DNA from: an uncultured Bacteroidota bacterium
GTDB lineage: Bacteria; Bacteroidota; Bacteroidia; Flavobacteriales; Flavobacteriaceae
Direction of reading: 5' to 3'
DNA: 64,000 nt
Assembly (NCBI GenBank): GCA_902597545.1
Contig: CACJYD010000001.1
Location: 1 to 64,000, forward strand
This document shows positions 1 through 64,000 of the stretch, one piece after another (within the stretch, counting starts at the first letter, position 1; each line of letters begins with the position of its first letter). The notes beneath the pieces were generated by a model. The model ran no database searches. It was not told the DNA's origin and saw only the letters and a list, made by a program, of their open reading frames with translations. A program made the position numbers and the translations under genes.

Positions 1-959
1 ACAAATGAAAGCGAACTGCCGATCCAGTTGTAAAATATAAACATAAGCCCTATTATACTCATGATTACAATGTGACCCCCCTGCATATTAGCATACAATC
101 GAATCATAAGGGTTAACGGTTTTATAAAAACGCCTAAAAGTTCTATTGGTGCTAAAATAAGTCTGATAGGCTTTGGTACTCCAGGCATCCAAAAAATGTG
201 TGCCCAATAATTTTTATTAGCTGTAACGTTTGTAATAATGAACGTTAACAAGGCAAGTGAAAATGTAATTGCAATATTTCCAGTAACATTAATCCCAATT
301 GGTGTCAAACCTAATAGATTTAGGAATAATACAAAAAAGAAAATAGTCAAAAGAAAGCTCATATATTTCTTATAATTCTTACCAATATTTGGTCTAGCAA
401 TTTCATCTCTAACGTATAAAACTATAGGTTCAAAAAATCTCCCCAACCCTTTTGATATCCCTTTATTAGTCTTGTATGATTTAGCTAGACTTATAAATAA
501 CCATAACATAAATATTGCAGTAAAAATCATAACAACAACATTTTTAGTTATTGAAAAATCAATTGGTTTCTCATTAATTAATTTATTGGTATCATCATAA
601 ATAAATGTTCCTTCACTATCTGTTTTATAGATTCTGTTTTTATCATAATACATTCTGTAGTAGTTATCATTACTAGAAACCACTTTTTTACCATGTTTAA
701 ACTCTGATGACATGAAAAACTTAAATCCATTATCATAAAGAATTACAGGTAAGGGAATTTCAATATATACTTTTTCACCACTCTCTTTGGTATAAGATGC
801 AATTCCAAAACTATGTGAATCTTTAAGGTGGTGTGTAATATATTCTTTGATTTCTTCTTTAATTCCGCCACTTTTTTCAGGGTCTTTATCAATCGAATAG
901 CCGTGAGTGGATAGGCAAAAAACTAAACTAATTGAAAGAAAAAATTTTGCAAAATTCAT
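1..959 (-). CDS. atpB: ATP synthase F0 subunit a (partial)
   Basis: Membrane subunit a of the F-type ATP synthase, which forms the ion half-channels against the c-ring in the inner membrane. Translation from the ATG at 959 stays open for 319 codons and leaves the window, so the C-terminal end is missing. Residues 1-20 look like a signal sequence. About 120 extra-membrane residues precede the first membrane helix near residues 140-160, the long N-terminal extension usual in Bacteroidota. The segment MIRLYANMQGGHIV carries the arginine (residue 287, codon 99-101) expected to be the essential one of the penultimate helices. The gene lies downstream of the AtpZ-like gene on the same strand; further F0/F1 genes presumably continue to the left. 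Confidence 0.93.
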   Translation of the reverse strand, partial: MNFAKFFLSISLVFCLSTHGYSIDKDPEKSGGIKEEIKEYITHHLKDSHSFGIASYTKESGEKVYIEIPLPVILYDNGFKFFMSSEFKHGKKVVSSNDNYYRMYYDKNRIYKTDSEGTFIYDDTNKLINEKPIDFSITKNVVVMIFTAIFMLWLFISLAKSYKTNKGISKGLGRFFEPIVLYVRDEIARPNIGKNYKKYMSFLLTIFFFVLFLNLLGLTPIGINVTGNIAITFSLALLTFIITNVTANKNYWAHIFWMPGVPKPIRLILAPIELLGVFIKPLTLMIRLYANMQGGHIVIMSIIGLMFIFYNWIGSSLSF

Positions 960-1021
960 ACGAGAATATCGGCAATAATAAACAATGCCGCAAAGTTAAA
1001 ACATTAACTCAAAAAATAAAG

Positions 1022-1261
1022 CTATTTATCTAATTTCTTTAACTGTTTATAAACAACAAAAAATGCAATTGCAAATCCAACTAATGACATAATTAAAATA
1101 AAAGTTTTTTCAAGGTTGTAATAAGAATCTATCCATTTACCAATCCTTGAAAAAATGAAGATAGTAATGCCCATTTCAAAGCTGATCAATGCAAATGTTG
1201 CTAATGTACTAGGCCGTTTTTTCAGCTTCTGGTTTTTTATCGTTGGCACTTTCGCTTTCAA
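1022..1261 (-). CDS. AtpZ/AtpI-like small membrane protein
   Basis: Small hydrophobic protein (up to 79 residues) with two predicted membrane hairpin helices, about residues 22-44 and 50-71, and a Lys-rich N-terminus and C-terminus. Size, topology and position just before atpB match the AtpZ/AtpI proteins that accompany bacterial ATP synthase operons, with proposed roles in c-ring assembly or ion transport. The annotated start at 1261 is a TTG and overlaps the end of the bactofilin gene by 53 bases in another frame; a GTG at 1249 is an alternative giving a slightly shorter protein. Either start leaves a substantial overlap, suggesting translational coupling. Confidence 0.75.
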   Translation of the reverse strand: MKAKVPTIKNQKLKKRPSTLATFALISFEMGITIFIFSRIGKWIDSYYNLEKTFILIMSLVGFAIAFFVVYKQLKKLDK

Positions 1262-1619
1262 CAGCTTTTAGTTGTTTACCAGTTTTCATAACAATTGTTG
1301 CATCGACCTGCGCTCCTTCTTCAACTGAAAGTTTAGCTGTAGTTATGTCTCCTTGAATGTAGGACTCTGACATTAATGATAGAGTTTCTGAAATAAGAAT
1401 ATGTCCACTGATAGAGCCTGATATGTCTGCATTAGAACAGCTTAATTTCCCTGTAATTTTTCCAGATTTACCAACCACAACTTTTCCTGTTGTAGTAATA
1501 TTACCTTCGACGTTACCGTCAATTCTAAAATCAGCTTTAGAAATAATATCCCCTACTATTTTAGTAGATGATTCAATGACGTCAACTGAGGGGGATGAGA
1601 AAAATTTATTATCAGCCAT
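1209..1619 (-). CDS. Bactofilin (polymer-forming cytoskeletal protein)
   Basis: 136-residue bactofilin: a right-handed beta-helix protein that self-polymerises without nucleotide into filaments at the membrane and acts in cell shape or polar organisation. The sequence has the family pattern of short Gly/Ile/Val repeats (IDGNVEGNITTTGKVVVG, then GKITGKLSCSNADISGSISG) between about residues 15 and 110, with disordered charged tails. It starts 3 bases after the PorW/SprE stop and overlaps the next gene, so it sits in one minus-strand operon with porW and the ATP synthase genes. Confidence 0.9.
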   Translation of the reverse strand: MADNKFFSSPSVDVIESSTKIVGDIISKADFRIDGNVEGNITTTGKVVVGKSGKITGKLSCSNADISGSISGHILISETLSLMSESYIQGDITTAKLSVEEGAQVDATIVMKTGKQLKAVESESANDKKPEAEKTA

Positions 1620-1622
1620 ATT

Positions 1623-3965
1623 TTATTTTTTTAGTTCGTCTAATGTTTTAAAAATCAGCATATTAATATACTGGGGCGTCGAAATTACGAAATATTTATT
1701 ATTTGACAATATTTTGTTTTTCTTAATTAATTGATCAGCAAAATCTTTGGCTTTTGAAATTGATTTAAAACCATAGAAAGAAAGCAAATTAGTAGCTCTA
1801 TCATATTTATCAATATTATATTCATTTAACTCAAGGGTATCTACATTGAATTTCGTATCAATTTCAAAAAAGACAATAAAGGATGAATCATTAATTGACA
1901 TAGATTTTTTAGTAGTTAGCTGGATTAAAAAAGCTATTTTTTCTTTCAAACCAGTAGAAAGTTCTGGATAAAACTGAATTAATTCGTTCAATGAATTAAT
2001 ATAACTATCAATACCTTTTTCCTTAGCCTCTAGTTCTGCCTTAAAAAGTAGTAAATCAAAGCTGTTTATTCGTGAAATAGATTTGGATAATACTGAATCA
2101 ATCGAACTTATTGCATAATCAATTTTATTAACATCTACTTTATCTTTAAGACTGTCTAAATACTTGCTAATATTAACATTATTTTGATTTTGTAATTTAT
2201 CTTTAAATAAAGTTTTTGCAATTGATGAGCTCGGGTAATTTTTAATAATATTTGTTTTTATCTGATCTGTAATTTTAGAGTTTTTAAATAAATCCGAGTT
2301 ATAAATTCTATATAGATAATATTGACTTTGTAGATATTCTAGCTCTGTTACTAATTGACTATCAATTTTTTTAAAATTTTCTAAAGAACTTTCTAAATCA
2401 TTAAAGTACTCATAAAAGTAAAGGCCCTTCTTATAAAAATTTGAATTTTTAATTTTATTCAAACTGTCTTTCTTTGTGGCAGAATATGGAATTAGTTTAA
2501 TTAGTTGTTCAATATCACTATCCACATTAAAATTTAAAACTTTAGTTTCACCTTGTTCTTTTTCAACATCAATAAAATTAACTTTTGATAATCTCCAATT
2601 ATCAACTCTCTCTCTTTTTCCCCAGACGTTCTTAAATTGCTTTAACCCACTAGCTATTGCCGAGCTATTATTAAAGTAAAAAATAGAATTAGCACCTAAT
2701 CTATTTTGTTTTTTTGATTGATCAGATGTTTTTACTTTATCAACATTCTCTAAGAATAATTTTTCATAAAGATCTACTTGGGTAAATGTGCTCAAATAGA
2801 ATAATGAATCAATTAAATTATTTTCTTTTTCCAACTCAGAAACAATATTTAATTTTTCTCTTTTTTTGCTTAGGATAAAATATTTTTTTGATTGATTATC
2901 TAAAAGGTTCATTAAGCTATCTAAATAATTATTTGCTATCAAATATTCTTTATCTGACAAATTCAAGCTGTACAACTGCTCATAGACTTTTTCATTTAAT
3001 TTATCATCATTCTGATTTAATTTTATTGCTTCCTTTAACAATAAAGATGCTAAGTCAACATTACCTTTTTGAAACTGATTTGCAGCATAATAATATTTAA
3101 TCTTTGCTGAGCTAAGAAAATTCCTTGGTCTATTTAATTCTGTTTTATAAAAGGACTCATCATATAAATCTTCATTAATCAAGCTCAATTTTAATTTAGC
3201 ATCTAAATATATTTCTTCAAATTTTGATGCTTTTGTGCTAAGAGACTTTTCTAAGTATAAAGAAGTTGAATCATTTTCATTCAATTTGCTAAATGACTGA
3301 GCAATTATAAAGTTTATTCTTCTTATATCTTCATTGTTATTTGAAAATCTTAAAGCATGCTTTAAAGAAGATATAACTTTATTTAAATCATTCTTTCTTG
3401 AATATGCCTCTGCAATTATTTGATAAATAGTTGATTTTTCTGATTCTGAAATTTTAAACTTTTTCTGCTCTTTTTCAACAAATGATATTGAGCTTTCATA
3501 CTGTTCTAGGTTAATAAAAATTAAGGCCCTATAAAAAAGTGCTTCAAACCAAAATTTAGATTTTTTATTTTGTTTGAGAATATAATTTAATGCTTGAATT
3601 GAAGATAAATATCTTTTATCATAAAATCGTGACTTTCCAAGTAGAAGGTATGCTTGATTTATGTATTCACTATCGATATTATTATCATCTCCCATCTTTT
3701 GAATAACTTTTATAGCTTTTTCCTCAGATTTTAAAAAGTTTTTAGAAGGATAATCAGGCAGTGTATTTGTGATGTTATTTTCTGTTAATACTGGAATTAT
3801 TTCCCAGAAATTCTCATTATAAGATTCTTTTAATTGACTTATTCCTTCATCTAAAAAAAGTTCCCCGTTGTATAGTATATTATATTTTGAAGATACAGAT
3901 TTGTATGCTTGGCATGATACAAGCATAAATATCAATATTATAAATATTTTATAATTTCTAAACAT
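1623..3965 (-). CDS. porW: Type IX secretion lipoprotein PorW/SprE
   Basis: 780-residue TPR-rich lipoprotein. The N-terminus is a lipoprotein signal with the lipobox MLVSC (Cys18). The following stretch, SSKYNILYNGELFLDEG followed by NFWEIIP, is the recognisable N-terminal signature of PorW/SprE, an accessory lipoprotein of the Bacteroidota type IX secretion system also needed for gliding in some flavobacteria. Repeated helical segments through residues 90-560 look like degenerate TPRs. Known members are of similar or slightly larger size. It is the first gene of the operon that continues into bactofilin. Only this T9SS component is present in the window. Confidence 0.85.
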   Translation of the reverse strand: MFRNYKIFIILIFMLVSCQAYKSVSSKYNILYNGELFLDEGISQLKESYNENFWEIIPVLTENNITNTLPDYPSKNFLKSEEKAIKVIQKMGDDNNIDSEYINQAYLLLGKSRFYDKRYLSSIQALNYILKQNKKSKFWFEALFYRALIFINLEQYESSISFVEKEQKKFKISESEKSTIYQIIAEAYSRKNDLNKVISSLKHALRFSNNNEDIRRINFIIAQSFSKLNENDSTSLYLEKSLSTKASKFEEIYLDAKLKLSLINEDLYDESFYKTELNRPRNFLSSAKIKYYYAANQFQKGNVDLASLLLKEAIKLNQNDDKLNEKVYEQLYSLNLSDKEYLIANNYLDSLMNLLDNQSKKYFILSKKREKLNIVSELEKENNLIDSLFYLSTFTQVDLYEKLFLENVDKVKTSDQSKKQNRLGANSIFYFNNSSAIASGLKQFKNVWGKRERVDNWRLSKVNFIDVEKEQGETKVLNFNVDSDIEQLIKLIPYSATKKDSLNKIKNSNFYKKGLYFYEYFNDLESSLENFKKIDSQLVTELEYLQSQYYLYRIYNSDLFKNSKITDQIKTNIIKNYPSSSIAKTLFKDKLQNQNNVNISKYLDSLKDKVDVNKIDYAISSIDSVLSKSISRINSFDLLLFKAELEAKEKGIDSYINSLNELIQFYPELSTGLKEKIAFLIQLTTKKSMSINDSSFIVFFEIDTKFNVDTLELNEYNIDKYDRATNLLSFYGFKSISKAKDFADQLIKKNKILSNNKYFVISTPQYINMLIFKTLDELKK

Positions 3966-4005
3966 TTTTTTATAAACCTATTATTTTCATAATATTGCAA
4001 TCAGA

Positions 4006-4293
4006 ATGCCAGGTAATACAAAAGTAACTTTAATTTTAGATGGTGAAAAAAATGATTTCACCATGGAAAATGATAGCAATATATTAGATGAAGCACTGTC
4101 TAATGGAATCGATGTACCTTATTCTTGTCAAGGTGGAGTGTGTTTGACTTGTATGGGTAAGGTTAAGAAAGGAAATGTTGAAATGGAAGAAAACGGAATG
4201 CTTTCAGATGATGAAATTGATGAAGGACTAGTCCTAACTTGTATATCAAAACCTGCCTCAGACGAGATTATAATTGATTATGATGATGTTTAA
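4006..4293 (+). CDS. Plant-type [2Fe-2S] ferredoxin
   Basis: 95-residue stand-alone ferredoxin for one-electron transfer. Four cysteines at residues 41, 46, 49 and 79 in the pattern C-x4-C-x2-C-x29-C (SCQGGVCLTC, then LTC) bind a [2Fe-2S] cluster in the beta-grasp fold. It resembles the C-terminal ferredoxin domain of PaaE-type reductases but lacks the flavin and NADH domains. The protein is acidic, as expected for a soluble electron carrier. It diverges from porW with 40 bases between starts, and its stop codon overlaps that of the convergent glycosyltransferase within a TTAA shared by both strands. Redox partner unknown. Confidence 0.92.
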   Translation: MPGNTKVTLILDGEKNDFTMENDSNILDEALSNGIDVPYSCQGGVCLTCMGKVKKGNVEMEENGMLSDDEIDEGLVLTCISKPASDEIIIDYDDV

Positions 4294-5318
4294 ACAATAA
4301 TTTCGTTAACTCTTGCTAATATTTCTTCTACACTAATTGTCCTCATAGCATTCTCATACCCTTTAATCATTTTATTTCCATAAATTGAATTTGGAATTAG
4401 AGGATATTCTTCACGGTTAGCGCAGAATTGATTTTCAGTTTTATAATTGAATGTTGTAAATCCAGCATATGGATGCGTTAATCCCCATAATGTTACAACA
4501 GGAACATTGTATATCGATGCAATATGACCGTTAGCAGAATCCATGGAAATCATCAAATCTAAATTTGATATAAATGAAATTTCATTTTCAAATCCATTTA
4601 AAGCTTCACAAGAATAAACATTTTTAAAAGCGGATGACCATCTATTTATTGTCTCCATCTCAAGCTTACCATTACCAAACAAAATAATATTGTGTTTTTC
4701 TTGTAAATAAGAAACTATTTTTTGCATTAAATCTAATGGATACATTTTTGCAGCATGCTTTGCAAATGGTGCTATGCCTATTAACTTATTAGAATTAATT
4801 TGAAAATCTTCTTTGCTCACAAACAGCTTTTTTGAAGGAGGGTAAATATGATCTTTTGTAAGATCAATGCTATAACCTAACCTATTAAAAACCTCTTGAT
4901 ACAAAAAATGAACAGGTGTAAGGGGTTTAAAGATTTTATTAGACTCCCTAATTAAAGCCTTTCTTTCTTTTCTCTTTTTATTAATGACAGATACTTTTTT
5001 AAAAGACATCCTAAATAAAAAGGAAAGAACATTGGTTCTTAAAACCGAGTGTAAGTCTGCAATCCGTGATGGATTTAGTTCAAATAAATCTGAAAATAAT
5101 TTAAACAATCCTAAAACTCCTTTGTGTCTATTTTTCAAATCAAGCTCAAAAATTTCTACATTTTTAAACTCTTCAAAAAAAGGCTTAAATTTTGGTCGGG
5201 TTACAAAAATGAATTTATTTTCAGGATATTTTTTTTCAAGACATCTAATTATTGGAACAGTCATTACGACATCCCCCATTGATGAAAACCTAAGAATTAA
5301 TGTTTTACCATTAATCAT
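4290..5318 (-). CDS. Family 9 glycosyltransferase (heptosyltransferase-like)
   Basis: 342-residue GT-B enzyme of glycosyltransferase family 9, the ADP-heptose:LPS heptosyltransferase family. The N-terminus has the family signature LILRFSSMGDVVMTVP (about residues 7-22). The C-terminal half carries IGIAPFAKHAAKMYP and the donor-site segment ISMDSANGHIASIYNVPVV (residues about 257-275). Likely acts in lipopolysaccharide core assembly at the cytoplasmic face of the inner membrane. Start overlaps the end of the DUF4254 gene by 8 bases, a pairing I recognise as common in Bacteroidota. The exact acceptor and sugar cannot be read from sequence. Confidence 0.9.
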   Translation of the reverse strand: MINGKTLILRFSSMGDVVMTVPIIRCLEKKYPENKFIFVTRPKFKPFFEEFKNVEIFELDLKNRHKGVLGLFKLFSDLFELNPSRIADLHSVLRTNVLSFLFRMSFKKVSVINKKRKERKALIRESNKIFKPLTPVHFLYQEVFNRLGYSIDLTKDHIYPPSKKLFVSKEDFQINSNKLIGIAPFAKHAAKMYPLDLMQKIVSYLQEKHNIILFGNGKLEMETINRWSSAFKNVYSCEALNGFENEISFISNLDLMISMDSANGHIASIYNVPVVTLWGLTHPYAGFTTFNYKTENQFCANREEYPLIPNSIYGNKMIKGYENAMRTISVEEILARVNEIIV

Positions 5319-5922
5319 CTTTTGAATAAAGTTCAGGATTTAAAGATTCATCATTATACATTTTCATTTGCTTATAAGTGGATATAATAACACTTCCTTT
5401 AGAAATATTTTCAAACAACTGATCTATTGCTTTGGATAAATTAATTCTTTGTGAAATGAGAGTGTCAAGCTTAGCTGTACATTTTTGTCTATGATCATGA
5501 GATGCTGACTTTCTGTTTGCCTCCTCATTCATATGGTATATCTTTAAGGCCAATATGGAGAGTCTGTCGATAGCCCAAGCTGGGGTTTCTGTATTTAAAA
5601 TTGCATCATTTGATGGTGAGGAATTTGAAAAGTTTTTAAAGAAATAATCATCAAGCTCTTCAACAAAATCTGTTCTATCCTGATTACTTGAGTCAATCTT
5701 TCTCTTAATTTGAAGAGCCTCTTTTGGGCTAATATCTGGCTTTCTAATTATATCTTCAAGATGCCACTGTATAGTATCTATCCAGCATTTATCATATATC
5801 ATTTTTTCAAATAATTTAGAATTTGAATAAGGATTAGTTTTTTTAGCCTGTACAAAGTCTTGCAAATGATAATCGTCAATTACTTGTTGAAAAATTGAAT
5901 TACAAGTTTTGCTTATTGACAT
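5311..5922 (-). CDS. DUF4254 family protein
   Basis: 203-residue soluble, mostly helical protein matching the Bacteroidota family DUF4254. Recognisable features are an N-terminal helical segment with the family-like IYDKCWIDTIQWHLEDIIR (residues about 42-61) and an acidic/aromatic core with HMNEEANR later. It has no signal peptide or membrane segment. It is translationally coupled to the downstream family 9 glycosyltransferase, so a role in cell-envelope glycan synthesis is inferred from context. Biochemical function is unknown. Confidence 0.85.
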   Translation of the reverse strand: MSISKTCNSIFQQVIDDYHLQDFVQAKKTNPYSNSKLFEKMIYDKCWIDTIQWHLEDIIRKPDISPKEALQIKRKIDSSNQDRTDFVEELDDYFFKNFSNSSPSNDAILNTETPAWAIDRLSILALKIYHMNEEANRKSASHDHRQKCTAKLDTLISQRINLSKAIDQLFENISKGSVIISTYKQMKMYNDESLNPELYSKDD

Positions 5923-5967
5923 TATAAATTATTTGTTTAAATATATAAACTATAATTAAAATTAGAC

Positions 5968-5975
5968 TAAATTTG
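5968..5975 (+). promoter_or_regulatory. Putative -7 box for the DUF6341 gene
   Basis: TAAATTTG fits the Bacteroidota sigma-ABfr -7 consensus TAnnTTTG and ends 16 bases before the ATG at 5992. No clear TTG -33 element is seen at the usual spacing. Confidence 0.4.
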
Positions 5976-5991
5976 TTTTGTAGAATTCATT

Positions 5992-6222
5992 ATGGAATTT
6001 AAAGATTTATTTGAAGCAATTGAATTTTTATTCGTAGATGTTTTGTTAATACCATTTGATCTTATAAGGTTGGAAATATCAAACTGGATTATTCAAAATG
6101 CTCTTAATTTTACCTTTGTAATTATTATATCAGCAGCATTAATTTACTGGACTCTTGAATTAATAAAATATGATAAAAAGGGTGAAAAAAATAAAGACGT
6201 TACAGCACACTCTTTCTTATAG
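5992..6222 (+). CDS. DUF6341 family membrane protein
   Basis: 76-residue protein with one clear membrane helix (about residues 36-57, LNFTFVIIISAALIYWTLEL) preceded by a hydrophobic amphipathic stretch. The C-terminal AHSFL resembles the SHSYL tail I recall for DUF6341, a small flavobacterial family sometimes mislabelled as uracil phosphoribosyltransferase. It converges on purD with a 6-base overlap of the 3' ends. Function unknown; the neighbourhood with purD appears conserved in flavobacteria, from memory. Confidence 0.75.
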   Translation: MEFKDLFEAIEFLFVDVLLIPFDLIRLEISNWIIQNALNFTFVIIISAALIYWTLELIKYDKKGEKNKDVTAHSFL

Positions 6223-7488
6223 ATCAAAACCAATATCCTGTCTATAAGTTTTACCTTCAAAATTTATTTTATCTATACTTTTATAAGATTTCTTCAATGC
6301 TTCTTTCATTGTTTTTCCAGATGATACAATAGAAAGAACCCTCCCTCCGTTAGTAACAATTTTACCATTATTGAAAGATGTTCCAGCATGAAAGATAATA
6401 GAGTCATCAACATCATTTAATCCTGAAATTTCAAATCCTTTTTTATAATCTTCAGGATAACCTTTGGATGCAAGCACTACATTAGTATAATATTCTGAAT
6501 CAAACTCTAATTTAACTTTATCCAGGTTTTGATTTGTACATGAAATTAACAGGTCCATAAAATCATTCTTAATCCTGGGCAAGACAACTTGAGTTTCAGG
6601 GTCACCCATTCTCACATTATACTCAATAACCTTGGGCTGACCGTTGACATTAATTAGGCCAATGAATATAAAGCCAACATAATTTATTTTTTCAGAAATT
6701 AGTCCATTGATTGTTGGTTCAATAATATCTTTTTTGATTTTATTTTTTAAGTTTTCATCTAGAAAATCAACAGGTGAAATAGAGCCCATGCCGCCAGTAT
6801 TTAAACCTTTATCAGCTTCGCCGATTCTTTTGTAATCTTTTGCATAAGGAAGTATTTTGTAATTAACCCCATCAAAAAGAACAAAACATGACATTTCTAT
6901 TCCGCTAAGAAACTCTTCGATTACAACCTTTTCTGATGATTTACCAAACTTAGAGCCTAAAAGCATTTCCCTTAGGTTATTGACTGCATCAACCTTTTCA
7001 TTTACAATTATAACTCCTTTTCCTGCAGCAGGCCCATCTGCCTTCAAAACATAAGGAGAATTATTTTTATTTATAAATTCAACACCCTCATCATAATTAT
7101 TTTTATCAAAGGATTTGAAAGAGGCTGTTGGAATGCCATATTTTTTCATAAATTCTTTAGCAAATTCCTTACTTCCCTCAAGCATAGATCCTCTTTGTGA
7201 GGGACCTATAACTTTTACGCAATTAAGATCAGGATCGTTAATGATAAAATCATATAAACCATTAATTAAAGGAATTTCGGGTCCTACCAAAACAATATCG
7301 ATAGAGTGTAAAATGATACATTCTTTGATAGACAAAAAGTTAGTAATATCTAGTTTAACAGAATTTGCAAAAGAGTTTATTCCAGGGTTTGCATTTGTAA
7401 CAAAAATATTTACATCATGACCAGAATTAAATATTTTCCAAGCAAAAGCATTTTCGCGAGCACCAGAACCAATTATTAATAAATTCAT
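6217..7488 (-). CDS. purD: Phosphoribosylamine-glycine ligase
   Basis: GARS, step 2 of de novo purine synthesis: ATP-dependent ligation of glycine to 5-phosphoribosylamine. 423 residues, the normal length. N-terminal domain begins MNLLIIGSGARENAFAWKI. The ATP-grasp region includes YVLKADGPAAGKGVII and, near the C-terminus, VRMGDPETQVVLPR with metal-binding residues. The start ATG at 7488 is preceded by a good -7 box. Other purine genes in the window, purN and purF, lie about 46 kb away, so the pathway is dispersed. Confidence 0.97.
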   Translation of the reverse strand: MNLLIIGSGARENAFAWKIFNSGHDVNIFVTNANPGINSFANSVKLDITNFLSIKECIILHSIDIVLVGPEIPLINGLYDFIINDPDLNCVKVIGPSQRGSMLEGSKEFAKEFMKKYGIPTASFKSFDKNNYDEGVEFINKNNSPYVLKADGPAAGKGVIIVNEKVDAVNNLREMLLGSKFGKSSEKVVIEEFLSGIEMSCFVLFDGVNYKILPYAKDYKRIGEADKGLNTGGMGSISPVDFLDENLKNKIKKDIIEPTINGLISEKINYVGFIFIGLINVNGQPKVIEYNVRMGDPETQVVLPRIKNDFMDLLISCTNQNLDKVKLEFDSEYYTNVVLASKGYPEDYKKGFEISGLNDVDDSIIFHAGTSFNNGKIVTNGGRVLSIVSSGKTMKEALKKSYKSIDKINFEGKTYRQDIGFDL

Positions 7489-7493
7489 AGTAG

Positions 7494-7501
7494 CAAAAAT
7501 A
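7494..7501 (-). promoter_or_regulatory. Putative -7 box for purD
   Basis: Read on the minus strand, TATTTTTG matches TAnnTTTG and ends 5 bases before the purD ATG at 7488, implying a leaderless or nearly leaderless transcript. Confidence 0.5.
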
Positions 7502-7675
7502 TAGTATTAATATAAATATATTATAAAATATATATCTTAATAATGATTCACTAATAAAATAAATGATGTGTAAAAATTAATGTTACAATTAAAAAAAACC
7601 TTAACTAATATGCTGATTATCAATATGATAAAAATAGAATACAAAAAAATGAACTAATTAAATTAATAATTTATA

Positions 7676-7683
7676 TATATTTG
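7676..7683 (+). promoter_or_regulatory. Putative -7 box for the UpxY gene
   Basis: TATATTTG matches TAnnTTTG and ends 10 bases before the ATG at 7694. The 205-base gap between purD and this gene (7489-7693) is very AT-rich and otherwise featureless. No convincing -33 TTG is seen. Confidence 0.45.
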
Positions 7684-7693
7684 CAATAAAGTT

Positions 7694-8170
7694 ATGAGCT
7701 GGTTTGCTGCAAAAACAAAACAAAAAGGAGAATTCAAGGCTTTGAATTATTTTATTTCAATGGGAATAAATTGCTATGTCCCGTCATACGTAACCAAAAG
7801 GGTTTGGTCTGACAGAATTAAAAAGGTTACAGTGCCAGCAATAAGTGGTTACGTGTTTTTTGAACTAACTAAGATTGACTTTGGGCTAATTAATTTAAAT
7901 CCTTTTACAAAAAATATTGTTAGAGGTATTGATGGGTTACCAGCCATTATAAAAAATGAAGAAATAACTAGCCTTAAAGACTATTTTGATGGAAAAATAA
8001 TCGATTGTGATGTAAATTTAATTAAAGGGCAAAGAGTAAAGATAAATAAAGGTCCTTTTATTTTTAAAAAAGGCACAGTAAATAAAATTAGTTACAATAA
8101 AGTAATTATTAGTATTGAATCGATTAATATCAATTTGGTTCTAAACAAGTCTTCTGTTGTAGCTGCATAA
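7694..8170 (+). CDS. UpxY-type NusG-like transcription antiterminator
   Basis: 158-residue NusG paralogue. The N-terminal NGN domain opens with MSWFAAKTKQKGEFKALNYF, followed by CYVPSYVTKRVWSDR and VPAISGYVFFEL; the C-terminus (about 115-150) has a KOW-like segment GQRVKINKGPFIFKKGTVNK. In Bacteroidota such proteins head capsular or exopolysaccharide operons and let RNA polymerase read through the long operon; the position directly upstream of the export genes fits this. It is shorter and more divergent than housekeeping NusG. Confidence 0.88.
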   Translation: MSWFAAKTKQKGEFKALNYFISMGINCYVPSYVTKRVWSDRIKKVTVPAISGYVFFELTKIDFGLINLNPFTKNIVRGIDGLPAIIKNEEITSLKDYFDGKIIDCDVNLIKGQRVKINKGPFIFKKGTVNKISYNKVIISIESININLVLNKSSVVAA

Positions 8171-8217
8171 AATATTAAAAAATGAACATATTAAGATGTG
8201 AGTTTATTGGCGAAGCT

Positions 8218-10587
8218 ATGCGAGTTAAAAATTTTCTCTTTTTCTTTTTGCTATTAATACCATCAATACTTTTTAGTCAGGATATAAATATTCAATCTTT
8301 AAAATCAATGAAGAATGAAGATTTGAAAACATATCTCAATCAGGCACAAAAAGAAGGATACTCATTAGATCAAATAAAAATAATGGCAAAAGCGCAGGGA
8401 ATTTCTGATTTTGAAATAGCTGAATTTGAAAGAAGGGCTACGGCATTAGGATTAAATGAGACGACAAATGATGTATTAACTGAAACTGAAGGTGCCAGCA
8501 CCTCAATGTTTGGGTTAACAGAAATAAGTGAATCTGAAGAAACAATTTCCCCTGAAGAAATTATTTTTGGAGCTTCTTTTTTTAATAATCCTAATATCAG
8601 CTCTGCGCCAAGCTTAAACATAGCAACTCCTGAGTCTTATGAGCTTGGGCCTGGAGATGAATTAGCTATAAGTATTTGGGGGGCTGCACAAAATGAATAT
8701 AATTCTAAAATAACCAGAGAGGGGTATTTAAAAATTGAGAGGATTGGCCCGGTTTATTTGAGTGGGTTGACAATTAGTCAAGCTAAATACAAATTAAAAG
8801 ATAAACTATCTAAAATATATTCAGGATTAAATTCTAACTTCAACAAGGTCTTTTTTGATGTTACGCTACTAAATAGCAGATCTATTATTGTTAGTATTGC
8901 AGGTAACGTTGTTGGTCCTGGTACATACACTCTATCATCTTTAGCTAATCCTTTAAACGCTCTATATGCAGCTGGTGGGCCAAACGAAAATGGAACTTAC
9001 AGAGAAATTGCAGTTATACGAGGAGGAAAGGAAGTTCATTCAATTGATTTGTATGATTATTTTATTAAGGGAGCTTTAAAAAGTTTTTCATTGAGAGATC
9101 AGGATATAATTCTTGTTCCTTCATACAAAAATAGACTCTTTTTGAGTGGAGAATTTAAAACAATTGGAGTATTTGAATTAAAAGACGGTGAATCAATTTC
9201 AGATTTACTGCTTTACAGTGGCGGGATTAGCAGTAAAGGATTAAAGAATCAAGTTTATTTGGAAAGGGTTGATGGGTACTCTAAATCTATATTTACCGTT
9301 GAGAAAAAAGATTTTAAAGAATTTATTTTAAATGACGGTGACACTGTAGAGGCAAGAGAAGTGGGAGATGAAATTAAAAATCTAGTTTCTATTGAGGGAG
9401 CGGTAATGATCCCAGGACGATATGAGTTAAATAAAAACTTAAACGTTAGGTCTCTTATTAAGTCAGCGGGTGGATTTAAAGAGAATGCCTTAAAAACAAG
9501 AGGATATATAATTAGAGAGGTTGATGGATTTCCTCAAGAGGCTAAAACAGTTGACTTAGAAGAAGCTTTAAGTCTCAACCAGAATTACACCTTGAGAAAT
9601 AACGACAAACTTATTATTGCCTCAATTGAAGAGTTATCCGGTTCTAAATCAGTATCTATCAGTGGAGAAATTAATACTAGCGGTGATTATCCTTTTTTTA
9701 AAGGAATGACTTTAATAGATTTGATTTTAATGTCTAGCGGGATTACAGAAAAAGGTTCTTTTAAAAATATTACTATATACCGTTCAACATACGATGAAAC
9801 CCAATTAAGCCCTGTCGAAACAATTAGGGTCTCCTTAAATGAAGGCTACAGCAATTTAAGTTCTGATCAAAATATTGAGCTTCTTGAAAATGACCTTGTT
9901 GTAGTTAGGTCGAAACTTGGTTATCAACCAAAAGAATTTGTTTCTGCCTCTGGTCTTGTTAAAAAACCTGGTAACTATGCCTTAAAGACAAATAATTACT
10001 CTGTTTTTGACTTAATAAAAGATTTTGAAGGCTTTTTGCCAAACGCAGAATTAAATGGTGTAAAACTAAAGCGTAAAGTTGAAGTTGAAGTAATTAATGA
10101 TTTAATTAAGAACATAAACGATACAAACAATGATGAAACAATTGATTTGGATGAATTCATAGAAATAGGTCTAAATATTGACAGAATTATTAAATCCAAT
10201 GGGCTTTTAAATGAGTATAACTTAACGCTGAAACCAGGTGATGAAATAATTGTTCCAAAATCAGATAACTCAATTGAAGTTTCAGGCTCTGTTCAAAAAG
10301 CAACTGCTATGACATACAAGAAGGGCCTAACTACAAGTGCGGCAATAAACGCCGCAGGTGGGTTTGGATTAGACGCAAAAAAATCTCGAGTTTATGTTGT
10401 TTATCAAAATGGAAGTATTAAGAGCACTAAATCTTTTTTAATATTTAGAAAATACCCAAAACTTTTGCCAGGATCAAAAGTGTTTGTTCCAAAAAAAGCC
10501 GAAAACAATAATAAAACCAGTGTGGGAGAAATTGTTGGCTATACAACCAGTTTGGTTTCCATAATAGCCTTAATTAAATCATTATAA
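8218..10587 (+). CDS. SLBB-domain polysaccharide export outer-membrane protein (Wza-like)
   Basis: 789-residue periplasmic/outer-membrane export protein. I choose the ATG at 8218 rather than 8182 because it opens directly into a signal peptide, MRVKNFLFFFLLLIPSILFSQ. After a spacer, the Poly_export domain begins about residue 140 (YELGPGDELAISIWG). Several SLBB domains follow, each with a motif such as GNVVGPGTYTL, GAVMIPGRYEL or SGEINTSGDYPFF. A hydrophobic helix ends the protein. Twice the length of classical Wza, as is common in Bacteroidota. Next gene begins immediately after the stop and encodes its copolymerase partner. Confidence 0.9.
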   Translation: MRVKNFLFFFLLLIPSILFSQDINIQSLKSMKNEDLKTYLNQAQKEGYSLDQIKIMAKAQGISDFEIAEFERRATALGLNETTNDVLTETEGASTSMFGLTEISESEETISPEEIIFGASFFNNPNISSAPSLNIATPESYELGPGDELAISIWGAAQNEYNSKITREGYLKIERIGPVYLSGLTISQAKYKLKDKLSKIYSGLNSNFNKVFFDVTLLNSRSIIVSIAGNVVGPGTYTLSSLANPLNALYAAGGPNENGTYREIAVIRGGKEVHSIDLYDYFIKGALKSFSLRDQDIILVPSYKNRLFLSGEFKTIGVFELKDGESISDLLLYSGGISSKGLKNQVYLERVDGYSKSIFTVEKKDFKEFILNDGDTVEAREVGDEIKNLVSIEGAVMIPGRYELNKNLNVRSLIKSAGGFKENALKTRGYIIREVDGFPQEAKTVDLEEALSLNQNYTLRNNDKLIIASIEELSGSKSVSISGEINTSGDYPFFKGMTLIDLILMSSGITEKGSFKNITIYRSTYDETQLSPVETIRVSLNEGYSNLSSDQNIELLENDLVVVRSKLGYQPKEFVSASGLVKKPGNYALKTNNYSVFDLIKDFEGFLPNAELNGVKLKRKVEVEVINDLIKNINDTNNDETIDLDEFIEIGLNIDRIIKSNGLLNEYNLTLKPGDEIIVPKSDNSIEVSGSVQKATAMTYKKGLTTSAAINAAGGFGLDAKKSRVYVVYQNGSIKSTKSFLIFRKYPKLLPGSKVFVPKKAENNNKTSVGEIVGYTTSLVSIIALIKSL

Positions 10588-11580
10588 ATGGATAATAATT
10601 CCGATGAAATAGACCTAATAGAGCTATTAAAAATAGCTTGGAATGGGAGAAAACAAATAATAATAATATCATTTGTTTTTGTATTGGTTGGTGTTGCTCT
10701 CGCTTTGCTTTCTCCAATTGTTTACACCTCGAGTACAACATTTATTAATAGTCAAACAGAATCTTCTTCAGGTTTAGGATTAAGTGGAGTTGCATCTCTT
10801 GTTGGTGTAAATCTCGGAAGCATGAGCTCTGGAAGTGAAATTCCACCATCAATGTATCCTCAAATAGCAGAAAGTGTACAGTTTAAAAGAGATTTGTTAA
10901 ACAGCTATATCGATGAAAAGGAACAAATTAAGCTTGAAGACTTTTTAGCAAATTACAATGACATTGAAAAGTCACTAACTGAAAATAAAAATAAGTTGTT
11001 TATTTCTGAATATGAAGATAAATTATTTAATGTCATAAATGATGTTATTTCGATTAGTGTAAATCAAAAAGATGGGTTTGTTACAATTTTAGCTAATATG
11101 CCTGAAAGTGAATATGCGGCAAACACATGTATTAATGCAAGAGAAATTTTACAGGAAACTGTTATTAATAATAAGATAAAAAGCGCTAAACAAAAGCTTG
11201 AATACAGCGAAAAGCAGCTAACCTCTAAAAGAATCGAGTTTGAAGAAATACAAAATAAATTGGCTTATTTTAATGACTCTAATTTAAATTTAGTTACTTC
11301 TTCAGTTATAAATGAAAGAGAAAAGCTAGAGGCTGAGTTTCAAATAATTAATGCGGTAATGATTGAGCTATCAAAACAGGTCGAGCAAAGTAAGCTTCAA
11401 GTCAGTGAGGACACCCCTGTTTTTTCTATTGTAAAGGAGGCTAGTATGGCAGTTAAAAGATCCTCACCTAAAAGAACCCAAATGGTCTTAATTTTTGGCT
11501 TTATTGGATTGGTAACTTCAATTTCATATACACTTATTAAAAGTCCTATAGCACAGATTTTAAAAGAAATTAATTCCTAA
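10588..11580 (+). CDS. Wzz-like polysaccharide chain-length protein
   Basis: 330-residue polysaccharide copolymerase. An N-terminal Wzz-type segment (EIDLIELLKIAWNGRK) precedes membrane helix 1 (about 24-46), then a large periplasmic coiled-coil region and helix 2 (about 297-316). Only a short cytoplasmic tail follows; there is no tyrosine-kinase (Wzc) domain. It abuts the export gene without spacing. Its 3' end overlaps the convergent kelch gene by 11 bases. Expected to set chain length or gate export of a surface polysaccharide. Confidence 0.88.
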   Translation: MDNNSDEIDLIELLKIAWNGRKQIIIISFVFVLVGVALALLSPIVYTSSTTFINSQTESSSGLGLSGVASLVGVNLGSMSSGSEIPPSMYPQIAESVQFKRDLLNSYIDEKEQIKLEDFLANYNDIEKSLTENKNKLFISEYEDKLFNVINDVISISVNQKDGFVTILANMPESEYAANTCINAREILQETVINNKIKSAKQKLEYSEKQLTSKRIEFEEIQNKLAYFNDSNLNLVTSSVINEREKLEAEFQIINAVMIELSKQVEQSKLQVSEDTPVFSIVKEASMAVKRSSPKRTQMVLIFGFIGLVTSISYTLIKSPIAQILKEINS

Positions 11581-12967
11581 AAAGAAAAGTAAAAAAACTT
11601 ATTTTTCTCTTAATTATTGAAGAATCAGCCTTGTAAGCTTTTAACCGATTATCCTTAGGTAATTTAGTTTCAATAATACATTTTTCGTTTTTTGTAAGTA
11701 TAAAAAGTTTTTTGTTTAAATCCATAACAAGCTTATTTCTCAAAGACGTGAAGTGTGACTTGGCAAATTGTTGATCAGAAATTATTCGGTTAACTTGAGG
11801 GACTGTAATAAATGGGTTTTCAGATAAATATGATATTAAGGATTGCTCATTACTTGTTATTGAAACAGACTCATTGTTAAAGTAAACCCTATTTTCGTCA
11901 TACAGAATTAAACCTTTAATAAAGTCTTTAAATGAAAACATCTTTAAAATAATCCAAAAAACCAAAGCAATAAAAAACCCAAAAAAAATGTATTGTTCCA
12001 CTGAGATTTCTCTATTCTCAGCTAGTAGTGAAAAGGTTTCAGACTCAAAGTTTTTGTCAATAGATTTTAAATCAAAAAACTTTAAATATTTTGTCCCGTT
12101 AATATTTGAAATATAAAATAATTTTTGACGTTTAATAAAAGTTGGAAACTTATTGTCAATGCCCAAAAAAAAGTTTTTTTGATAGTAGTTGGTTGCTTTA
12201 AGTGTGTTAAAATTAATTATGGTAAGATTATCATTGTCAATTAAAAAAATATTGTCATCAAGCTTTGGTTGTGAAAACAAAGAATATTTAGTTTTAAGCT
12301 TTTTGTTAACATGTCCTAAGCTGATAAATTCTTTGTTTATTAAGTCAAAATAGAAAATATCTGAAAATGATTCATCTTGATTAATTGTTCCCGCAGAACC
12401 AGATCGACCACCAAATACATAAAGCTTATCATCTAATAAATTATATATTGGCTTCCATCTACCTGGTGGTAAATACTTACTATTATTATAAAAAATATCC
12501 CATTGCTTAATATTTTCATCAAAAAATGTAATAAAATTTTTAAATGACCAAAAGCCATATCCACCATATATATGAACTTTGTCTTTGTAAACAAAACGAG
12601 CTCCTCCAAATTGATTTTTATGCAATGTAGAATTATCAATCCTAATAAAATTATTTCCAGATCTTTTAAAAACTGGTCCTGCACCATTGGATATTATGTA
12701 TAAATCATTTCCAACTATTTTAGTAAAAAAATTAGCATGGTTTAATTCATCTATTTCTTTTATTTGTTTTTTAAAAGAATCATCAATGAGTGGAGAATAT
12801 TCCCACTTAGATTTATATTCATATACTCCATTTACAGTAATCAAAATAGGGTTGTTAAATTTAGATTTGGCAAATAAAAAATTTTGAACTGAATCATTAA
12901 CTGGAAGCTGAGATTGAGAATAAACTATTTTAATAGAAATAAGAATAAATAAAAATATTAGTCTCAC
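11570..12967 (-). CDS. Kelch-like propeller, membrane helix and winged-helix-like tail (copy 1)
   Basis: 465 residues from a GTG at 12967, chosen because it opens straight into a signal peptide (MRLIFLFILISIKIVYSQ); the longer reading to a TTG at 13027 would overlap the divergent gene. Residues 20-320 resemble a kelch beta-propeller, with HKNQFGGARFVY (116-127), IYGGYGFW and LYVFGG. A membrane helix lies near 326-344. The 120-residue tail has an OmpR-like winged-helix pattern (SVSITSNEQSLISYLSENP, then SHFTSLRNKLVMDL). Topology would place the propeller in the periplasm and the tail in the cytoplasm. Paralogous to the gene at 14023; both flank the WecA-like gene. A signal-sensing membrane regulator is inferred, not shown. 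Confidence 0.75.
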   Translation of the reverse strand: MRLIFLFILISIKIVYSQSQLPVNDSVQNFLFAKSKFNNPILITVNGVYEYKSKWEYSPLIDDSFKKQIKEIDELNHANFFTKIVGNDLYIISNGAGPVFKRSGNNFIRIDNSTLHKNQFGGARFVYKDKVHIYGGYGFWSFKNFITFFDENIKQWDIFYNNSKYLPPGRWKPIYNLLDDKLYVFGGRSGSAGTINQDESFSDIFYFDLINKEFISLGHVNKKLKTKYSLFSQPKLDDNIFLIDNDNLTIINFNTLKATNYYQKNFFLGIDNKFPTFIKRQKLFYISNINGTKYLKFFDLKSIDKNFESETFSLLAENREISVEQYIFFGFFIALVFWIILKMFSFKDFIKGLILYDENRVYFNNESVSITSNEQSLISYLSENPFITVPQVNRIISDQQFAKSHFTSLRNKLVMDLNKKLFILTKNEKCIIETKLPKDNRLKAYKADSSIIKRKISFFTFLFRN

Positions 12968-12987
12968 ATTTTCTAAAATAATAAATT

Positions 12988-14022
12988 TTGAACTTTGAAT
13001 TAATTTTATTGGAACTTTTGTTTGCAATAATAGGACTTAGCACATCATATTATTTGAATGGATACTTATATGCTGCTTTTAGATCTAATAAAATGTATGA
13101 CCCTATAGTATCTCGCTCTTCACATAATGAAAAAGCTACTAGGTCTGGGGGAATGGCACTCTTTTTTACTTTTTGTATTTGTTATGGTTTAGGAAAGGCC
13201 ATATACTCAATGAGTGTTGATTTGTATGCCTTAATTGCTTGGATTTTTATTGCTCTTACAGGCATGGCAGATGATTTCTTTTCGATAAAGTACAGGGAAA
13301 AGTTCTTTCTTCAGGTTTTTGCAGCTATTGTTATGCTACAGAGCGGTATTTACATCGACTCTTTTCATGGTGTTTTTGGAATTTATGAAATTCCGATTTG
13401 GGCATCATATATTATCTCAATTTTTGTGTTTATTGTAATAGTAAACGCATTTAATCTGATTGATGGAATTGATGGCTTATCTGCTCTTTTATCAATTAAA
13501 TTTTTTCTTTTAGTTGCTGGAATTATAACAATTTCTTCAAAAGAAATGTTCCTAGTAATTCCATCTATTGTTGGTGGTATAACCGGTTTTTTATTTTTTA
13601 ATTTTAACCCTGTAAAAAAGGTTTTTCTTGGGGATACTGGAGCTCTTCTTCTTGGGTCTGTAATTGCGTTCTTCATTTTTTATATTCTAAATTCAAATAG
13701 TTATATAATTACAGATGACTTTATTTCAAGACCTTTAATGGTAATTTTACTAATTATCTACCCTCTTGCAGATACTTTAAGGGCATCATTAATAAGAATG
13801 TATAAAGGCAAATCTCCATTTCTAGCAGACAGAGTACATTTACATCATAGACTAATAGATAAAGGCTACAGCCACTGGGGAGCGTCATCTTTAATATTAG
13901 GTCTGTCTATCACTGTGGTAATGGTAGGAGTATTTGTTTCTTCATTATCAATAAGTCTAACGGCTTGCTCACTCATCATATTAGTTTATTTAGCTATACT
14001 TTATTACATATTCTTTAATTAA
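12988..14022 (+). CDS. WecA/TagO-like undecaprenyl-phosphate sugar-1-phosphate transferase
   Basis: Up to 344 residues, multi-pass membrane enzyme of the MraY/WecA family that starts glycan assembly by moving a sugar-1-phosphate (often GlcNAc) to undecaprenyl phosphate. Family motifs are all visible: GMADDFFSIKYR, FNLIDGIDGLSA, VFLGDTGALLLG and the cytosolic HLHHRL loop. The start is uncertain: TTG codons at 12988, 13009 and 13018 are candidates and no ATG precedes the first membrane helix. It lies 20 bases from the divergent kelch gene and is followed with no gap by the second kelch gene, so it likely shares an mRNA with it. Confidence 0.9.
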   Translation: MNFELILLELLFAIIGLSTSYYLNGYLYAAFRSNKMYDPIVSRSSHNEKATRSGGMALFFTFCICYGLGKAIYSMSVDLYALIAWIFIALTGMADDFFSIKYREKFFLQVFAAIVMLQSGIYIDSFHGVFGIYEIPIWASYIISIFVFIVIVNAFNLIDGIDGLSALLSIKFFLLVAGIITISSKEMFLVIPSIVGGITGFLFFNFNPVKKVFLGDTGALLLGSVIAFFIFYILNSNSYIITDDFISRPLMVILLIIYPLADTLRASLIRMYKGKSPFLADRVHLHHRLIDKGYSHWGASSLILGLSITVVMVGVFVSSLSISLTACSLIILVYLAILYYIFFN

Positions 14023-15375
14023 ATGAAAAATTTAATTCTGTTTTTATTTTTATCATGGGCTTCATTTTCTCAGACAATAGAAAACGATGATTATTTGATT
14101 ATTGAAGGTGAAAGCTCAAAATACTTTTATATTTTAACTAAAGATGGATATTATATTTCAGAGCTGGCAGGTAAGATTACTTTTAAAGAATACACAAAAG
14201 AAATTCCAAAATCTTTAAATGTCCCTGTAAGCACTTTAATTCCACTATTACACAACTCCCAAACATATCTTTTATATCCTGGTGGAGGGCTATTATACAC
14301 TTTTTCTGATGGGTCTATTAGTAGAATTGACAGGTCATTCCCTCACAGAAATCAATATGGCGCTTATTTCTTCTCTTACAAAGAGAATGTTTTCTTAATT
14401 GGCGGCTATGGATATTGGCAAACAAAATCGATAATAACAAAATTTAACTTTAATAGCGGAGATTGGGAATTAGTTAACACTAAGGGTCAGCAACCTGTTG
14501 GTATTGACCAAGGAACATATTTTATTGAAGACAATAAGCTTTATGTGTTTGACTTTGTGTCTAGGGAAATCAATACCCAAAAAGAAAAAAGAAATGAGAA
14601 TCTTTATGTTTTGGATTTAGATAGTTTTGAATGGAAAAAACTCGGTGTAATTAATGACACTGTTGATTTAATTAATGTAAAAAATAAAGGCGTGAAGCGC
14701 TTCTTTAAGTTTGAGGATAAATTAATTTTTAGCTATTCAAATAATCCAGGCTTTTTTTTAGTAGACATACAAAATAATTCTTTTCAGAGCTTTAAAGATG
14801 AAATATTATTTTATAAATCTGATAACCAATTTATAATCAAAAATAATCGCCTGATAGGCCCAATTAAAAACACATTGACAGGTGAATCAGCATTTGAAAA
14901 ATTTGACTTAACTAATATTACCAATTACCCTATTGATGAAGTATCCTATTTTTTTAGAGATAAAGAAGAGTTTTTTCAATATGTATATTTTGCTTTGTTC
15001 TTTCTCATAGTTCTAATAATAATATTAAGCTTATATTATAAAAGGATAGCTCAAACGTATATAATTGATGAAAGCTCTATTTCAATTTCTGGTGTATCTC
15101 ACAAATTATTGCCAATTGAAATAAGTATACTGACTTTATTTTCTAAAGACAAAAAAGTTTTAAACTCTAAATTGATGGAGCTGTTTGTGAGAGATGATAA
15201 AACAAAAGATTATGCTGTAAAAAGAAAAAATAAGACTCTTGCTGCACTTAAAACTAAGCTCTTTAACCTTTATAACATTAGTTTTATTGAAAAACAAAAA
15301 TCTAAAGGTGATTCGAGACATCTAACTTATTTATTGAACAAAAAAATTAGAATAATTCAAGAAACTATTGATTAA
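14023..15375 (+). CDS. Kelch-like propeller, membrane helix and winged-helix-like tail (copy 2)
   Basis: 450 residues with the same architecture as the gene at 11570: signal peptide 1-17 (MKNLILFLFLSWASFSQ), a kelch-like periplasmic region including HRNQYGAYFFSY (108-119) and GGYGYW (127-132), one membrane helix near 319-339, and a cytoplasmic tail (346-450). The tail has a strand pair (SISISGVSHKLLPIE), a helix (ISILTLFSKDKK) and a basic second helix ending TLAALKTKLF, resembling an OmpR-type winged helix. It starts directly after the WecA-like stop. Its 3' end overlaps the convergent GH3-like gene by 11 bases. Regulatory role is inferred. Confidence 0.78.
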   Translation: MKNLILFLFLSWASFSQTIENDDYLIIEGESSKYFYILTKDGYYISELAGKITFKEYTKEIPKSLNVPVSTLIPLLHNSQTYLLYPGGGLLYTFSDGSISRIDRSFPHRNQYGAYFFSYKENVFLIGGYGYWQTKSIITKFNFNSGDWELVNTKGQQPVGIDQGTYFIEDNKLYVFDFVSREINTQKEKRNENLYVLDLDSFEWKKLGVINDTVDLINVKNKGVKRFFKFEDKLIFSYSNNPGFFLVDIQNNSFQSFKDEILFYKSDNQFIIKNNRLIGPIKNTLTGESAFEKFDLTNITNYPIDEVSYFFRDKEEFFQYVYFALFFLIVLIIILSLYYKRIAQTYIIDESSISISGVSHKLLPIEISILTLFSKDKKVLNSKLMELFVRDDKTKDYAVKRKNKTLAALKTKLFNLYNISFIEKQKSKGDSRHLTYLLNKKIRIIQETID

Positions 15376-16867
15376 AAAAATTATTTAAACCATTAACAAA
15401 ATCTCTATTATTTGAAAGTTTTGGCACCTTATTTTGTCCTCCTAGTTTTCCAATTGAACTCATATATTTATTAAACCCTCCTTTTTTAACAGCAATTATT
15501 TTCAAAGTTTTTAAAACCCCTCCTTTTACAAGATCTTTATAGTAAATATTTTTTTGTTGCATACTTTTATCTAGTGCCTTCTCGGCAAAACCGATATCAA
15601 TATTTTCATTTTCGAACTCAATCCACCACTCATGATGAGGAAGTCCTTTTTCAGGATTAATCATCGGTGCGACAGTAAATTCTCGAACATTTATTTCTTT
15701 TATTTCGCAAAGCTCGGAAATGGATTTTTCAACCTCCTCAGAAATAACATGCTCTCCAAAGGCTGATATGAAATGCTTGTATCTTCCCGTAACTAAAATT
15801 TTAGGTGGATCCAAAGACGTAAACTTAATAGTGTCACCTGTGTTATAAGCCCATAAGCCTGCATTATTTGAAATAATTAATACATAATTAGTTCCAATTT
15901 TAACATTGCTTAAGTTATATCTTTTAGCGTCTTCATTTTCAAATTCATTTGTTTTTATAAACTCATAGTAAATACCTGAATTATATTGTAAAAGCAATGA
16001 TTTATCTAATTGAGAGTTTTGATATGCAAAAAACCCTTCAGAAGCAGGATAATATTCAATAGTGTCAATTTGTCTGCCAATTAATTTTTTAAAAGTATTT
16101 TTATATGGCAAAAAATTTACTCCACCATATATATATAAATTAAATTCATTGAATAATTCAGCTAAGTTTTTCTTTTTTGTTTTCTTTAAAATATTCTCAA
16201 AGTACATTTGAACCCATGATGGTATTCCGCCTATTACTGTCATATTTTCATTAATGGTTTCTTCACATATTTGATCAACTTTCAACTCCCAATCTTCTAT
16301 GGAATTTGTTTTAAAAGTTGGCAAATTATTTTTTCTCAAATACTTTGGAACATGATGGGCAACTATTCCTGAAAGCCTTCCTTCAAGAATGCCATTTACA
16401 CTATTTAAAATGGGTGAGCCTTGTATAAAGATTGTTTTACCATTCAAAAAATTTGTTTTACCAGTTTCATATATGTAAAAAAGCAACGCATTTCTAGCAG
16501 ATAAGATATGATTGGGCATAGATTCATTTGTGATCGGAATTTGTTTAACCCCGCTTGTAGTGCCAGATGTTTTGGCTAAATATTTAGGTTTTCCAGGCCA
16601 TAAAACATCGAGCTCTCCTTTTTTTATTCTTTCGACATATTTTTTTATTTGTTCATAGTTTCTAACTGGAACTTTTTTTATATAATCATCATGAGTTTTT
16701 ATTTCATCAAAATCATGATCAATTCCAAAAATTGTTTTTTTACCTTTTTTTATAAGATATTCTAAGGTTTTATTTTGTAATTCCGACGCTTTGTGATAGG
16801 ACCTCTTAATTTTATTTACAATAAAAAATGCAAATATTTTTGCGAAAAATCTCTTAAACAATAACAT
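15365..16867 (-). CDS. GH3 auxin-responsive promoter family protein (acyl-adenylating enzyme fold)
   Basis: 500-residue member of the GH3 family, adenylate-forming enzymes that in plants conjugate amino acids to acyl substrates. The ATP-binding segment AKTSGTTSGVKQIPIT (about residues 105-120) and the later YYPASEGFFAY and NTGDTIKFTS match the family. Bacterial members are common in Bacteroidota but their substrate is unknown. The N-terminus has a hydrophobic stretch. One base separates it from the upstream M23 peptidase gene, implying co-transcription. Confidence 0.88.
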   Translation of the reverse strand: MLLFKRFFAKIFAFFIVNKIKRSYHKASELQNKTLEYLIKKGKKTIFGIDHDFDEIKTHDDYIKKVPVRNYEQIKKYVERIKKGELDVLWPGKPKYLAKTSGTTSGVKQIPITNESMPNHILSARNALLFYIYETGKTNFLNGKTIFIQGSPILNSVNGILEGRLSGIVAHHVPKYLRKNNLPTFKTNSIEDWELKVDQICEETINENMTVIGGIPSWVQMYFENILKKTKKKNLAELFNEFNLYIYGGVNFLPYKNTFKKLIGRQIDTIEYYPASEGFFAYQNSQLDKSLLLQYNSGIYYEFIKTNEFENEDAKRYNLSNVKIGTNYVLIISNNAGLWAYNTGDTIKFTSLDPPKILVTGRYKHFISAFGEHVISEEVEKSISELCEIKEINVREFTVAPMINPEKGLPHHEWWIEFENENIDIGFAEKALDKSMQQKNIYYKDLVKGGVLKTLKIIAVKKGGFNKYMSSIGKLGGQNKVPKLSNNRDFVNGLNNFFNQ

Positions 16868-16868
16868 C

Positions 16869-17717
16869 TTAAAAGCTAATTAAATCCTCTGGATTCAAGG
16901 GGCCTTGAGAGTCCCATATTTCAAAGTGCAAGTGAGGCCCTGTGGTTAAATCTCCAGTATTTCCAGAAAGTGCAATTACCTCGCCAGACATTACAAAATC
17001 TCCTTTTTCAACCTTTATAGATTCATTGTGTTTGTAGATGCTAGTCAGTTTATTTTTATGGTGAACTACTACTGTATATCCAAAATTGAGAGTCCATGCT
17101 GAAAAAATAACAATTCCATCTGATACTGATTTTATTGGGGTTCTTTCTTTTAAAACTACATCTACTCCAAAATGACCATCTGAGAAATTGAAACCCTCTG
17201 AAATTAATCCACTAGCTGGGCTTACAAGACCTATTGATATTTCATTATTTTCTGATTCAATAATATTGAAACGATCCTCAGTTTCTACTATTTTTCTAAG
17301 AATTGAATCTTCAATATTAATATTGACTTCTAACTCATTTAGATCGATATTTTCTAGTTTTTCATTATCCGCATAAACACTAACAAACTCATCTCCATTT
17401 ATGGTGCTTGAAAAGGACTCTAGGAATTGTTTATTTTTTTGCAATGAAATCATAATAGAATCTATTTTATCAAGATTTTGAATTGCTTGTATTCTAATTT
17501 TTGTTGTGTCATAGCCTGGTATATACTCTCTAACTGGGGTATAGAAAATAAATAATGTAGTGATCAAAATAACAAAAAGAGCAATAGATGATATTGCTAA
17601 AAAAATATTTCTTTTAGAGAGGCTAAGGGCAAACTTTTCCTCATATGAGTCTTCTTTGACAACAGCAAGCCTGTATTTACTTCTTACTTGCCTCTTATTG
17701 GTTTTAGCTTTTGACAT
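16869..17717 (-). CDS. M23 family peptidase (LytM domain)
   Basis: 282-residue membrane-anchored peptidoglycan endopeptidase. A basic cytoplasmic N-terminus precedes one membrane helix (about 38-60), a short coiled linker and a C-terminal LytM domain. The zinc ligands are visible as HFGVD (His and Asp) and the terminal HLHFEIW. I use the ATG at 17717; the reading from 17720 would use TTG. A -7 box ends 5 bases before this ATG. Likely cleaves peptide cross-links in cell-wall growth. Confidence 0.92.
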   Translation of the reverse strand: MSKAKTNKRQVRSKYRLAVVKEDSYEEKFALSLSKRNIFLAISSIALFVILITTLFIFYTPVREYIPGYDTTKIRIQAIQNLDKIDSIMISLQKNKQFLESFSSTINGDEFVSVYADNEKLENIDLNELEVNINIEDSILRKIVETEDRFNIIESENNEISIGLVSPASGLISEGFNFSDGHFGVDVVLKERTPIKSVSDGIVIFSAWTLNFGYTVVVHHKNKLTSIYKHNESIKVEKGDFVMSGEVIALSGNTGDLTTGPHLHFEIWDSQGPLNPEDLISF

Positions 17718-17722
17718 CAAGG

Positions 17723-17730
17723 CAAATATA
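17723..17730 (-). promoter_or_regulatory. Putative -7 box for the M23 peptidase gene
   Basis: Minus-strand TATATTTG ends 5 bases before the ATG at 17717, supporting both that start and a leaderless transcript for the peptidase/GH3 operon. Confidence 0.5.
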
Positions 17731-17779
17731 GCAATACCAATATTTATTATATTTAATATATAACTAGTTTAATTTTTTT

Positions 17780-17787
17780 TACATTTG
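17780..17787 (+). promoter_or_regulatory. Putative -7 box for tatA
   Basis: TACATTTG matches TAnnTTTG, 20 bases before the tatA ATG at 17808 and divergent from the M23 promoter. Confidence 0.4.
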
Positions 17788-17807
17788 TTTAAAGTAATTT
17801 AATCTAT

Positions 17808-17993
17808 ATGTCTTTAATAAGTCTTGTTGCAATAGGTCCTTGGCAAATTTTAATTATTGTCGTAGTAATCCTATTTCTCTTTGGTGGTAAAAGAATTTCT
17901 GAATTTATGGGTGGATTTGGAAAAGGAATAAAAGAATTCAAAAAAGAACTTAAAGATGATGAAGAAACGGGTTCTGACTCTGAATCAAAATAA
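17808..17993 (+). CDS. tatA: Twin-arginine translocase subunit TatA/E
   Basis: 61-residue Tat pore component. Short N-terminus, one membrane helix (IGPWQILIIVVVILFLFGGKR, quoted here in part as WQILIIVVVILFLFGG), then the amphipathic helix FMGGFGKGIKEFKKEL and an acidic tail; the FGGKR hinge is diagnostic. Exports folded proteins with Tat signals across the inner membrane together with TatC, which is not in the window. Two bases separate its stop from the convergent DUF4837 gene. Confidence 0.92.
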   Translation: MSLISLVAIGPWQILIIVVVILFLFGGKRISEFMGGFGKGIKEFKKELKDDEETGSDSESK

Positions 17994-17995
17994 TC

Positions 17996-18961
17996 TCAAT
18001 CTTTTTTATAAATTTTAAGTGACTTAATAATAGCTTCTAATTCTATTATATTATCCCTTTTTCTTTCTGATGGTGAAAAGACAAAGCCTTCTAGGTAGAT
18101 CCTCCGTTTATTAAGGGTATCTTTAATAATATAGTTTATAAATGGTCCCCCCATAAAATCACCATTTACCTCCCATGTTCCTCTGGTTTCACTAGAGTTA
18201 AATTGCTTGATTTTTGTTTGGATAAAAAAGGGCTCATACGCTTGTTCAGTAATCATGTAGCTGTTTTCAAGCCTTCCTGGAATATATCGTTTAGAAATTG
18301 AATCTCTTGTCTTTATGACTCCTCTCAAACTCATTTCATCCAAAGAATTGAGCTCAGATATAATAACATTTGATGTGCCATATTTGGTTGGTTTTTGATA
18401 CCATAAAAAGTCTTCTTCCTTTTTAAATAAACTGTATGCTGACGGCATCGTTAACTCAATATTAAATTGATCTTTAATCTCTGAATCTATTAAAACTGAT
18501 TGTAAAATTCTTCTTTGATTTTCAACAACCTCCCCTTTGGAAAAATAAGAAATGCCTGTCTCTTTTGAGGATTTAAGTTGTTCTAAAATTTCCGTTTGAT
18601 TTGTTCCAGAAATTTCTAAAAATACTTGAGGCCTTGCATATTTATTTATAGTAATACTAGAACCTTTTGATTTTCTTTTGTTAATATAAATTATATTTCT
18701 TCCTGTTCTTGCAAAACCTGAAAAAGTATTATAGTCAATTTGGCTTAGAGAAAATCTTTCCTCAACCTGAGGTAACCCTAAATATTCATCAGCATATAAA
18801 TCTCTTATTGTTTTTCCAATTTCAGACTCCCAGTCTTGCTTATCAAGAACCACTGAAACAGAGTGTAATCTTCCAGAGGAAAGGGGCTTATAGTTTGTAT
18901 TACTATTCTCACAGGAAATAATAAAAAAAGATAATACTAGAATTATAGTTAATGATTTCAT
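17996..18961 (-). CDS. DUF4837 family lipoprotein
   Basis: 321-residue lipoprotein with a clear lipobox (FFIISC, Cys17). The rest matches the Bacteroidota family DUF4837: VVLDKQDWESEIGKTIRD near the N-terminus, VSRN-like GRNIIYINK in the middle, and GTWEVNGDFMGGPFINYI towards the C-terminus. Function unknown. It overlaps the end of pgk by 4 bases and so is translationally coupled to it, although no metabolic link is obvious. Confidence 0.85.
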   Translation of the reverse strand: MKSLTIILVLSFFIISCENSNTNYKPLSSGRLHSVSVVLDKQDWESEIGKTIRDLYADEYLGLPQVEERFSLSQIDYNTFSGFARTGRNIIYINKRKSKGSSITINKYARPQVFLEISGTNQTEILEQLKSSKETGISYFSKGEVVENQRRILQSVLIDSEIKDQFNIELTMPSAYSLFKKEEDFLWYQKPTKYGTSNVIISELNSLDEMSLRGVIKTRDSISKRYIPGRLENSYMITEQAYEPFFIQTKIKQFNSSETRGTWEVNGDFMGGPFINYIIKDTLNKRRIYLEGFVFSPSERKRDNIIELEAIIKSLKIYKKD

Positions 18962-20139
18962 GATAATAATGCATTTATTCCAGGAAGAGTTTTTCCTTCT
19001 AAACTTTCGAGCATTGCCCCTCCACCTGTAGATACATAACTCATATTGTTTTGAATTCCAAAAGCCTTAACAGCAGCAACAGAGTCTCCTCCACCGACCA
19101 ATGAAAAGGCTCCTTTATCTGTGCTTTCTGAAATGTATTTTCCGAGTGCTTTTGTACCGTTTGAAAAATTTGGAAATTCGAAAACACCAACAGGGCCATT
19201 CCATAAAATTGTTTTTGATTTTAAAATTACTTTCTCAAAGCTCTTTAAAGTGTTAGGTCCTGCATCCATTCCTTGATAATCATCACCAATATTCATAATA
19301 TCAAAAACCTCACTACTTGAATTATTATCAAAATCCAATGAACAAATTGCATCAAGTGGCAGGTGAATCTTTACATTATTCTTTTCTGCCGATTTTAAAA
19401 TATCTCTACAAATATCTATCATTGAGTCTTCACAGATTGATTTTCCAATGTTACCACCTAGTGCTTTAGAAAAAGTAAACGACATACCCCCTCCTATTAT
19501 GATGTCATCGACTATTTTAATTATGTTTTTTAATATAGGAATCTTGGAAGAAATCTTGGCTCCGCCAAGAATAGCAAGTATGGGTTTTTGTCCTGAACTC
19601 ATTACTTTTTTGATAGCTAATACTTCTTTTTCAAGCAATTTTCCAAAAAACTTATTTGTGAAAAACTTTGATATAATCGTTGTTGATGCATGAGCTCTAT
19701 GGGCAGTTCCAAATGCATCATTTACATAACAGTCACCTAATTGTGAAAGCTGCTTCGCAAAATTAAGGTCTCCTTTTGTTTCTTCTTTATGAAATCTTAC
19801 ATTCTCTAATAATAAAATTTCTCCAGGTTTTAAATTTGAAGCCTTTAGAGTTGAATCTTCCCCAATCACATCATTACTTAATAGCACTTTTTTGTCAAGA
19901 ACCTTTTTAACTGAATCAATTATTTTCCTCATAGAAAATTCATCTTGAAAACCATTAGGTCTTCCAAGATGAGAAACCAAAATACACGAGCCTCCATCCG
20001 AACAAATCTTATCAATGGTTTGTTTTGCAGCTTCAATCCTGCTTGAATCGGTAACTGTATTCTTGTCAATTGGAACGTTGAAATCAACCCTAATTATTAC
20101 CTTTTGATTACAAAAATTAAACTGATCGATTGTTCTCAT
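18958..20139 (-). CDS. pgk: Phosphoglycerate kinase
   Basis: Glycolytic enzyme transferring phosphate from 1,3-bisphosphoglycerate to ADP. 393 residues, standard length. Visible motifs: RVDFNVP (17-23) for substrate binding, SHLGRP, ENVRFHKEE, ILGGAKISSKI and the nucleotide-loop GGGDSVAAVKAFG near the C-terminus. A -7 box lies 10 bases upstream of the ATG. Confidence 0.98.
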   Translation of the reverse strand: MRTIDQFNFCNQKVIIRVDFNVPIDKNTVTDSSRIEAAKQTIDKICSDGGSCILVSHLGRPNGFQDEFSMRKIIDSVKKVLDKKVLLSNDVIGEDSTLKASNLKPGEILLLENVRFHKEETKGDLNFAKQLSQLGDCYVNDAFGTAHRAHASTTIISKFFTNKFFGKLLEKEVLAIKKVMSSGQKPILAILGGAKISSKIPILKNIIKIVDDIIIGGGMSFTFSKALGGNIGKSICEDSMIDICRDILKSAEKNNVKIHLPLDAICSLDFDNNSSSEVFDIMNIGDDYQGMDAGPNTLKSFEKVILKSKTILWNGPVGVFEFPNFSNGTKALGKYISESTDKGAFSLVGGGDSVAAVKAFGIQNNMSYVSTGGGAMLESLEGKTLPGINALLS

Positions 20140-20149
20140 TATATATTCT

Positions 20150-20157
20150 CAAATATA
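20150..20157 (-). promoter_or_regulatory. Putative -7 box for pgk
   Basis: Minus-strand TATATTTG ends 10 bases before the pgk ATG at 20139. Confidence 0.45.
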
Positions 20158-20196
20158 TGGCATTTGTAACATTTTAATATTATTTTTAATTCAATA

Positions 20197-21186
20197 ATGG
20201 AAGCAGATAAAGAACTAAAATCAATTATTAATTCGGGTAGAATACCCAACGCTTTTCTTTTTGAAGGGCCTGCAGGATCTGGTAAGTTAAAATCAGCTAT
20301 TGAGTTTGCTCAAAGCCTTTTTATGCTCAATTCATCTAACAAAAATTTAAATACAAATTTTAGTACAAATCTAGCTCACCCTGATTTTCATATAATTTTT
20401 CCTATACCAAACTCAGAAAAAAAAGCTGAAAATTCATGTGATTTTTATTGCAAAGATTGGATTGAATATGCTGTGTCAAATAATTTAGAAATAAACATAA
20501 AAGGATGGAATGATAAGCTTGATATAAAAAAACAACCACAAATAGGAATAAATACTATTTCAACTTTATACAAGAAATTATCGTTGTCATCTTTTGCATT
20601 AGGGTATAAGGTTGTTCTTTTTTGGATGGCCGACAGAATAAACAATGAAGCAGGCAACAAACTATTAAAATTGGTTGAAGAACCGGGAAATAAAACTGTA
20701 TTTATTTTTATAACTGAGGATAGGGACTCAGTATTAAAAACGTTAGACTCTAGATGTCAAAAAATTTATTTTACGAATAAAAGTGGGACAATCTTTATTA
20801 ACAATGATTTTTATGAAAACTTATTTAGCGAATTAACAAGGAACGCATTTCAAGCAAAAAGCAATAAAGAAAGTTTAGCTAATCTTGTAAAATGGTCTGA
20901 GACAACATCAAAATTAGACCGAGAAGAAATTAAAAGCTTTTTAAAATACTCCAATGAAATATTTAGGCAAGCTTATTTGAATAACATTGGACTGCAACAG
21001 TATGTTAAATTTAAATCTGAATTCAAATTTAACTTTGAAGCTTTTTCAAAATATGTTAATGATAAAAATATTGAGCAAATAAGTGGTCTTTTTGAAGAAA
21101 GCCATTATCACATTAAAAGATGGGCAAATAACAAAATGGTGATGACAAACCTTGCATTTGACCTTACTAAATTAATTCACATATAA
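20197..21186 (+). CDS. holB: DNA polymerase III delta-prime subunit (clamp loader)
   Basis: 329-residue AAA+ clamp-loader subunit. Walker A-like loop GPAGSGK at residues 24-30, the sensor segment SFALGYKVVLFWMADRINNEAGNKLLKLVEEP (typical of delta-prime, abbreviated here by its ends SFALGYKVV and NKLLKLVEEP), and the conserved LDSRCQKIYF. The zinc module is reduced: only CDFYC is visible where four cysteines are common. Diverges from pgk. Confidence 0.88.
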   Translation: MEADKELKSIINSGRIPNAFLFEGPAGSGKLKSAIEFAQSLFMLNSSNKNLNTNFSTNLAHPDFHIIFPIPNSEKKAENSCDFYCKDWIEYAVSNNLEINIKGWNDKLDIKKQPQIGINTISTLYKKLSLSSFALGYKVVLFWMADRINNEAGNKLLKLVEEPGNKTVFIFITEDRDSVLKTLDSRCQKIYFTNKSGTIFINNDFYENLFSELTRNAFQAKSNKESLANLVKWSETTSKLDREEIKSFLKYSNEIFRQAYLNNIGLQQYVKFKSEFKFNFEAFSKYVNDKNIEQISGLFEESHYHIKRWANNKMVMTNLAFDLTKLIHI

Positions 21187-21188
21187 TT

Positions 21189-21212
21189 GTTGTATTTACA
21201 ACACTTTGTTTT
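21189..21212 (+). terminator. Weak hairpin after holB
   Basis: GTTGTA (21189-21194) and TACAAC (21197-21202) form a 6-bp stem with a 2-base loop, too tight to close fully, followed by a broken T-run. Could terminate holB. Weak because the stem is AT-rich. The rest of the 117-base gap to 21304 shows nothing recognisable. Confidence 0.3.
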
Positions 21213-21303
21213 TTAAAAAACTTCTATATTTTTACTTTAACAACGGAAAAACTTTTTTTAAATTAAACCTTAGCTAGCAATACCAAAAGCTCTTAAAAGC
21301 TCT

Positions 21304-22131
21304 CTAAATTGCTTTTTTAAAAATAAATGCGCTTGAGCTATAGTTTGAATTGAAAAGACCCATGACATTTGAGATTAAGCCAATAAACATCCCAAACAAA
21401 AAATACAATTTGTTGTTTTTATATTTTTCCGAAATCATAGAAATGTAAAAAGCATCTAGATAAAGAGGATGTGTATTAACCAGCTTAAATCCAAAATCCG
21501 CCATAACCGATTTTAGTCCATTTGGTGAAAAATGAAACCTATGTCTTGGCACATCGAATGCCGCCCAGACTGATCCATAATACCTTGCGTCAAAAGACAA
21601 ATAATTTGGCAAAGCAATTAAGACCTTAGCATTTTTTGATGTTAAAGATTTTAAACTATACAAAACAGATTCATAATTTGAAACATGCTCCAAAGAATGC
21701 CAAAACATAATGAAATCTATTTTTTTAGTTAGCTCTTCAATAGACCTATAATGTTTTATATTTTGCTTCTTTAATTTGGAAATAGCCAGCTCGTTATTTT
21801 CAACACCAAAACAGTTATAACCTTTATTTAAAAGCTTTAAAACAAAGTCTCCTTTTCCACAACCAAAGTCAACTATATTAGACTTGTGATTTATGTGTTT
21901 TTCGACCATCTTATACTTACTAGAAAGCATTAGTGTTGATGCTTTTGAATAAATTTTTCCAAAAAATGAATTGGATTTTGAGTGAGACAAATATTTGTCC
22001 GAGTTATAATATTTTTGTAATTCCTTAGAATTTAGGTTTGGCTCTGTTTTTAGAACACCTGGCTTATAGCCAGAAACAACAAAACTTTCTTTGCTTAAGA
22101 AATGGTCTTTTATTTTAATTGGTGTTTTCAT
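21304..22131 (-). CDS. Class I SAM-dependent methyltransferase
   Basis: 275 residues from the ATG at 22131. The longer reading to 22203 would run backwards through the parS-like site and the end of mnmG, so I reject it. SAM-binding motif I is IVDFGCGKGDF (about residue 85), followed by the acidic GVENNELAISKL. The downstream MFWHSLEHVSNYESVL resembles UbiE/ubiquinone-type and capsule-associated methyltransferases. The C-terminus has a hydrophobic helix. It follows mnmG by 22 bases on the same strand. Substrate unknown. Confidence 0.85.
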   Translation of the reverse strand: MKTPIKIKDHFLSKESFVVSGYKPGVLKTEPNLNSKELQKYYNSDKYLSHSKSNSFFGKIYSKASTLMLSSKYKMVEKHINHKSNIVDFGCGKGDFVLKLLNKGYNCFGVENNELAISKLKKQNIKHYRSIEELTKKIDFIMFWHSLEHVSNYESVLYSLKSLTSKNAKVLIALPNYLSFDARYYGSVWAAFDVPRHRFHFSPNGLKSVMADFGFKLVNTHPLYLDAFYISMISEKYKNNKLYFLFGMFIGLISNVMGLFNSNYSSSAFIFKKAI

Positions 22132-22137
22132 AGATAT

Positions 22138-22153
22138 TGTTCCACGTGAAACA
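22138..22153. promoter_or_regulatory. parS-like centromere site (left)
   Basis: TGTTCCACGTGAAACA matches the widely conserved chromosomal parS (TGTTTCACGTGAAACA) at 15 of 16 positions, with the CACGTG core intact. It fills the 22-base spacer between the mnmG stop and the methyltransferase start. An identical site in inverted orientation lies on the other side of mnmG. Expected to bind ParB for chromosome segregation. Confidence 0.82.
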
Positions 22154-24025
22154 TTATCTGCCCATGTGAACCAGCATTGATGAAATATCGCTAGGAGATA
22201 CACCGCTTATTCTAGAAGCCTGTGACAAAGTTTTAGGTCTAATTTCCTCAAGCTTTGCTCTAGCCTCTGACGACAGAGATTTTAATTTATTGTAGTTAAA
22301 CTTAGACGGAATACTTATGTTTTCTAAATTTTGAAGTTTTTCAGCATTTACCTTTTCTTTTTCAATGTAGCCAGAATACTTGACTTGAATTTCAACTTGT
22401 TCTATAATGTCCTCGCTAAGACTATTCTCTTTTACATAAGATGAAACTTTACTTAGCTTTAAAATGTCTGCTGAAGTAATGTTTGGTCGAGCATATATTT
22501 TTCTAAGCTTCATTGATTGAGTTATCAAAGCGCTATTTTTTTCTGCTAAGATTGGGTTCACTTCTTCAGGAACGACACTAAGATTAGTAAGAAAATCGAT
22601 AAAAGATTGTGTTTGTTTTTTCTTTCGATTAACAAGGGCCAGACGATCCGAACTCGCGAGGCCTATTTTATGTGAGAGCTCTGTAAGCCTTAAATCAGCG
22701 TTGTCTTGACGAAGGAGCATTCTAAATTCTGCTCTTGATGTAAACATTCTGTAAGGCTCATCTGTTCCCTTAGTAATTAGGTCGTCTATTAAAACCCCAA
22801 TGTACGCCTGATCTCTATTTAATATAAAAGGATCTTTTGAGTTAATTTTTAAATGGGCGTTAATGCCAGCCATCAATCCCTGAGACGCAGCCTCTTCATA
22901 GCCTGTAGTTCCATTAATTTGCCCGGCAAAGAATAAATTGTCGACAAGCTTTGTTTCCAATGAATACTTAAGTTGAGTTGGTGGAAAATAATCATATTCA
23001 ATAGCATACCCGGGTCTAAACATCTTAACTTCTTCAAAACCTGGGATTGAACACAAGGCTTTATATTGCACGTCCTCCGGCAATGAAGTAGAGAAACCAT
23101 TAACATAAACCTCCACAGTACTCCAGCCCTCAGGCTCTACAAATATTTGATGTCTTTCTTTTTCAGCAAAGCGGTTAATTTTATCCTCAATGGAAGGACA
23201 GTACCTAGGTCCTACGCTTTTTATTCTCCCATTAAACATTGGGGAACGATCGAATCCTTCTTTTAATAGGTCGTGGGTTATTGAACTGGTATAAGTTATG
23301 TAACAACTTCTTTGTTTTGACAATTTTGGAGTAGAAGGTAAAAATGAGAACTTGCCAGGGTTTTCATCTCCAGGCTGCTCTTCCATCTTATTATAGTTCA
23401 AAGATCTTCCATCAACTCTTGGGGGTGTGCCTGTTTTCATTCTGCCTGACTTAAAGCCTAATGAAGAAAGATTTTCTGTAATTCCGAATGAAGCTTTTTC
23501 GCCTACTCGTCCGCCACCAAAATTCTTTTCACCTACATGAATTAATCCATTTAAAAAAGTACCATTAGTCAAAATAACAGATTTAGAGTATATTTTTAAG
23601 CCCAATTGCGTTACGACTCCACAGATAGAGTTTTTATCAACCAACAGGCCAACAACTGAATCCTGGTAAAAATCAAGATTAGGTGTTTGTTCAAGCATTT
23701 CTCTCCACTTAGCAGAAAAGACCATTCTGTCGGACTGTGCTCTAGGACTCCAGACTGCGGGTCCTTTAGACTTGTTAAGCATTTTAAATTGTATTGCGGA
23801 AAAATCTGTTACAATTCCACTATAACCACCTAGAGCATCAATCTCTTTAATAATCTGGCCCTTAGCGATACCACCCATAGCTGGGTTACAAGACATTTGA
23901 GCAATATTTTGAAGAGACATGGTAATAAGAAGGGTTGAAGATCCCATATTAGCGGATGCAGCAGCAGCTTCACTTCCCGCGTGGCCTGCGCCAACAACTA
24001 TAACATCATATTTTTCATTAAACAT
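22154..24025 (-). CDS. mnmG: tRNA uridine-5-carboxymethylaminomethyl modification enzyme MnmG/GidA
   Basis: 623-residue FAD-dependent enzyme that, with MnmE, builds the cmnm5 modification on wobble uridine 34. Rossmann loop VGAGHAGSEAA (about 11-21), the segment MSCNPAMGGIAKG, the FAD-site GRVGEKA and FAGQINGTTGYEEAA, and the C-terminal helical domain are all present; length is normal. It starts 2 bases after the ybeY stop. Both flanks carry parS-like sites. Confidence 0.97.
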   Translation of the reverse strand: MFNEKYDVIVVGAGHAGSEAAAASANMGSSTLLITMSLQNIAQMSCNPAMGGIAKGQIIKEIDALGGYSGIVTDFSAIQFKMLNKSKGPAVWSPRAQSDRMVFSAKWREMLEQTPNLDFYQDSVVGLLVDKNSICGVVTQLGLKIYSKSVILTNGTFLNGLIHVGEKNFGGGRVGEKASFGITENLSSLGFKSGRMKTGTPPRVDGRSLNYNKMEEQPGDENPGKFSFLPSTPKLSKQRSCYITYTSSITHDLLKEGFDRSPMFNGRIKSVGPRYCPSIEDKINRFAEKERHQIFVEPEGWSTVEVYVNGFSTSLPEDVQYKALCSIPGFEEVKMFRPGYAIEYDYFPPTQLKYSLETKLVDNLFFAGQINGTTGYEEAASQGLMAGINAHLKINSKDPFILNRDQAYIGVLIDDLITKGTDEPYRMFTSRAEFRMLLRQDNADLRLTELSHKIGLASSDRLALVNRKKKQTQSFIDFLTNLSVVPEEVNPILAEKNSALITQSMKLRKIYARPNITSADILKLSKVSSYVKENSLSEDIIEQVEIQVKYSGYIEKEKVNAEKLQNLENISIPSKFNYNKLKSLSSEARAKLEEIRPKTLSQASRISGVSPSDISSMLVHMGR

Positions 24026-24027
24026 AA

Positions 24028-24450
24028 CTACTGTTTCACGTGGAACATCTCTAAAGCAGAGTCCTCTTTTTTTCTAATCAAAGATTTTTCATCATCAGTC
24101 TTATCATTAAAACCCATAAAATGTAAAACGCCGTGTATTATAACTCGCTTTAACTCATCATCAAATAATGAAGAAAAAGTATTGGAATTATCTTTAACCC
24201 TGTCAACTGAAATAGCAATGTTTCCTTTAATGAGGTTTTTGTTAGACTCGTCAAAGGAAATAACATCTGTATAATAATCATGATTTAAAAACTTGATATT
24301 CATGGATTTAAGGTCCTCATCGTTAAAAAATGCAAATACAAGCGAATCGATAGTGAAGCCTTCTTTTTGACAAAAGGAATTTATCCAAGATGTAATCTTA
24401 GCTTCATTGTTGATCCTAAAATCAGTGTTATACACAAATTCAACGTTCAT
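24028..24450 (-). CDS. ybeY: Endoribonuclease YbeY (16S rRNA maturation)
   Basis: 140 residues from the ATG at 24450 (longer readings use alternative starts and add a non-conserved hydrophobic extension). YbeY is a single-strand RNase in rRNA 3' processing and ribosome quality control. Motif HGVLHFMGFNDK carries two of the three usual zinc histidines; the third is replaced by Lys, which I recall as normal for Bacteroidota. The last residues MFHVKQ are encoded by the right parS-like site. A -7 box ends 9 bases upstream. Confidence 0.93.
   Translation of the reverse strand: MNVEFVYNTDFRINNEAKITSWINSFCQKEGFTIDSLVFAFFNDEDLKSMNIKFLNHDYYTDVISFDESNKNLIKGNIAISVDRVKDNSNTFSSLFDDELKRVIIHGVLHFMGFNDKTDDEKSLIRKKEDSALEMFHVKQ
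24032..24047. promoter_or_regulatory. parS-like centromere site (right), inside ybeY
   Basis: TGTTTCACGTGGAACA, the exact reverse complement of the site at 22138, differing from the palindromic parS consensus at one position. It sits within the last codons of ybeY, encoding FHVK, and ends just before mnmG. Two sites about 1.9 kb apart in inverted orientation argue against coincidence. Confidence 0.82.
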
Positions 24451-24459
24451 AATTTGATG

Positions 24460-24467
24460 CAAATATA
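24460..24467 (-). promoter_or_regulatory. Putative -7 box for ybeY-mnmG
   Basis: Minus-strand TATATTTG ends 9 bases before the ybeY ATG at 24450. It lies back to back with the alkB box at 24505, within a 66-base divergent spacer. Confidence 0.5.
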
Positions 24468-24504
24468 GGCTTAGTAATGAAAAAGAAAAAAAAGACAATT
24501 TTTA

Positions 24505-24512
24505 TATATTTG
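24505..24512 (+). promoter_or_regulatory. Putative -7 box for the AlkB-like gene
   Basis: TATATTTG ends only 4 bases before the GTG start at 24517, implying a leaderless mRNA. Confidence 0.5.
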
Positions 24513-24516
24513 CTTC

Positions 24517-25560
24517 GTGAAAGACCTAAAGTATCTTTTTGCATATACAGTTCCGTTGGCTACGCTAATATCTTTTAACTCATTTGGCATAGGCACCTAC
24601 ACAGCTGTGTTTTATGCTTTTGTTGTTCTGCCTGTTCTTGATGTAGTGTTAGGGAAAAGCTCAAATAACTTAACTGAATCCAAAAGAGAAGAGAAAAAAT
24701 TAAATAAAATTTTTGACTGGATGCTGTACATAAACCTTCCAATTGTATACATATTAATGGTATATGGCTTTAACAAAGTTTCAAGCATAGATTATACTAT
24801 CACTGAAAAAATAGGTTTATATCTTTCGGGTGGAATACTCCTTGCTACCAATGGTATTAATGTAGCTCATGAGCTATGTCACAGAAGAAAATATTACGAA
24901 AAATTTATCGGAAAAGCTTTGTTTTTACCTTGTTTGTACATGCATTTTTATATAGAGCACAACTTTGGACACCATGTCAATGTTGGAACTCCTAAAGATG
25001 GGGCAACAGCAAAATACAAGCAAAGCGTTTATTCCTTTTGGATAACGTCTGTTTCAAAACAATATGTTGATGCATGGAAAATGCAACTTAAGCTTTTAAA
25101 GGGTAGAAAAAATCATTTCTTCTCAACAAAAAACGATATGCTCTGGTACCACATTATTCAACCAGCTTATTTATTAATGGTGTTGTTTTTATTTTCTATT
25201 AATGCCTTTTGGTTCGCATTAATTTGTGGAATTATATCTTTTCTTTTTTTAGAGTGCATTAACTACATTGAGCACTATGGTTTAAAGAGATTTATGACTG
25301 CATCCGGAAGGTATGAGAGGGTTGAAGCTCACCATTCTTGGAATTCTAACCACAACATTGGAAGGATAGTTCTTTATGAGCTAACAAGGCATAGTGACCA
25401 CCACTATAAGGCTTCAAAAAAATATCAAATACTGGACTCATACGACAAAAGCCCTCAGCTACCATTTGGATATCCTGCATCGATACTATTAAGTCTTGTT
25501 CCGCCCTTATGGTTTTATTTTATTAATCCTTTGGTGCCAGCCAAAATGAAAGGTGAATGA
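24517..25560 (+). CDS. alkB: Alkane 1-monooxygenase (AlkB family)
   Basis: 347-residue integral-membrane di-iron hydroxylase, start GTG at 24517. Histidine clusters in order: HELCHRRK, EHNFGHHVNVGTPKDGA, the AlkB-specific NYIEHYGL, HHSWNSNH and LTRHSDHHYKASKKY. These match AlkB alkane hydroxylases rather than fatty-acid desaturases. Hydrophobic segments between the clusters fit six membrane helices. AlkB needs rubredoxin and a reductase; neither is fused or encoded nearby. Its stop overlaps the gltX start (ATGA). Real substrate may be an alkane, alkyl chain or lipid. Confidence 0.88.
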   Translation: MKDLKYLFAYTVPLATLISFNSFGIGTYTAVFYAFVVLPVLDVVLGKSSNNLTESKREEKKLNKIFDWMLYINLPIVYILMVYGFNKVSSIDYTITEKIGLYLSGGILLATNGINVAHELCHRRKYYEKFIGKALFLPCLYMHFYIEHNFGHHVNVGTPKDGATAKYKQSVYSFWITSVSKQYVDAWKMQLKLLKGRKNHFFSTKNDMLWYHIIQPAYLLMVLFLFSINAFWFALICGIISFLFLECINYIEHYGLKRFMTASGRYERVEAHHSWNSNHNIGRIVLYELTRHSDHHYKASKKYQILDSYDKSPQLPFGYPASILLSLVPPLWFYFINPLVPAKMKGE

Positions 25561-27047
25561 AAAATCAAATTAGGTTACGGTTTGCGCCTAGCCCGACAGG
25601 ACCATTACACATTGGAGGACTACGCACAGCGCTGTTCAACTATTTATTTGCTAAAAAAATGGGGGGAGAATTGGTGCTTAGAATTGAAGATACTGACAAA
25701 AAAAGAACTGTTAAAAAAAGTCAAAAACATATTGAAGAATCCCTAAGTTGGTTAGGAATAGATTTTGACGAATCCACGTCAAAAGGTGGTGATTATGGGC
25801 CCTATAATCAAAGTGAGAGAGGATCAATATATATAAAGTATGTAAACGAACTGGTTGAAAAAGGTTTGGCATATTATGCTTTTGACACAACAGAAGCATT
25901 AGACTTAGAGAGAAAAAGTCATGAAAAAAAGGGGAAGACCTTTATTTACAACTCACATAATAGAGAAAAAGGCAGACTTGTCAACTCACTTGTTTTAAGC
26001 GAAAAAGAAACTCAAGAAAAAATTAAAAAAGGTCAATATGTTATAAGGTTTAAAACTCCTGCTGATAAGGTGATACATTTTGAAGATATTGTTAGGGGTA
26101 AACTTTCTGTTTCTACAAGGGACATTGATGATAAAATTTTATTTAAGTCTGACGGGATGCCAACCTATCATTTAGCAAATGTCGTAGATGATCATCTTAT
26201 GAAAATAAGCCACGTGATAAGGGGAGAAGAATGGCTGCCATCATTAGCTTTACATAATTTAATTTACAATGCTTTTGGCTGGGCATCACCAAAGTTTGCT
26301 CACCTACCTTTAATATTAAAGCCAACTGGTAAGGGGAAACTTTCAAAGAGAGATGGTGACCAATTTGGATTCCCTGTATATGCAATAAACTGGTTGGAGG
26401 AGAAGCTTTATAAAGGATTTAAAGAGTCGGGGTTTTTAGCTTCTGCTCTAATAAACTACATGGCATTTTTAGGATGGCGGCCACAGGGCGAGAACGAAGT
26501 TTATTCAATGTCAGAATTGATAACGGATTTTAGCCTTAATAACATCAATAAGGCAGGTGCAAAATTTGATCCTAAAAAGCTATTGTGGGTCAACGCTCAA
26601 CATATTCAAAAAACCAACATTAAAGATTTAATCGAACTGTGCTCTTCAAAAAACACTGACATAGAAAAAGGTGTGTTTGATAGGTTTTTAGAGATTGTTC
26701 GCCCTAGACTTGAGACAATTGACGGACTTAAAAAGAAGTTTCTATATCTGTTTGAAAGGCCAGGTATAAACAAAGACCTTGTCAGTAAAATGTCATCTAA
26801 AGAAACAATTAGTGCTATAAACGATTTTATTACTGAACTAAAATCAAATAAAGCAAATAAAGCACAAAGCTTAAAAGAGATGTTGTCTAAGTCTGTAGAA
26901 AGATCAGGGGCCAAATTTGGAAAAACTTTGGGGTTTTGCAGGGCGTCAATTGTTGGCAAAATGGAGGGTCCAGATGTTTTTGAAATGATGGAGTTTATTG
27001 GCAGTGAAGAAACTCTTGACAGGCTTACATTATGCGTGAATATTTAA
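25557..27047 (+). CDS. gltX: Glutamate-tRNA ligase
   Basis: 496-residue class I aminoacyl-tRNA synthetase charging tRNA-Glu. HIGH-type motif PSPTGPLHIGGLRTALFNYL near residues 11-30 and KMSKS-type motif KLSKRDGDQFGFPVY about residue 262. C-terminal anticodon-binding domain of the usual size. Coupled to alkB by a 4-base overlap, an odd pairing for a housekeeping gene. A separate glnS downstream shows that tRNA-Gln is charged directly. Confidence 0.97.
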   Translation: MKNQIRLRFAPSPTGPLHIGGLRTALFNYLFAKKMGGELVLRIEDTDKKRTVKKSQKHIEESLSWLGIDFDESTSKGGDYGPYNQSERGSIYIKYVNELVEKGLAYYAFDTTEALDLERKSHEKKGKTFIYNSHNREKGRLVNSLVLSEKETQEKIKKGQYVIRFKTPADKVIHFEDIVRGKLSVSTRDIDDKILFKSDGMPTYHLANVVDDHLMKISHVIRGEEWLPSLALHNLIYNAFGWASPKFAHLPLILKPTGKGKLSKRDGDQFGFPVYAINWLEEKLYKGFKESGFLASALINYMAFLGWRPQGENEVYSMSELITDFSLNNINKAGAKFDPKKLLWVNAQHIQKTNIKDLIELCSSKNTDIEKGVFDRFLEIVRPRLETIDGLKKKFLYLFERPGINKDLVSKMSSKETISAINDFITELKSNKANKAQSLKEMLSKSVERSGAKFGKTLGFCRASIVGKMEGPDVFEMMEFIGSEETLDRLTLCVNI

Positions 27048-27109
27048 CATAAGCGTAATCTTTACCTATAGCATATAATCTGTTTTTTTCGTAAATTAAT
27101 AAGAAAAAC

Positions 27110-28057
27110 ATGTTATACTATATTTTTATAATTCTATTTATTGTACTAGTGCTTTTTGGCACTTTATTTATTGTTAAACAACAGTCTGCAGCTGTTGTTG
27201 AACGATTCGGAAAATTTATCAGCGTTAGACAGTCGGGGCTTCAGATTAAGATTCCAATTGTTGACAGGGTAGCGGGAAGATTGAGCTTAAGGGTTCAACA
27301 ACTTGATGTTGTGGTAGAAACGAAAACAAAAGATGATGTTTTTGTTAAGGTAAAAGTTTCTGTACAGTTTAAAGTGATAAAAGACAAAGTATATGATGCT
27401 TTTTACAAACTGGACTTTCCACAAGACCAGATAACATCTTATGTTTTTGATGTTGTTCGTGCTGAAGTGCCAAAGATGATATTAGATGATGTTTTTGAAA
27501 AAAAGGATGATATCGCTATAGCCGTAAAGGGTGAGCTCAACGATGCAATGATAAATTATGGTTTTGATATTATAAAAACACTTGTTACTGATATTGATCC
27601 TGATGCTCAGGTTAAAGAATCTATGAACAGAATAAACGCTTCAGAAAGAGAAAAAGTAGCGGCTCAATTTGAAGGGGATGCGCAAAGAATCTTGATTGTT
27701 GAAAGAGCAAAGGCAGAAGCCGAGAGCAAAAGACTTCAAGGTCAAGGTATAGCAGATCAAAGACGAGAAATTGCTAGGGGTCTTGAAGATTCTGTAAAGG
27801 TTTTAAACAATGTGGATATTAATTCACAAGAAGCCTCAGCGCTAATTGTTGTCACACAGCATTACGACACGCTACAGTCCGTAGGTTCTGCGAGTAATAG
27901 CAATTTGATTCTTATGCCAAATTCACCACAGGCTGGTTCAGAAATGCTCAACAATATGGTGGCTTCATTTACTGCAAGCAATCAAATAGGTGAACAAATG
28001 AAAAAGGCGGCTAAAGAAAAGGAAGCTGAGGAGTCAAAGAAAAACAACGAGGCGTAG
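27110..28057 (+). CDS. SPFH/band 7 (stomatin-like) membrane protein
   Basis: 315-residue member of the prohibitin/stomatin/flotillin superfamily. N-terminal membrane anchor (about 2-21, MLYYIFIILFIVLVLFGTLF) followed by the SPFH domain: QQSAAVVERFGKF, GLQIKIPIVDRVAGRLSLR, and a coiled-coil with AQRILIVERAKAEAESKRLQ. Resembles QmcA/HflK-type proteins that assemble rings at the inner membrane and affect FtsH or membrane order. Its stop is directly adjacent to that of convergent glnS. Confidence 0.9.
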   Translation: MLYYIFIILFIVLVLFGTLFIVKQQSAAVVERFGKFISVRQSGLQIKIPIVDRVAGRLSLRVQQLDVVVETKTKDDVFVKVKVSVQFKVIKDKVYDAFYKLDFPQDQITSYVFDVVRAEVPKMILDDVFEKKDDIAIAVKGELNDAMINYGFDIIKTLVTDIDPDAQVKESMNRINASEREKVAAQFEGDAQRILIVERAKAEAESKRLQGQGIADQRREIARGLEDSVKVLNNVDINSQEASALIVVTQHYDTLQSVGSASNSNLILMPNSPQAGSEMLNNMVASFTASNQIGEQMKKAAKEKEAEESKKNNEA

Positions 28058-29725
28058 TTAATTCTTTTTTTTCCAATTATCTCTCAGTGACACCGTTTTA
28101 TTAAAGACGTGTTTGTCTTTTGTTGAGTCAGTGTCTTTTATGTAATATCCTTTTCTCTGAAATTGAAAAGAATCCATAATGTCTGAATTAGAAAGTTCTT
28201 CTTCACCAAAACCATTAAAAATTTTAATGGAATCTTTATTTATGGCTGACTCTAAATCATCAGAGGAAAAATCTCCAGGTGAGGGATGTTCAAAAAGACG
28301 GTCGTATTCCCTAATTTCAACTGGAACATTTGACTCACAAGAGACCCAGTGCAGGGTTCCTTTAACTTTTCTCTGACTTTCTAGAGAGCCTGAGCCGCTT
28401 TTAGATTTTGGATCATAAGTGCATATAACCTCAATGATATTCCCGTCGGAATCTTTTATTATATCTTCGGCTTTAATTATATAAGCCCCCTTTAATCTCA
28501 CTTCGTTTCCGGGTGAAAGTCTAAAATACTTTTTTGGCGGGTCTTCTAAAAAGTCTGTCTTTTCTATATAAACCTCTTTTGAAAAAATCACGCTTCTAGA
28601 GCCTGCCTCAGGGTTTTCAGGATTGTTAACAAGCATTAGTTCTTCTTTTTGATCGCTAGGATAATTAGTTATGATTAATTTCAAAGGGGCCTGCACAACC
28701 ATTAGTCTATTGCATTTTTGGTTTAAATCTTCCCTAATACAAAACTCCAAAAGAGACATCTCTATTATGTTTTCTCTTTTTGCAACTCCAGCGGTAGTAA
28801 CGAATTTTTTAAGAGATTCTGGGGTATAACCTCTTCGTCTTAACCCAGATATTGTAGGCATCCTAGGGTCGTCCCATCCAGACACAAAACCACCTTCAAC
28901 TAAGGAGAGTAGTTTTCGTTTAGAAGTAATTGTGTGGCTAAGATTAAGTCTGGCAAACTCTCTTTGTTTTGGTCTAATTTTACTTTTATCAACCACTTGG
29001 TCTAAAAACCAGTCGTAAAGATCTCTATGCGGCTTAAACTCGAGTGTACATAAAGAGTGTGAAACTTGCTCAATATAGTCTGACTCACCATGTGTCCAAT
29101 CATACATAGGATAAATTTTCCATGTGTTTTTTGTTCTTGGGTGTGGGCTATTAATTACCCTGTAAATGACAGGATCTCTCATTAGCATGTTGGATGACGA
29201 CATGCTTATCTTGGCTCTTAAAACATGTTCGCCTTGTTTGAAATCGCCATTTTTCATTTTTAGAAAAAGCTCTAAACTTTCTTCAACTGGCCTGTCTCTA
29301 TATGGGCTCTCAGATCCTGGCTTAGTTGGCGTTCCTTTCTGATCAGCAATTTCTAAAGAGGTTTGTGAATCAACATAAGCCTTACCCTTATTTATTAATT
29401 CAACAGCCCATTCGTGCAAGAGATCGAAATAATCAGACGCGTAACATTCTTTGTCCCACTTATAACCTAGCCATGACACATCGTTTTTAATAGCGTCGAT
29501 GTAAATTTGATCTTCATTTTCAGGGTTTGTATCGTCAAATCTTAAATTAATTTTTGCTCCATACTTTTTAGCAAGCTCAAAGTTTAAAACAATTGCTTTA
29601 ACGTGGCCTATGTGAAGAAAACCGTTTGGTTCGGGTGGGAACCTAAACTGTAGCTTAGATTTATCAAAACCTGAGCTCAAGTCCTCGTCAATAATTTGTT
29701 CGATAAAATTTTTTCCCTTATCCAT
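28058..29725 (-). CDS. glnS: Glutamine-tRNA ligase
   Basis: 555-residue class I synthetase charging tRNA-Gln. HIGH-type motif FPPEPNGFLHIGHVKAI (about 29-45), KMSKS-type TITSKRKLLSLVEGG, then two C-terminal beta-barrel anticodon domains. Normal length. Shares an ancestor with GltX but the tRNA-specific segments (RFDDTNPENED, YPMYDWTHGESDYIE) are those of GlnS. Promoter -7 box 7 bases upstream of the ATG. Confidence 0.97.
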   Translation of the reverse strand: MDKGKNFIEQIIDEDLSSGFDKSKLQFRFPPEPNGFLHIGHVKAIVLNFELAKKYGAKINLRFDDTNPENEDQIYIDAIKNDVSWLGYKWDKECYASDYFDLLHEWAVELINKGKAYVDSQTSLEIADQKGTPTKPGSESPYRDRPVEESLELFLKMKNGDFKQGEHVLRAKISMSSSNMLMRDPVIYRVINSPHPRTKNTWKIYPMYDWTHGESDYIEQVSHSLCTLEFKPHRDLYDWFLDQVVDKSKIRPKQREFARLNLSHTITSKRKLLSLVEGGFVSGWDDPRMPTISGLRRRGYTPESLKKFVTTAGVAKRENIIEMSLLEFCIREDLNQKCNRLMVVQAPLKLIITNYPSDQKEELMLVNNPENPEAGSRSVIFSKEVYIEKTDFLEDPPKKYFRLSPGNEVRLKGAYIIKAEDIIKDSDGNIIEVICTYDPKSKSGSGSLESQRKVKGTLHWVSCESNVPVEIREYDRLFEHPSPGDFSSDDLESAINKDSIKIFNGFGEEELSNSDIMDSFQFQRKGYYIKDTDSTKDKHVFNKTVSLRDNWKKKN

Positions 29726-29732
29726 AAAAAAT

Positions 29733-29740
29733 CAAAGTTA
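29733..29740 (-). promoter_or_regulatory. Putative -7 box for glnS
   Basis: Minus-strand TAACTTTG ends 7 bases before the glnS ATG at 29725. Confidence 0.45.
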
Positions 29741-29767
29741 AATAAATTCTTCTTGCGCTTTTAAAAT

Positions 29768-29775
29768 TATATTTG
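29768..29775 (+). promoter_or_regulatory. Putative -7 box for folB
   Basis: TATATTTG ends 4 bases before the GTG at 29780; divergent from the glnS box. Confidence 0.5.
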
Positions 29776-29779
29776 TTAT

Positions 29780-30145
29780 GTGTATAAAATTCATGTAGAA
29801 AATATAAGAACTAAATCTTATCATGGTTGTTTAAAAGAGGAGGGAATAATTGGAGGAGAATACAGAACCGATGTTTGGGTCAAATTAAAAGACAACTATA
29901 GGGTCTCAAAAGACGAGCTTGAAGAAACTGTTGACTATGGAATGGTTACAAAAATAGTTGTTGATGAGATGGGCTCAAGATCTAAGTTAATAGAGTCTGT
30001 TTGTGAGAGGATCGTTGATAAAGTTGTGGCTTTGTCTTCAAATATTTTATGGGTTAAAACAAAAGTTTGTAAAATAAACCCGCCAATTGATGGTGATGTG
30101 GAAAATGTAAGTGTTGAAATTAAAAAAGAGGGGAGACTTACATAA
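29780..30145 (+). CDS. folB: Dihydroneopterin aldolase
   Basis: 121-residue folate-pathway enzyme converting dihydroneopterin to hydroxymethyl-dihydropterin and glycolaldehyde. Family features: IHVENIRTKSYHGCLKEEG at the N-terminus, EETVDYGMVTKIV in the middle and LIESVCERIVDKV. The start is GTG at 29780; the ATG two bases upstream is in another frame and soon hits a stop. Family length is about 120 residues. Confidence 0.9.
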   Translation: MYKIHVENIRTKSYHGCLKEEGIIGGEYRTDVWVKLKDNYRVSKDELEETVDYGMVTKIVVDEMGSRSKLIESVCERIVDKVVALSSNILWVKTKVCKINPPIDGDVENVSVEIKKEGRLT

Positions 30146-30152
30146 ATTATTA

Positions 30153-30160
30153 TATTTTTG
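30153..30160 (+). promoter_or_regulatory. Putative -7 box for tRNA-Cys
   Basis: TATTTTTG fits TAnnTTTG and ends 10 bases before the tRNA 5' end at 30171. Confidence 0.4.
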
Positions 30161-30170
30161 CATTCCTTAA

Positions 30171-30241
30171 GGCACTGTGGCCGAGTGGCTAGGCAGAGCT
30201 CTGCAAAAGCTTGTACAGCGGTTCGAATCCGCTCGGTGCCT
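30171..30241 (+). tRNA. tRNA-Cys (GCA)
   Basis: 71-base tRNA folded by eye. Acceptor GGCACTG pairs with CGGTGCC (one T-G wobble). D stem is GCC/GGC. Anticodon stem GAGCT/AGCTT encloses the loop CTGCAAA, giving anticodon GCA for cysteine. T arm is AGCGG-TTCGAAT-CCGCT. Discriminator base is T, as expected for tRNA-Cys. The CCA end is not encoded. Confidence 0.96.
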
Positions 30242-30242
30242 C

Positions 30243-30265
30243 AACCCCTTTAATGGGGTTTTTTT
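30243..30265 (+). terminator. Rho-independent terminator after tRNA-Cys
   Basis: Stem AACCCC (30243-30248) and GGGGTT (30255-30260) around TTTAAT, followed by five T. It directly abuts the tRNA and touches the last base pairs of the convergent LysE-like gene. Confidence 0.85.
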
Positions 30266-30878
30266 ATATCCCTTTATAAACCAAGTAAAGTCCGCAAACA
30301 AATATTAGAATGTTTAAGCCTTGTTTGATTTTGAAAAGAATAGCATCAGTTAGTTTTGACTTTAGCTTGCTTGCTAAATAATATTTACAGAGATTAACTG
30401 ACACATACGTTCCAACAGTTAATAAAAAGAAAGTCCATGTTTTAACTGGATTCATTTCAAATTTGGGTCCGATAACAAACAGTACTCCAGTCCAAAAGAA
30501 AAGAACCGCCACATTGATTATGTTCAGCAAAAACCCTTTGATTGGAAAGGAAATTAAATTCTGTTCATCAACTGCTTTGCCTTTTTTAATTTTATTTTTC
30601 TTTTGCTGGGTTTTAATAAAAGAAAGCAAACCGTATGACGAAAGCATTACTCCTCCTAAAATAAATAGTGCTGGCTGGTTTTGCTCCGTAATAATTTTGC
30701 TAGCACCTAAATATGCCACTGTAAAGAAAACAAAGTCAGAAAAAACCACGCCTAGATCCATGAAAAAAGCTTTTTTTAAACCTTTGGAAATACTGGTTTC
30801 TAAAAGAATAAAAAATAATGGGCCAAACGAAAAAGACAAGATGAATCCTAAGGGGAAAGCTGCTAAATAATCTGCCAT
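30264..30878 (-). CDS. LysE/RhtB-type amino-acid exporter
   Basis: 204-residue inner-membrane protein with about six hydrophobic helices. The N-terminal FPLGFILSFSFGPLFFILLE resembles the LysE/RhtB consensus, with a Lys-rich loop near residues 90-105 before the second helix triplet. Likely exports amino acids or related metabolites by proton exchange; substrate not predictable. Ends inside the tail of the tRNA-Cys terminator. Confidence 0.8.
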   Translation of the reverse strand: MADYLAAFPLGFILSFSFGPLFFILLETSISKGLKKAFFMDLGVVFSDFVFFTVAYLGASKIITEQNQPALFILGGVMLSSYGLLSFIKTQQKKNKIKKGKAVDEQNLISFPIKGFLLNIINVAVLFFWTGVLFVIGPKFEMNPVKTWTFFLLTVGTYVSVNLCKYYLASKLKSKLTDAILFKIKQGLNILIFVCGLYLVYKGI

Positions 30879-30896
30879 GTCATATAAAATTAACCT

Positions 30897-32993
30897 TTAT
30901 TCTTTTCTTTCTAAAATTTTAAAGTCAATGTGTTTTTTATCAAGGTCTGTTCCAATAACTTTAATTATTACCTCGTCCCCAAAAGAATATTCTTCATGTG
31001 TGTTCTGACCAACCACCTTGTTGTTTTTATGGTCATAAACAAAGTAATCATTTGGAATGTCTTTCATTCTAACAAGACCTTCACATTTGTTTTCTTTTAT
31101 TTCAACAAAAACACCACGCTCATTCATTCCTGAAACTATTGCCATAAATTTTTGGTTGATTCTTTTAGACATATATTTAACCTGCATCATTTTTGTAGAA
31201 GCTCTCTCTGCCTTGGTTGCGGTTTCTTCCATTTTACTACAGTGTAAACAAGAGTTTTCTAAGTCTTCTTGTTTTGGAGTCTGCTTTAAAATAATAGAGG
31301 ACAACAGCCTGTGAACAATTACATCGGGGTATCTTCTTATAGGTGATGTAAAGTGAGTGTAATCATTAAAGCCTAAACCAAAATGTCCAATGTTATTGGT
31401 GCTATATTTTGCCTTACTCATAGACCTGATAACCATCATATCAAGAATGTTTTTTTCTGGATTATTTTCTGCCTTTTTTAGTAATGAGTTTATGGCTACA
31501 TTTATGTTTTTTACATTTGATAATTTAACATAATATCCAAGGTTTTTTGCAAACCTTTCTAGTTCTATAATTTTTTCTTCATCAGGATAATCGTGGATCC
31601 TAAACACAGCTGTTCTGTTTTTTTCTTTTATCTTTTTTGCCACTAATACATTTGCCAACAACATAAACTCTTCAATCAAAAAGTTAGCTTGTTTTTGTTT
31701 TTTTATTTTATAATCTGTTGGCTCACCCTGATCGTTAACAACAAACCTTACCTCCTCTTTATTAAAAAAAACTGACCCTTCATTTTTTCTTTTTTCTTTA
31801 AGCTTTAAAGCAACTGTGTTCAAATGAAGTATAGCTTCAACAAGTTCTTTTGACAATGATCTTTTCTTTTTGCTAATTGTCACTTCTGCAGGTAATTTTT
31901 CTGTTTTATTTTCAATGACATGTTGCGCCTCTTGATAAGACATTCTTTCATTTGAGTTAATCAAACACTTTGAAAACTGTTTGCTTATAATATTGAAATT
32001 ATTATCAATCTCAACTAAAACTGAAAACACGTTTTTATCTTCATTTGGATTTAAAGAACACAAGTCATTAGACAGAATTTCTGGCAACATTGGAACCACT
32101 CTGTCTGAAAGATAAACACTTGTTGCTCGTTTTTTTGCTTCTTTATCAAGCAGTGTGTCTTTCTCTAAATAATGAGTAACATCAGCTATGTGTATTCCAA
32201 TTTCTACATTATTGTTTTTTAATTTTTTAAAGGATAGTGCATCGTCAAAATCTTTAGCGTCGTCTGGATCAATTGTAAATGTTAGTGTATTTCTTAAATC
32301 TTTCCTTTTAATAATTGACGCTTTTACCTTTGATATTTTATTGGCTTCTTTTAAAACCTCCTTTGAAAAAAAATAAGGAAGATTATACTCTTCTAAAATT
32401 GCGTGTATTTGTGTATTTGTTTCTTCTTTATTTCCTATTATTTTTAAAATTTTTCCCTCTGGCAAAGAGTATTTCCAATCAGTAATGTGCGCACTTACAA
32501 TATCATCTTCTTTACATTCTCCTTTAACTATTATATCAAAATCTAAATTTGAGTTTTTTAGCAAATTAACTTTACCGTCTTTTTTTATATGACCAACGTA
32601 TTTAATTAATTCTCTATCTTTTAAACTGGCTATTCTAATCTTTTCTTTTTTATCAATCCAATAATAAACTATATCACCTTCTAAAAAACCTGTTTTTTCA
32701 CTTTTAGTTAATTTAAATTCAATAGAAGTCTCAATATCAACTAAAGTTTTTACTCTTTTTTTTATAATACCAACCAGGTACCTTTTGTTTTTGTTATAAA
32801 TGTATTTTCCACGTCCAGATTCTTTTATGTAAGCTTTTCTTAAAAGAGAAAAAAGCATTTTCATTAATTCTCTTTCTTCTATTTTAGTTCCTATAAAATA
32901 TCTTATTTGTTTTAGATTAAATGTCTTTTTGGGGTTTTCAAAAAACAAAAAAGTTATTTTTTTTTCTAATATTTCTGTATTGATCTTAAACAT
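30897..32993 (-). CDS. rnr: Ribonuclease R
   Basis: 698-residue processive 3'-5' exoribonuclease of the RNB family. Domains in order: helix-turn-helix-like N-terminus (1-70), cold-shock domains (about 75-220), the RNB catalytic core with TIDPDDAKDFDDALSF (four metal-binding aspartates) near 245, and a C-terminal S1 domain (MAIVSGMNERGVFVEIKEN). Degrades structured RNA including rRNA fragments and tmRNA-tagged messages. Eighteen bases upstream of the LysE-like gene on the same strand. Confidence 0.95.
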   Translation of the reverse strand: MFKINTEILEKKITFLFFENPKKTFNLKQIRYFIGTKIEERELMKMLFSLLRKAYIKESGRGKYIYNKNKRYLVGIIKKRVKTLVDIETSIEFKLTKSEKTGFLEGDIVYYWIDKKEKIRIASLKDRELIKYVGHIKKDGKVNLLKNSNLDFDIIVKGECKEDDIVSAHITDWKYSLPEGKILKIIGNKEETNTQIHAILEEYNLPYFFSKEVLKEANKISKVKASIIKRKDLRNTLTFTIDPDDAKDFDDALSFKKLKNNNVEIGIHIADVTHYLEKDTLLDKEAKKRATSVYLSDRVVPMLPEILSNDLCSLNPNEDKNVFSVLVEIDNNFNIISKQFSKCLINSNERMSYQEAQHVIENKTEKLPAEVTISKKKRSLSKELVEAILHLNTVALKLKEKRKNEGSVFFNKEEVRFVVNDQGEPTDYKIKKQKQANFLIEEFMLLANVLVAKKIKEKNRTAVFRIHDYPDEEKIIELERFAKNLGYYVKLSNVKNINVAINSLLKKAENNPEKNILDMMVIRSMSKAKYSTNNIGHFGLGFNDYTHFTSPIRRYPDVIVHRLLSSIILKQTPKQEDLENSCLHCSKMEETATKAERASTKMMQVKYMSKRINQKFMAIVSGMNERGVFVEIKENKCEGLVRMKDIPNDYFVYDHKNNKVVGQNTHEEYSFGDEVIIKVIGTDLDKKHIDFKILERKE

Positions 32994-33358
32994 AAATCTT
33001 AAGTAAAAGTAGTTTTATATTTTGGTAGAAAAACAGTTAACAACAATTTTTTATTCATCATAATTATATAATATTTAATTTAAAATTTATATGATTATTA
33101 TTGCTTGTTGAAATCTATAATAACTTAATTAAAACATCTTCCTACTTACTTTATTAACTAGAAACAAACAATGCAATGTTTATATAAATTAAATGATAAT
33201 CAATTATTTGCGGATGTTATCAAGACAAGTTGAAAAGGGTATATATTGATAAATAATAAAAACATTTTTGTCAATAATTAGCTTAATTTTGTTTATATAA
33301 TCTAATAAAGCAAAGCTTTTTAAATTAGTTAACAATTATTAACAAATAAACCGCAGAT
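32994..33358. other. 365-base non-coding gap between rnr and rpiB
   Basis: Divergent, very AT-rich spacer with no ORF of note. It holds a possible rpiB -7 box (TAATTTTG, 33284-33291). I see no tRNA, riboswitch-like structure or DnaA-box cluster. It is the largest non-coding stretch in the window. Confidence 0.7.
33284..33291 (+). promoter_or_regulatory. Possible -7 box for rpiB
   Basis: TAATTTTG matches TAnnTTTG and would give a leader of about 60 bases. A TTG lies 13 bases upstream, shorter than the usual spacing. Confidence 0.3.
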
Positions 33359-33787
33359 ATGAACATACTTATATCAAATGATCACGCAGGCACGGAACTA
33401 AAAAAAGAAATAGTTGAGCATATTAAAGCAAAAGGTCATTCGGTAAAAAATTATGGGGATGATAGTGGTGAAAGTGTAGACTACCCAGACTTTATTCACC
33501 CGCTTGCTAAACAGGTTTCTGAAAACAACGAAGAAACAGGCATCATAATTTGTGGATCTGGAAATGGAGTAAGCATGGTTGCAAACAAATACAACGGAGT
33601 AAGAGCTGCAATATGTTGGAATAAAGAGCTGGCGTCGCTTTCAAGACAGCACAATAACGCTAATGTATTAAGCTTGCCAGCAAGGTTTTTAACAACAGAG
33701 GAAGCAATCGAAATAGTAGATGTTTTTTTAACCACAGATTTCGAGGGAGGAAGACACGAAAGAAGGGTTAATAAAATTAACAAATAG
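33359..33787 (+). CDS. rpiB: Ribose-5-phosphate isomerase B
   Basis: 142-residue RpiB/LacA/LacB-family isomerase interconverting ribose- and ribulose-5-phosphate in the pentose phosphate pathway. N-terminal ISNDHAGTELKKEI and the active-site IICGSGNGVSMVANK with its cysteine are clear, followed by GVRAAICWN. First gene of a short run with the GNAT and zinc-ribbon-like genes. Confidence 0.95.
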   Translation: MNILISNDHAGTELKKEIVEHIKAKGHSVKNYGDDSGESVDYPDFIHPLAKQVSENNEETGIIICGSGNGVSMVANKYNGVRAAICWNKELASLSRQHNNANVLSLPARFLTTEEAIEIVDVFLTTDFEGGRHERRVNKINK

Positions 33788-33795
33788 GAGTGTCT

Positions 33796-34236
33796 ATGAC
33801 CCTAGAAGTAAAGCCTTGGAACGAACTCTCACGAAAAGAAATCAATGATATCTTTAGTTTAAGATCTGAAGTTTTCATTGTAGAGCAAGAATGCGCCTAT
33901 CAAGATGTTGACGGAAAGGACAAATATGCAGACCATGTTATGCTTCACGTAGACAACGAGCTCGTGGGTTACACAAGAGTATTTCCTGAAAACACATATT
34001 TTAAAGAAGCTTCTTTTGGAAGAGCAGTAGTAAAAAAAAATCATAGAGGAGAGGGGTATGGCCACTTGTTAGTTGATAAATCATTAGAGCATTTAAAATC
34101 CAAAAAACAATCACCAATAAAAATTTCTGCGCAATCTTATTTAAAAGAATTTTATGCATCACATGGCTTTATAGCTAAAGGCGATGAGTATATGGAAGAT
34201 GGAATTCCACACACAGCAATGTGTCGATATTTATGA
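33796..34236 (+). CDS. GNAT acetyltransferase, ElaA-like
   Basis: 146 residues from the ATG at 33796; a GTG at 33790 is possible, but GGAG just upstream favours the ATG. N-terminal IFSLRSEVFIVEQECAYQDVDGKD is the ElaA-type signature; the acetyl-CoA loop is VVKKNHRGEGYGHLL. Substrate unknown. 8 bases after rpiB. Its stop overlaps the next small gene in ATGA. Confidence 0.9.
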   Translation: MTLEVKPWNELSRKEINDIFSLRSEVFIVEQECAYQDVDGKDKYADHVMLHVDNELVGYTRVFPENTYFKEASFGRAVVKKNHRGEGYGHLLVDKSLEHLKSKKQSPIKISAQSYLKEFYASHGFIAKGDEYMEDGIPHTAMCRYL

Positions 34237-34394
34237 GAGAAAAACATTGTGAAATTTGTAATAATTCATTTCCTACAATGTTTAGAATCCAGTATAAACC
34301 AAATAAAATCTGGGTTTTTGTTTGCGAAACCTGCTTAATTTCTGTAAAAGAAAACAATCCATATTATAAATATGGAGGTACATGGAAAAAATAA
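34233..34394 (+). CDS. 53-residue zinc-ribbon-like protein
   Basis: Small ORF starting at ATG 34233, overlapping the GNAT stop by 4 bases and ending at TAA 34392-34394. Two CxxC knuckles, CEIC (residues 6-9) and CETC (31-34), 21 residues apart would hold one zinc. The tail NNPYYKYGGTWKK is rich in aromatic residues. Coding support: translational coupling, knuckle spacing, a clean end 4 bases before the convergent rnpA end. I recall similar small proteins in Bacteroidota but no assigned function; an RNA- or protein-binding role is possible. Confidence 0.75.
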   Translation: MREKHCEICNNSFPTMFRIQYKPNKIWVFVCETCLISVKENNPYYKYGGTWKK

Positions 34395-34398
34395 ATAA

Positions 34399-34722
34399 TT
34401 AAAGTTTTTTGCTCAAACCCTCAATTCTTCTTTTTATTTCATTTGAATTAAGAACCTTTTTTGAGGTATATATTAAAAAAAACGAAACCCCTTTCGATAA
34501 AAACCCAGTAAGCTTTACATTTTTTGCTTGCTCTTTTAACCTCCTTTTTATAAGGTTCCTGTCAACAGCTAATGGAAAGAGCTTTTTAGACACACTCACT
34601 CCATATTTTATCTCATCGTCTTTAAAATCATGCCCCTTAAACAATAAGCCGTCTGCTTTTATTATAAAACCCTTTTCAAAAATGGTTTCAATTTTTTTCT
34701 TGTTCTTCAAGTAAAGAGCCAT
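34399..34722 (-). CDS. rnpA: Ribonuclease P protein component
   Basis: 107-residue protein subunit of RNase P, which matures tRNA 5' ends. The basic RNA-binding helix DRNLIKRRLKEQ is the RnpA signature, preceded by GVSVSKKLFPLA. I use the ATG at 34722; it overlaps the upstream peptidase stop by one base (TGATG), so it is translationally coupled. The usual partner rpmH is not adjacent. Confidence 0.95.
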   Translation of the reverse strand: MALYLKNKKKIETIFEKGFIIKADGLLFKGHDFKDDEIKYGVSVSKKLFPLAVDRNLIKRRLKEQAKNVKLTGFLSKGVSFFLIYTSKKVLNSNEIKRRIEGLSKKL

Positions 34723-36518
34723 CAATCAATTACTACAGAGTTATCAAGCTGGTTAACGTCCGCAATTCTTTTGCTAGGATCAATTTCAATTTTTATTATT
34801 TTTTTATTTCCCTCAACCACAAACTCATATTCTGTAGAAACCCAATTCCAGGGCTCCATTAAGTAAACCTCTTCATTAAAGGATTTGTAGCCGTGCAATA
34901 AATCGTTTGGTATATAGTATAGATCAGAAGAACCATCATCAAAAGAAACAACGACTTCAATAGGCATAGGAATTCTTGCTTTTCTTTTAAGCGTTATTAT
35001 TCTTTCGTCTTCGAGAGAAGAAACATCAATACCATAATCTATTTTATGAGGAGTTCGTGTCCACTCATTCAAATACCACTCAAGCTCAAGGTCGGAAACC
35101 TTTTCAGCAACCCTTTTAAAGTCGTTTGGTGTAGGGTGTTTAAATTTGAACTCTTCATAATATCTTTTCAAAGTTTTGTCAAGGTTCTTCTTGCCAATTA
35201 TATATCCAAGCTGTGAAAGAAAAACAGAGCCTTTACTATAGGCTGAAGCACCATATGCGAAACTATAATCATACCTGTCAGAATGAATTGTTTGAGCCTG
35301 TTCAAAACCAGAACTAGCTAAAAGGTAATATCTGTCATAACTACTCTTGTGAGGAAACTCAGGATCTACATCGTTTACATAGTTCTCAGAAAGTGAAGTA
35401 ACGTATTCTGTAAAACCTTCGTCCATCCATGCGTGCTTAGCCTCATTGGTAGCAAGAAGATGTTGAAACCACGCATGTGCCATTTCATGAGCGGTAACAC
35501 CTAACAAGCTAGGGTACGGCCTCTCTCCCGTAATCATGGTACACATTGCATATTCCATTCCACCATCACCTCCTTGGATTATTGAATATTGTTTCCAAGG
35601 ATATGGGCCTATGCTTTCTTCAAAATATTTCATCAGTTTTACTGAGTCATCTTGAAGTTTTTTCCAGTCATCAACATTTACTGTTGGCTTATAAAAGAAG
35701 TGAAGGTCAACTCCAGATTCAGATTTTTTAATATCGTGTATATAGTCCGGGTCTGCAGCCCAAGCAAAATCATGGACATCGGGAGCATAAAACTTCCACG
35801 TGTTTGTTGCCCCTTCTTTTTCTTTAGGGGCTTTTTCTGAATATCCATGTCCAATTTCATTTGCATTAAGCAGGTATCCAGTACCGCCAACAACATAGCT
35901 TTTATCAATAGTAATATTTACTGAATAGTTTCCCCAAACTCCATGAAATTCTCTGCCTATGTACGGATTTGGATGCCACCCTTCAGAATCAAACTCAGCT
36001 AGCTTAGGAAACCATTGTGTCATTGTCATATCAACACCTTCTTTGTTGAGTTTTCCAGACCTTCTTATCTGTAAAGGTATTTGAGCTGTGAAAACCATTT
36101 CAAGTTTTGTTTTTTTACCCGGCAATAAAGGCTTGTTTAGCCTTGCTAGTAAAACAGTTTCGTTGACTTCAAAGTAAACATCTTTTCCATCTTGTTTTAA
36201 TGTACTAACACTGATATCCCCATAATCTTTTTCTTCCAAAGCAACTATTCTGCTTCCCACCCTTCGGTCTGGATCCCTTATTGTTCTAGATCTTACGTCC
36301 ATTTGGCTGTTTGGTTTAAAAGCATTAAAAAACAAATGGTAATACACCTTGTTTATTGTGTCATTTGAGTTGTTTGTATAAACTATAGACTGATCCCCAT
36401 CATATGTAAAGTCTGAAACATCAACGTTGATGTTCATTTCATAATCAACATGTTGCTGCCAGTAATCTTGTGAGAAAGAAAGCTGAAAAAGAACTAAAGC
36501 AAATATTATTCTAACCAT
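34722..36518 (-). CDS. M1 family metallopeptidase (gluzincin aminopeptidase)
   Basis: 598-residue secreted aminopeptidase. Signal peptide MVRIIFALVLFQLSFSQ. Zinc site HEMAHAWFQHLLATNEAKHAWMDEGFTEY, i.e. HExxH with the downstream Glu, at about residues 345-375; the exopeptidase-type segment just before it is GGMEYAMCTM, a variant of GxMEN. N-terminal beta domain starts VDVSDFTYDGDQSIVYTN. Likely a periplasmic or surface exopeptidase. Followed by coupled rnpA. Confidence 0.93.
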   Translation of the reverse strand: MVRIIFALVLFQLSFSQDYWQQHVDYEMNINVDVSDFTYDGDQSIVYTNNSNDTINKVYYHLFFNAFKPNSQMDVRSRTIRDPDRRVGSRIVALEEKDYGDISVSTLKQDGKDVYFEVNETVLLARLNKPLLPGKKTKLEMVFTAQIPLQIRRSGKLNKEGVDMTMTQWFPKLAEFDSEGWHPNPYIGREFHGVWGNYSVNITIDKSYVVGGTGYLLNANEIGHGYSEKAPKEKEGATNTWKFYAPDVHDFAWAADPDYIHDIKKSESGVDLHFFYKPTVNVDDWKKLQDDSVKLMKYFEESIGPYPWKQYSIIQGGDGGMEYAMCTMITGERPYPSLLGVTAHEMAHAWFQHLLATNEAKHAWMDEGFTEYVTSLSENYVNDVDPEFPHKSSYDRYYLLASSGFEQAQTIHSDRYDYSFAYGASAYSKGSVFLSQLGYIIGKKNLDKTLKRYYEEFKFKHPTPNDFKRVAEKVSDLELEWYLNEWTRTPHKIDYGIDVSSLEDERIITLKRKARIPMPIEVVVSFDDGSSDLYYIPNDLLHGYKSFNEEVYLMEPWNWVSTEYEFVVEGNKKIIKIEIDPSKRIADVNQLDNSVVID

Positions 36519-36520
36519 AA

Positions 36521-37375
36521 TTATAATTCATTTATTGAAAAAGACCTGTCAAATCTTATGCCTTTTTCAGTTTTTTTTAATGAAACAAGCTGATGATGTG
36601 GATCATGCTCCATGAAAAGCAAGTACTCATTTTCATACGCTTCGTTTAGAAAATCCGTTTTTTCAACCATTGTTATTAGTGGACGAACATCATAACCCAT
36701 AATATATGGAACTGGAATATGACCTGCTGTTGGTATTAGATCGGCTGCGTATACTATCTCCCGCCCTTTATGTTTTATTTTTGGAATCATTTGTTTTTCG
36801 GTATGGCCATCAACGCATAATATTTCTAAACCTAACTCTTCACAATAGTTAAAGCCTTTAGACATATTATTTATAAACTTTAGTTGACCAGACTCTTTTA
36901 TTGGAAAAAGGTTCTCGTCTAAAAAAGAAGCCTTTTCTCTAGGGTTTGGATTGGTTGCCCAACCCCAATGCTTTTCGTTAGACCAATAATTAGCATTTTT
37001 AAATAAGACATCGTAAGCTTCTTTGGTGGAATCCCAAGCTACAGCACCTCCACAATGATCAAAATGAAGATGAGTTAGCAGAACATCGGTTACATCATCA
37101 ATACTAAATCCAGCAGAATTTATTGATTTAACCAAATTATCACTGCCCCAGCGCTTATAATATTTAAAAAACTTTTCTGATTGTTTATCACCCATTCCTG
37201 TATCGACCAGTATGAGTTTACCGCTGTTTTCAACAAGCATACATCTAGATGACATTTCAATCATATTATCAGCATCAGCAGGATTGGTTTTTGTCCAGAG
37301 AGACTTTGGAACAACACCAAACATAGCACCACCATCTAATTTAAAGTTGCCAGCTTCAATTGGATAAACATTCAT
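36521..37375 (-). CDS. MBL-fold metallo-hydrolase
   Basis: 284-residue metallo-beta-lactamase-fold hydrolase with the zinc motif LTHLHFDHCGGAVAWD (HxHxDH) at about residues 100-115, then later VDGHTEKQMIP and YAADLIP for the remaining ligands. Resembles the lactonase/quinolone-hydrolase-like branch (N-acyl homoserine lactonase relatives), so the substrate could be a lactone or other ester. No signal peptide. Two bases separate it from the M1 peptidase gene. Confidence 0.88.
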   Translation of the reverse strand: MNVYPIEAGNFKLDGGAMFGVVPKSLWTKTNPADADNMIEMSSRCMLVENSGKLILVDTGMGDKQSEKFFKYYKRWGSDNLVKSINSAGFSIDDVTDVLLTHLHFDHCGGAVAWDSTKEAYDVLFKNANYWSNEKHWGWATNPNPREKASFLDENLFPIKESGQLKFINNMSKGFNYCEELGLEILCVDGHTEKQMIPKIKHKGREIVYAADLIPTAGHIPVPYIMGYDVRPLITMVEKTDFLNEAYENEYLLFMEHDPHHQLVSLKKTEKGIRFDRSFSINEL

Positions 37376-37393
37376 AGACGTAAATGTAAAGAA

Positions 37394-39565
37394 TTATCTT
37401 ATAGTCAGCCTTAACACTGAACAAGCAGCTTTTTTAACAAACTTGTCTTCACCTGTGCCAAAAAGAATCCTCAGCCAATTATCCTTCTCTGGTGTTCCTA
37501 AGATTAAAAGATCATAGCTTGCAGATTCCTCAGAAATTGTTTCAACAGGATTGTTGCTTTTTACAATTTTTAACTCTGATTTTGATTTTGTTGAGGCAAT
37601 TACTTCCTCTGAGGTTTTTTGAAGAGAACTTGTTTTGCGTTCATTTTCAGAAATTATATTTAAAAGGGTTAGAGATGCACCAAAATGTTGACAAATTTTG
37701 TCTGCAACATCAATAAATGACTGATTTCTTCTTCCAGGTCTTAATGCAATTAAAACCTTGGAAAATCTTCTTACCCCATTGTCTTTGTATAATGCAAGAT
37801 TAGAGTTTACATTTCTTAAAAGCCAACCAATTGGATTTCCAACAAATATTCCAGACCGCTCTCTTCCGTCCCACTCCATAACAAGCCATTTACATTTGCT
37901 CTGCCCTGTGATATTATCAATAGAATTTGCAACATCATGTGTTGCAATTGATTCATAAGAGATGTTTAGATTTTTATATTTTCCAAGCTTTTCTAATCTT
38001 CTTCTTTTAGATTCAGATGCTGGAGTATTAAGATCGATCGCCTCTAGAAACGTTTGATTTGGGACTTCAAATAAATTGATTGTATTGATTTTAGATTTAT
38101 CATTAATGGATGAAGCCATTTCTACCAACATTTCTGTTGATGTTTCATCACCAAGAAGCGGCACAACTATTTCAGCATTGATATTGCTTATGTCATCTGA
38201 TGAACTAGTAGACGTAAGCGTAGACTCATCCTTGTTTGATGATCCACCTTTGAATAAAAAAGATAAAAACCCATAATTTGAAATAACACCACTTCTGTCA
38301 GTTTTGCTTCCATAAATGATAAAAATTATAACCCCAAGTATAAACACACCAAAGACAGACAATAAGGGCATTATACCCAAGTACGATAACAATACTATTC
38401 CACTTAAAACTCCAAAAATCTGAACATATGGATAAAGAGGTGATCTGAAAGAGGGCTTATACCACTGTGCATTTGTTTCTCTCAAAACAATAACAGATAG
38501 CTCATTAAAAATAAACATCAATACTTTGAATGCGCTTGCCAGTTTAGCAATTTTTACCACATCTAGAAAAACAATTGCCAATCCAATAATTGTAGATGTT
38601 GTTAAAATAGCAGGGACAGGGGTTAAAAATTTTGAGCTTATTTTTCCAAGATAACTCGGCATCAGCTTGTCTTTTGACATAGCAAAAGGAAACCTTGAGG
38701 ATGCCAACACCCCAGAGTTTGCCATTGACATCAATGTAATTACCCCTACAACACCAGCAGCATAACCAAAATAGTTACCACCAACACTCTGAAAAAGGGT
38801 ATAAATAGGTTTAATGTCGGTTGCTAAAACACTAGCTTCGACGTTACCAACCAACACAAGTGCCACTAAAACATATATCAAGGTTATTAAAAACAAAGAA
38901 ATAATCATTGTTCTTGGAAGATTTTTCTCAGGATTTTTAATTTCACCTGCTACAGCAGCAATTTTTGTTACACCAGCATAAGAAATATAAAGAAATGCTA
39001 CACCGGTAATAAAACCAGAACTTCCGTCAGAAAAAACAGGTTCAGTTAATGTAGAATCGTAGTTGCTAAATCCTAAAAAAATTATTAAAATCAGCGAAAG
39101 AATGCTGATTGAAACAATTACTAGTTGTGTTTTTTCAACCTTTTTGACACCAAAAATATTTAGCAATAAAATAACAAGTAAAGCAATTAGGGCAATAGAC
39201 TTTGTTAAACTTGAATCAATTTCAATTAAAACATATAAATATGCGCTTAGCCCAACAAGCGAAAAGGCGCTTTTAAGAAGGAGAGAAAGCCAAAGCCCAA
39301 TTCCAGCAATAGTACCAAACAAGGGACCAAAAGCTCTTTCAATATAAACATAAGTACCTCCAGACTTAGGCATGGCGGTTGCTAGCTCTGACTTTGATAG
39401 TACAGCTGGAAGAATACAAAGGGCCGCAACCAAAAAAGCTAGCCAAACTGATGAACCAGTAATCCCTACGGCTAAGCCAGGCAATACAAAAATACCACTG
39501 AGCATTCCGCCAATACTAACCGCTATTGCTCCCGGTAATGAAAGAGTCCTTTGAAGTTTTTTCAT
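37394..39565 (-). CDS. APC-family amino-acid permease with C-terminal universal-stress domains
   Basis: 723 residues. Residues 1-430 are a 12-helix APC transporter (LSLPGAIAVSIGGMLSGIFV at the N-terminus; MPKSGGTYVYIERAFGP in helix 2-3). Residues about 465-723 are cytoplasmic and resemble two tandem UspA-like domains: VVPLLGDETSTEMLVEMAS, and VLIALRPGRRNQSFIDVADK through LILGTPEKDNW to the end. The nucleotide-binding loop is only partly conserved. Permease-Usp fusions are known in bacteria and archaea; substrate not predictable. Confidence 0.88.
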   Translation of the reverse strand: MKKLQRTLSLPGAIAVSIGGMLSGIFVLPGLAVGITGSSVWLAFLVAALCILPAVLSKSELATAMPKSGGTYVYIERAFGPLFGTIAGIGLWLSLLLKSAFSLVGLSAYLYVLIEIDSSLTKSIALIALLVILLLNIFGVKKVEKTQLVIVSISILSLILIIFLGFSNYDSTLTEPVFSDGSSGFITGVAFLYISYAGVTKIAAVAGEIKNPEKNLPRTMIISLFLITLIYVLVALVLVGNVEASVLATDIKPIYTLFQSVGGNYFGYAAGVVGVITLMSMANSGVLASSRFPFAMSKDKLMPSYLGKISSKFLTPVPAILTTSTIIGLAIVFLDVVKIAKLASAFKVLMFIFNELSVIVLRETNAQWYKPSFRSPLYPYVQIFGVLSGIVLLSYLGIMPLLSVFGVFILGVIIFIIYGSKTDRSGVISNYGFLSFLFKGGSSNKDESTLTSTSSSDDISNINAEIVVPLLGDETSTEMLVEMASSINDKSKINTINLFEVPNQTFLEAIDLNTPASESKRRRLEKLGKYKNLNISYESIATHDVANSIDNITGQSKCKWLVMEWDGRERSGIFVGNPIGWLLRNVNSNLALYKDNGVRRFSKVLIALRPGRRNQSFIDVADKICQHFGASLTLLNIISENERKTSSLQKTSEEVIASTKSKSELKIVKSNNPVETISEESASYDLLILGTPEKDNWLRILFGTGEDKFVKKAACSVLRLTIR

Positions 39566-39605
39566 TTTATTCTAAAATACAGAAATTATTTCTTTAAAAA
39601 ATAAT

Positions 39606-40388
39606 TTACTCATTAACTGTTCCAGGAGCACCATAATAACCTATTCCATTTAGGTACGGGGCATCTGAAGTGATGTGGTAGTGATATATACCATCAGGAA
39701 AATCTGAAGTTGGGTGGGCATGACCGTGATGATTGTCTAAATCACTACTTTTTAACTCATCTCCATTCTCTTCAGGGCCATAAATTGGGAAACCATCTAG
39801 TAAAAACCCCAACAGTGTGTTTTTGCCATAATTTTGAGTAAGCCAAAAAGGCTCCATGTGGTAGTGATATCTTCCGCCTCCACCACCTCTTCCTGGAGCA
39901 GGATGACCGTTATATTGGTCGAATGAGTTTATTTCATTTGATAATGGAGCACCTCCACCAGCATATTGATTATAAAAAGGAACACCATTTAATGATACTC
40001 CAATAGGCCCCATAGCAGTAGTGGTTGTTGTTGTAGATTTTTTAGGGCTTATGGGAATTTTAAATCTAATATTACCTGCCGAAATTCTGTTCGGATTCAA
40101 ATTGAAATTTGTAACGAAAGGATTTGAGCCATCATAAGGTGTATATTTTTCACTTTCCCATTGAGTACCAAGGAAATAAGGACTTTTATGATCTGGCACA
40201 CCATCTGTGTTTATATAGACAAAGCCATTTTCAATGTATATATCAGATGTTGTTTTGTAAATTTTTTGATATAAGCTTATTGGGATAGTAACATCATTAT
40301 CTGAGGGCTCATTAGGGCAACAGTCATTTTCATCCTGACAAGAAGTGGTTATTAAAAAAAGAAGAACTATGAAATAAAGTTTTCTCAT
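39606..40388 (-). CDS. YHYH domain lipoprotein
   Basis: 260-residue lipoprotein (lipobox ITTSC, Cys17). The mature part is a YHYH-family domain: RYHYHMEPFW, FLLDGFPIYGPEE, HHGHAHPTSDFPDGIYHYHIT. Clustered histidines suggest metal binding, but the family's role is unknown. Gly-rich (GRGGGGG) and Thr-rich (TTTTTT) low-complexity runs occur in the middle. Nine bases downstream of lepA, so probably cotranscribed. Confidence 0.87.
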   Translation of the reverse strand: MRKLYFIVLLFLITTSCQDENDCCPNEPSDNDVTIPISLYQKIYKTTSDIYIENGFVYINTDGVPDHKSPYFLGTQWESEKYTPYDGSNPFVTNFNLNPNRISAGNIRFKIPISPKKSTTTTTTAMGPIGVSLNGVPFYNQYAGGGAPLSNEINSFDQYNGHPAPGRGGGGGRYHYHMEPFWLTQNYGKNTLLGFLLDGFPIYGPEENGDELKSSDLDNHHGHAHPTSDFPDGIYHYHITSDAPYLNGIGYYGAPGTVNE

Positions 40389-40396
40389 TTTTAAAA

Positions 40397-42193
40397 CTAA
40401 TCATTTAATTTAAGAACAGCCATGAATGCCTGTTGAGGTATTTCAACATTTCCAATTTGCCTCATTTTTTTCTTACCCTTTTTCTGATTTTCTAAAAGCT
40501 TTCTTTTTCTTGTAATATCGCCACCATAACACTTGGCGGTAACATCTTTTCTTACAGCTTTAATTGTTTCTCGTGCAATGATTTTAGACCCAATAGCCGC
40601 CTGAACTGGAATGTCAAATTGTTGTCTAGGAATTAACTCTTTTAGTTTTTCACATATTTTTTTCCCCATTCTATAAGCATTATCAAAATGAATTAAAGCA
40701 GAAAGCGCATCAACAGGATTTCCGTTTAAAAGAAGATCAAGCCTAATGAGTTTAGACTTTTTAAAACCTAGAGGACTGTAGTCAAAAGATGCATACCCCT
40801 TGGAAATTGACTTTAACCTATCGTAAAAATCAAATACTATTTCAGCTAAAGGCATATCAAAAGAGAGCTCTACGCGTTCGGTAGTTAAATATGTTTGATT
40901 AGTAATCTCTCCTCTTTTCTCAATACATAAATTCATAACTGGTCCAACAAAGTCTGATTTTGTTATAATAGACGCCTTAATATAGGGCTCTTCAACTCTA
41001 TCTAAAAAAGAAGGCTCCGGCAAATCCGAAGGTGTATTTACAATAATCTTTTCATCTGATTGCTTTTTTGTATAAGCATGATATGAAACATTTGGTACTG
41101 TTGTGATGACTGCCATATTGAATTCTCTATCTAACCTTTCTTGAATTATTTCCAAATGAAGCATTCCAAGAAAACCACACCTAAAACCAAACCCTAAAGC
41201 AGATGAGCTTTCAGGCGAAAAAACAAGTGAGGCGTCATTTAATTGTAATTTTTCCATAGAGGAGCGCAGGTCTTCGTAGTCATCGCTGTCAACAGGGTAG
41301 ATTCCTGCAAAAACCATAGGTTTAACCTCTTCGAACCCAGAGATTACATCTGTTCCGCTAAAACTGCCATCAACAATTGTATCACCAACCTTAATTTCTT
41401 TAGCGTTTTTGATTCCTGTAATCAAATATCCAACATCACCACATTCAATACTTTGTTTAGGTTGCTGCTTAAGATTTAGAGTTCCTACCTCATCAGCAAA
41501 ATATTTTTTCCCAGTTGCAGAAAACTTTATTTCTTGTCCTTTTGAAATTTTACCTGAAAAAACTCTAAAATAAATTTCAATTCCTCTGAAAGGATTATAA
41601 ACGGAGTCAAAAATTAAGGCTCTTAAATTATCATCAACACTTTGTTTTGGAGGCGGAACTTTTTCTACAATCGCTTTTAAAATATCAGAAACACCTTCTC
41701 CTGTTTTGGCCGAGGCTTTTATAATATCACTTTCTTTACAACCAAGAAGATCAACAATGTCATCAGAAACTTCCTCAGGTTTTGCAGATGGTAGATCTAT
41801 TTTGTTTAACACAGGAATTATTTCTAAATCGTTTTCTAGAGCTAAATATAGATTTGATATAGTTTGTGCTTGTACACTTTGAGCCGCATCAACTATAAGT
41901 AGAGCTCCTTCGCATGCTGCAATTGATCTTGAAACCTCATAAGAGAAATCTACATGACCAGGTGTATCAATCAAGTTAAGAATATAGTTTTCACCCTCAA
42001 AACTGTATTTCATCTGAATTGCATGTGATTTTATAGTGATACCTCTTTCTCTTTCAAGATCCATATCATCTAGTAGTTGATCTTGCTTGTCTCTGTCAGT
42101 TATTGCGCCAGTCTCATCAAGCAAACGATCTGCAAGAGTACTTTTACCATGGTCAATATGTGCGATTATGCAAAAATTTCGAATTTTACTCAT
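40397..42193 (-). CDS. lepA: Elongation factor 4
   Basis: 598-residue translational GTPase LepA/EF4, which acts on stalled or back-translocating ribosomes. ATG 42193 chosen ([16 protein letters not shown]); the extra residues from 42208 are not conserved. G motifs: [30 protein letters not shown]-terminal LepA domain ends with the typical [16 protein letters not shown] segment. -7 box 12 bases upstream. Confidence 0.97.
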
Positions 42194-42205
42194 AAAAATC
42201 AAAGA

Positions 42206-42213
42206 CAAATATA
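42206..42213 (-). promoter_or_regulatory. Putative -7 box for lepA
   Basis: Minus-strand TATATTTG, ends 12 bases before the ATG at 42193, which supports that start over 42208. Confidence 0.5.
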
Positions 42214-42253
42214 ATTCAATTAATCCCTTTTTTTAGAGTAAAAGATATTAGAT

Positions 42254-42261
42254 TAAATTTG
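42254..42261 (+). promoter_or_regulatory. Putative -7 box for the dihydrouridine synthase gene
   Basis: TAAATTTG ends 19 bases before the ATG at 42281; divergent from lepA. Confidence 0.4.
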
Positions 42262-42280
42262 TGACACTTTAATTATTGTA

Positions 42281-43276
42281 ATGGCTAAAATAGGCAGTAT
42301 AGATTTAGGAGAATTCCCATTGCTTCTAGCACCTATGGAGGATGTTAGTGATCCTCCGTTTAGAACGTTGTGTAAAGAAAACGGAGCAGACGTTGTTTAT
42401 ACAGAGTTCATATCAAGTGAGGGCTTAATTAGAAATGCAGCTAAAAGCACTATGAAGCTTGATATATATGAACAAGAAAGGCCAGTTGGTATTCAAATTT
42501 TTGGAGCAAACCTAGACTCCATGCTTCAGTCTGTTGATATAGTTGAGCAAACGAATCCTGATATTATTGATATAAATTTTGGGTGCCCCGTTAAGAAAGT
42601 GGTATGCAAAGGGGCTGGAGCAGGAATATTAAAAGACATAGATAAAATGGAGATGTTAACTAGAGAAATGGTTAAAAGAACTAAGTTGCCAGTAACTGTG
42701 AAAACAAGACTTGGCTGGGATGAAAAAAGTATTAAAATCGTTGAAGTTGCAGAAAGAATCCAAGATGCTGGCGCAAAAGCAATTACAATACACGGAAGAA
42801 CGAGAGCGCAAATGTATAAAGGTTTTGCGGATTGGGCTCCAATTTCAGAGGTAAAAAATAATCCAAGAATGAACATCCCTGTATTTGGCAATGGAGATGT
42901 CAATACACCTGAAAAAGCTGTAGAAATGAGGGATAAATATGGTTTGGATGGAGCCATGATTGGACGAGCATCAATTGGAAATCCATGGTTTTTTAATCAC
43001 GTTAAACATTATTTTAAAACAGCAGAACACTTACCTTTTCCAATGATTAATGAAAGAATAGACATGGCGAGAAGACACTTAGAAATGTCAATTGAATGGA
43101 AGGGTGAGAAATTAGGTGTTTTAGAAACAAGAAGACATTATTCTAATTACTTTAAAGGAATTCCAGACTTTAAAAAACATAGGACAAAAATGGTTACATG
43201 TGATTATTCTACACAACTATTTGATTTATTTGATGAGCTGAAGGTTAGATTTAAGAATATAGAGCTAGCTTATTAA
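42281..43276 (+). CDS. dusB: tRNA-dihydrouridine synthase (DusB-like)
   Basis: 331-residue FMN-dependent enzyme reducing uridine to dihydrouridine in tRNA. LLLAPMEDVSDPPFR (FMN phosphate site), DINFGCPVKKVVCKGAGAG with the catalytic cysteine, and IHGRTRAQMYKG are clear. Length and motifs fit the DusB branch. Three bases from the convergent trehalose gene. Confidence 0.95.
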   Translation: MAKIGSIDLGEFPLLLAPMEDVSDPPFRTLCKENGADVVYTEFISSEGLIRNAAKSTMKLDIYEQERPVGIQIFGANLDSMLQSVDIVEQTNPDIIDINFGCPVKKVVCKGAGAGILKDIDKMEMLTREMVKRTKLPVTVKTRLGWDEKSIKIVEVAERIQDAGAKAITIHGRTRAQMYKGFADWAPISEVKNNPRMNIPVFGNGDVNTPEKAVEMRDKYGLDGAMIGRASIGNPWFFNHVKHYFKTAEHLPFPMINERIDMARRHLEMSIEWKGEKLGVLETRRHYSNYFKGIPDFKKHRTKMVTCDYSTQLFDLFDELKVRFKNIELAY

Positions 43277-43279
43277 TTT

Positions 43280-45472
43280 TCAGCTTAAAGCTTTTAAAAT
43301 ATCAATCATTTCAATGTTGTTTTCCACAAAAAAACTTGCTTTTGTTGTCTGCCCACCTACTTTTATTGTAAATGCATCTTTTGAGAGAACAGAGAACATA
43401 TTTTCATCGGAAACATCATCACCTGCACATAAAATAAAATCATAATCTTCCCTTTCTAAAATAGCGTTCACAGCTGTGCCTTTATTTATGTTGATATTCG
43501 TTATTTCAATTGCTTTTTTGTTATCCATCATCAATAAGTTTTCAGAAATTAAACTATTAATAATTGTTTTAAGTTCTACCACTCTATCATTTGCTAGCTC
43601 TGGGTCGGTTTTTCTGTAGTGCCAAACCAAACAACTTTCTTTTTCCTCAACAAATGTACCGGGTGTTCTATCTGTAAAGTTTTGAAAAATCGGAATAAAA
43701 TTGTTTTTCCAATTATTATTAGCACTACTTTCAACCCATTTTTCACCAGTTTCTTTTTTTGAATGCCCATGTTCTGCAATTAATGTTATGTTTAAATTTC
43801 CAAACCACTTTTCAAGAAACTTTTTGTCTCTGCCACTTATTATTGCTACATCGTTTTTAACGCTCAAAGCTTTTAAAATGCTTATAATATCTTTCTTCGG
43901 AATAGCAGCATCGGGTTTGTGATGAAATCCCACTAATGTTCCATCATAGTCTAATAAAAAAAGCTTTTTCTTGGCCTTATTATATTTGGCTTTAATTTTA
44001 TCTAAAACTTTCTTATCAATTTTTTTGGTAGATGTTTCATTTGAGGAAATCGCTAGTTTATTTAATGCAGTATAATAATCTTTAGCCCAATATTTAATTG
44101 TATACCTGCTAAGTCTTTTCTGCATGGTCTTATTACGCCTTTTTTGTTCATCAATTGGCATTTTTATAGCCTTTAATATACCATTTGCCATTCCATTTAG
44201 GTCAAAAGGGTTGACGGTTATAGCCTCATATAGCTCTTTTGAAGCTCCTGCCATTTCACTTAAAATCAAAACCCCGTCTGAGTCAACTCGTGTAGCTATA
44301 AACTCCTTTGCTACTAAGTTCATCCCATCTCTTACTGGCGTTATCATTGCAATATCTGACATCATGTATAGATCAATCAAGTCATCAAAACTCATTGACC
44401 TGTAGTAATACCATATAGGCGTCCAATTTACTGTTGCAAACCGTCCGTTAATTTTGCCCACATATTCGTCAGTCTCTCTTTTAAGCTTCCTATATTCAGG
44501 AACATCAGATCTGGAAGGTACACTTAACATAACCAATCTAACCTTTTCATGATAGCCTGGATTTTGTTCAAGGAAAATTTCAAATGCCCTAATTCTATTT
44601 ATAACTCCTTTTGTGTAATCAAGCCTATCAATAGAAAGGATTAATTTACTTTCATCTGCAGTTTTTTTATGAAGGTCTAATTGTATCTTCAATTCAGATT
44701 GTTGTGATTTTTTTTGTTTTTTATGCTGTTTTGCAGCATTATGAAATTTTTCATAATCAATACCCATGGGAAAAGTATTAACAAGAACCTCCCTTGAGCT
44801 AAGAATTATTTTATTAAAATCCACATCATATCTGAGAATTCTTTTTACAGAGCTCAAAAAGTGTCGCTGATAATCAAACGTGTGAAAACCAACAATATCT
44901 GATCCGAGGATGCCCTCAAGTAGCTCTACTCTCCAAGGGAAAATTCTGAATATTTCAAAAGAAGGAAATGGAATATGAAGAAAAAACCCAATTGTTAAAT
45001 CTGGTCTTTTCTCCTTTATGAGCTTTGGGAGCAACATAAGCTGATAGTCGTGTACCCAAACAACACCATTTTGTTCTGTATTTTGAATTACTCTTTCACA
45101 AAATTTTTTGTTAACATCCACATAAGTTAGCCAATCAACCTCATTAAACTTTGCTAACTCAATAAAGTAATGAAATAACGGCCAAATACATTTATTTGAT
45201 AATCCGTGATAAAACTCATCTACTTCTTTTTGATTTAATTCAACTTCTATAAGGCGCAAATCATCAAGGGTGTTTTTTATTGCTAATTTATTTTTCTTAG
45301 TTAATTCGTCTGATGTAATCCCTGACCAACCCACCCAAATAGAGTCATTATTTTTGTGTACAGAATCGAGACCCGTAGCTAGCCCTCCGCTAGATGGTTG
45401 AAATAAGAAAGAATTTTCTAATTTAGATATTTGAAGTGGGAGCCTATTGGATACGATTACGCTTTTTCTCAT
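43280..45472 (-). CDS. Trehalose-6-phosphate synthase/phosphatase fusion
   Basis: 730 residues. N-terminal GT20 synthase (about 1-470): SNRLPLQI, WVGWSG, VWVHDYQLMLLP, GMNLVAKEF. C-terminal HAD phosphatase (about 495-730): LFLLDYDGTLVGFHHKPD with the nucleophilic aspartate and CAGDDVSDENMF. Makes trehalose from UDP-glucose and glucose-6-phosphate in one protein, like OtsA plus OtsB, probably for osmotic or stress protection. Diverges from the GH15 gene with 34 bases between the starts. Confidence 0.95.
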   Translation of the reverse strand: MRKSVIVSNRLPLQISKLENSFLFQPSSGGLATGLDSVHKNNDSIWVGWSGITSDELTKKNKLAIKNTLDDLRLIEVELNQKEVDEFYHGLSNKCIWPLFHYFIELAKFNEVDWLTYVDVNKKFCERVIQNTEQNGVVWVHDYQLMLLPKLIKEKRPDLTIGFFLHIPFPSFEIFRIFPWRVELLEGILGSDIVGFHTFDYQRHFLSSVKRILRYDVDFNKIILSSREVLVNTFPMGIDYEKFHNAAKQHKKQKKSQQSELKIQLDLHKKTADESKLILSIDRLDYTKGVINRIRAFEIFLEQNPGYHEKVRLVMLSVPSRSDVPEYRKLKRETDEYVGKINGRFATVNWTPIWYYYRSMSFDDLIDLYMMSDIAMITPVRDGMNLVAKEFIATRVDSDGVLILSEMAGASKELYEAITVNPFDLNGMANGILKAIKMPIDEQKRRNKTMQKRLSRYTIKYWAKDYYTALNKLAISSNETSTKKIDKKVLDKIKAKYNKAKKKLFLLDYDGTLVGFHHKPDAAIPKKDIISILKALSVKNDVAIISGRDKKFLEKWFGNLNITLIAEHGHSKKETGEKWVESSANNNWKNNFIPIFQNFTDRTPGTFVEEKESCLVWHYRKTDPELANDRVVELKTIINSLISENLLMMDNKKAIEITNININKGTAVNAILEREDYDFILCAGDDVSDENMFSVLSKDAFTIKVGGQTTKASFFVENNIEMIDILKALS

Positions 45473-45506
45473 AATTGCATTGCGAATTTATTAAAAAAGA
45501 AAGCCA

Positions 45507-47288
45507 GTGAATAAAGACAGAGGTTTAAATTATGGAATAATAGGAAATTGTAAATCTTCTGCGTTAATTAATGAGAATTCCTCAATAGATTGGTGTTGTT
45601 TGCCACAATTTGATTCTTCATCAGTTTTTTGTAAAATACTTGACAAAGACAATGGAGGTAGCTTAAAAATAGAATGTAATGATGACTTTACGATTTCGCA
45701 AAAATACTTAGATAAAACAGCAATCATAATAACAACTTTTAAAAATGATGACTCAGAGTTTGATGTAGTTGATTTTATGCCAAGATTTAAGGATGATAAT
45801 GATAGGTATTATTCTTCGCCAGAAATTCAAAGAATTTTAATCCCAAAAAAAGGAACACCAATTTTTAAAGTTGTTTATAGTCCAAAGTTGGATTATGCAA
45901 AAGGTAAAACAAAAAATTATATTAAAAAGAATTTTATTGTTAGCGTTTTAGACGAAGATATATATGAAACACTTTTTCTATACTCAAATATTGATAAAAA
46001 ATCAATAATAGACAGCAAAGAAATCTACCTTAATGAAATTAAATACATTAATCTTTCTTACAATGAAAAAATCGATCTTCCAAGTATTGAAAACTCATTA
46101 CTTGAGTACGAAAAAACAAAAGCGTATTGGTTAAATTGGTGTAATAAAACTCCGTCATTTAAATCCTATAATTCGGAAATAATTAGAAGTGCTATAACTT
46201 TGAAGCTTCTAACATTTGAAAAAACTGGTGCAGTCTTAGCAGCTGTAACTACATCAATTCCAGAAACAATTGGAGAGGTAAGAAATTGGGATTATCGTTT
46301 TTGTTGGATTAGAGATGCATCAATGGTAATAAAAATTATAGCAAAGCTTGGGCATCAAAGAATTGTAAAAAACTTTATTGATTTTATAGTAAATCTCATA
46401 CCCAACAAAAATGAAAAACTCCAAATCATGTATGGCATAGATGGTCAAAAAACACTAAATGAAAAAACTTTAGATCATTTATCTGGGTACAAAAACTCTA
46501 AACCCGTTAGGGTAGGCAATGCAGCTTATATACAAAAGCAAAATGATATTTATGGGATTTTAATGGATGCAATTCACTTTCAAATAGATACTTATAAAGA
46601 CGATAATTATAAATACGAAGAGCTTTGGTCAATTGTTAAATCTGTTGTATGGGTAGTAGAAAAAAACTGGAAAAACCCCGACAAAGGGATTTGGGAGTTT
46701 AGAAATGAGGACCAACATTTTACTTTTTCAAAAGTATTATGCTGGGTTGCAATTGATAGAGCAATAAAAATATCCAATATAATTCAGAGAGGAGAGAAGG
46801 CAAAAAAATGGGAAACTCTAAGAAATAAAATTAGGGAAGATATTATGAATAACGCTTGGTGCTTGGACAAAAAAGCATTCACACAAATATATGGATCTAG
46901 CGATTTAGATGCGTCTGTATTATTGATGGAATCGTATGGATTTATAGAAGCTAAGAACCCAAAATATATTAGCACAGTAGAAGCGATTGGAAGAGAGCTT
47001 CTGAAAAATGATCTTTTGTTTCGTTACAAAAATAATGATGATTTCGGTGAACCAAAATCTTCATTTACTGTCTGTACTTTTTGGTATATAAATAGTTTAT
47101 TCAAAACAGGTAAAATTGAAGAGTCAAAAAAACTGTATGATAAGCTTTTGTCATACAGCAATCATTTAGGTTTACTTAGCGAAGATCTGGATTTTAAATC
47201 TAGGGAGTTATTAGGGAATTTTCCACAAGCCTATTCTCATTTAGCTTTGATAGAAACAGCACTTAATTTTAATAATCAATCAGTTTAG
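45507..47288 (+). CDS. GH15 family glycoside hydrolase (glucoamylase/trehalase-like)
   Basis: 593 residues from a GTG at 45507. An N-terminal beta-sandwich domain begins YGIIGNCKSSALINENSSIDWCCLPQFDS; the catalytic alpha/alpha barrel includes NWDYRFCWIRDASMVI and, near the C-terminus, LLGNFPQAYSHLALIETAL. No signal peptide, so cytoplasmic. Prokaryotic GH15 enzymes next to trehalose genes are often trehalases, so a synthesis/turnover pair with the divergent fusion enzyme is inferred. Confidence 0.9.
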   Translation: MNKDRGLNYGIIGNCKSSALINENSSIDWCCLPQFDSSSVFCKILDKDNGGSLKIECNDDFTISQKYLDKTAIIITTFKNDDSEFDVVDFMPRFKDDNDRYYSSPEIQRILIPKKGTPIFKVVYSPKLDYAKGKTKNYIKKNFIVSVLDEDIYETLFLYSNIDKKSIIDSKEIYLNEIKYINLSYNEKIDLPSIENSLLEYEKTKAYWLNWCNKTPSFKSYNSEIIRSAITLKLLTFEKTGAVLAAVTTSIPETIGEVRNWDYRFCWIRDASMVIKIIAKLGHQRIVKNFIDFIVNLIPNKNEKLQIMYGIDGQKTLNEKTLDHLSGYKNSKPVRVGNAAYIQKQNDIYGILMDAIHFQIDTYKDDNYKYEELWSIVKSVVWVVEKNWKNPDKGIWEFRNEDQHFTFSKVLCWVAIDRAIKISNIIQRGEKAKKWETLRNKIREDIMNNAWCLDKKAFTQIYGSSDLDASVLLMESYGFIEAKNPKYISTVEAIGRELLKNDLLFRYKNNDDFGEPKSSFTVCTFWYINSLFKTGKIEESKKLYDKLLSYSNHLGLLSEDLDFKSRELLGNFPQAYSHLALIETALNFNNQSV

Positions 47289-48463
47289 TTCTTTTTTAAT
47301 ACTAAGGATGAAATATAAGCTGAACAAAAACCCGTTATAATCACAGTGATTACAACAAAAACTATATTCATAAATTTGATTGCTACAGGGTATCCAATTT
47401 CCAAACCTGGAATTTTAAAAAAAGAGAAATTTAGTTGAGCGTATATTATAATAATACTTAAAGCAATACCAATTATTCCACCTATAACATTTAATAAAAA
47501 ATTATGTTTAAAAAATAAAGACTTAATATTTTTTTTACTCATACCCATAGCCTTCATTGTTTTAATATCATTTTCTTTTTCTACTATTAACATGACTGTT
47601 GATGCAATAACATTAAATGCAGAAATAAACACTATAAGTATCATAATTAGCGAGACAATAAGCTTTTCAGAATTCATGATTTTATAAAGACTTTCATTTA
47701 ATTCTTTGTGTGTTTTTACAGTGTAATTTGAAAGATTATCCTTTAAGAATAATGAAGCAGAGAGGCTTTTATGGCTTTTTATTAAAATTTCAGAATATAG
47801 GCTTTCGTCTATTGTTAAAATTTTTTTAGCTGTCATTAAATCTGTTATTATTAAGTTTTTGTTCAAATCATTTCTCGGTGTAAATACACCTGAGGAAACA
47901 ACTCTTTTTGTATTTCCAATCGGGTTTAAACTGCTTTCAGGGTATTTTGAATTGATAGAAAATAGCTCAAAAATTCCAGCGCTATTATATAAGATTAAAT
48001 TTAAATTTGAGGCTAAATTATAGCTACTTAAAACCTCATTAGCACTAGAAACAGGATAGCGTCCAATTGAAATTATGGAATCAATATTAACTACGGACCT
48101 AAATAAATTATCAACACCATAAATTTCAGCATATTCAGTCTTCTCGTCATATCTAACTACAACATTGCCCTTAACCACTTTGCTGTATTCTTCAATATTA
48201 TCATAATTATTAAGGATTGAGTCTAGATTATTATCAATTGATAAATAACTTCCGCTTATGGGCTCAATTTTAATATCCGGGTCAAAAGATTTTGAGAACT
48301 GCAAACTGTAATTTTCAAGCCCGGAAAAAACTGAAAGAATAGTTAAAAATGAAAAATAGGCAATACTTAGAACTAAAATTGAAAAACCAGAAATAAATGA
48401 AACTAAATTGTATTTAGTTTTTGAGAATAAATACTTGAGAGAAATAAAGTAATCTGCCTTCAT
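47285..48463 (-). CDS. FtsX/LolC-type ABC transporter permease
   Basis: 392-residue ABC permease with an N-terminal helix (18-42), a large extracytoplasmic MacB-PCD-like domain, and three C-terminal helices (from about 265). The FtsX-type segment VEKENDIKTMKAMGMSKKNIKSLF lies between helices 2 and 3. Resembles LolC/LolE, which release lipoproteins from the inner membrane in a complex with an ATPase not encoded nearby. One base after rbfA. Stop overlaps the GH15 stop (4 bases). Confidence 0.88.
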   Translation of the reverse strand: MKADYFISLKYLFSKTKYNLVSFISGFSILVLSIAYFSFLTILSVFSGLENYSLQFSKSFDPDIKIEPISGSYLSIDNNLDSILNNYDNIEEYSKVVKGNVVVRYDEKTEYAEIYGVDNLFRSVVNIDSIISIGRYPVSSANEVLSSYNLASNLNLILYNSAGIFELFSINSKYPESSLNPIGNTKRVVSSGVFTPRNDLNKNLIITDLMTAKKILTIDESLYSEILIKSHKSLSASLFLKDNLSNYTVKTHKELNESLYKIMNSEKLIVSLIMILIVFISAFNVIASTVMLIVEKENDIKTMKAMGMSKKNIKSLFFKHNFLLNVIGGIIGIALSIIIIYAQLNFSFFKIPGLEIGYPVAIKFMNIVFVVITVIITGFCSAYISSLVLKKN

Positions 48464-48464
48464 T

Positions 48465-48827
48465 TTATTTTATAGGGTTATTGCCCTCGCCCTTCAAAGC
48501 TTTATCAATATTATCAATGTAATCTAGTGAATCATCAATATAAAATGAGATTTCAGGAATAATTCTTAATTGATTCTTTATGAGAAATGAAAGCTTCTTT
48601 TTAATATCAAATTTATTTTTATTTAAAATTTCTAAAACACCCTCTTTGTTTGCTGAAGGGAATACACTTAAATATATTTTAGACAATGAAAGATCTTGAG
48701 ATACTTTAACTTTTGTAATAGAAACCAAAAAATTAGCCCTTGTTTTTTCCCGAAAAAAAGCTTGTATAATATTAGATATATCTTTTTGAATCAAACTAGA
48801 TATTCTTTTTTGCCTTTGGGATTCCAT
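48465..48827 (-). CDS. rbfA: Ribosome-binding factor A
   Basis: 120-residue KH-type factor for 30S maturation, acting on the 5' end of 16S rRNA. N-terminal RQKRISSLIQKDISNIIQ and central ITKVKVSQDLSLSKIYLSVF match the family, as does the C-terminal ELSFYIDDSLDYIDNID-like segment. Lies between pyk and the LolC-like permease on the same strand. Confidence 0.93.
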   Translation of the reverse strand: MESQRQKRISSLIQKDISNIIQAFFREKTRANFLVSITKVKVSQDLSLSKIYLSVFPSANKEGVLEILNKNKFDIKKKLSFLIKNQLRIIPEISFYIDDSLDYIDNIDKALKGEGNNPIK

Positions 48828-48841
48828 TTCAATGAAAAATA

Positions 48842-50266
48842 TTATACTTGAGTAATTCTTAGGGTGTTTACCTGTCCCATCTCCTTTATAGGCATTGCAG
48901 CTAAATTTACAACAGTGTCCCCTTTTTTAATATATCTGTTTTTTAAGGCTAAGGCATTAACATCCTCAACAGTTTTGTCAGTACTTTGAAGTTTGTTATA
49001 GTAGATGCCTTTAACACCCCAAAGCAAATTAAGTTGCGATAAAATTCTTTTATTTGAAGTAAAAACCAGCACTAAACAGTTAGGGCGCCATGATGATATT
49101 TGCCATCCGGTATACCCACTATTTGTTAAAGTACAAACAGCAGCTGCTTTCAGTTCATTTGCAATTAAAGCTGCATGTCGACAAATGGTTTTTGTTATGA
49201 TTCTGTTGGTTTTAAATTTAGGAAGTATAAATTCAATTTTCGCAGGCTGTGAACCTTCAACAGATGAAATTATTCCTCCGATTTTTTTTACAACTTCGCA
49301 AGGATACTTACCAACGGATGTTTCACCAGAGAGCATAATACAATCAGCACCATCCATAACAGAATTTGCTACATCATTTACTTCTGCCCGAGAAGGTGTT
49401 AAATTATCAATCATAGATTCCATCATCTGTGTAGCTACTATTATTGGTTTTCGAGCTTCTCTTGCCTTTTTAACTAAGATTTTTTGATGTAAAGGAACTT
49501 CCTCAGCTGGTATTTCAATTCCAAGATCACCCCTTGCAACCATTAGCCCATCAGAAGCTTTTAAAATTTGATCCATTTTTTTTATTGCTTGTGGCTTTTC
49601 AATTTTAGAGATTACAGGAATCGGATGATCAGAGTTTTTATCTATTAAAGCTTTTAACTGTAAAACATCATTTTTTGACCTTACAAAAGAAAGCGCAATC
49701 CAATCAACCCCTAATTTAGCAGCTAGCTTAGCGTCTTTTATGTCCTTGTTTGTTAAAGCTGGCATAGAAATTTTTGTATTAGGGAGGTTAACCCCTTTAT
49801 TAGAGCTCAATAACCCGCCTTGAATCACTTTTAGTTCTGTTTTGCTATTCTTGTCTGTTTTTAGCACCTCTAATATTATTTTACCATCATCTATTAAAAC
49901 TGACTCACCTTTTTTTACATCTTTTGCAAAGTCCTTATAATTTATGGTCACCTTTTCATTGTTTCCGTTTTTTACCAATCTAGATGTCAAAGTAATTATA
50001 TCTCCCTTTTTAAGGTTTGTGTTTTCTATGATATTACCAAGCCTAATTTTCGGACCTTGAAGATCTCCTAAAATTGAAACATGTTTATTATGTTTTGTAC
50101 GCAGGGTTTTTATATCTGAAACTATTCTTTCAACATCTTCGTGTCTGGCATGTGAAAAATTTATTCTAAAAACATCAACACCAGATGAGATTAATTTACT
50201 CATCATTGTTTTTGAGGATGATGCAGGACCTAACGTGGCGATTATTTTGGTTTTGTTGAGTTTCAT
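48842..50266 (-). CDS. pyk: Pyruvate kinase
   Basis: 474-residue glycolytic enzyme converting phosphoenolpyruvate and ADP to pyruvate and ATP. KIIATLGPASSS at the N-terminus, GDLQGPKIRLG, the signature SKIEKPQAI, MVARGDLGIEIP, and GADCIMLSGETSVGKYP. Length is usual. Its ATG shares a base with the end of the upstream IPExxxVDY gene. Confidence 0.97.
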   Translation of the reverse strand: MKLNKTKIIATLGPASSSKTMMSKLISSGVDVFRINFSHARHEDVERIVSDIKTLRTKHNKHVSILGDLQGPKIRLGNIIENTNLKKGDIITLTSRLVKNGNNEKVTINYKDFAKDVKKGESVLIDDGKIILEVLKTDKNSKTELKVIQGGLLSSNKGVNLPNTKISMPALTNKDIKDAKLAAKLGVDWIALSFVRSKNDVLQLKALIDKNSDHPIPVISKIEKPQAIKKMDQILKASDGLMVARGDLGIEIPAEEVPLHQKILVKKAREARKPIIVATQMMESMIDNLTPSRAEVNDVANSVMDGADCIMLSGETSVGKYPCEVVKKIGGIISSVEGSQPAKIEFILPKFKTNRIITKTICRHAALIANELKAAAVCTLTNSGYTGWQISSWRPNCLVLVFTSNKRILSQLNLLWGVKGIYYNKLQSTDKTVEDVNALALKNRYIKKGDTVVNLAAMPIKEMGQVNTLRITQV

Positions 50267-50724
50267 TACTCAAAAATAAGGTTATATTTTGATTTAATAC
50301 TTGAAATTTCAGCTCTATAACTTGAAATTACATTGTCTATTTCATTTAATTTTTTTAAGAGATTATCAATGTCGAATCCTCCACCTTCAATTTTTAATAA
50401 ATATTGTGCTTTTCTTAGCTCTGGAATCAGAAATGATTGTTCATCAAAGTTTTCAAAAAGTAACTGACCTTCAATTTTTTTTTTATCAGTTGACTTATTC
50501 AGTATTAAGTATAGTTTAGTATTAAAAACTTCTGAAATATGTTTATACAAATCAAAAATGGAGCTCTTGTTTTTAAAGGAAAGATCAAACGAACTTCTTT
50601 TAAGATGTATTTTTAGTTTTTTATTAATTTCAAAAGCTAACTTATACGGTTCTATGTCTGAGTGGATAGCAATTAGCTTGTAATCTTTTTCTAAATCATC
50701 GGAACTTAATCTGTGTATTGGCAT
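50266..50724 (-). CDS. IPExxxVDY family protein
   Basis: 152-residue protein matching a small Bacteroidota family named for an IPExxxVDY motif; here the motif is degenerate (IPELRKAQY). No signal or membrane segment. Its conserved place next to pyk and fabF suggests a link to central or lipid metabolism, but function is unknown. Confidence 0.75.
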   Translation of the reverse strand: MPIHRLSSDDLEKDYKLIAIHSDIEPYKLAFEINKKLKIHLKRSSFDLSFKNKSSIFDLYKHISEVFNTKLYLILNKSTDKKKIEGQLLFENFDEQSFLIPELRKAQYLLKIEGGGFDIDNLLKKLNEIDNVISSYRAEISSIKSKYNLIFE

Positions 50725-50740
50725 TTATTAGCAAAAAGAG

Positions 50741-51994
50741 CTAATCTACAAATTCTTTAATAAGAACGCAGGCATTATGACCTCCAAATCCAAACGTGTT
50801 GCTCATTGCAACAGAAACCTTTCTTTTTTGAGCCTTGTTAAATGTAAAGTTTAGTTTATTATCAATTTCTGGATCATGATTGAAGTGGTTTATCGTTGGT
50901 GGAACAATTCCGTTCTTAATCGAAAGTACACAAGAGATAGCCTCAATCGCTCCTGCAGCTCCTAGTAAGTGCCCAGTCATGGATTTAGTTGAGTTTATAT
51001 TAATATTATATGCATGATCACCAAAAACTTCTTTTATTGCTTTCGCCTCAGCTTTATCTCCGAGCGGTGTGGAAGTACCATGCATATTAATTGCATCAAT
51101 ATCTTCCGGATTAAGATTAGAATCTTTTAGACAATTTTTCATAACTGAAATAGCCCCTTCACCATCTGGATGAGGAGCGGTCATATGGTATGCATCGGCT
51201 GAGAGTCCGGCTCCTCCGATTTCAGCATAAATTTTAGCCCCCCTTGCTTTTGCATGCTCTAATTCTTCCAAAATTAAACAACCACCACCTTCACCAAGTA
51301 CAAATCCATCTCTGTCCAAATCAAAAGGTCTAGATGCAGTTTTTGGATCATCATTCCTTTTAGACAATGCTTGTACAGCATTAAAACCGCCTATTCCAGC
51401 AATAGTAACTCCTGCTTCAGATCCCCCAGAAACTATAATGTCTGAATAACCTAATCTTATATAATTTAAAGAATCGATAAGAGAATTCGCAGATGATGCA
51501 CAAGCTGATACAGTTGCAAAATTAGGGCCTTTTAAACCATGTCTTATTGAGATTACACCAGGAGCTATGTCAGGGATGAGTTTTGGAATAAAAAAAGGAT
51601 TAAACCGGGGTGTACCGTCACCATCTGAAAAATTTATCATTTCATTCTGGATGGTCTCAAATCCACCTATTCCAGAACCCCAAATTACCCCTACTCTTGT
51701 CCTGTCAACCTTATCAAAATTAAGACCAGAATCTTTTATTGCTTCATCAGAGCAAACTATCGCATATTGAGCAAATTTATCAAGCTTTCTGGCTTCTTTT
51801 CTGTCTAAGTAGTTTAAAGGATCAAATTCTTTTAACTCACAAGCAAATTGCGTTTTAAATTTTGAAGTATCAAAATACGAAATTAGATCAGCTCCACTTT
51901 TGCCTGATATCAATCCATCCCAATATGACGGTATGTCATTACCAATAGGAGTCAAAGCACCCAAACCGGTAACAACTACACGTCTTAAATTCAT
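50741..51994 (-). CDS. fabF: Beta-ketoacyl-ACP synthase II
   Basis: 417-residue condensing enzyme of fatty-acid elongation. Cys-His-His triad visible in VSACASSANSLID, NMHGTSTPLGD and STKSMTGHLLGAAG. The N-terminus RRVVVTGLGALTPIGND is typical. Six bases downstream of acpP, whose product is its substrate carrier. Confidence 0.97.
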   Translation of the reverse strand: MNLRRVVVTGLGALTPIGNDIPSYWDGLISGKSGADLISYFDTSKFKTQFACELKEFDPLNYLDRKEARKLDKFAQYAIVCSDEAIKDSGLNFDKVDRTRVGVIWGSGIGGFETIQNEMINFSDGDGTPRFNPFFIPKLIPDIAPGVISIRHGLKGPNFATVSACASSANSLIDSLNYIRLGYSDIIVSGGSEAGVTIAGIGGFNAVQALSKRNDDPKTASRPFDLDRDGFVLGEGGGCLILEELEHAKARGAKIYAEIGGAGLSADAYHMTAPHPDGEGAISVMKNCLKDSNLNPEDIDAINMHGTSTPLGDKAEAKAIKEVFGDHAYNININSTKSMTGHLLGAAGAIEAISCVLSIKNGIVPPTINHFNHDPEIDNKLNFTFNKAQKRKVSVAMSNTFGFGGHNACVLIKEFVD

Positions 51995-52000
51995 AAGAAA

Positions 52001-52234
52001 TTATTTAGTCCCCTCTATGTAATTTATTGCTTGACCAACAGTTTCAATTTTTTCTGCCTGGTCATCTGGGATTTGAATATCGAATTCTCTTTCAAACTCC
52101 ATAATTAATTCAACGGTATCGAGAGAGTCGGCACCTAGATCATTTGTAAAACTAGCTGTTGGAACTACTTCATTTTCGTCAACACCTAATTTGTCAACAA
52201 TTATTGCAGTAACTCTTGAAGAAATATCTGACAT
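52001..52234 (-). CDS. acpP: Acyl carrier protein
   Basis: 77 residues from the ATG at 52234 (the longer reading to 52279 adds a non-conserved extension). The phosphopantetheine serine is Ser37 in [13 protein letters not shown]. Acidic, four-helix protein carrying acyl chains for fatty-acid synthesis. Heads the acpP-fabF pair. Confidence 0.97.
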
Positions 52235-52258
52235 AATAATTTGATTTATCGTTGTGCA

Positions 52259-52266
52259 CAAAAATA
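52259..52266 (-). promoter_or_regulatory. Possible -7 box for acpP
   Basis: Minus-strand TATTTTTG, 24 bases before the ATG at 52234, which it supports over the start at 52279. Confidence 0.4.
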
Positions 52267-52343
52267 AAAAACTTTGCATTATAAACTTATAATTTTAACG
52301 TAATTTTAATTAACAGATAAAGATTAACCAAATAAACATTTAA

Positions 52344-52910
52344 TTGTCGTTGAAAAGGATTGTAATATTTGCTTCCGGAAGCGGATCAAGTGCTGAAAAC
52401 ATTATAGCTAATTTTAATGGCAAGACAAGCATTAAAGTTGAAAAATTGTACTGTAATAATCAAAAAGCATTTGTTCTTGAAAGAATTAAAAAATACAATA
52501 TTAATACCATGATTTTTAATAACTCTGACCTTGAAACAGGTAAGGTTTTGGAAGATTTAATCAAAGTAAGGCCAGAGCTTATTGTTTTAGCAGGATTCTT
52601 AAGAAAGATTCCAAAGGCTATAATAGATGAATTCAAAAATAAAATAATAAATATTCACCCTGCACTTTTGCCTAAATATGGAGGTCAGGGAATGTTTGGA
52701 TTAAATGTTCATCAAAAAGTGATTGACAATAAAGATTTTCATTCTGGTTTTACAATACATTATGTCAATGAAAATTATGATGAAGGAAATGTTATTTTTC
52801 AAAAAAAAATTGAAGTTAAATCCTCTTCTGCTGAAGAACTATCTAAAAAAGTACTTGCCCAAGAACATAAATATTATCCAACAATAATTAATAGCTTATT
52901 GAATGACTGA
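52344..52910 (+). CDS. purN: Phosphoribosylglycinamide formyltransferase
   Basis: 188-residue GART, purine step 3, using formyl-tetrahydrofolate. N-terminal IVIFASGSGSSAENI, catalytic NIHPALLPKYGGQGM, and IHYVNENYDEGNVIFQ with the catalytic aspartate. Start is a TTG at 52344 or at 52350; no ATG precedes the first strand. Overlaps rnhA by 8 bases. Confidence 0.93.
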   Translation: MSLKRIVIFASGSGSSAENIIANFNGKTSIKVEKLYCNNQKAFVLERIKKYNINTMIFNNSDLETGKVLEDLIKVRPELIVLAGFLRKIPKAIIDEFKNKIINIHPALLPKYGGQGMFGLNVHQKVIDNKDFHSGFTIHYVNENYDEGNVIFQKKIEVKSSSAEELSKKVLAQEHKYYPTIINSLLND

Positions 52911-53385
52911 TCCAGAAATAATAATATACACGGATGGGTCATCAAGAGGAAATCCAGGACCTGGTGGTTATGGAATAATCATGAAAGATTGTAAAAGTGG
53001 CTACAGCAAAGAGTATTCAAAAGGATTTAAATTAACAACCAATAATAGAATGGAACTCATGGCTGTTATTGACGCCTTAAAAAAAGTAAAAAAAGAAGGG
53101 CTTAAAATACTTATATATACTGATTCAAAATATGTAGCCAATCCGATTGAAAAACAATGGCTTCAAAATTGGAAAAAAACAGGTTTTAAAAACAAAAAAA
53201 ATGTAGATTTGTGGCTTGAGTTTTTGACTTTGTTTGAAAAACATAAAATTAAATTCAAATGGGTTAAAGGACACAATAATCATCCTCAAAATGAAAGATG
53301 TGATAATCTCGCGTTTACAGCCTCCAAAAACACAAAACTATTTGATGATGATGGATATAACATTAACTTAAATAAATTATTTTGA
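52903..53385 (+). CDS. rnhA: Ribonuclease HI
   Basis: 160-residue enzyme cleaving RNA in RNA-DNA hybrids. The acidic residues are in IYTDGSSRGNPGPGGYG, NRMELMAVIDALK, IYTDSKYVANP and ERCDNLA. Length is usual. Coupled by overlap to purN upstream and the PfkB gene downstream. Confidence 0.96.
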   Translation: MTDPEIIIYTDGSSRGNPGPGGYGIIMKDCKSGYSKEYSKGFKLTTNNRMELMAVIDALKKVKKEGLKILIYTDSKYVANPIEKQWLQNWKKTGFKNKKNVDLWLEFLTLFEKHKIKFKWVKGHNNHPQNERCDNLAFTASKNTKLFDDDGYNINLNKLF

Positions 53386-54293
53386 AAAAAATCTTAGTTG
53401 TAGGTACAGTAGCCTATGATGAAATAGAAACACCCAGTGAATCGTCTGGAAAAATATTAGGTGGTGCAGGAACATACATTGGACTAAGCGCATCAATTTT
53501 CAATATCAATCAATCAATAATTTCAATTGTTGGTGGAGATTTTAATCAAAAATATTTAAACCTTTTAAAATCTAAAGGAATTGATATTAGTTCTATTGAA
53601 ATTATACCTGATGGAAAAACTTTTTATTGGAAGGGAAAGTACCATAAAGATTGGAATAAAAGAGACACTATAAGTACAGAATTAAATGTTTTGGCTGATT
53701 TTAATCCAAAGTTAAATGATGATCAAAAGCAATCAGAAATAATTGTTTTAGGAAATTTGCACCCATTGGTTCAAAGTACTGTTTTAAATCAAGTAAATTC
53801 AGAAAACAAATGTGTAATACTTGATACAATGAATTTTTGGATGGATAATGCTCTTGAAGAACTGCACGATGTCATTGCAAGGGTTGATGTTATTATAATA
53901 AATGATGAAGAAGCAATTCAGTTATCAGGAAGAGAAAATCTTTTTACTGCTGCTCAAGAAATCATGACACATGGTCCGTCTCATATAGTAATTAAAAAAG
54001 GAGAACATGGAGCAATGCTATTTAGTAAAACAGAGTTTTTTACAACCCCAGCATTTCCTGTCAAAGATGTTAAGGATCCAACTGGAGCTGGCGATTGTTT
54101 TGCAGGAGGATTTGCTGGATTTTTAGCTCAGTGTGAAGACATTAATTTTCAAAACCTTAAAACTGCAGTTGTACATGGGACAATTAATGCTTCTTTTTGT
54201 GTCGAGGGATTTGGAACATCTTCAATACAAAAACTTAACAAAGAAAAAGCACAAGACCGTTTTAAAGAATTTAAAAGCTTTACACGATATTAA
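53382..54293 (+). CDS. PfkB family carbohydrate/nucleoside kinase
   Basis: 303 residues from a TTG at 53382 that overlaps the rnhA stop (TTGA). Ribokinase fold: N-terminal GGAGTYIGLSASIF and the C-terminal signature DPTGAGDCFAGGFAGF with the catalytic aspartate. Located between purN/rnhA and purF, so a sugar or nucleoside substrate linked to purine metabolism is plausible but not determined. Confidence 0.9.
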   Translation: MKKILVVGTVAYDEIETPSESSGKILGGAGTYIGLSASIFNINQSIISIVGGDFNQKYLNLLKSKGIDISSIEIIPDGKTFYWKGKYHKDWNKRDTISTELNVLADFNPKLNDDQKQSEIIVLGNLHPLVQSTVLNQVNSENKCVILDTMNFWMDNALEELHDVIARVDVIIINDEEAIQLSGRENLFTAAQEIMTHGPSHIVIKKGEHGAMLFSKTEFFTTPAFPVKDVKDPTGAGDCFAGGFAGFLAQCEDINFQNLKTAVVHGTINASFCVEGFGTSSIQKLNKEKAQDRFKEFKSFTRY

Positions 54294-54332
54294 AGAAATT
54301 TGAAGTATTTTTAAATTGTTTTTTAAACAACA

Positions 54333-56225
54333 ATGAGTGACCAAATAAACCACGAATGTGGATTAGCTCTTATTAGATTATTAAAACCTCTAGATTTTTA
54401 CAAAAAAAAATATGGGTCATCTACTTACGGCCTAAATAAGCTTTACCTAATGCTTGAAAAGCAGCACAACAGAGGACAAGATGGTGCTGGTTTTGCTAGT
54501 GTTAAACTGGATGTAAATCCAGGCTACAGATTTATGCATAGAGAAAGATCAGCGAGTCAAAACCCGATTCAAGAAATTTTTAATAGATCAAACAATAGAA
54601 TTGCTCAAGAAAAGGAAAAAAATCCAAATTGGTCAATGGAATCTTTAAAGAAAAATAGCGCACATGTTTCTGAATTATTTTTAGGACATGTAAGGTATGG
54701 TACTTTTGGTCAAAATAGTGTAGAAGCTGTTCACCCTTTTTTAAGACAAAACAATTGGATGCACAGAAATCTGATTGTCGCAGGCAACTTTAACATGACA
54801 AATAATAAGCAGCTTTTTAATGACTTAGTTAAGCTTGGTCAACATCCAAAAGAGATGTCGGACACTGTGACTGTAATGGAAAGAATAGGACATTTTTTAG
54901 ATGATGCAGTAGGAGAAAAATACGAAAAATTAAAGAAGGAGGGAGTTTCAAAAATTGAAGCTTCAACGATCATTGGTGAAGAGCTTGATTTAATAGAAAT
55001 ATTAAAAAAAGCATCCAAAGATTGGGATGGAGGATTCGTAATAGGTGGTCTTGTTGGTCATGGAGATGCTTTTATCCTTCGTGATCCTGCAGGCATAAGA
55101 CCTGCTTATTATTATAAAGATGATGAGGTTTTAGTTGTTGCGTCTGAAAGGCCAGTTATTAAGACAGTATTTAATACACCTAAAGATACTATTAAAGTAC
55201 TGGGGCCTGGAAATGGATTGATAATAAAAAAATCTGGAAAATTAATTATTAAAAATGTCCTTAAACCAGTAGAAAAAAAATCTTGTTCTTTTGAAAGGAT
55301 ATATTTTTCTAGAGGCAGTGATATTAAAATATACAATGAGAGAAAAAAATTAGGAAGACTAGTCTTCCCACAAATACTTAAGTCTGTTGAAAATGACCTT
55401 AAGAATACAGTTTTTTCATATATCCCCAATACTGCAGAAGTTTCTTTTTTTGGATTGGTTCATGAAGCTCAAGACTATATGAATGAGATTGCGGAGAAAA
55501 AAATAATTGAAGAAGGAAGTAATATCTCTAGGGAAAAATTAAAAAAACTATTATCATATAGGCCAAGGATTGAAAAAGTAGCAATAAAAGATGCAAAATT
55601 GAGAACTTTTATTACGGATGATTCTAGCCGTGATGAGTTGGTAAAACACGTTTATGATGTCACTTACGGTTCAATAAAAAACACTGATAATCTTGTAATT
55701 ATAGATGACAGTATTGTTAGAGGGACAACTCTTCAAAAGAGTATCATAAAAATGCTAGATAGGTTATCTCCAAAAAAAATAATTATTGTTTCAAGTGCTC
55801 CGCAAATTAGATATCCAGATTGTTATGGTATAGATATGGCAAGGATGGGGGATTTAATTGCTTTTAGAGCCGCAATACAATTAATAAAAGATTCAAAAAA
55901 TGATGATATAATTGAAAAAGTTTACAAAAAATGTGTTGATGAAAATAAAAAAGATGTGAATGAGATTAAAAATTTAGTTACAGAAATCTACAACCCATTT
56001 TCAGATGATCAAATTAGTTCAAAAATATCACAAATGTTAAAAGAAAAAGATATCAAAGCTGACGTTGAAGTCATTTATCAGTCAATTGACAATCTACATA
56101 AGGCTTGTCCTGATGATCTAGGTGATTGGTATTTCTCTGGTGATTATCCAACACCAGGCGGCAATAAAGTGGTTAATCAAGCTTATATAAATTATTTTGA
56201 AGGCTCAAACAGTAGAGCTTATTAA
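54333..56225 (+). CDS. purF: Amidophosphoribosyltransferase
   Basis: 630 residues, longer than the 500-residue classical enzyme but of the Bacteroidota type. First step of purine synthesis, PRPP plus glutamine to phosphoribosylamine. The N-terminal nucleophile cysteine is Cys10 ([11 protein letters not shown]), implying removal of a nine-residue propeptide. [14 protein letters not shown] and the PRPP loop [16 protein letters not shown] are clear. Shares TTAA stop bases with the convergent dismutase gene. Confidence 0.94.
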
Positions 56226-56830
56226 CTTATAGCAGATTCATATTTGCCTGAAACAACATCCCAATTAATAACATTAAAAAATGCATTAACATAGTCAGGT
56301 CTTCTATTTTGATAATTTAAGTAATATGCATGCTCCCAAACATCAATGCCCAATATTGGAGTTCCCCCGCACATTCCTGGCATAAGAGGATTATCTTGAT
56401 TTGCCGTTGAGCAAATGTCTAACTCTCCATTAGGACTAGCACAAAGCCATGCCCATCCCGATCCAAATCTTGTACCTGCAGCAGCTGAAAATTTAGATTT
56501 AAATTCATCAAAGGAGCCAAAACTCTTTTTTATAGCCTCGCTTAGAGATCCTTCTGGTTCACCACCTGAATTTGGACTCATAATTTCCCAGAATAAGCAG
56601 TGATTATAATATCCACCGCCATTATTTCTAACAGCAGAATTACTCATATCAAGTGTAGTTAAGATTTCTTCTATTGATTTATTAGCTAGTTCTGTTCCCT
56701 CAATAGCCGCATTTAATTTACTAGTATATCCAGCATGGTGCTTGCTGTGGTGAATTTGCATTGTTTTTGAATCAATATGCGGTTCAAGTGCATCATGATT
56801 ATAAGTTAGGTCTGGTAATTGGAAACTCAT
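56222..56830 (-). CDS. Fe/Mn superoxide dismutase
   Basis: 202-residue cytosolic dismutase. Metal ligands: His in [12 protein letters not shown], His in [12 protein letters not shown], and Asp/His in [19 protein letters not shown]. Metal (Fe or Mn) cannot be assigned with confidence. No signal peptide. Confidence 0.95.
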
Positions 56831-56887
56831 AGTATTTGTTATAATTTAATAACTCTAAATTAAGTATTTCATCAAAAACTAAAAAAA

Positions 56888-59800
56888 TTGTCTGAAAAAT
56901 TTCAAATAATTAATGCTAGCGCGGGCTCTGGAAAAACATTTGCACTTGCAACCAACGTAATTATTAGAATTTTAAAAGGAAATGAAGATTCTTTCAAAAA
57001 AATACTCGCTTTAACATTTACTAATAATTCAGCGAATGAAATGAAAAAAAGAATTTTAGAGCATCTTAAACAAATTTCAATAGATCCAAGCAAGTCTTTA
57101 ATTTTTAGATCGTCTAATTTAAATAAGCTTTTTACTATTGACTCAATTAAACCAAAAGCGAAAAAAGTTCTTAATAAAATATTACATAATTTTTCCTTTT
57201 TTCAGGTAAGCACAATAGATAAGTTTAACCACAGATTAATTCGATCCTTTTCAAGTGATTTATCCCTATCACATAATTTCGATTTAGTTATTGAAACGGA
57301 TGAATTCTCAGATGAGTTACTTGAAAAGTTTTTCAATGATTTAGAAAAAGAGTCATTTTTATCAGATTTAATTATAAAGTATGCAAGCAGTAAACACAAC
57401 AATAATAAGTCTTGGGATATTGCTTATGACATAAAAAATCTTTTAGATATAATTTGGGATGAGAACAATTACAAGTATGTGGGTGATAAAACAATGGATG
57501 TTGATTCTTTCAAGAATTTAGAAAAAACATTGTCTTTAACATTAAAAAAAAATAGAAAAAAAATAGAAAAACTTAGTTTAAAAATTGAAAATCAGATATC
57601 TGGTATTGATCAATCGTATTTTTCATATGGAACTTTACCTAAATTTTTACATCAGACTCAGTCTTTAGATTTAAAAAAAATTAAAACAGAACAAGTTTTA
57701 AAAAGGCTTGAAAATAATACAATTCTAAAAAAAGAGAATTCCACGGATGAAAGTTTAAAATTAATATCCAAGATCAAGCCCGATATCATTGATATAATTT
57801 TATTAGTTAATAGGCAAAAAACATATAATAATCTTAACGACAATCTCTATTTAAATTATCTTGTTTACAACATAGTTAATTATTCTAAAAAATTTCAAAA
57901 GGAAAACAATCTTCTTTTGATTTCTGATTTTAATTCTCTAATTAGCGAAAACATATCTGATCATCCAGCACCTTTTATTTATGAGAAAATAGGCACTAAG
58001 TATAACAATTATTTTATTGATGAATTTCAAGACACTTCTGAATTACAATGGAAAAACTTAGTTCCCCTTGCCTCGCACTCCATCACAAACGAGGAGCTAA
58101 ATGATGAGGGGGGAAATCTTTTTTTGGTTGGAGACCCCAAGCAATCAATATACAGGTTTAGAGGTGCTAAACCAGAAACTTTTACAAACTTAAAAAGCAT
58201 AAATCCTTTCTTTATAAAGCCTGAATTAAGTAGTCTTTCCACAAACTACAGGAGTTACAGCAAAATAGTTGATTTCAATAATAAGTTTTTTAAATCCATT
58301 TCTAAACTAATAAGAGCTGATATTATTGACTATAATTATAAGGACCATGAACAAAACTTTTTAGATCAAAAAAAAGGGGGATATCTTTCTTTTCATTTTA
58401 TAGATTCTGTTGAAAAAGATTATGATGATAAATCATCAAAAAAGTTACTAAAGATCATCAAAGAAAAAGAAAAGCAAGGATTTAATTTAAGCGATATAGC
58501 TATTCTATGTAGAAATAATCAACAGTGTAATTTAGTATCCACTTATCTAATTGAAAATGATATTAAAGTTAATTCAGAAGAGCTATTAGCTTTATCTTCT
58601 TCCAATGAGGTAATTTTTATAATAGATTTTGTAAGACTACTAAATAATAAAAATGATTTAAATGCTAAGAAGAATATATTAAAATTCATCAGCCTCAACA
58701 ATAATAATAAAAATAAATATGATTTCATATTTAAATACATGTCTAAGTCAGTCGATGAAATCTTTGATACTCTGCTAAGTTTAGATTATCTAACAACTTC
58801 AAAGCTTGAATTGTATTTAGCGTGTGAAAAATTAATATCAACTGTGGAATTTTTAAATCAAGCAGAAATGCAGGTCTACTTTCTTTTAGACGAGATCTAT
58901 AATTTTTGTTATAACAAAAAATCAAATTCAGAGTCGTTTCTAGATTACTGGGAAACTAAAAAGAAAAAGTTAAAGGTAAATTTAATTGAGGAAACTAATG
59001 CCGTAAAAGTTTTAACTATACATAAATCCAAAGGTTTGGAGTTCCCTATAGTTATTTTGCCGTATTTTGACTTTAAGCTAACAAAGCCAGATAATAAAAT
59101 TTGGGTTAATTTTTCTGAGAAAAAAATTGATGGAAATTTCTTATTAAATTATAATGATAGTTTAAAGTTTTACAATAATGATTTTGCAAAAAGAATGCAC
59201 CTTTATAATGATCAAATGACTTTAGATAATGTAAATGTCATGTACGTTTCTTTATCAAGAGCTATTTTAGAAAATCATGTTATTTGTCAAGAAAAAAATA
59301 TTGACGCAGAAAAAACTTCAGGCACATTACTTCGATCATATTTTTCTACAAGCTCTTCAAAATCAAAAACTTTTTATGAGATAGGAACATCCAAACTAAA
59401 AACTGATTTTTCATCTAAAAAATTAAAAACACTCAATTTGATCAACACAAAAATTAATAAAAATCATAAGGGTTTTAACAATTATTACAAATCTGATAAG
59501 AGGCTATCCTCAAGCTTTGGTAATATATTTCACAATATAATGTCTGAGATAGAGTACGAGCACCAGTCAGATTATGTGATAAATGATTATCATAACAGAG
59601 GAATTATTGATAATAATGATAAAAAAAGAATTATAAATTACATTGATTTAATAATGAACCATGATACCTTGAAAATGTTTTTTTCAAAAGAAAATGTTGT
59701 TTATAATGAAAGAGAAATCTTTATTCCACCTGATATAGTAATAATCCCTGATAAAATTGTTTTTAAATCTGATAGTGAAGTTTATATTTTAGATTATAAA

Positions 59801-59938
59801 ACTGGAGAAAAAAATAAAGAGCATGAAAAACAGCTAAGAAGTTATTCAAGCGCATTAAAAAAAGCTAATTACAGAGTAAAAGGAGCTTTTTTAGTGTATA
59901 TATCAAATAAAATAGAAGTCCTAAAAATAGACGATTAA
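56888..59938 (+). CDS. UvrD-like helicase-nuclease (AddA/RecB-like)
   Basis: 1016 residues from a TTG at 56888. SF1A helicase motifs in order: Walker A NASAGSGKTFALA (9-21), FIDEFQDTSELQW (motif II), LFLVGDPKQSIYRFRGA (III), STNYRSY (IV), VLTIHKSKGLEFPIVIL (V), NVMYVSLSRAI (VI). The C-terminal nuclease of the PD-(D/E)XK type is IPDKIVFKSDSEVYILDYKTG. Likely the AddA-like half of a double-strand-break resection enzyme; the partner lies past ompA. Confidence 0.92.
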   Translation: MSEKFQIINASAGSGKTFALATNVIIRILKGNEDSFKKILALTFTNNSANEMKKRILEHLKQISIDPSKSLIFRSSNLNKLFTIDSIKPKAKKVLNKILHNFSFFQVSTIDKFNHRLIRSFSSDLSLSHNFDLVIETDEFSDELLEKFFNDLEKESFLSDLIIKYASSKHNNNKSWDIAYDIKNLLDIIWDENNYKYVGDKTMDVDSFKNLEKTLSLTLKKNRKKIEKLSLKIENQISGIDQSYFSYGTLPKFLHQTQSLDLKKIKTEQVLKRLENNTILKKENSTDESLKLISKIKPDIIDIILLVNRQKTYNNLNDNLYLNYLVYNIVNYSKKFQKENNLLLISDFNSLISENISDHPAPFIYEKIGTKYNNYFIDEFQDTSELQWKNLVPLASHSITNEELNDEGGNLFLVGDPKQSIYRFRGAKPETFTNLKSINPFFIKPELSSLSTNYRSYSKIVDFNNKFFKSISKLIRADIIDYNYKDHEQNFLDQKKGGYLSFHFIDSVEKDYDDKSSKKLLKIIKEKEKQGFNLSDIAILCRNNQQCNLVSTYLIENDIKVNSEELLALSSSNEVIFIIDFVRLLNNKNDLNAKKNILKFISLNNNNKNKYDFIFKYMSKSVDEIFDTLLSLDYLTTSKLELYLACEKLISTVEFLNQAEMQVYFLLDEIYNFCYNKKSNSESFLDYWETKKKKLKVNLIEETNAVKVLTIHKSKGLEFPIVILPYFDFKLTKPDNKIWVNFSEKKIDGNFLLNYNDSLKFYNNDFAKRMHLYNDQMTLDNVNVMYVSLSRAILENHVICQEKNIDAEKTSGTLLRSYFSTSSSKSKTFYEIGTSKLKTDFSSKKLKTLNLINTKINKNHKGFNNYYKSDKRLSSSFGNIFHNIMSEIEYEHQSDYVINDYHNRGIIDNNDKKRIINYIDLIMNHDTLKMFFSKENVVYNEREIFIPPDIVIIPDKIVFKSDSEVYILDYKTGEKNKEHEKQLRSYSSALKKANYRVKGAFLVYISNKIEVLKIDD

Positions 59939-59993
59939 TTGATATTTTAATACTTTAATATACTTAATCCTTCCTATATAAAAATCAAATAAT

Positions 59994-60025
59994 TGGAGAT
60001 ATTTTAATGAAAATCATTAAGTTTG
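59994..60025 (+). promoter_or_regulatory. Promoter of ompA
   Basis: The best full match to the Bacteroidota promoter seen here: TTG (59994-59996), 21-base spacer, TAAGTTTG (60018-60025). About 30 bases remain before the ATG at 60056. Consistent with strong expression of an abundant outer-membrane protein. Confidence 0.65.
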
Positions 60026-60055
60026 TGGTTATATCAAACAATAATTTATACTAAC

Positions 60056-61447
60056 ATGAAAAACTTTGTGAAAATATTTTTTGTTTTTACTCTTGCATTG
60101 TTCACTACCCAAAGTTGGACTCAAGATAAAAATAACCCATGGCAATTTAGCTTTGGTGTAAGCGCATTGAATTTTAATGGAACAAACTATACAAGCCCTT
60201 CAGCTTCAATAGATTTAGGTCCAAGCTTATTTAATGAATATTTTAACGTAACGGATCACTGGAATGTGCAATCTTCGTTTAGTACTGTTACTTTGACAAG
60301 ATATGCGGAAAATGGATATTCTATAGGTTTTAGAGCTTCGGTTAATAAATTTTCAAAATTGGGGGATACTTCTATCACTCCAAAAACAATTATTACTGGA
60401 GACCTTGTTCTAACAAAAACCTTAAGCGCACTAACTTTTTGTAGCCTCGAGCCATATATTGAGGTAGGAGCTGGTCAGTCATTTGTTGGGGGAGATAATG
60501 ATTATCATTTGAATGCTGGAGCAGGTGTTTCATATGCAGTAAGTGATAAAGTTCATCTAAAACTCAATACAATATATCGACATAACAAAAAAAACAATGG
60601 CATTGTAAGTTATGTTCCTGATATAATCCCACATTTCCAACATAATTTGTCTGTTGCGATAAATTTCGGAGGAAAAGATACTGACAAAGATGGTGTTTAT
60701 GATAGACATGATGATTGCCCATCAGTTCCTGGTTTACCTGAATTTAACGGTTGTCCAGATGATGATGGTGATGGAATTGAAAATAGTAAAGATGCATGCC
60801 CTAATGCAGCTGGATTGTTAGAGTTTAATGGATGTCCTGACTCAGACGGCGATGGTATTGCAGATCCAAACGATGCTTGCCCTGATGTTGCAGGTTTAGC
60901 TAAGTTCAATGGTTGTCCTGATTCAGATGGTGATGGAATTGAAGATGGAAAAGATGCATGTCCTGATGCTGCCGGTCCAAGAAAGTTCAATGGATGTCCT
61001 GACTCAGATGGAGATGGTATAGCAGATCCTGATGATAAATGTCCTAACGAGGCAGGTCCATCAGACAATGCTGGTTGTCCAAACCCAACTGCTGAGGCTA
61101 TTGAAAAACTTAATGAGTTAGGTGCAGTAGTTCAATTTGAATTTAATAAATCAAACTTAAGAGATGAAGCTATTGAACTGTTATTAAGCGTTTATGAAAT
61201 AATGGCCAAATACGGAAATACTAACTTTTTAATTGAAGGCCATACTGATTCTTCTGGTCCAAAAGCATTTAACAAAAAGCTTTCTCTTGAAAGAGCTGAA
61301 AATGTTAAATCTCATTTAGTTAGCAAAGGAGTTGAAGGAGATAGATTATCAACTGCTGGTTTTGGAGAAGACAATCCAAAAGAGTCTAATAATACTAGAA
61401 AAGGACGAATAGCTAACAGAAGAGTTGAATTTAAAGTAGTTGAATAG
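60056..61447 (+). CDS. OmpA family outer-membrane protein with TSP3 repeats
   Basis: 463 residues from the ATG at 60056, which opens a signal peptide (MKNFVKIFFVFTLALFTTQSWTQ); the reading from 60023 uses a TTG. Residues 25-205 form an 8-strand beta-barrel. Residues about 207-340 hold five Asp-rich thrombospondin type 3 repeats, each near DSDGDGIxDxxDxCPxxAG, which bind calcium. The C-terminal OmpA-like domain (345-463) has the peptidoglycan-binding FLIEGHTDSSGP and LSLERAENVKSHL. Anchors outer membrane to the wall. Confidence 0.93.
   Translation: MKNFVKIFFVFTLALFTTQSWTQDKNNPWQFSFGVSALNFNGTNYTSPSASIDLGPSLFNEYFNVTDHWNVQSSFSTVTLTRYAENGYSIGFRASVNKFSKLGDTSITPKTIITGDLVLTKTLSALTFCSLEPYIEVGAGQSFVGGDNDYHLNAGAGVSYAVSDKVHLKLNTIYRHNKKNNGIVSYVPDIIPHFQHNLSVAINFGGKDTDKDGVYDRHDDCPSVPGLPEFNGCPDDDGDGIENSKDACPNAAGLLEFNGCPDSDGDGIADPNDACPDVAGLAKFNGCPDSDGDGIEDGKDACPDAAGPRKFNGCPDSDGDGIADPDDKCPNEAGPSDNAGCPNPTAEAIEKLNELGAVVQFEFNKSNLRDEAIELLLSVYEIMAKYGNTNFLIEGHTDSSGPKAFNKKLSLERAENVKSHLVSKGVEGDRLSTAGFGEDNPKESNNTRKGRIANRRVEFKVVE
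60680..61070 (+). repeat. Tandem TSP3-encoding repeats inside ompA
   Basis: Five imperfect copies of about 75 bases, each encoding an Asp-rich calcium loop followed by a CP and NGCPD segment. The third to fifth copies are most alike at DNA level. Such tracts can expand or contract by recombination. Confidence 0.85.
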
Positions 61448-61470
61448 ACTAACTTAGAATTTTAAATTAA

Positions 61471-61500
61471 AAAAGCGCCTTTAACCAGGGCGCTTTTTTT
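61471..61500 (+). terminator. Rho-independent terminator after ompA
   Basis: AAAAGCGCC (61471-61479) pairs with GGCGCTTTT (61489-61497), GC-rich core, followed by further T. Strongest intrinsic terminator in the window. Confidence 0.92.
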
Positions 61501-61512
61501 ATTTTTAATATC

Positions 61513-64000
61513 ATGAAATTATTCTTTGAACAAGTTCTGGATGAAGCATTTGAAAATATACAACTAGAAAAAACATATTTTGTAATTCCAAATCAAAGAT
61601 CAAAAATATTTCTAAAGAAACAGATATTAAAAAAAATCTCATCTGTTTCCATATCCCCAAATATTTTAAGTATAGATGACTTTATTGAAAAAATTGCAGA
61701 TGTAAAAGAGTCACCTAGAACAAATCAGCTTTTTTATTTGTATGAAAGCTATATGAAAGTTTCTAAAAAAGTAGACTTCGAGTCTTATTCTTTGTTCAGA
61801 AATTGGGCAAATACTCTATTAAAGGACATTAACGATATTGATATGGGAATGGTAGATTATAAGGATGTTCTTAAAGATCTTTATGAGATACATAAGCTGG
61901 AATCTATTACAAACGAGGAGACAGAGAAAAAACTTGCCTTTTGGAGTATGCTTTCTAAAATAGTTGAATCCTTTAAATCTAATCTTATTGAAAGCAACAC
62001 TTATTCAAAGGGTTTGTGTCACATTTATGCTAAAGAAAACATTGATATTTTTTCAAACGCTAACAAGGACTTTTCTTTTTTATTCCTAGGTCTAAATTCA
62101 CTATCAAACAATGAACAATTTATTATTAATTATTTATTAGAAAACAATAAAGCTCAAATATACTGGGATTGTGATGAATCTTTTATAAAAAATCCAGAGC
62201 ATGAGGCAGGATATTTTTTCAGAAAATATATGTATGAGTGGGATTATTACAAGACAAATAAATTTAATTGGGAGCAAAACTTATTTTCAAGTTCTAAAAA
62301 TATTTCTGTTTATGAAACAACTAAGCAGATAGCTCAAGTTAAAACTGTAGCGAATATTATTAATAAAATATCATTAGATAATCACGATAAAAAAACAGCA
62401 ATTGTTCTTCCAAATCAAGAGCTTCTAAAACCCCTTTTAAACTCCATCCCTGCATCAATTGAAAACTTAAGTTTATCTATTTCGAATCCATTGATAAACA
62501 TGGAGCTGTCTAAATTTTCTATCAATTTTTTTGAAATGTATGCTAGAGCAAAGAGTAAAAGCTTTTATTACAAAGATATTTTAGTCCTTTTATCAAATAG
62601 CTTTTTAAGAACAGCAAATGAAAAGGAATTAAAAATATTTGAAACAATTAGACAGGATATTGTTGATAAAAACATGGTTTATGTTAGTTCAAGCTATATT
62701 TTAAGTAAGCTGAAAAACAAAGAAACTAAAAAGTTATTCAATTGCTCAGAAGATAATATAATTAATGTTTTAAATGAGTGTATTGAAATTTTTGAATTGA
62801 AAATAAAGGAAAACAGCTTCTTAGAACAGTCATCTAAAATTAAATCTATACTTCAAATAATAAAAAACTTCAATGCAAAGTATAGTTTTAAAATTAGTTT
62901 TGATTCACTAAAAGATTTTTTCTTTGACATAATTAAAAATCAAAGCATTAGCTACCATGGAGATCCTAGTCACAATTTTCATATTTTAGGATTGTTAGAG
63001 TCACGAGGGATGGATTTTGAAAATGTGATTATTTGCTCAGCAAATGAGGGAATTTTACCATCAAATAATTTTCATAATTCATTAATTCCATTTGATTTAA
63101 GAAAGAAGTATAATCTAACAACTATCATAGACGATGATGCAAGAGTAAGTTATGATTTTTACCACCTCCTTTTAAGAGCATCCAATATCCATTTAATTTA
63201 TAATTCTGTTTCTGAAGGTGTTGATACTGGTGAAAAAAGTAGATATATACAACAATTAGAATTATTGAATTGTAAAAATCACAATATAAAACAAATTATT
63301 TCACAGTATCCTTTTAATTCAAATAAAACTAACCCTGAGGTTTTTGAAAAAACGGATTCTCTATTATCAAAATTAAAAGAGTTGGCTGATTCTGGCTTTT
63401 CACCATCTTCATTAAATAGATATATAGATAATCCAATCAATTTTTTTGATGAATACGTATTAGGTGTAAAGTCTAATGATGAGGTTAACGAATTTCCAGA
63501 ATCTAGAGGAATTGGAATTATCTTTCATAACACTATGGAAGAAATTTATAAGCCGTTTATTGGAAAGTTATTAGATGCTAAAAAATTAAAAATTACTTTA
63601 AATAAAATAGACCAACTCTTAGATAAACAGTTTATAGAAGAATATGGTAAAAATTATGATAGAGGCAAAAACATGATTATTTATCAAGTATTAAGTAATA
63701 CAATCGGTAAGTTAGTTCAAGCCGATATTAATAAAATCAAAAAGGGCTATAAACTCAAAATAATAGATATAGAATCCAAATTGGAAATAGCCTTGGTTAC
63801 AGAAAAATCAAAAATAAAATATAAACTTAGGGGAACTGTTGATAGAATACAGAGCGAAAATGGAGATGTAAAAATTATTGATTATAAGACAGGTGCATTT
63901 GAACCATATAAATTATCATTTAATAGTTACCAAGATTTAGTTGATAAGAAAAAGAAAGAAGCCCTTCAATTATTATGTTATTGTTTGATGTATTCTAATA
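61513..64000 (+). CDS. AddB-like PD-(D/E)XK nuclease (partial)
   Basis: 829 codons visible from ATG 61513; runs off the right edge. N-terminal YFVIPNQRSKIFLKK resembles the AddB/RexB opening. Inactive helicase-like domains follow, with MDFENVIICSANEGILPS typical of AddB relatives. The C-terminal nuclease includes RGTVDRIQSENGDVKIIDYKTG with the catalytic Asp and Lys. With the AddA-like gene at 56888 it would form a double-strand-break resection complex. The last part of the nuclease is missing, so the iron-sulfur cysteines cannot be checked. Confidence 0.85.
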   Translation, partial: MKLFFEQVLDEAFENIQLEKTYFVIPNQRSKIFLKKQILKKISSVSISPNILSIDDFIEKIADVKESPRTNQLFYLYESYMKVSKKVDFESYSLFRNWANTLLKDINDIDMGMVDYKDVLKDLYEIHKLESITNEETEKKLAFWSMLSKIVESFKSNLIESNTYSKGLCHIYAKENIDIFSNANKDFSFLFLGLNSLSNNEQFIINYLLENNKAQIYWDCDESFIKNPEHEAGYFFRKYMYEWDYYKTNKFNWEQNLFSSSKNISVYETTKQIAQVKTVANIINKISLDNHDKKTAIVLPNQELLKPLLNSIPASIENLSLSISNPLINMELSKFSINFFEMYARAKSKSFYYKDILVLLSNSFLRTANEKELKIFETIRQDIVDKNMVYVSSSYILSKLKNKETKKLFNCSEDNIINVLNECIEIFELKIKENSFLEQSSKIKSILQIIKNFNAKYSFKISFDSLKDFFFDIIKNQSISYHGDPSHNFHILGLLESRGMDFENVIICSANEGILPSNNFHNSLIPFDLRKKYNLTTIIDDDARVSYDFYHLLLRASNIHLIYNSVSEGVDTGEKSRYIQQLELLNCKNHNIKQIISQYPFNSNKTNPEVFEKTDSLLSKLKELADSGFSPSSLNRYIDNPINFFDEYVLGVKSNDEVNEFPESRGIGIIFHNTMEEIYKPFIGKLLDAKKLKITLNKIDQLLDKQFIEEYGKNYDRGKNMIIYQVLSNTIGKLVQADINKIKKGYKLKIIDIESKLEIALVTEKSKIKYKLRGTVDRIQSENGDVKIIDYKTGAFEPYKLSFNSYQDLVDKKKKEALQLLCYCLMYSN

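Follow-up and report, generated by a model that had tools for sequence, protein, structure and literature searches.

A conserved pair of membrane kelch proteins with predicted winged-helix tails flanks wecA in a marine Flavobacteriaceae bacterium and may regulate it

A group of surface-polysaccharide genes lies in the window, a 64-kb stretch of DNA. Its features are as follows.

7694..8170, plus strand: upxY-like (NusG-family) antiterminator at the start of the locus (NF033644, E 2.6e-23, below cut-off)
8182..10587, plus strand: wza-like outer-membrane polysaccharide export protein with SLBB domains (PF02563, E 8.8e-16; PF22461, E 1e-40)
10588..11580, plus strand: wzz-like chain-length protein, 330 aa (PF02706, E 6.9e-10)
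11570..12967, minus strand: kelA, encoding a signal peptide, kelch propeller, transmembrane (TM) helix and predicted winged-helix tail (Pfam, structure model, fold comparison)
11573..11929, minus strand: cytoplasmic tail of KelA, predicted winged-helix region, residues 347-465 (tail alignment, secondary structure of the model)
12968..12987, no strand: 20-bp spacer separating the start codons of the divergent genes kelA and wecA, presumed to be a shared regulatory region (junction sequences)
12988..14022, plus strand: wecA-like undecaprenyl-phosphate sugar-phosphate transferase, TTG start (PF00953, E 3.8e-31)
14023..15375, plus strand: kelB, encoding a signal peptide, kelch propeller, TM helix (residues ~317-335) and predicted winged-helix tail (339-450) (Pfam, topology prediction)
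15037..15372, plus strand: cytoplasmic tail of KelB, predicted OmpR/CadC-type winged helix with a MarR-like wing (modelled alone)

The upxY-, wza- and wzz-like genes are upstream of kelA-wecA-kelB, and the 3′ end of the wzz-like gene overlaps that of kelA by 11 bp. At 330 aa the wzz-like protein is too short to be a Wzc kinase. The wecA-like product also matches TIGR02380 (E 3.8e-35), but below the model cut-off. The start codon of kelA is GTG at 12967, a position shared with close relatives, in which the codon is GTG or ATG; that of kelB is ATG at 14023. An earlier note on this DNA had proposed that two paralogous genes, at 11570-12967 on the minus strand and 14023-15375 on the plus strand, bracket the initiating transferase. 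Both reading frames were found there, with the transferase (12988-14022) between them, kelB abutting and co-oriented with it, and kelA divergent.

The relationship between KelA and KelB is clear from a single pairwise comparison, which gave 34% identity over 132 residues (E 2e-17). The matching region includes HKNQFG/HRNQYG and GGYGFW/GGYGYW, in agreement with the HxNQ(F/Y)G...GGYG(F/Y)W signature described earlier. The layout also proposed then, in which a signal peptide leads into a kelch propeller and one membrane helix connects this to a cytoplasmic tail, is borne out by topology predictions and by a model of the 465-residue KelA (mean pLDDT 90.2), in which an N-terminal helix (2-15) is followed by propeller strands (~31-313), the membrane helix (323-351) and a tail of strands and helices (~360-447). 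Counting the strands gave six blades. The kelch motif PF07646 was matched in KelA above the model cut-off (E 4.3e-8), and the propeller fold was found both by Foldseek (1.4e-11) and by VIA-align 2 (KLHDC3, Z 19.2 over 276 residues). The Pfam models matched by the two proteins at E<=1 are all of kelch type, apart from one sialate-epimerase propeller model. Among 105 Kel proteins counted for topology, 104 have a short N-terminal hydrophobic stretch (background 11/630), 89 have a glutamine after a signal-peptidase-like site (background 93/840), and 103 are predicted to have one membrane segment. A stricter 19-residue hydrophobic window was passed by only 34/105 N termini, and K and R are more numerous after than before the membrane helix in only 81/105. 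Architecture, topology, fold and conserved gene order can all be read from sequence or model.

The tail of KelB, folded alone, was modelled with confidence as a winged helix (pLDDT 91.7) with the order b-b-b-a-b-a-a-b-b-b. In a VIA-align 2 ranking, in which rows within 1 Z unit count as tied, DNA-binding domains of the OmpR/CadC/ToxR class lead: CadC at Z 9.5 (92 residues, rmsd 2.6), CovR 9.4, AdeR 9.2 and ToxR 8.7 (rmsd 3.2). Foldseek gave no match at E<=0.001 for the tail (best 3.4e-3); MarR proteins and BaeR appeared mostly at E 0.003-0.1. Cullin and FOXO1 were also among the Foldseek matches, and the coverage and Z of VIA-align 2 were therefore relied on. When the tail profile was compared with PDB sequences, winged-helix regulators made up 25 of 33 matches at E<=10, several being copies of one protein; only AdcR (1.6e-4; best stretch 0.015) and HP1043 (0.009) fell below E 0.01. 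The other eight matches were to gp120, which was taken as chance. By hhalign, the tail matched OmpR-type domains from relatives with a probability of 78.5 over 42 columns and MarR with 47.8, compared to 0.15, 0.33 and 1.5 for three controls. A D-x-R motif in the wing is shared by all 85 aligned tails. Of the 95 tails collected, 93 have it, the exceptions being L071, which ends before the motif, and L074, which lacks it. Pfam was less informative. No DNA-binding or helix-turn-helix model, including Trans_reg_C (PF00486), matched KelA or KelB at E<=1, and among the 25 families listed for the 85 tails, DNA-binding models gave weak matches to a few tails (best 1.2e-4), with PF00486 absent; the MarR model matched 2 of the 85 at E<=1. 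Taken together, the predicted structure, and more weakly the profiles, support a winged helix in the tail. The OmpR-type resemblance suggested in the earlier note is thus upheld by structure prediction and comparison, but the tail limits given there, 353-425 and 346-424, stop short of the wing.

One-component regulators of the ToxR/CadC family also have a single membrane helix with the sensor outside (PMC5936718), and the Kel tail shares their fold class, a likeness of fold in a predicted model. Their DNA-binding domain is N-terminal, whereas that of Kel would be C-terminal, after a signal peptide. The order is indeed reversed, as had been pointed out, but the inversion is shared with SusR of Bacteroides, whose sensor is periplasmic and whose cytoplasmic DNA-binding domain lies at the C terminus, a type described as unique to Bacteroidetes (PMC3878776). 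According to the same paper, SusR binds maltose and serves starch use, and its C-terminal domain contains a putative helix-turn-helix, otherwise resembling no known DNA-binding domain (PMC3878776). SusR-like proteins (SusR, BT3705) resemble Kel, by description and with Kel topology predicted, in being glycan-related membrane proteins of this layout; Kel differs in its kelch propeller, in the OmpR/CadC-type fold predicted for its tail, and in lying here beside a synthesis gene. OmpR/PhoB DNA-binding domains are similar to the tail in fold and element order, but Kel has no receiver domain and a MarR-style D-x-R wing. Hybrid two-component systems and other transmembrane transcription regulators, enriched in Bacteroidota, combine sensing and DNA binding in a single membrane protein, as stated in a census of such regulators (PMC10269533). 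Kel appears to unite the same two functions, but Pfam finds neither kinase nor receiver domain. The word kelch does not occur in the main text of that census, and in open PMC papers, within the terms searched, no description was found of kelch and winged-helix membrane regulators or of kelch genes beside wecA. The earlier note had recognised no described system of this kind; for the domain pairing none was found in these papers either, and for the topology SusR is a precedent.

Searching 395 genomes with the tail alone gave 17 matches; because all of them are kelch proteins, Kel is considered a real family. It may have been overlooked because its winged-helix output fits no Pfam DNA-binding model well. 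Gene order was compared in 79 loci, the best 79 of 210 relatives, a sample that consequently leans to the KelB side. The arrangement kelA-wecA-kelB was found in 20/20 relatives that show wecA with the sequence on either side of it, a recurrence beyond chance. In most relatives kelA and wecA are 16-39 bp apart, and kelB abuts or overlaps wecA. Kel is head-to-head with wecA in 11 of 56 other loci. An alignment of the kelA-wecA junctions of 21 loci, including the window, showed an AT-rich gap with few sites for TANNTTTG, a Bacteroidota promoter element, and none in common; neither a conserved operator nor a known promoter emerged from it.

The Kel pair probably controls the gene that starts surface-sugar synthesis. 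We favor, as somewhat the likelier account, that Kel proteins span the membrane as one-component regulators, sensing the periplasm and controlling the initiating transferase next to them. A cleaved signal peptide would place the propeller in the periplasm as sensor, and the single membrane helix would join it to an OmpR/CadC-type winged helix that binds DNA inside the cell. In the source lineage the regulated neighbor would be the initiating sugar-phosphate transferase gene, here wecA, whose product would commit lipid-linked sugar to surface-glycan synthesis. The site of action may be the short divergent kelA-wecA region, and Kel would therefore probably act on its own expression too. What they sense is likely to be the state of the envelope or of glycan in the periplasm, and KelA and KelB probably act together. 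It is plausible, as first suggested, that Kel has the putative roles of sensing glycan and controlling transcription directly. We infer DNA binding, target promoter, ligand, A-B cooperation and direction of control.

It is rather unlikely that the transferase is merely a neighbor, with gene order reflecting shared ancestry and compact genomes, and that the main targets of these regulators are elsewhere, such as upxY or other envelope genes. Many family members adjoin other genes, for a TonB-dependent receptor, a sulfatase, surface proteins or phenylacetate metabolism, and wecA was not seen in 44 of the 79 loci, some of which end a short way from Kel. In a phylum sample, 14 of the 15 loci that carry the tail likewise showed no wecA. 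The wecA link thus belongs to certain lineages. In L079 the Kel pair lies beside upxY-wza-wzz without wecA; yet there the gene 31 bp behind kelB encodes an initiating transferase of the Bac_transf type (PF02397, E 7.1e-47). Moreover, kelA-wecA-kelB stays intact where wza and wzz are missing (L039, L046, L048, L049, L058, L060), and 11/11 of the other wecA-adjacent loci are head-to-head. In the marine clade Kel is strongly linked to an initiating sugar transferase (wecA in 20/20 loci; Bac_transf in L079). A profile grown from the L079 gene and run over the collected open reading frames of L039-L148 found four more Bac_transf genes, none beside Kel in place of wecA: behind wecA in L073, 4.7 kb from Kel in L109, several genes off in L123, and in L119, which has no Kel.

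Repeated gain of the wecA link was considered and withdrawn. With loci labelled as wecA-adjacent or not, and eight with an unsure flank dropped, the tree needs five label changes, and its starred branches force only two, so a single old association followed by losses is an equally good fit; this too is compatible with mere neighborhood. A count of at least four forced changes under another labelling depended on counting L080 as a single copy of its own, although it is a cut locus of the KelA branch. A family-wide rule of divergent regulation was also rejected: in loci that lack wecA, 22 Kel ORFs have a divergent gene upstream and 18 a co-directional one, for 6 the upstream gene is not visible, and no enrichment is claimed.

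Winged helices can bind proteins. The tail might be a docking domain through which Kel exerts direct control over WecA or the export machinery at the membrane, which would suit the lack of Pfam DNA-binding matches in KelA and KelB, the membrane location of both Kel and WecA, and the abutting or overlapping kelB and wecA genes. We consider this improbable, since the nearest folds are transcription-factor domains, the tail has a median net charge of +8 (range -2 to 16) vs. -1 for the propeller, and the tail is retained in loci where wecA, wza and wzz were not found. Some kelch propellers are enzymes and KelA weakly matches the Pfam N-acetylneuraminate epimerase model (E 0.083), but an enzymatic or structural export role with a vestigial tail is very improbable given the D-x-R motif kept in 93/95 and tails that, judged by sequence, are conserved about as much as propellers (46.5% vs. 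41.1% in KelA, 39.4% vs. 42.2% in KelB).

Among 15 wecA-bearing genomes, the 12 with Kel (the source genome, 10 congeners and G026, all from the marine group) have no detectable capsule tyrosine kinase: Wzc kinase and CpsB-like phosphatase were found in 0/12, vs. 2/3 of those without Kel (G007, G010, G021; Fisher p 0.029). Replacement of BY-kinase control by Kel is not claimed; Kel and Wzc coexist in L123 and L130, so the exclusion is not general. Tentatively, a Bacteroidota-wide family may couple a periplasmic kelch propeller to transcription, the marine Flavobacteriaceae pair reading exported or lipid-linked glycan and feeding back on the adjacent WecA- or Bac_transf-type transferase in loci without the usual tyrosine-kinase control.

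If regulation by Kel is confirmed, it would extend the transmembrane transcription regulators by a sensor-output pairing that Pfam-based surveys would probably miss. It would also offer a testable explanation of how surface-glycan synthesis is controlled at its first step in streamlined marine Bacteroidota, and the same module beside other envelope genes would be a point of departure toward new periplasmic signals.

The two genes were found at the coordinates proposed in the earlier note, and the open reading frames there encode KelA and KelB; Kel is used for either one and for family members.

11570-12967, minus strand: kelA, 465 residues
14023-15375, plus strand: kelB, 450 residues

Their suggested paralogy is borne out by 34% identity across 132 residues of the propeller, the kelch region (E 2e-17). 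In the organism's own genome (assembly of 1.43 Mb, 85% complete) a KelA search matches KelA and KelB alone at E<=1. As had been claimed, the pair brackets the WecA-like sugar-phosphate transferase gene, wecA: kelA is divergent, with 20 bp between the two start codons, and kelB is co-oriented, its start lying immediately past the wecA stop codon. Upstream in the window are upxY-like, wza-like and wzz-like genes. wzz and kelA are convergent and share 11 bp at their 3′ ends (11570-11580), as also seen in L041-L045, L051 and other loci from relatives (labelled L). kelA is antisense between wzz and wecA, and transcription reading through from upxY would run antisense along its entire length.

Residues 339-450 of KelB, its C-terminal tail, were modelled alone with 84 related tails as the alignment. 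The model (pLDDT 91.7; element order b-b-b-a-b-a-a-b-b-b) is a winged helix, in keeping with the earlier note, and its top folds are OmpR/CadC/ToxR-class DNA-binding domains. On structural re-alignment of 997 chains the CadC DNA-binding domain came first (Z 9.5, 92 residues, rmsd 2.6); the DNA-binding domains of CovR, CosR, NsrR, AdeR and SaeR were also among the leading folds, and ToxR reached Z 8.7. Z 8 was reached by 51 of the 997, and because rows within 1 Z are tied, the result is the fold class rather than CadC itself. Sequence comparison gives modest support that agrees with the structure. Winged-helix regulators made up 25 of the 33 matches of the tail profile to PDB sequences, two matches falling under E 0.01. 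With domains from relatives, hhalign gave a probability of 78.5 for OmpR-type domains and 47.8 for MarR proteins (controls: three unrelated, <=1.5; OmpR vs MarR, 0.36); the match to OmpR spans the tail's first half, and that to MarR reaches across the wing. A D-x-R motif in the wing is invariant in 85 aligned tails; of the 95 tails collected from beyond the window, 93 have it, the exceptions being L071, whose sequence ends before the motif, and L074, which lacks it. Pfam searches of 85 tails returned no well-fitting DNA-binding model, the commonest match being SarA/Rot (9/85 at E<=1). The tail region of one distant member (L132, 8436-9965) weakly matches DUF6377 (E 1.3e-4, under the cut-off), which may connect it with another Bacteroidota domain.

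The full-length KelA model (mean pLDDT 90.2) consists of a signal helix, the propeller, a membrane helix (323-351) and a compact tail. The propeller resembles kelch propellers (Foldseek 1.4e-11; KLHDC3, Z 19.2 across 276 residues) and has six blades, by the author's count of strands in the model. A short hydrophobic N-terminal stretch is found in 104 of 105 family members compared to 11 of 630 background windows (34/105 pass a stricter 19-residue hydrophobic window), and a single membrane segment lies in the second half of 103 of the 105. Glutamine follows a signal-peptidase-like site in 89/105 members vs 93/840 background windows, as expected from the rule, given in PMC5837995, that in Bacteroidota cleavage by signal peptidase leaves a glutamine exposed. 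Together these features point most likely to a periplasmic propeller and a cytoplasmic tail. Weaker topology support comes from K/R: in 81 of 105 members they are commoner after the membrane helix than before it.

The order of signal peptide, propeller, membrane helix and winged-helix tail is thus an inversion of the ToxR/CadC layout, as the earlier note held. Since domain order defines the ToxR/CadC family in the relevant passages of a review (PMC5936718), Kel, with that order reversed, is not a member. Its topology matches that of SusR as described in PMC3878776, a likeness in layout. The main text of a transmembrane-regulator census (PMC10269533) makes no mention of kelch. We infer that Kel works like a transmembrane one-component regulator, a known kind of which it would be a variant that we have not seen described.

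Past fold and topology, we infer the following mechanism. The propeller would face the periplasm, where flipped lipid-linked glycan is handled and Wza and Wzz act. A periplasmic signal would alter the state of the membrane-bound regulator, which in turn would alter the grip of the tail on the short divergent kelA-wecA region; no operator was found at this junction. That the two paralogues are retained together suggests joint action, via a heterodimer or opposing signals.

Scanning bacterial and archaeal genomes for the single pattern [LIV][YFH]x[YIL]GGYG[FY]W yielded 229 stretches; 210 are relatives, and the best 79 of these loci were studied, a choice that leans to KelB relatives. The record titles are Bacteroidota except for L045 (Euryarchaeota) and L087 (Marinimicrobia), probably misbinned contigs, whose Kel genes cluster among flavobacterial ones on the tree. 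In a phylum sample of 395 genomes, the whole profile (E<=1e-8, up to 4 candidates scored per genome) matched at least 29, own included; loci were taken from 20 of the 28 others, and 15 loci have the tail. The tail profile alone (up to 11 candidates per genome) gave at least 17 matches in at least 15 genomes, again including its own. Each of the 17 matches listed is to a protein whose propeller the kelch profile recognises too, so the tail, by a profile itself built from kelch proteins, seems confined to this sensor.

The DNA examined around Kel contains wecA in 35 of 79 loci, <=150 bp away in 34 and 985 bp off in L082. L039-L061 share the window's arrangement: in the 20 with both wecA flanks visible, kelA is head-to-head with wecA and kelB co-directional behind it, without exception (L040, L057 and L059, where the sequence ends inside wecA, are outside this count). 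The trio is retained in L039, L046, L048, L049, L058 and L060, which have no wza or wzz between upxY and kelA. In L050 (7531-8934) kelA is broken into three reading frames, by pseudogene formation or assembly error, and kelB is one open frame. In L079 (5121-8639) upxY-wza-wzz is followed by a head-to-head kelA/kelB pair without wecA, and the gene 31 bp beyond kelB encodes a Bac_transf sugar transferase (PF02397, E 7.1e-47), which represents the second known type of initiating transferase; on the tree this kelA and kelB are long basal branches of the A and B groups. Possibly the transferase type was swapped under the same regulators. The locus suggests that the Kel pair tracks the initiating step and not the WecA family, though one case proves little.

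Among the remaining 56 loci wecA adjoins Kel in 11, always head-to-head; one of these, L080, could be a kelA/kelB pair, since it groups in the KelA branch and its sequence is truncated. Restricted to Kel frames with >=1 kb on both sides, wecA is adjacent in 8 of 43. In further genomes, beyond the 79 loci, Kel is head-to-head with wecA in L128, tail-to-tail with it beside a Wzc locus in L123, 3 kb from it in L121, and 86 bp upstream and co-directional in L130. The search for co-occurrence with WecA/Wza genes proposed earlier thus upheld the kelA-wecA-kelB order (20/20) and not a general link: wecA is absent from the DNA examined in 44 of 79 loci, and from 14 of 15 tail-bearing phylum-sample loci, and both counts speak against Kel as regulators of the neighbouring transferase gene. 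The wecA-adjacent label requires 5 changes on the tree (shuffled mean 31.7), two of them forced by starred branches, so that either a single ancient association followed by losses or repeated gain would fit. The wecA-free loci place Kel near, among others, a TonB-dependent receptor, a sulfatase, and outer-membrane and surface proteins; a helicase, a DNA methylase and phenylacetate genes are found there too. In four similar Chitinophagales-like loci (L111-L114; neighbours identified by cluster, with Pfam on L111 only), Kel has as neighbours a DUF47/PhoU-like gene and one for a TonB-dependent receptor, a candidate for another regulon.

Among 22 other genomes of the genus, Kel occurs in 10 and wecA in 13, including all 10 with Kel. 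Nine show neither, in assemblies 55-77% complete, so this absence has little meaning. The three with wecA and no Kel have a different locus. In L120 (6975-7499) a 174-residue gene, head-to-head with wecA, holds the position taken by KelA elsewhere; its protein has weak HTH matches alone (best E 0.013). In L118 (4803-9052) and L119 (5017-9324) wecA neighbours the genes for a Wzc-type tyrosine kinase and, in convergent orientation, a CpsB-like phosphatase, which amounts to another control logic for this step.
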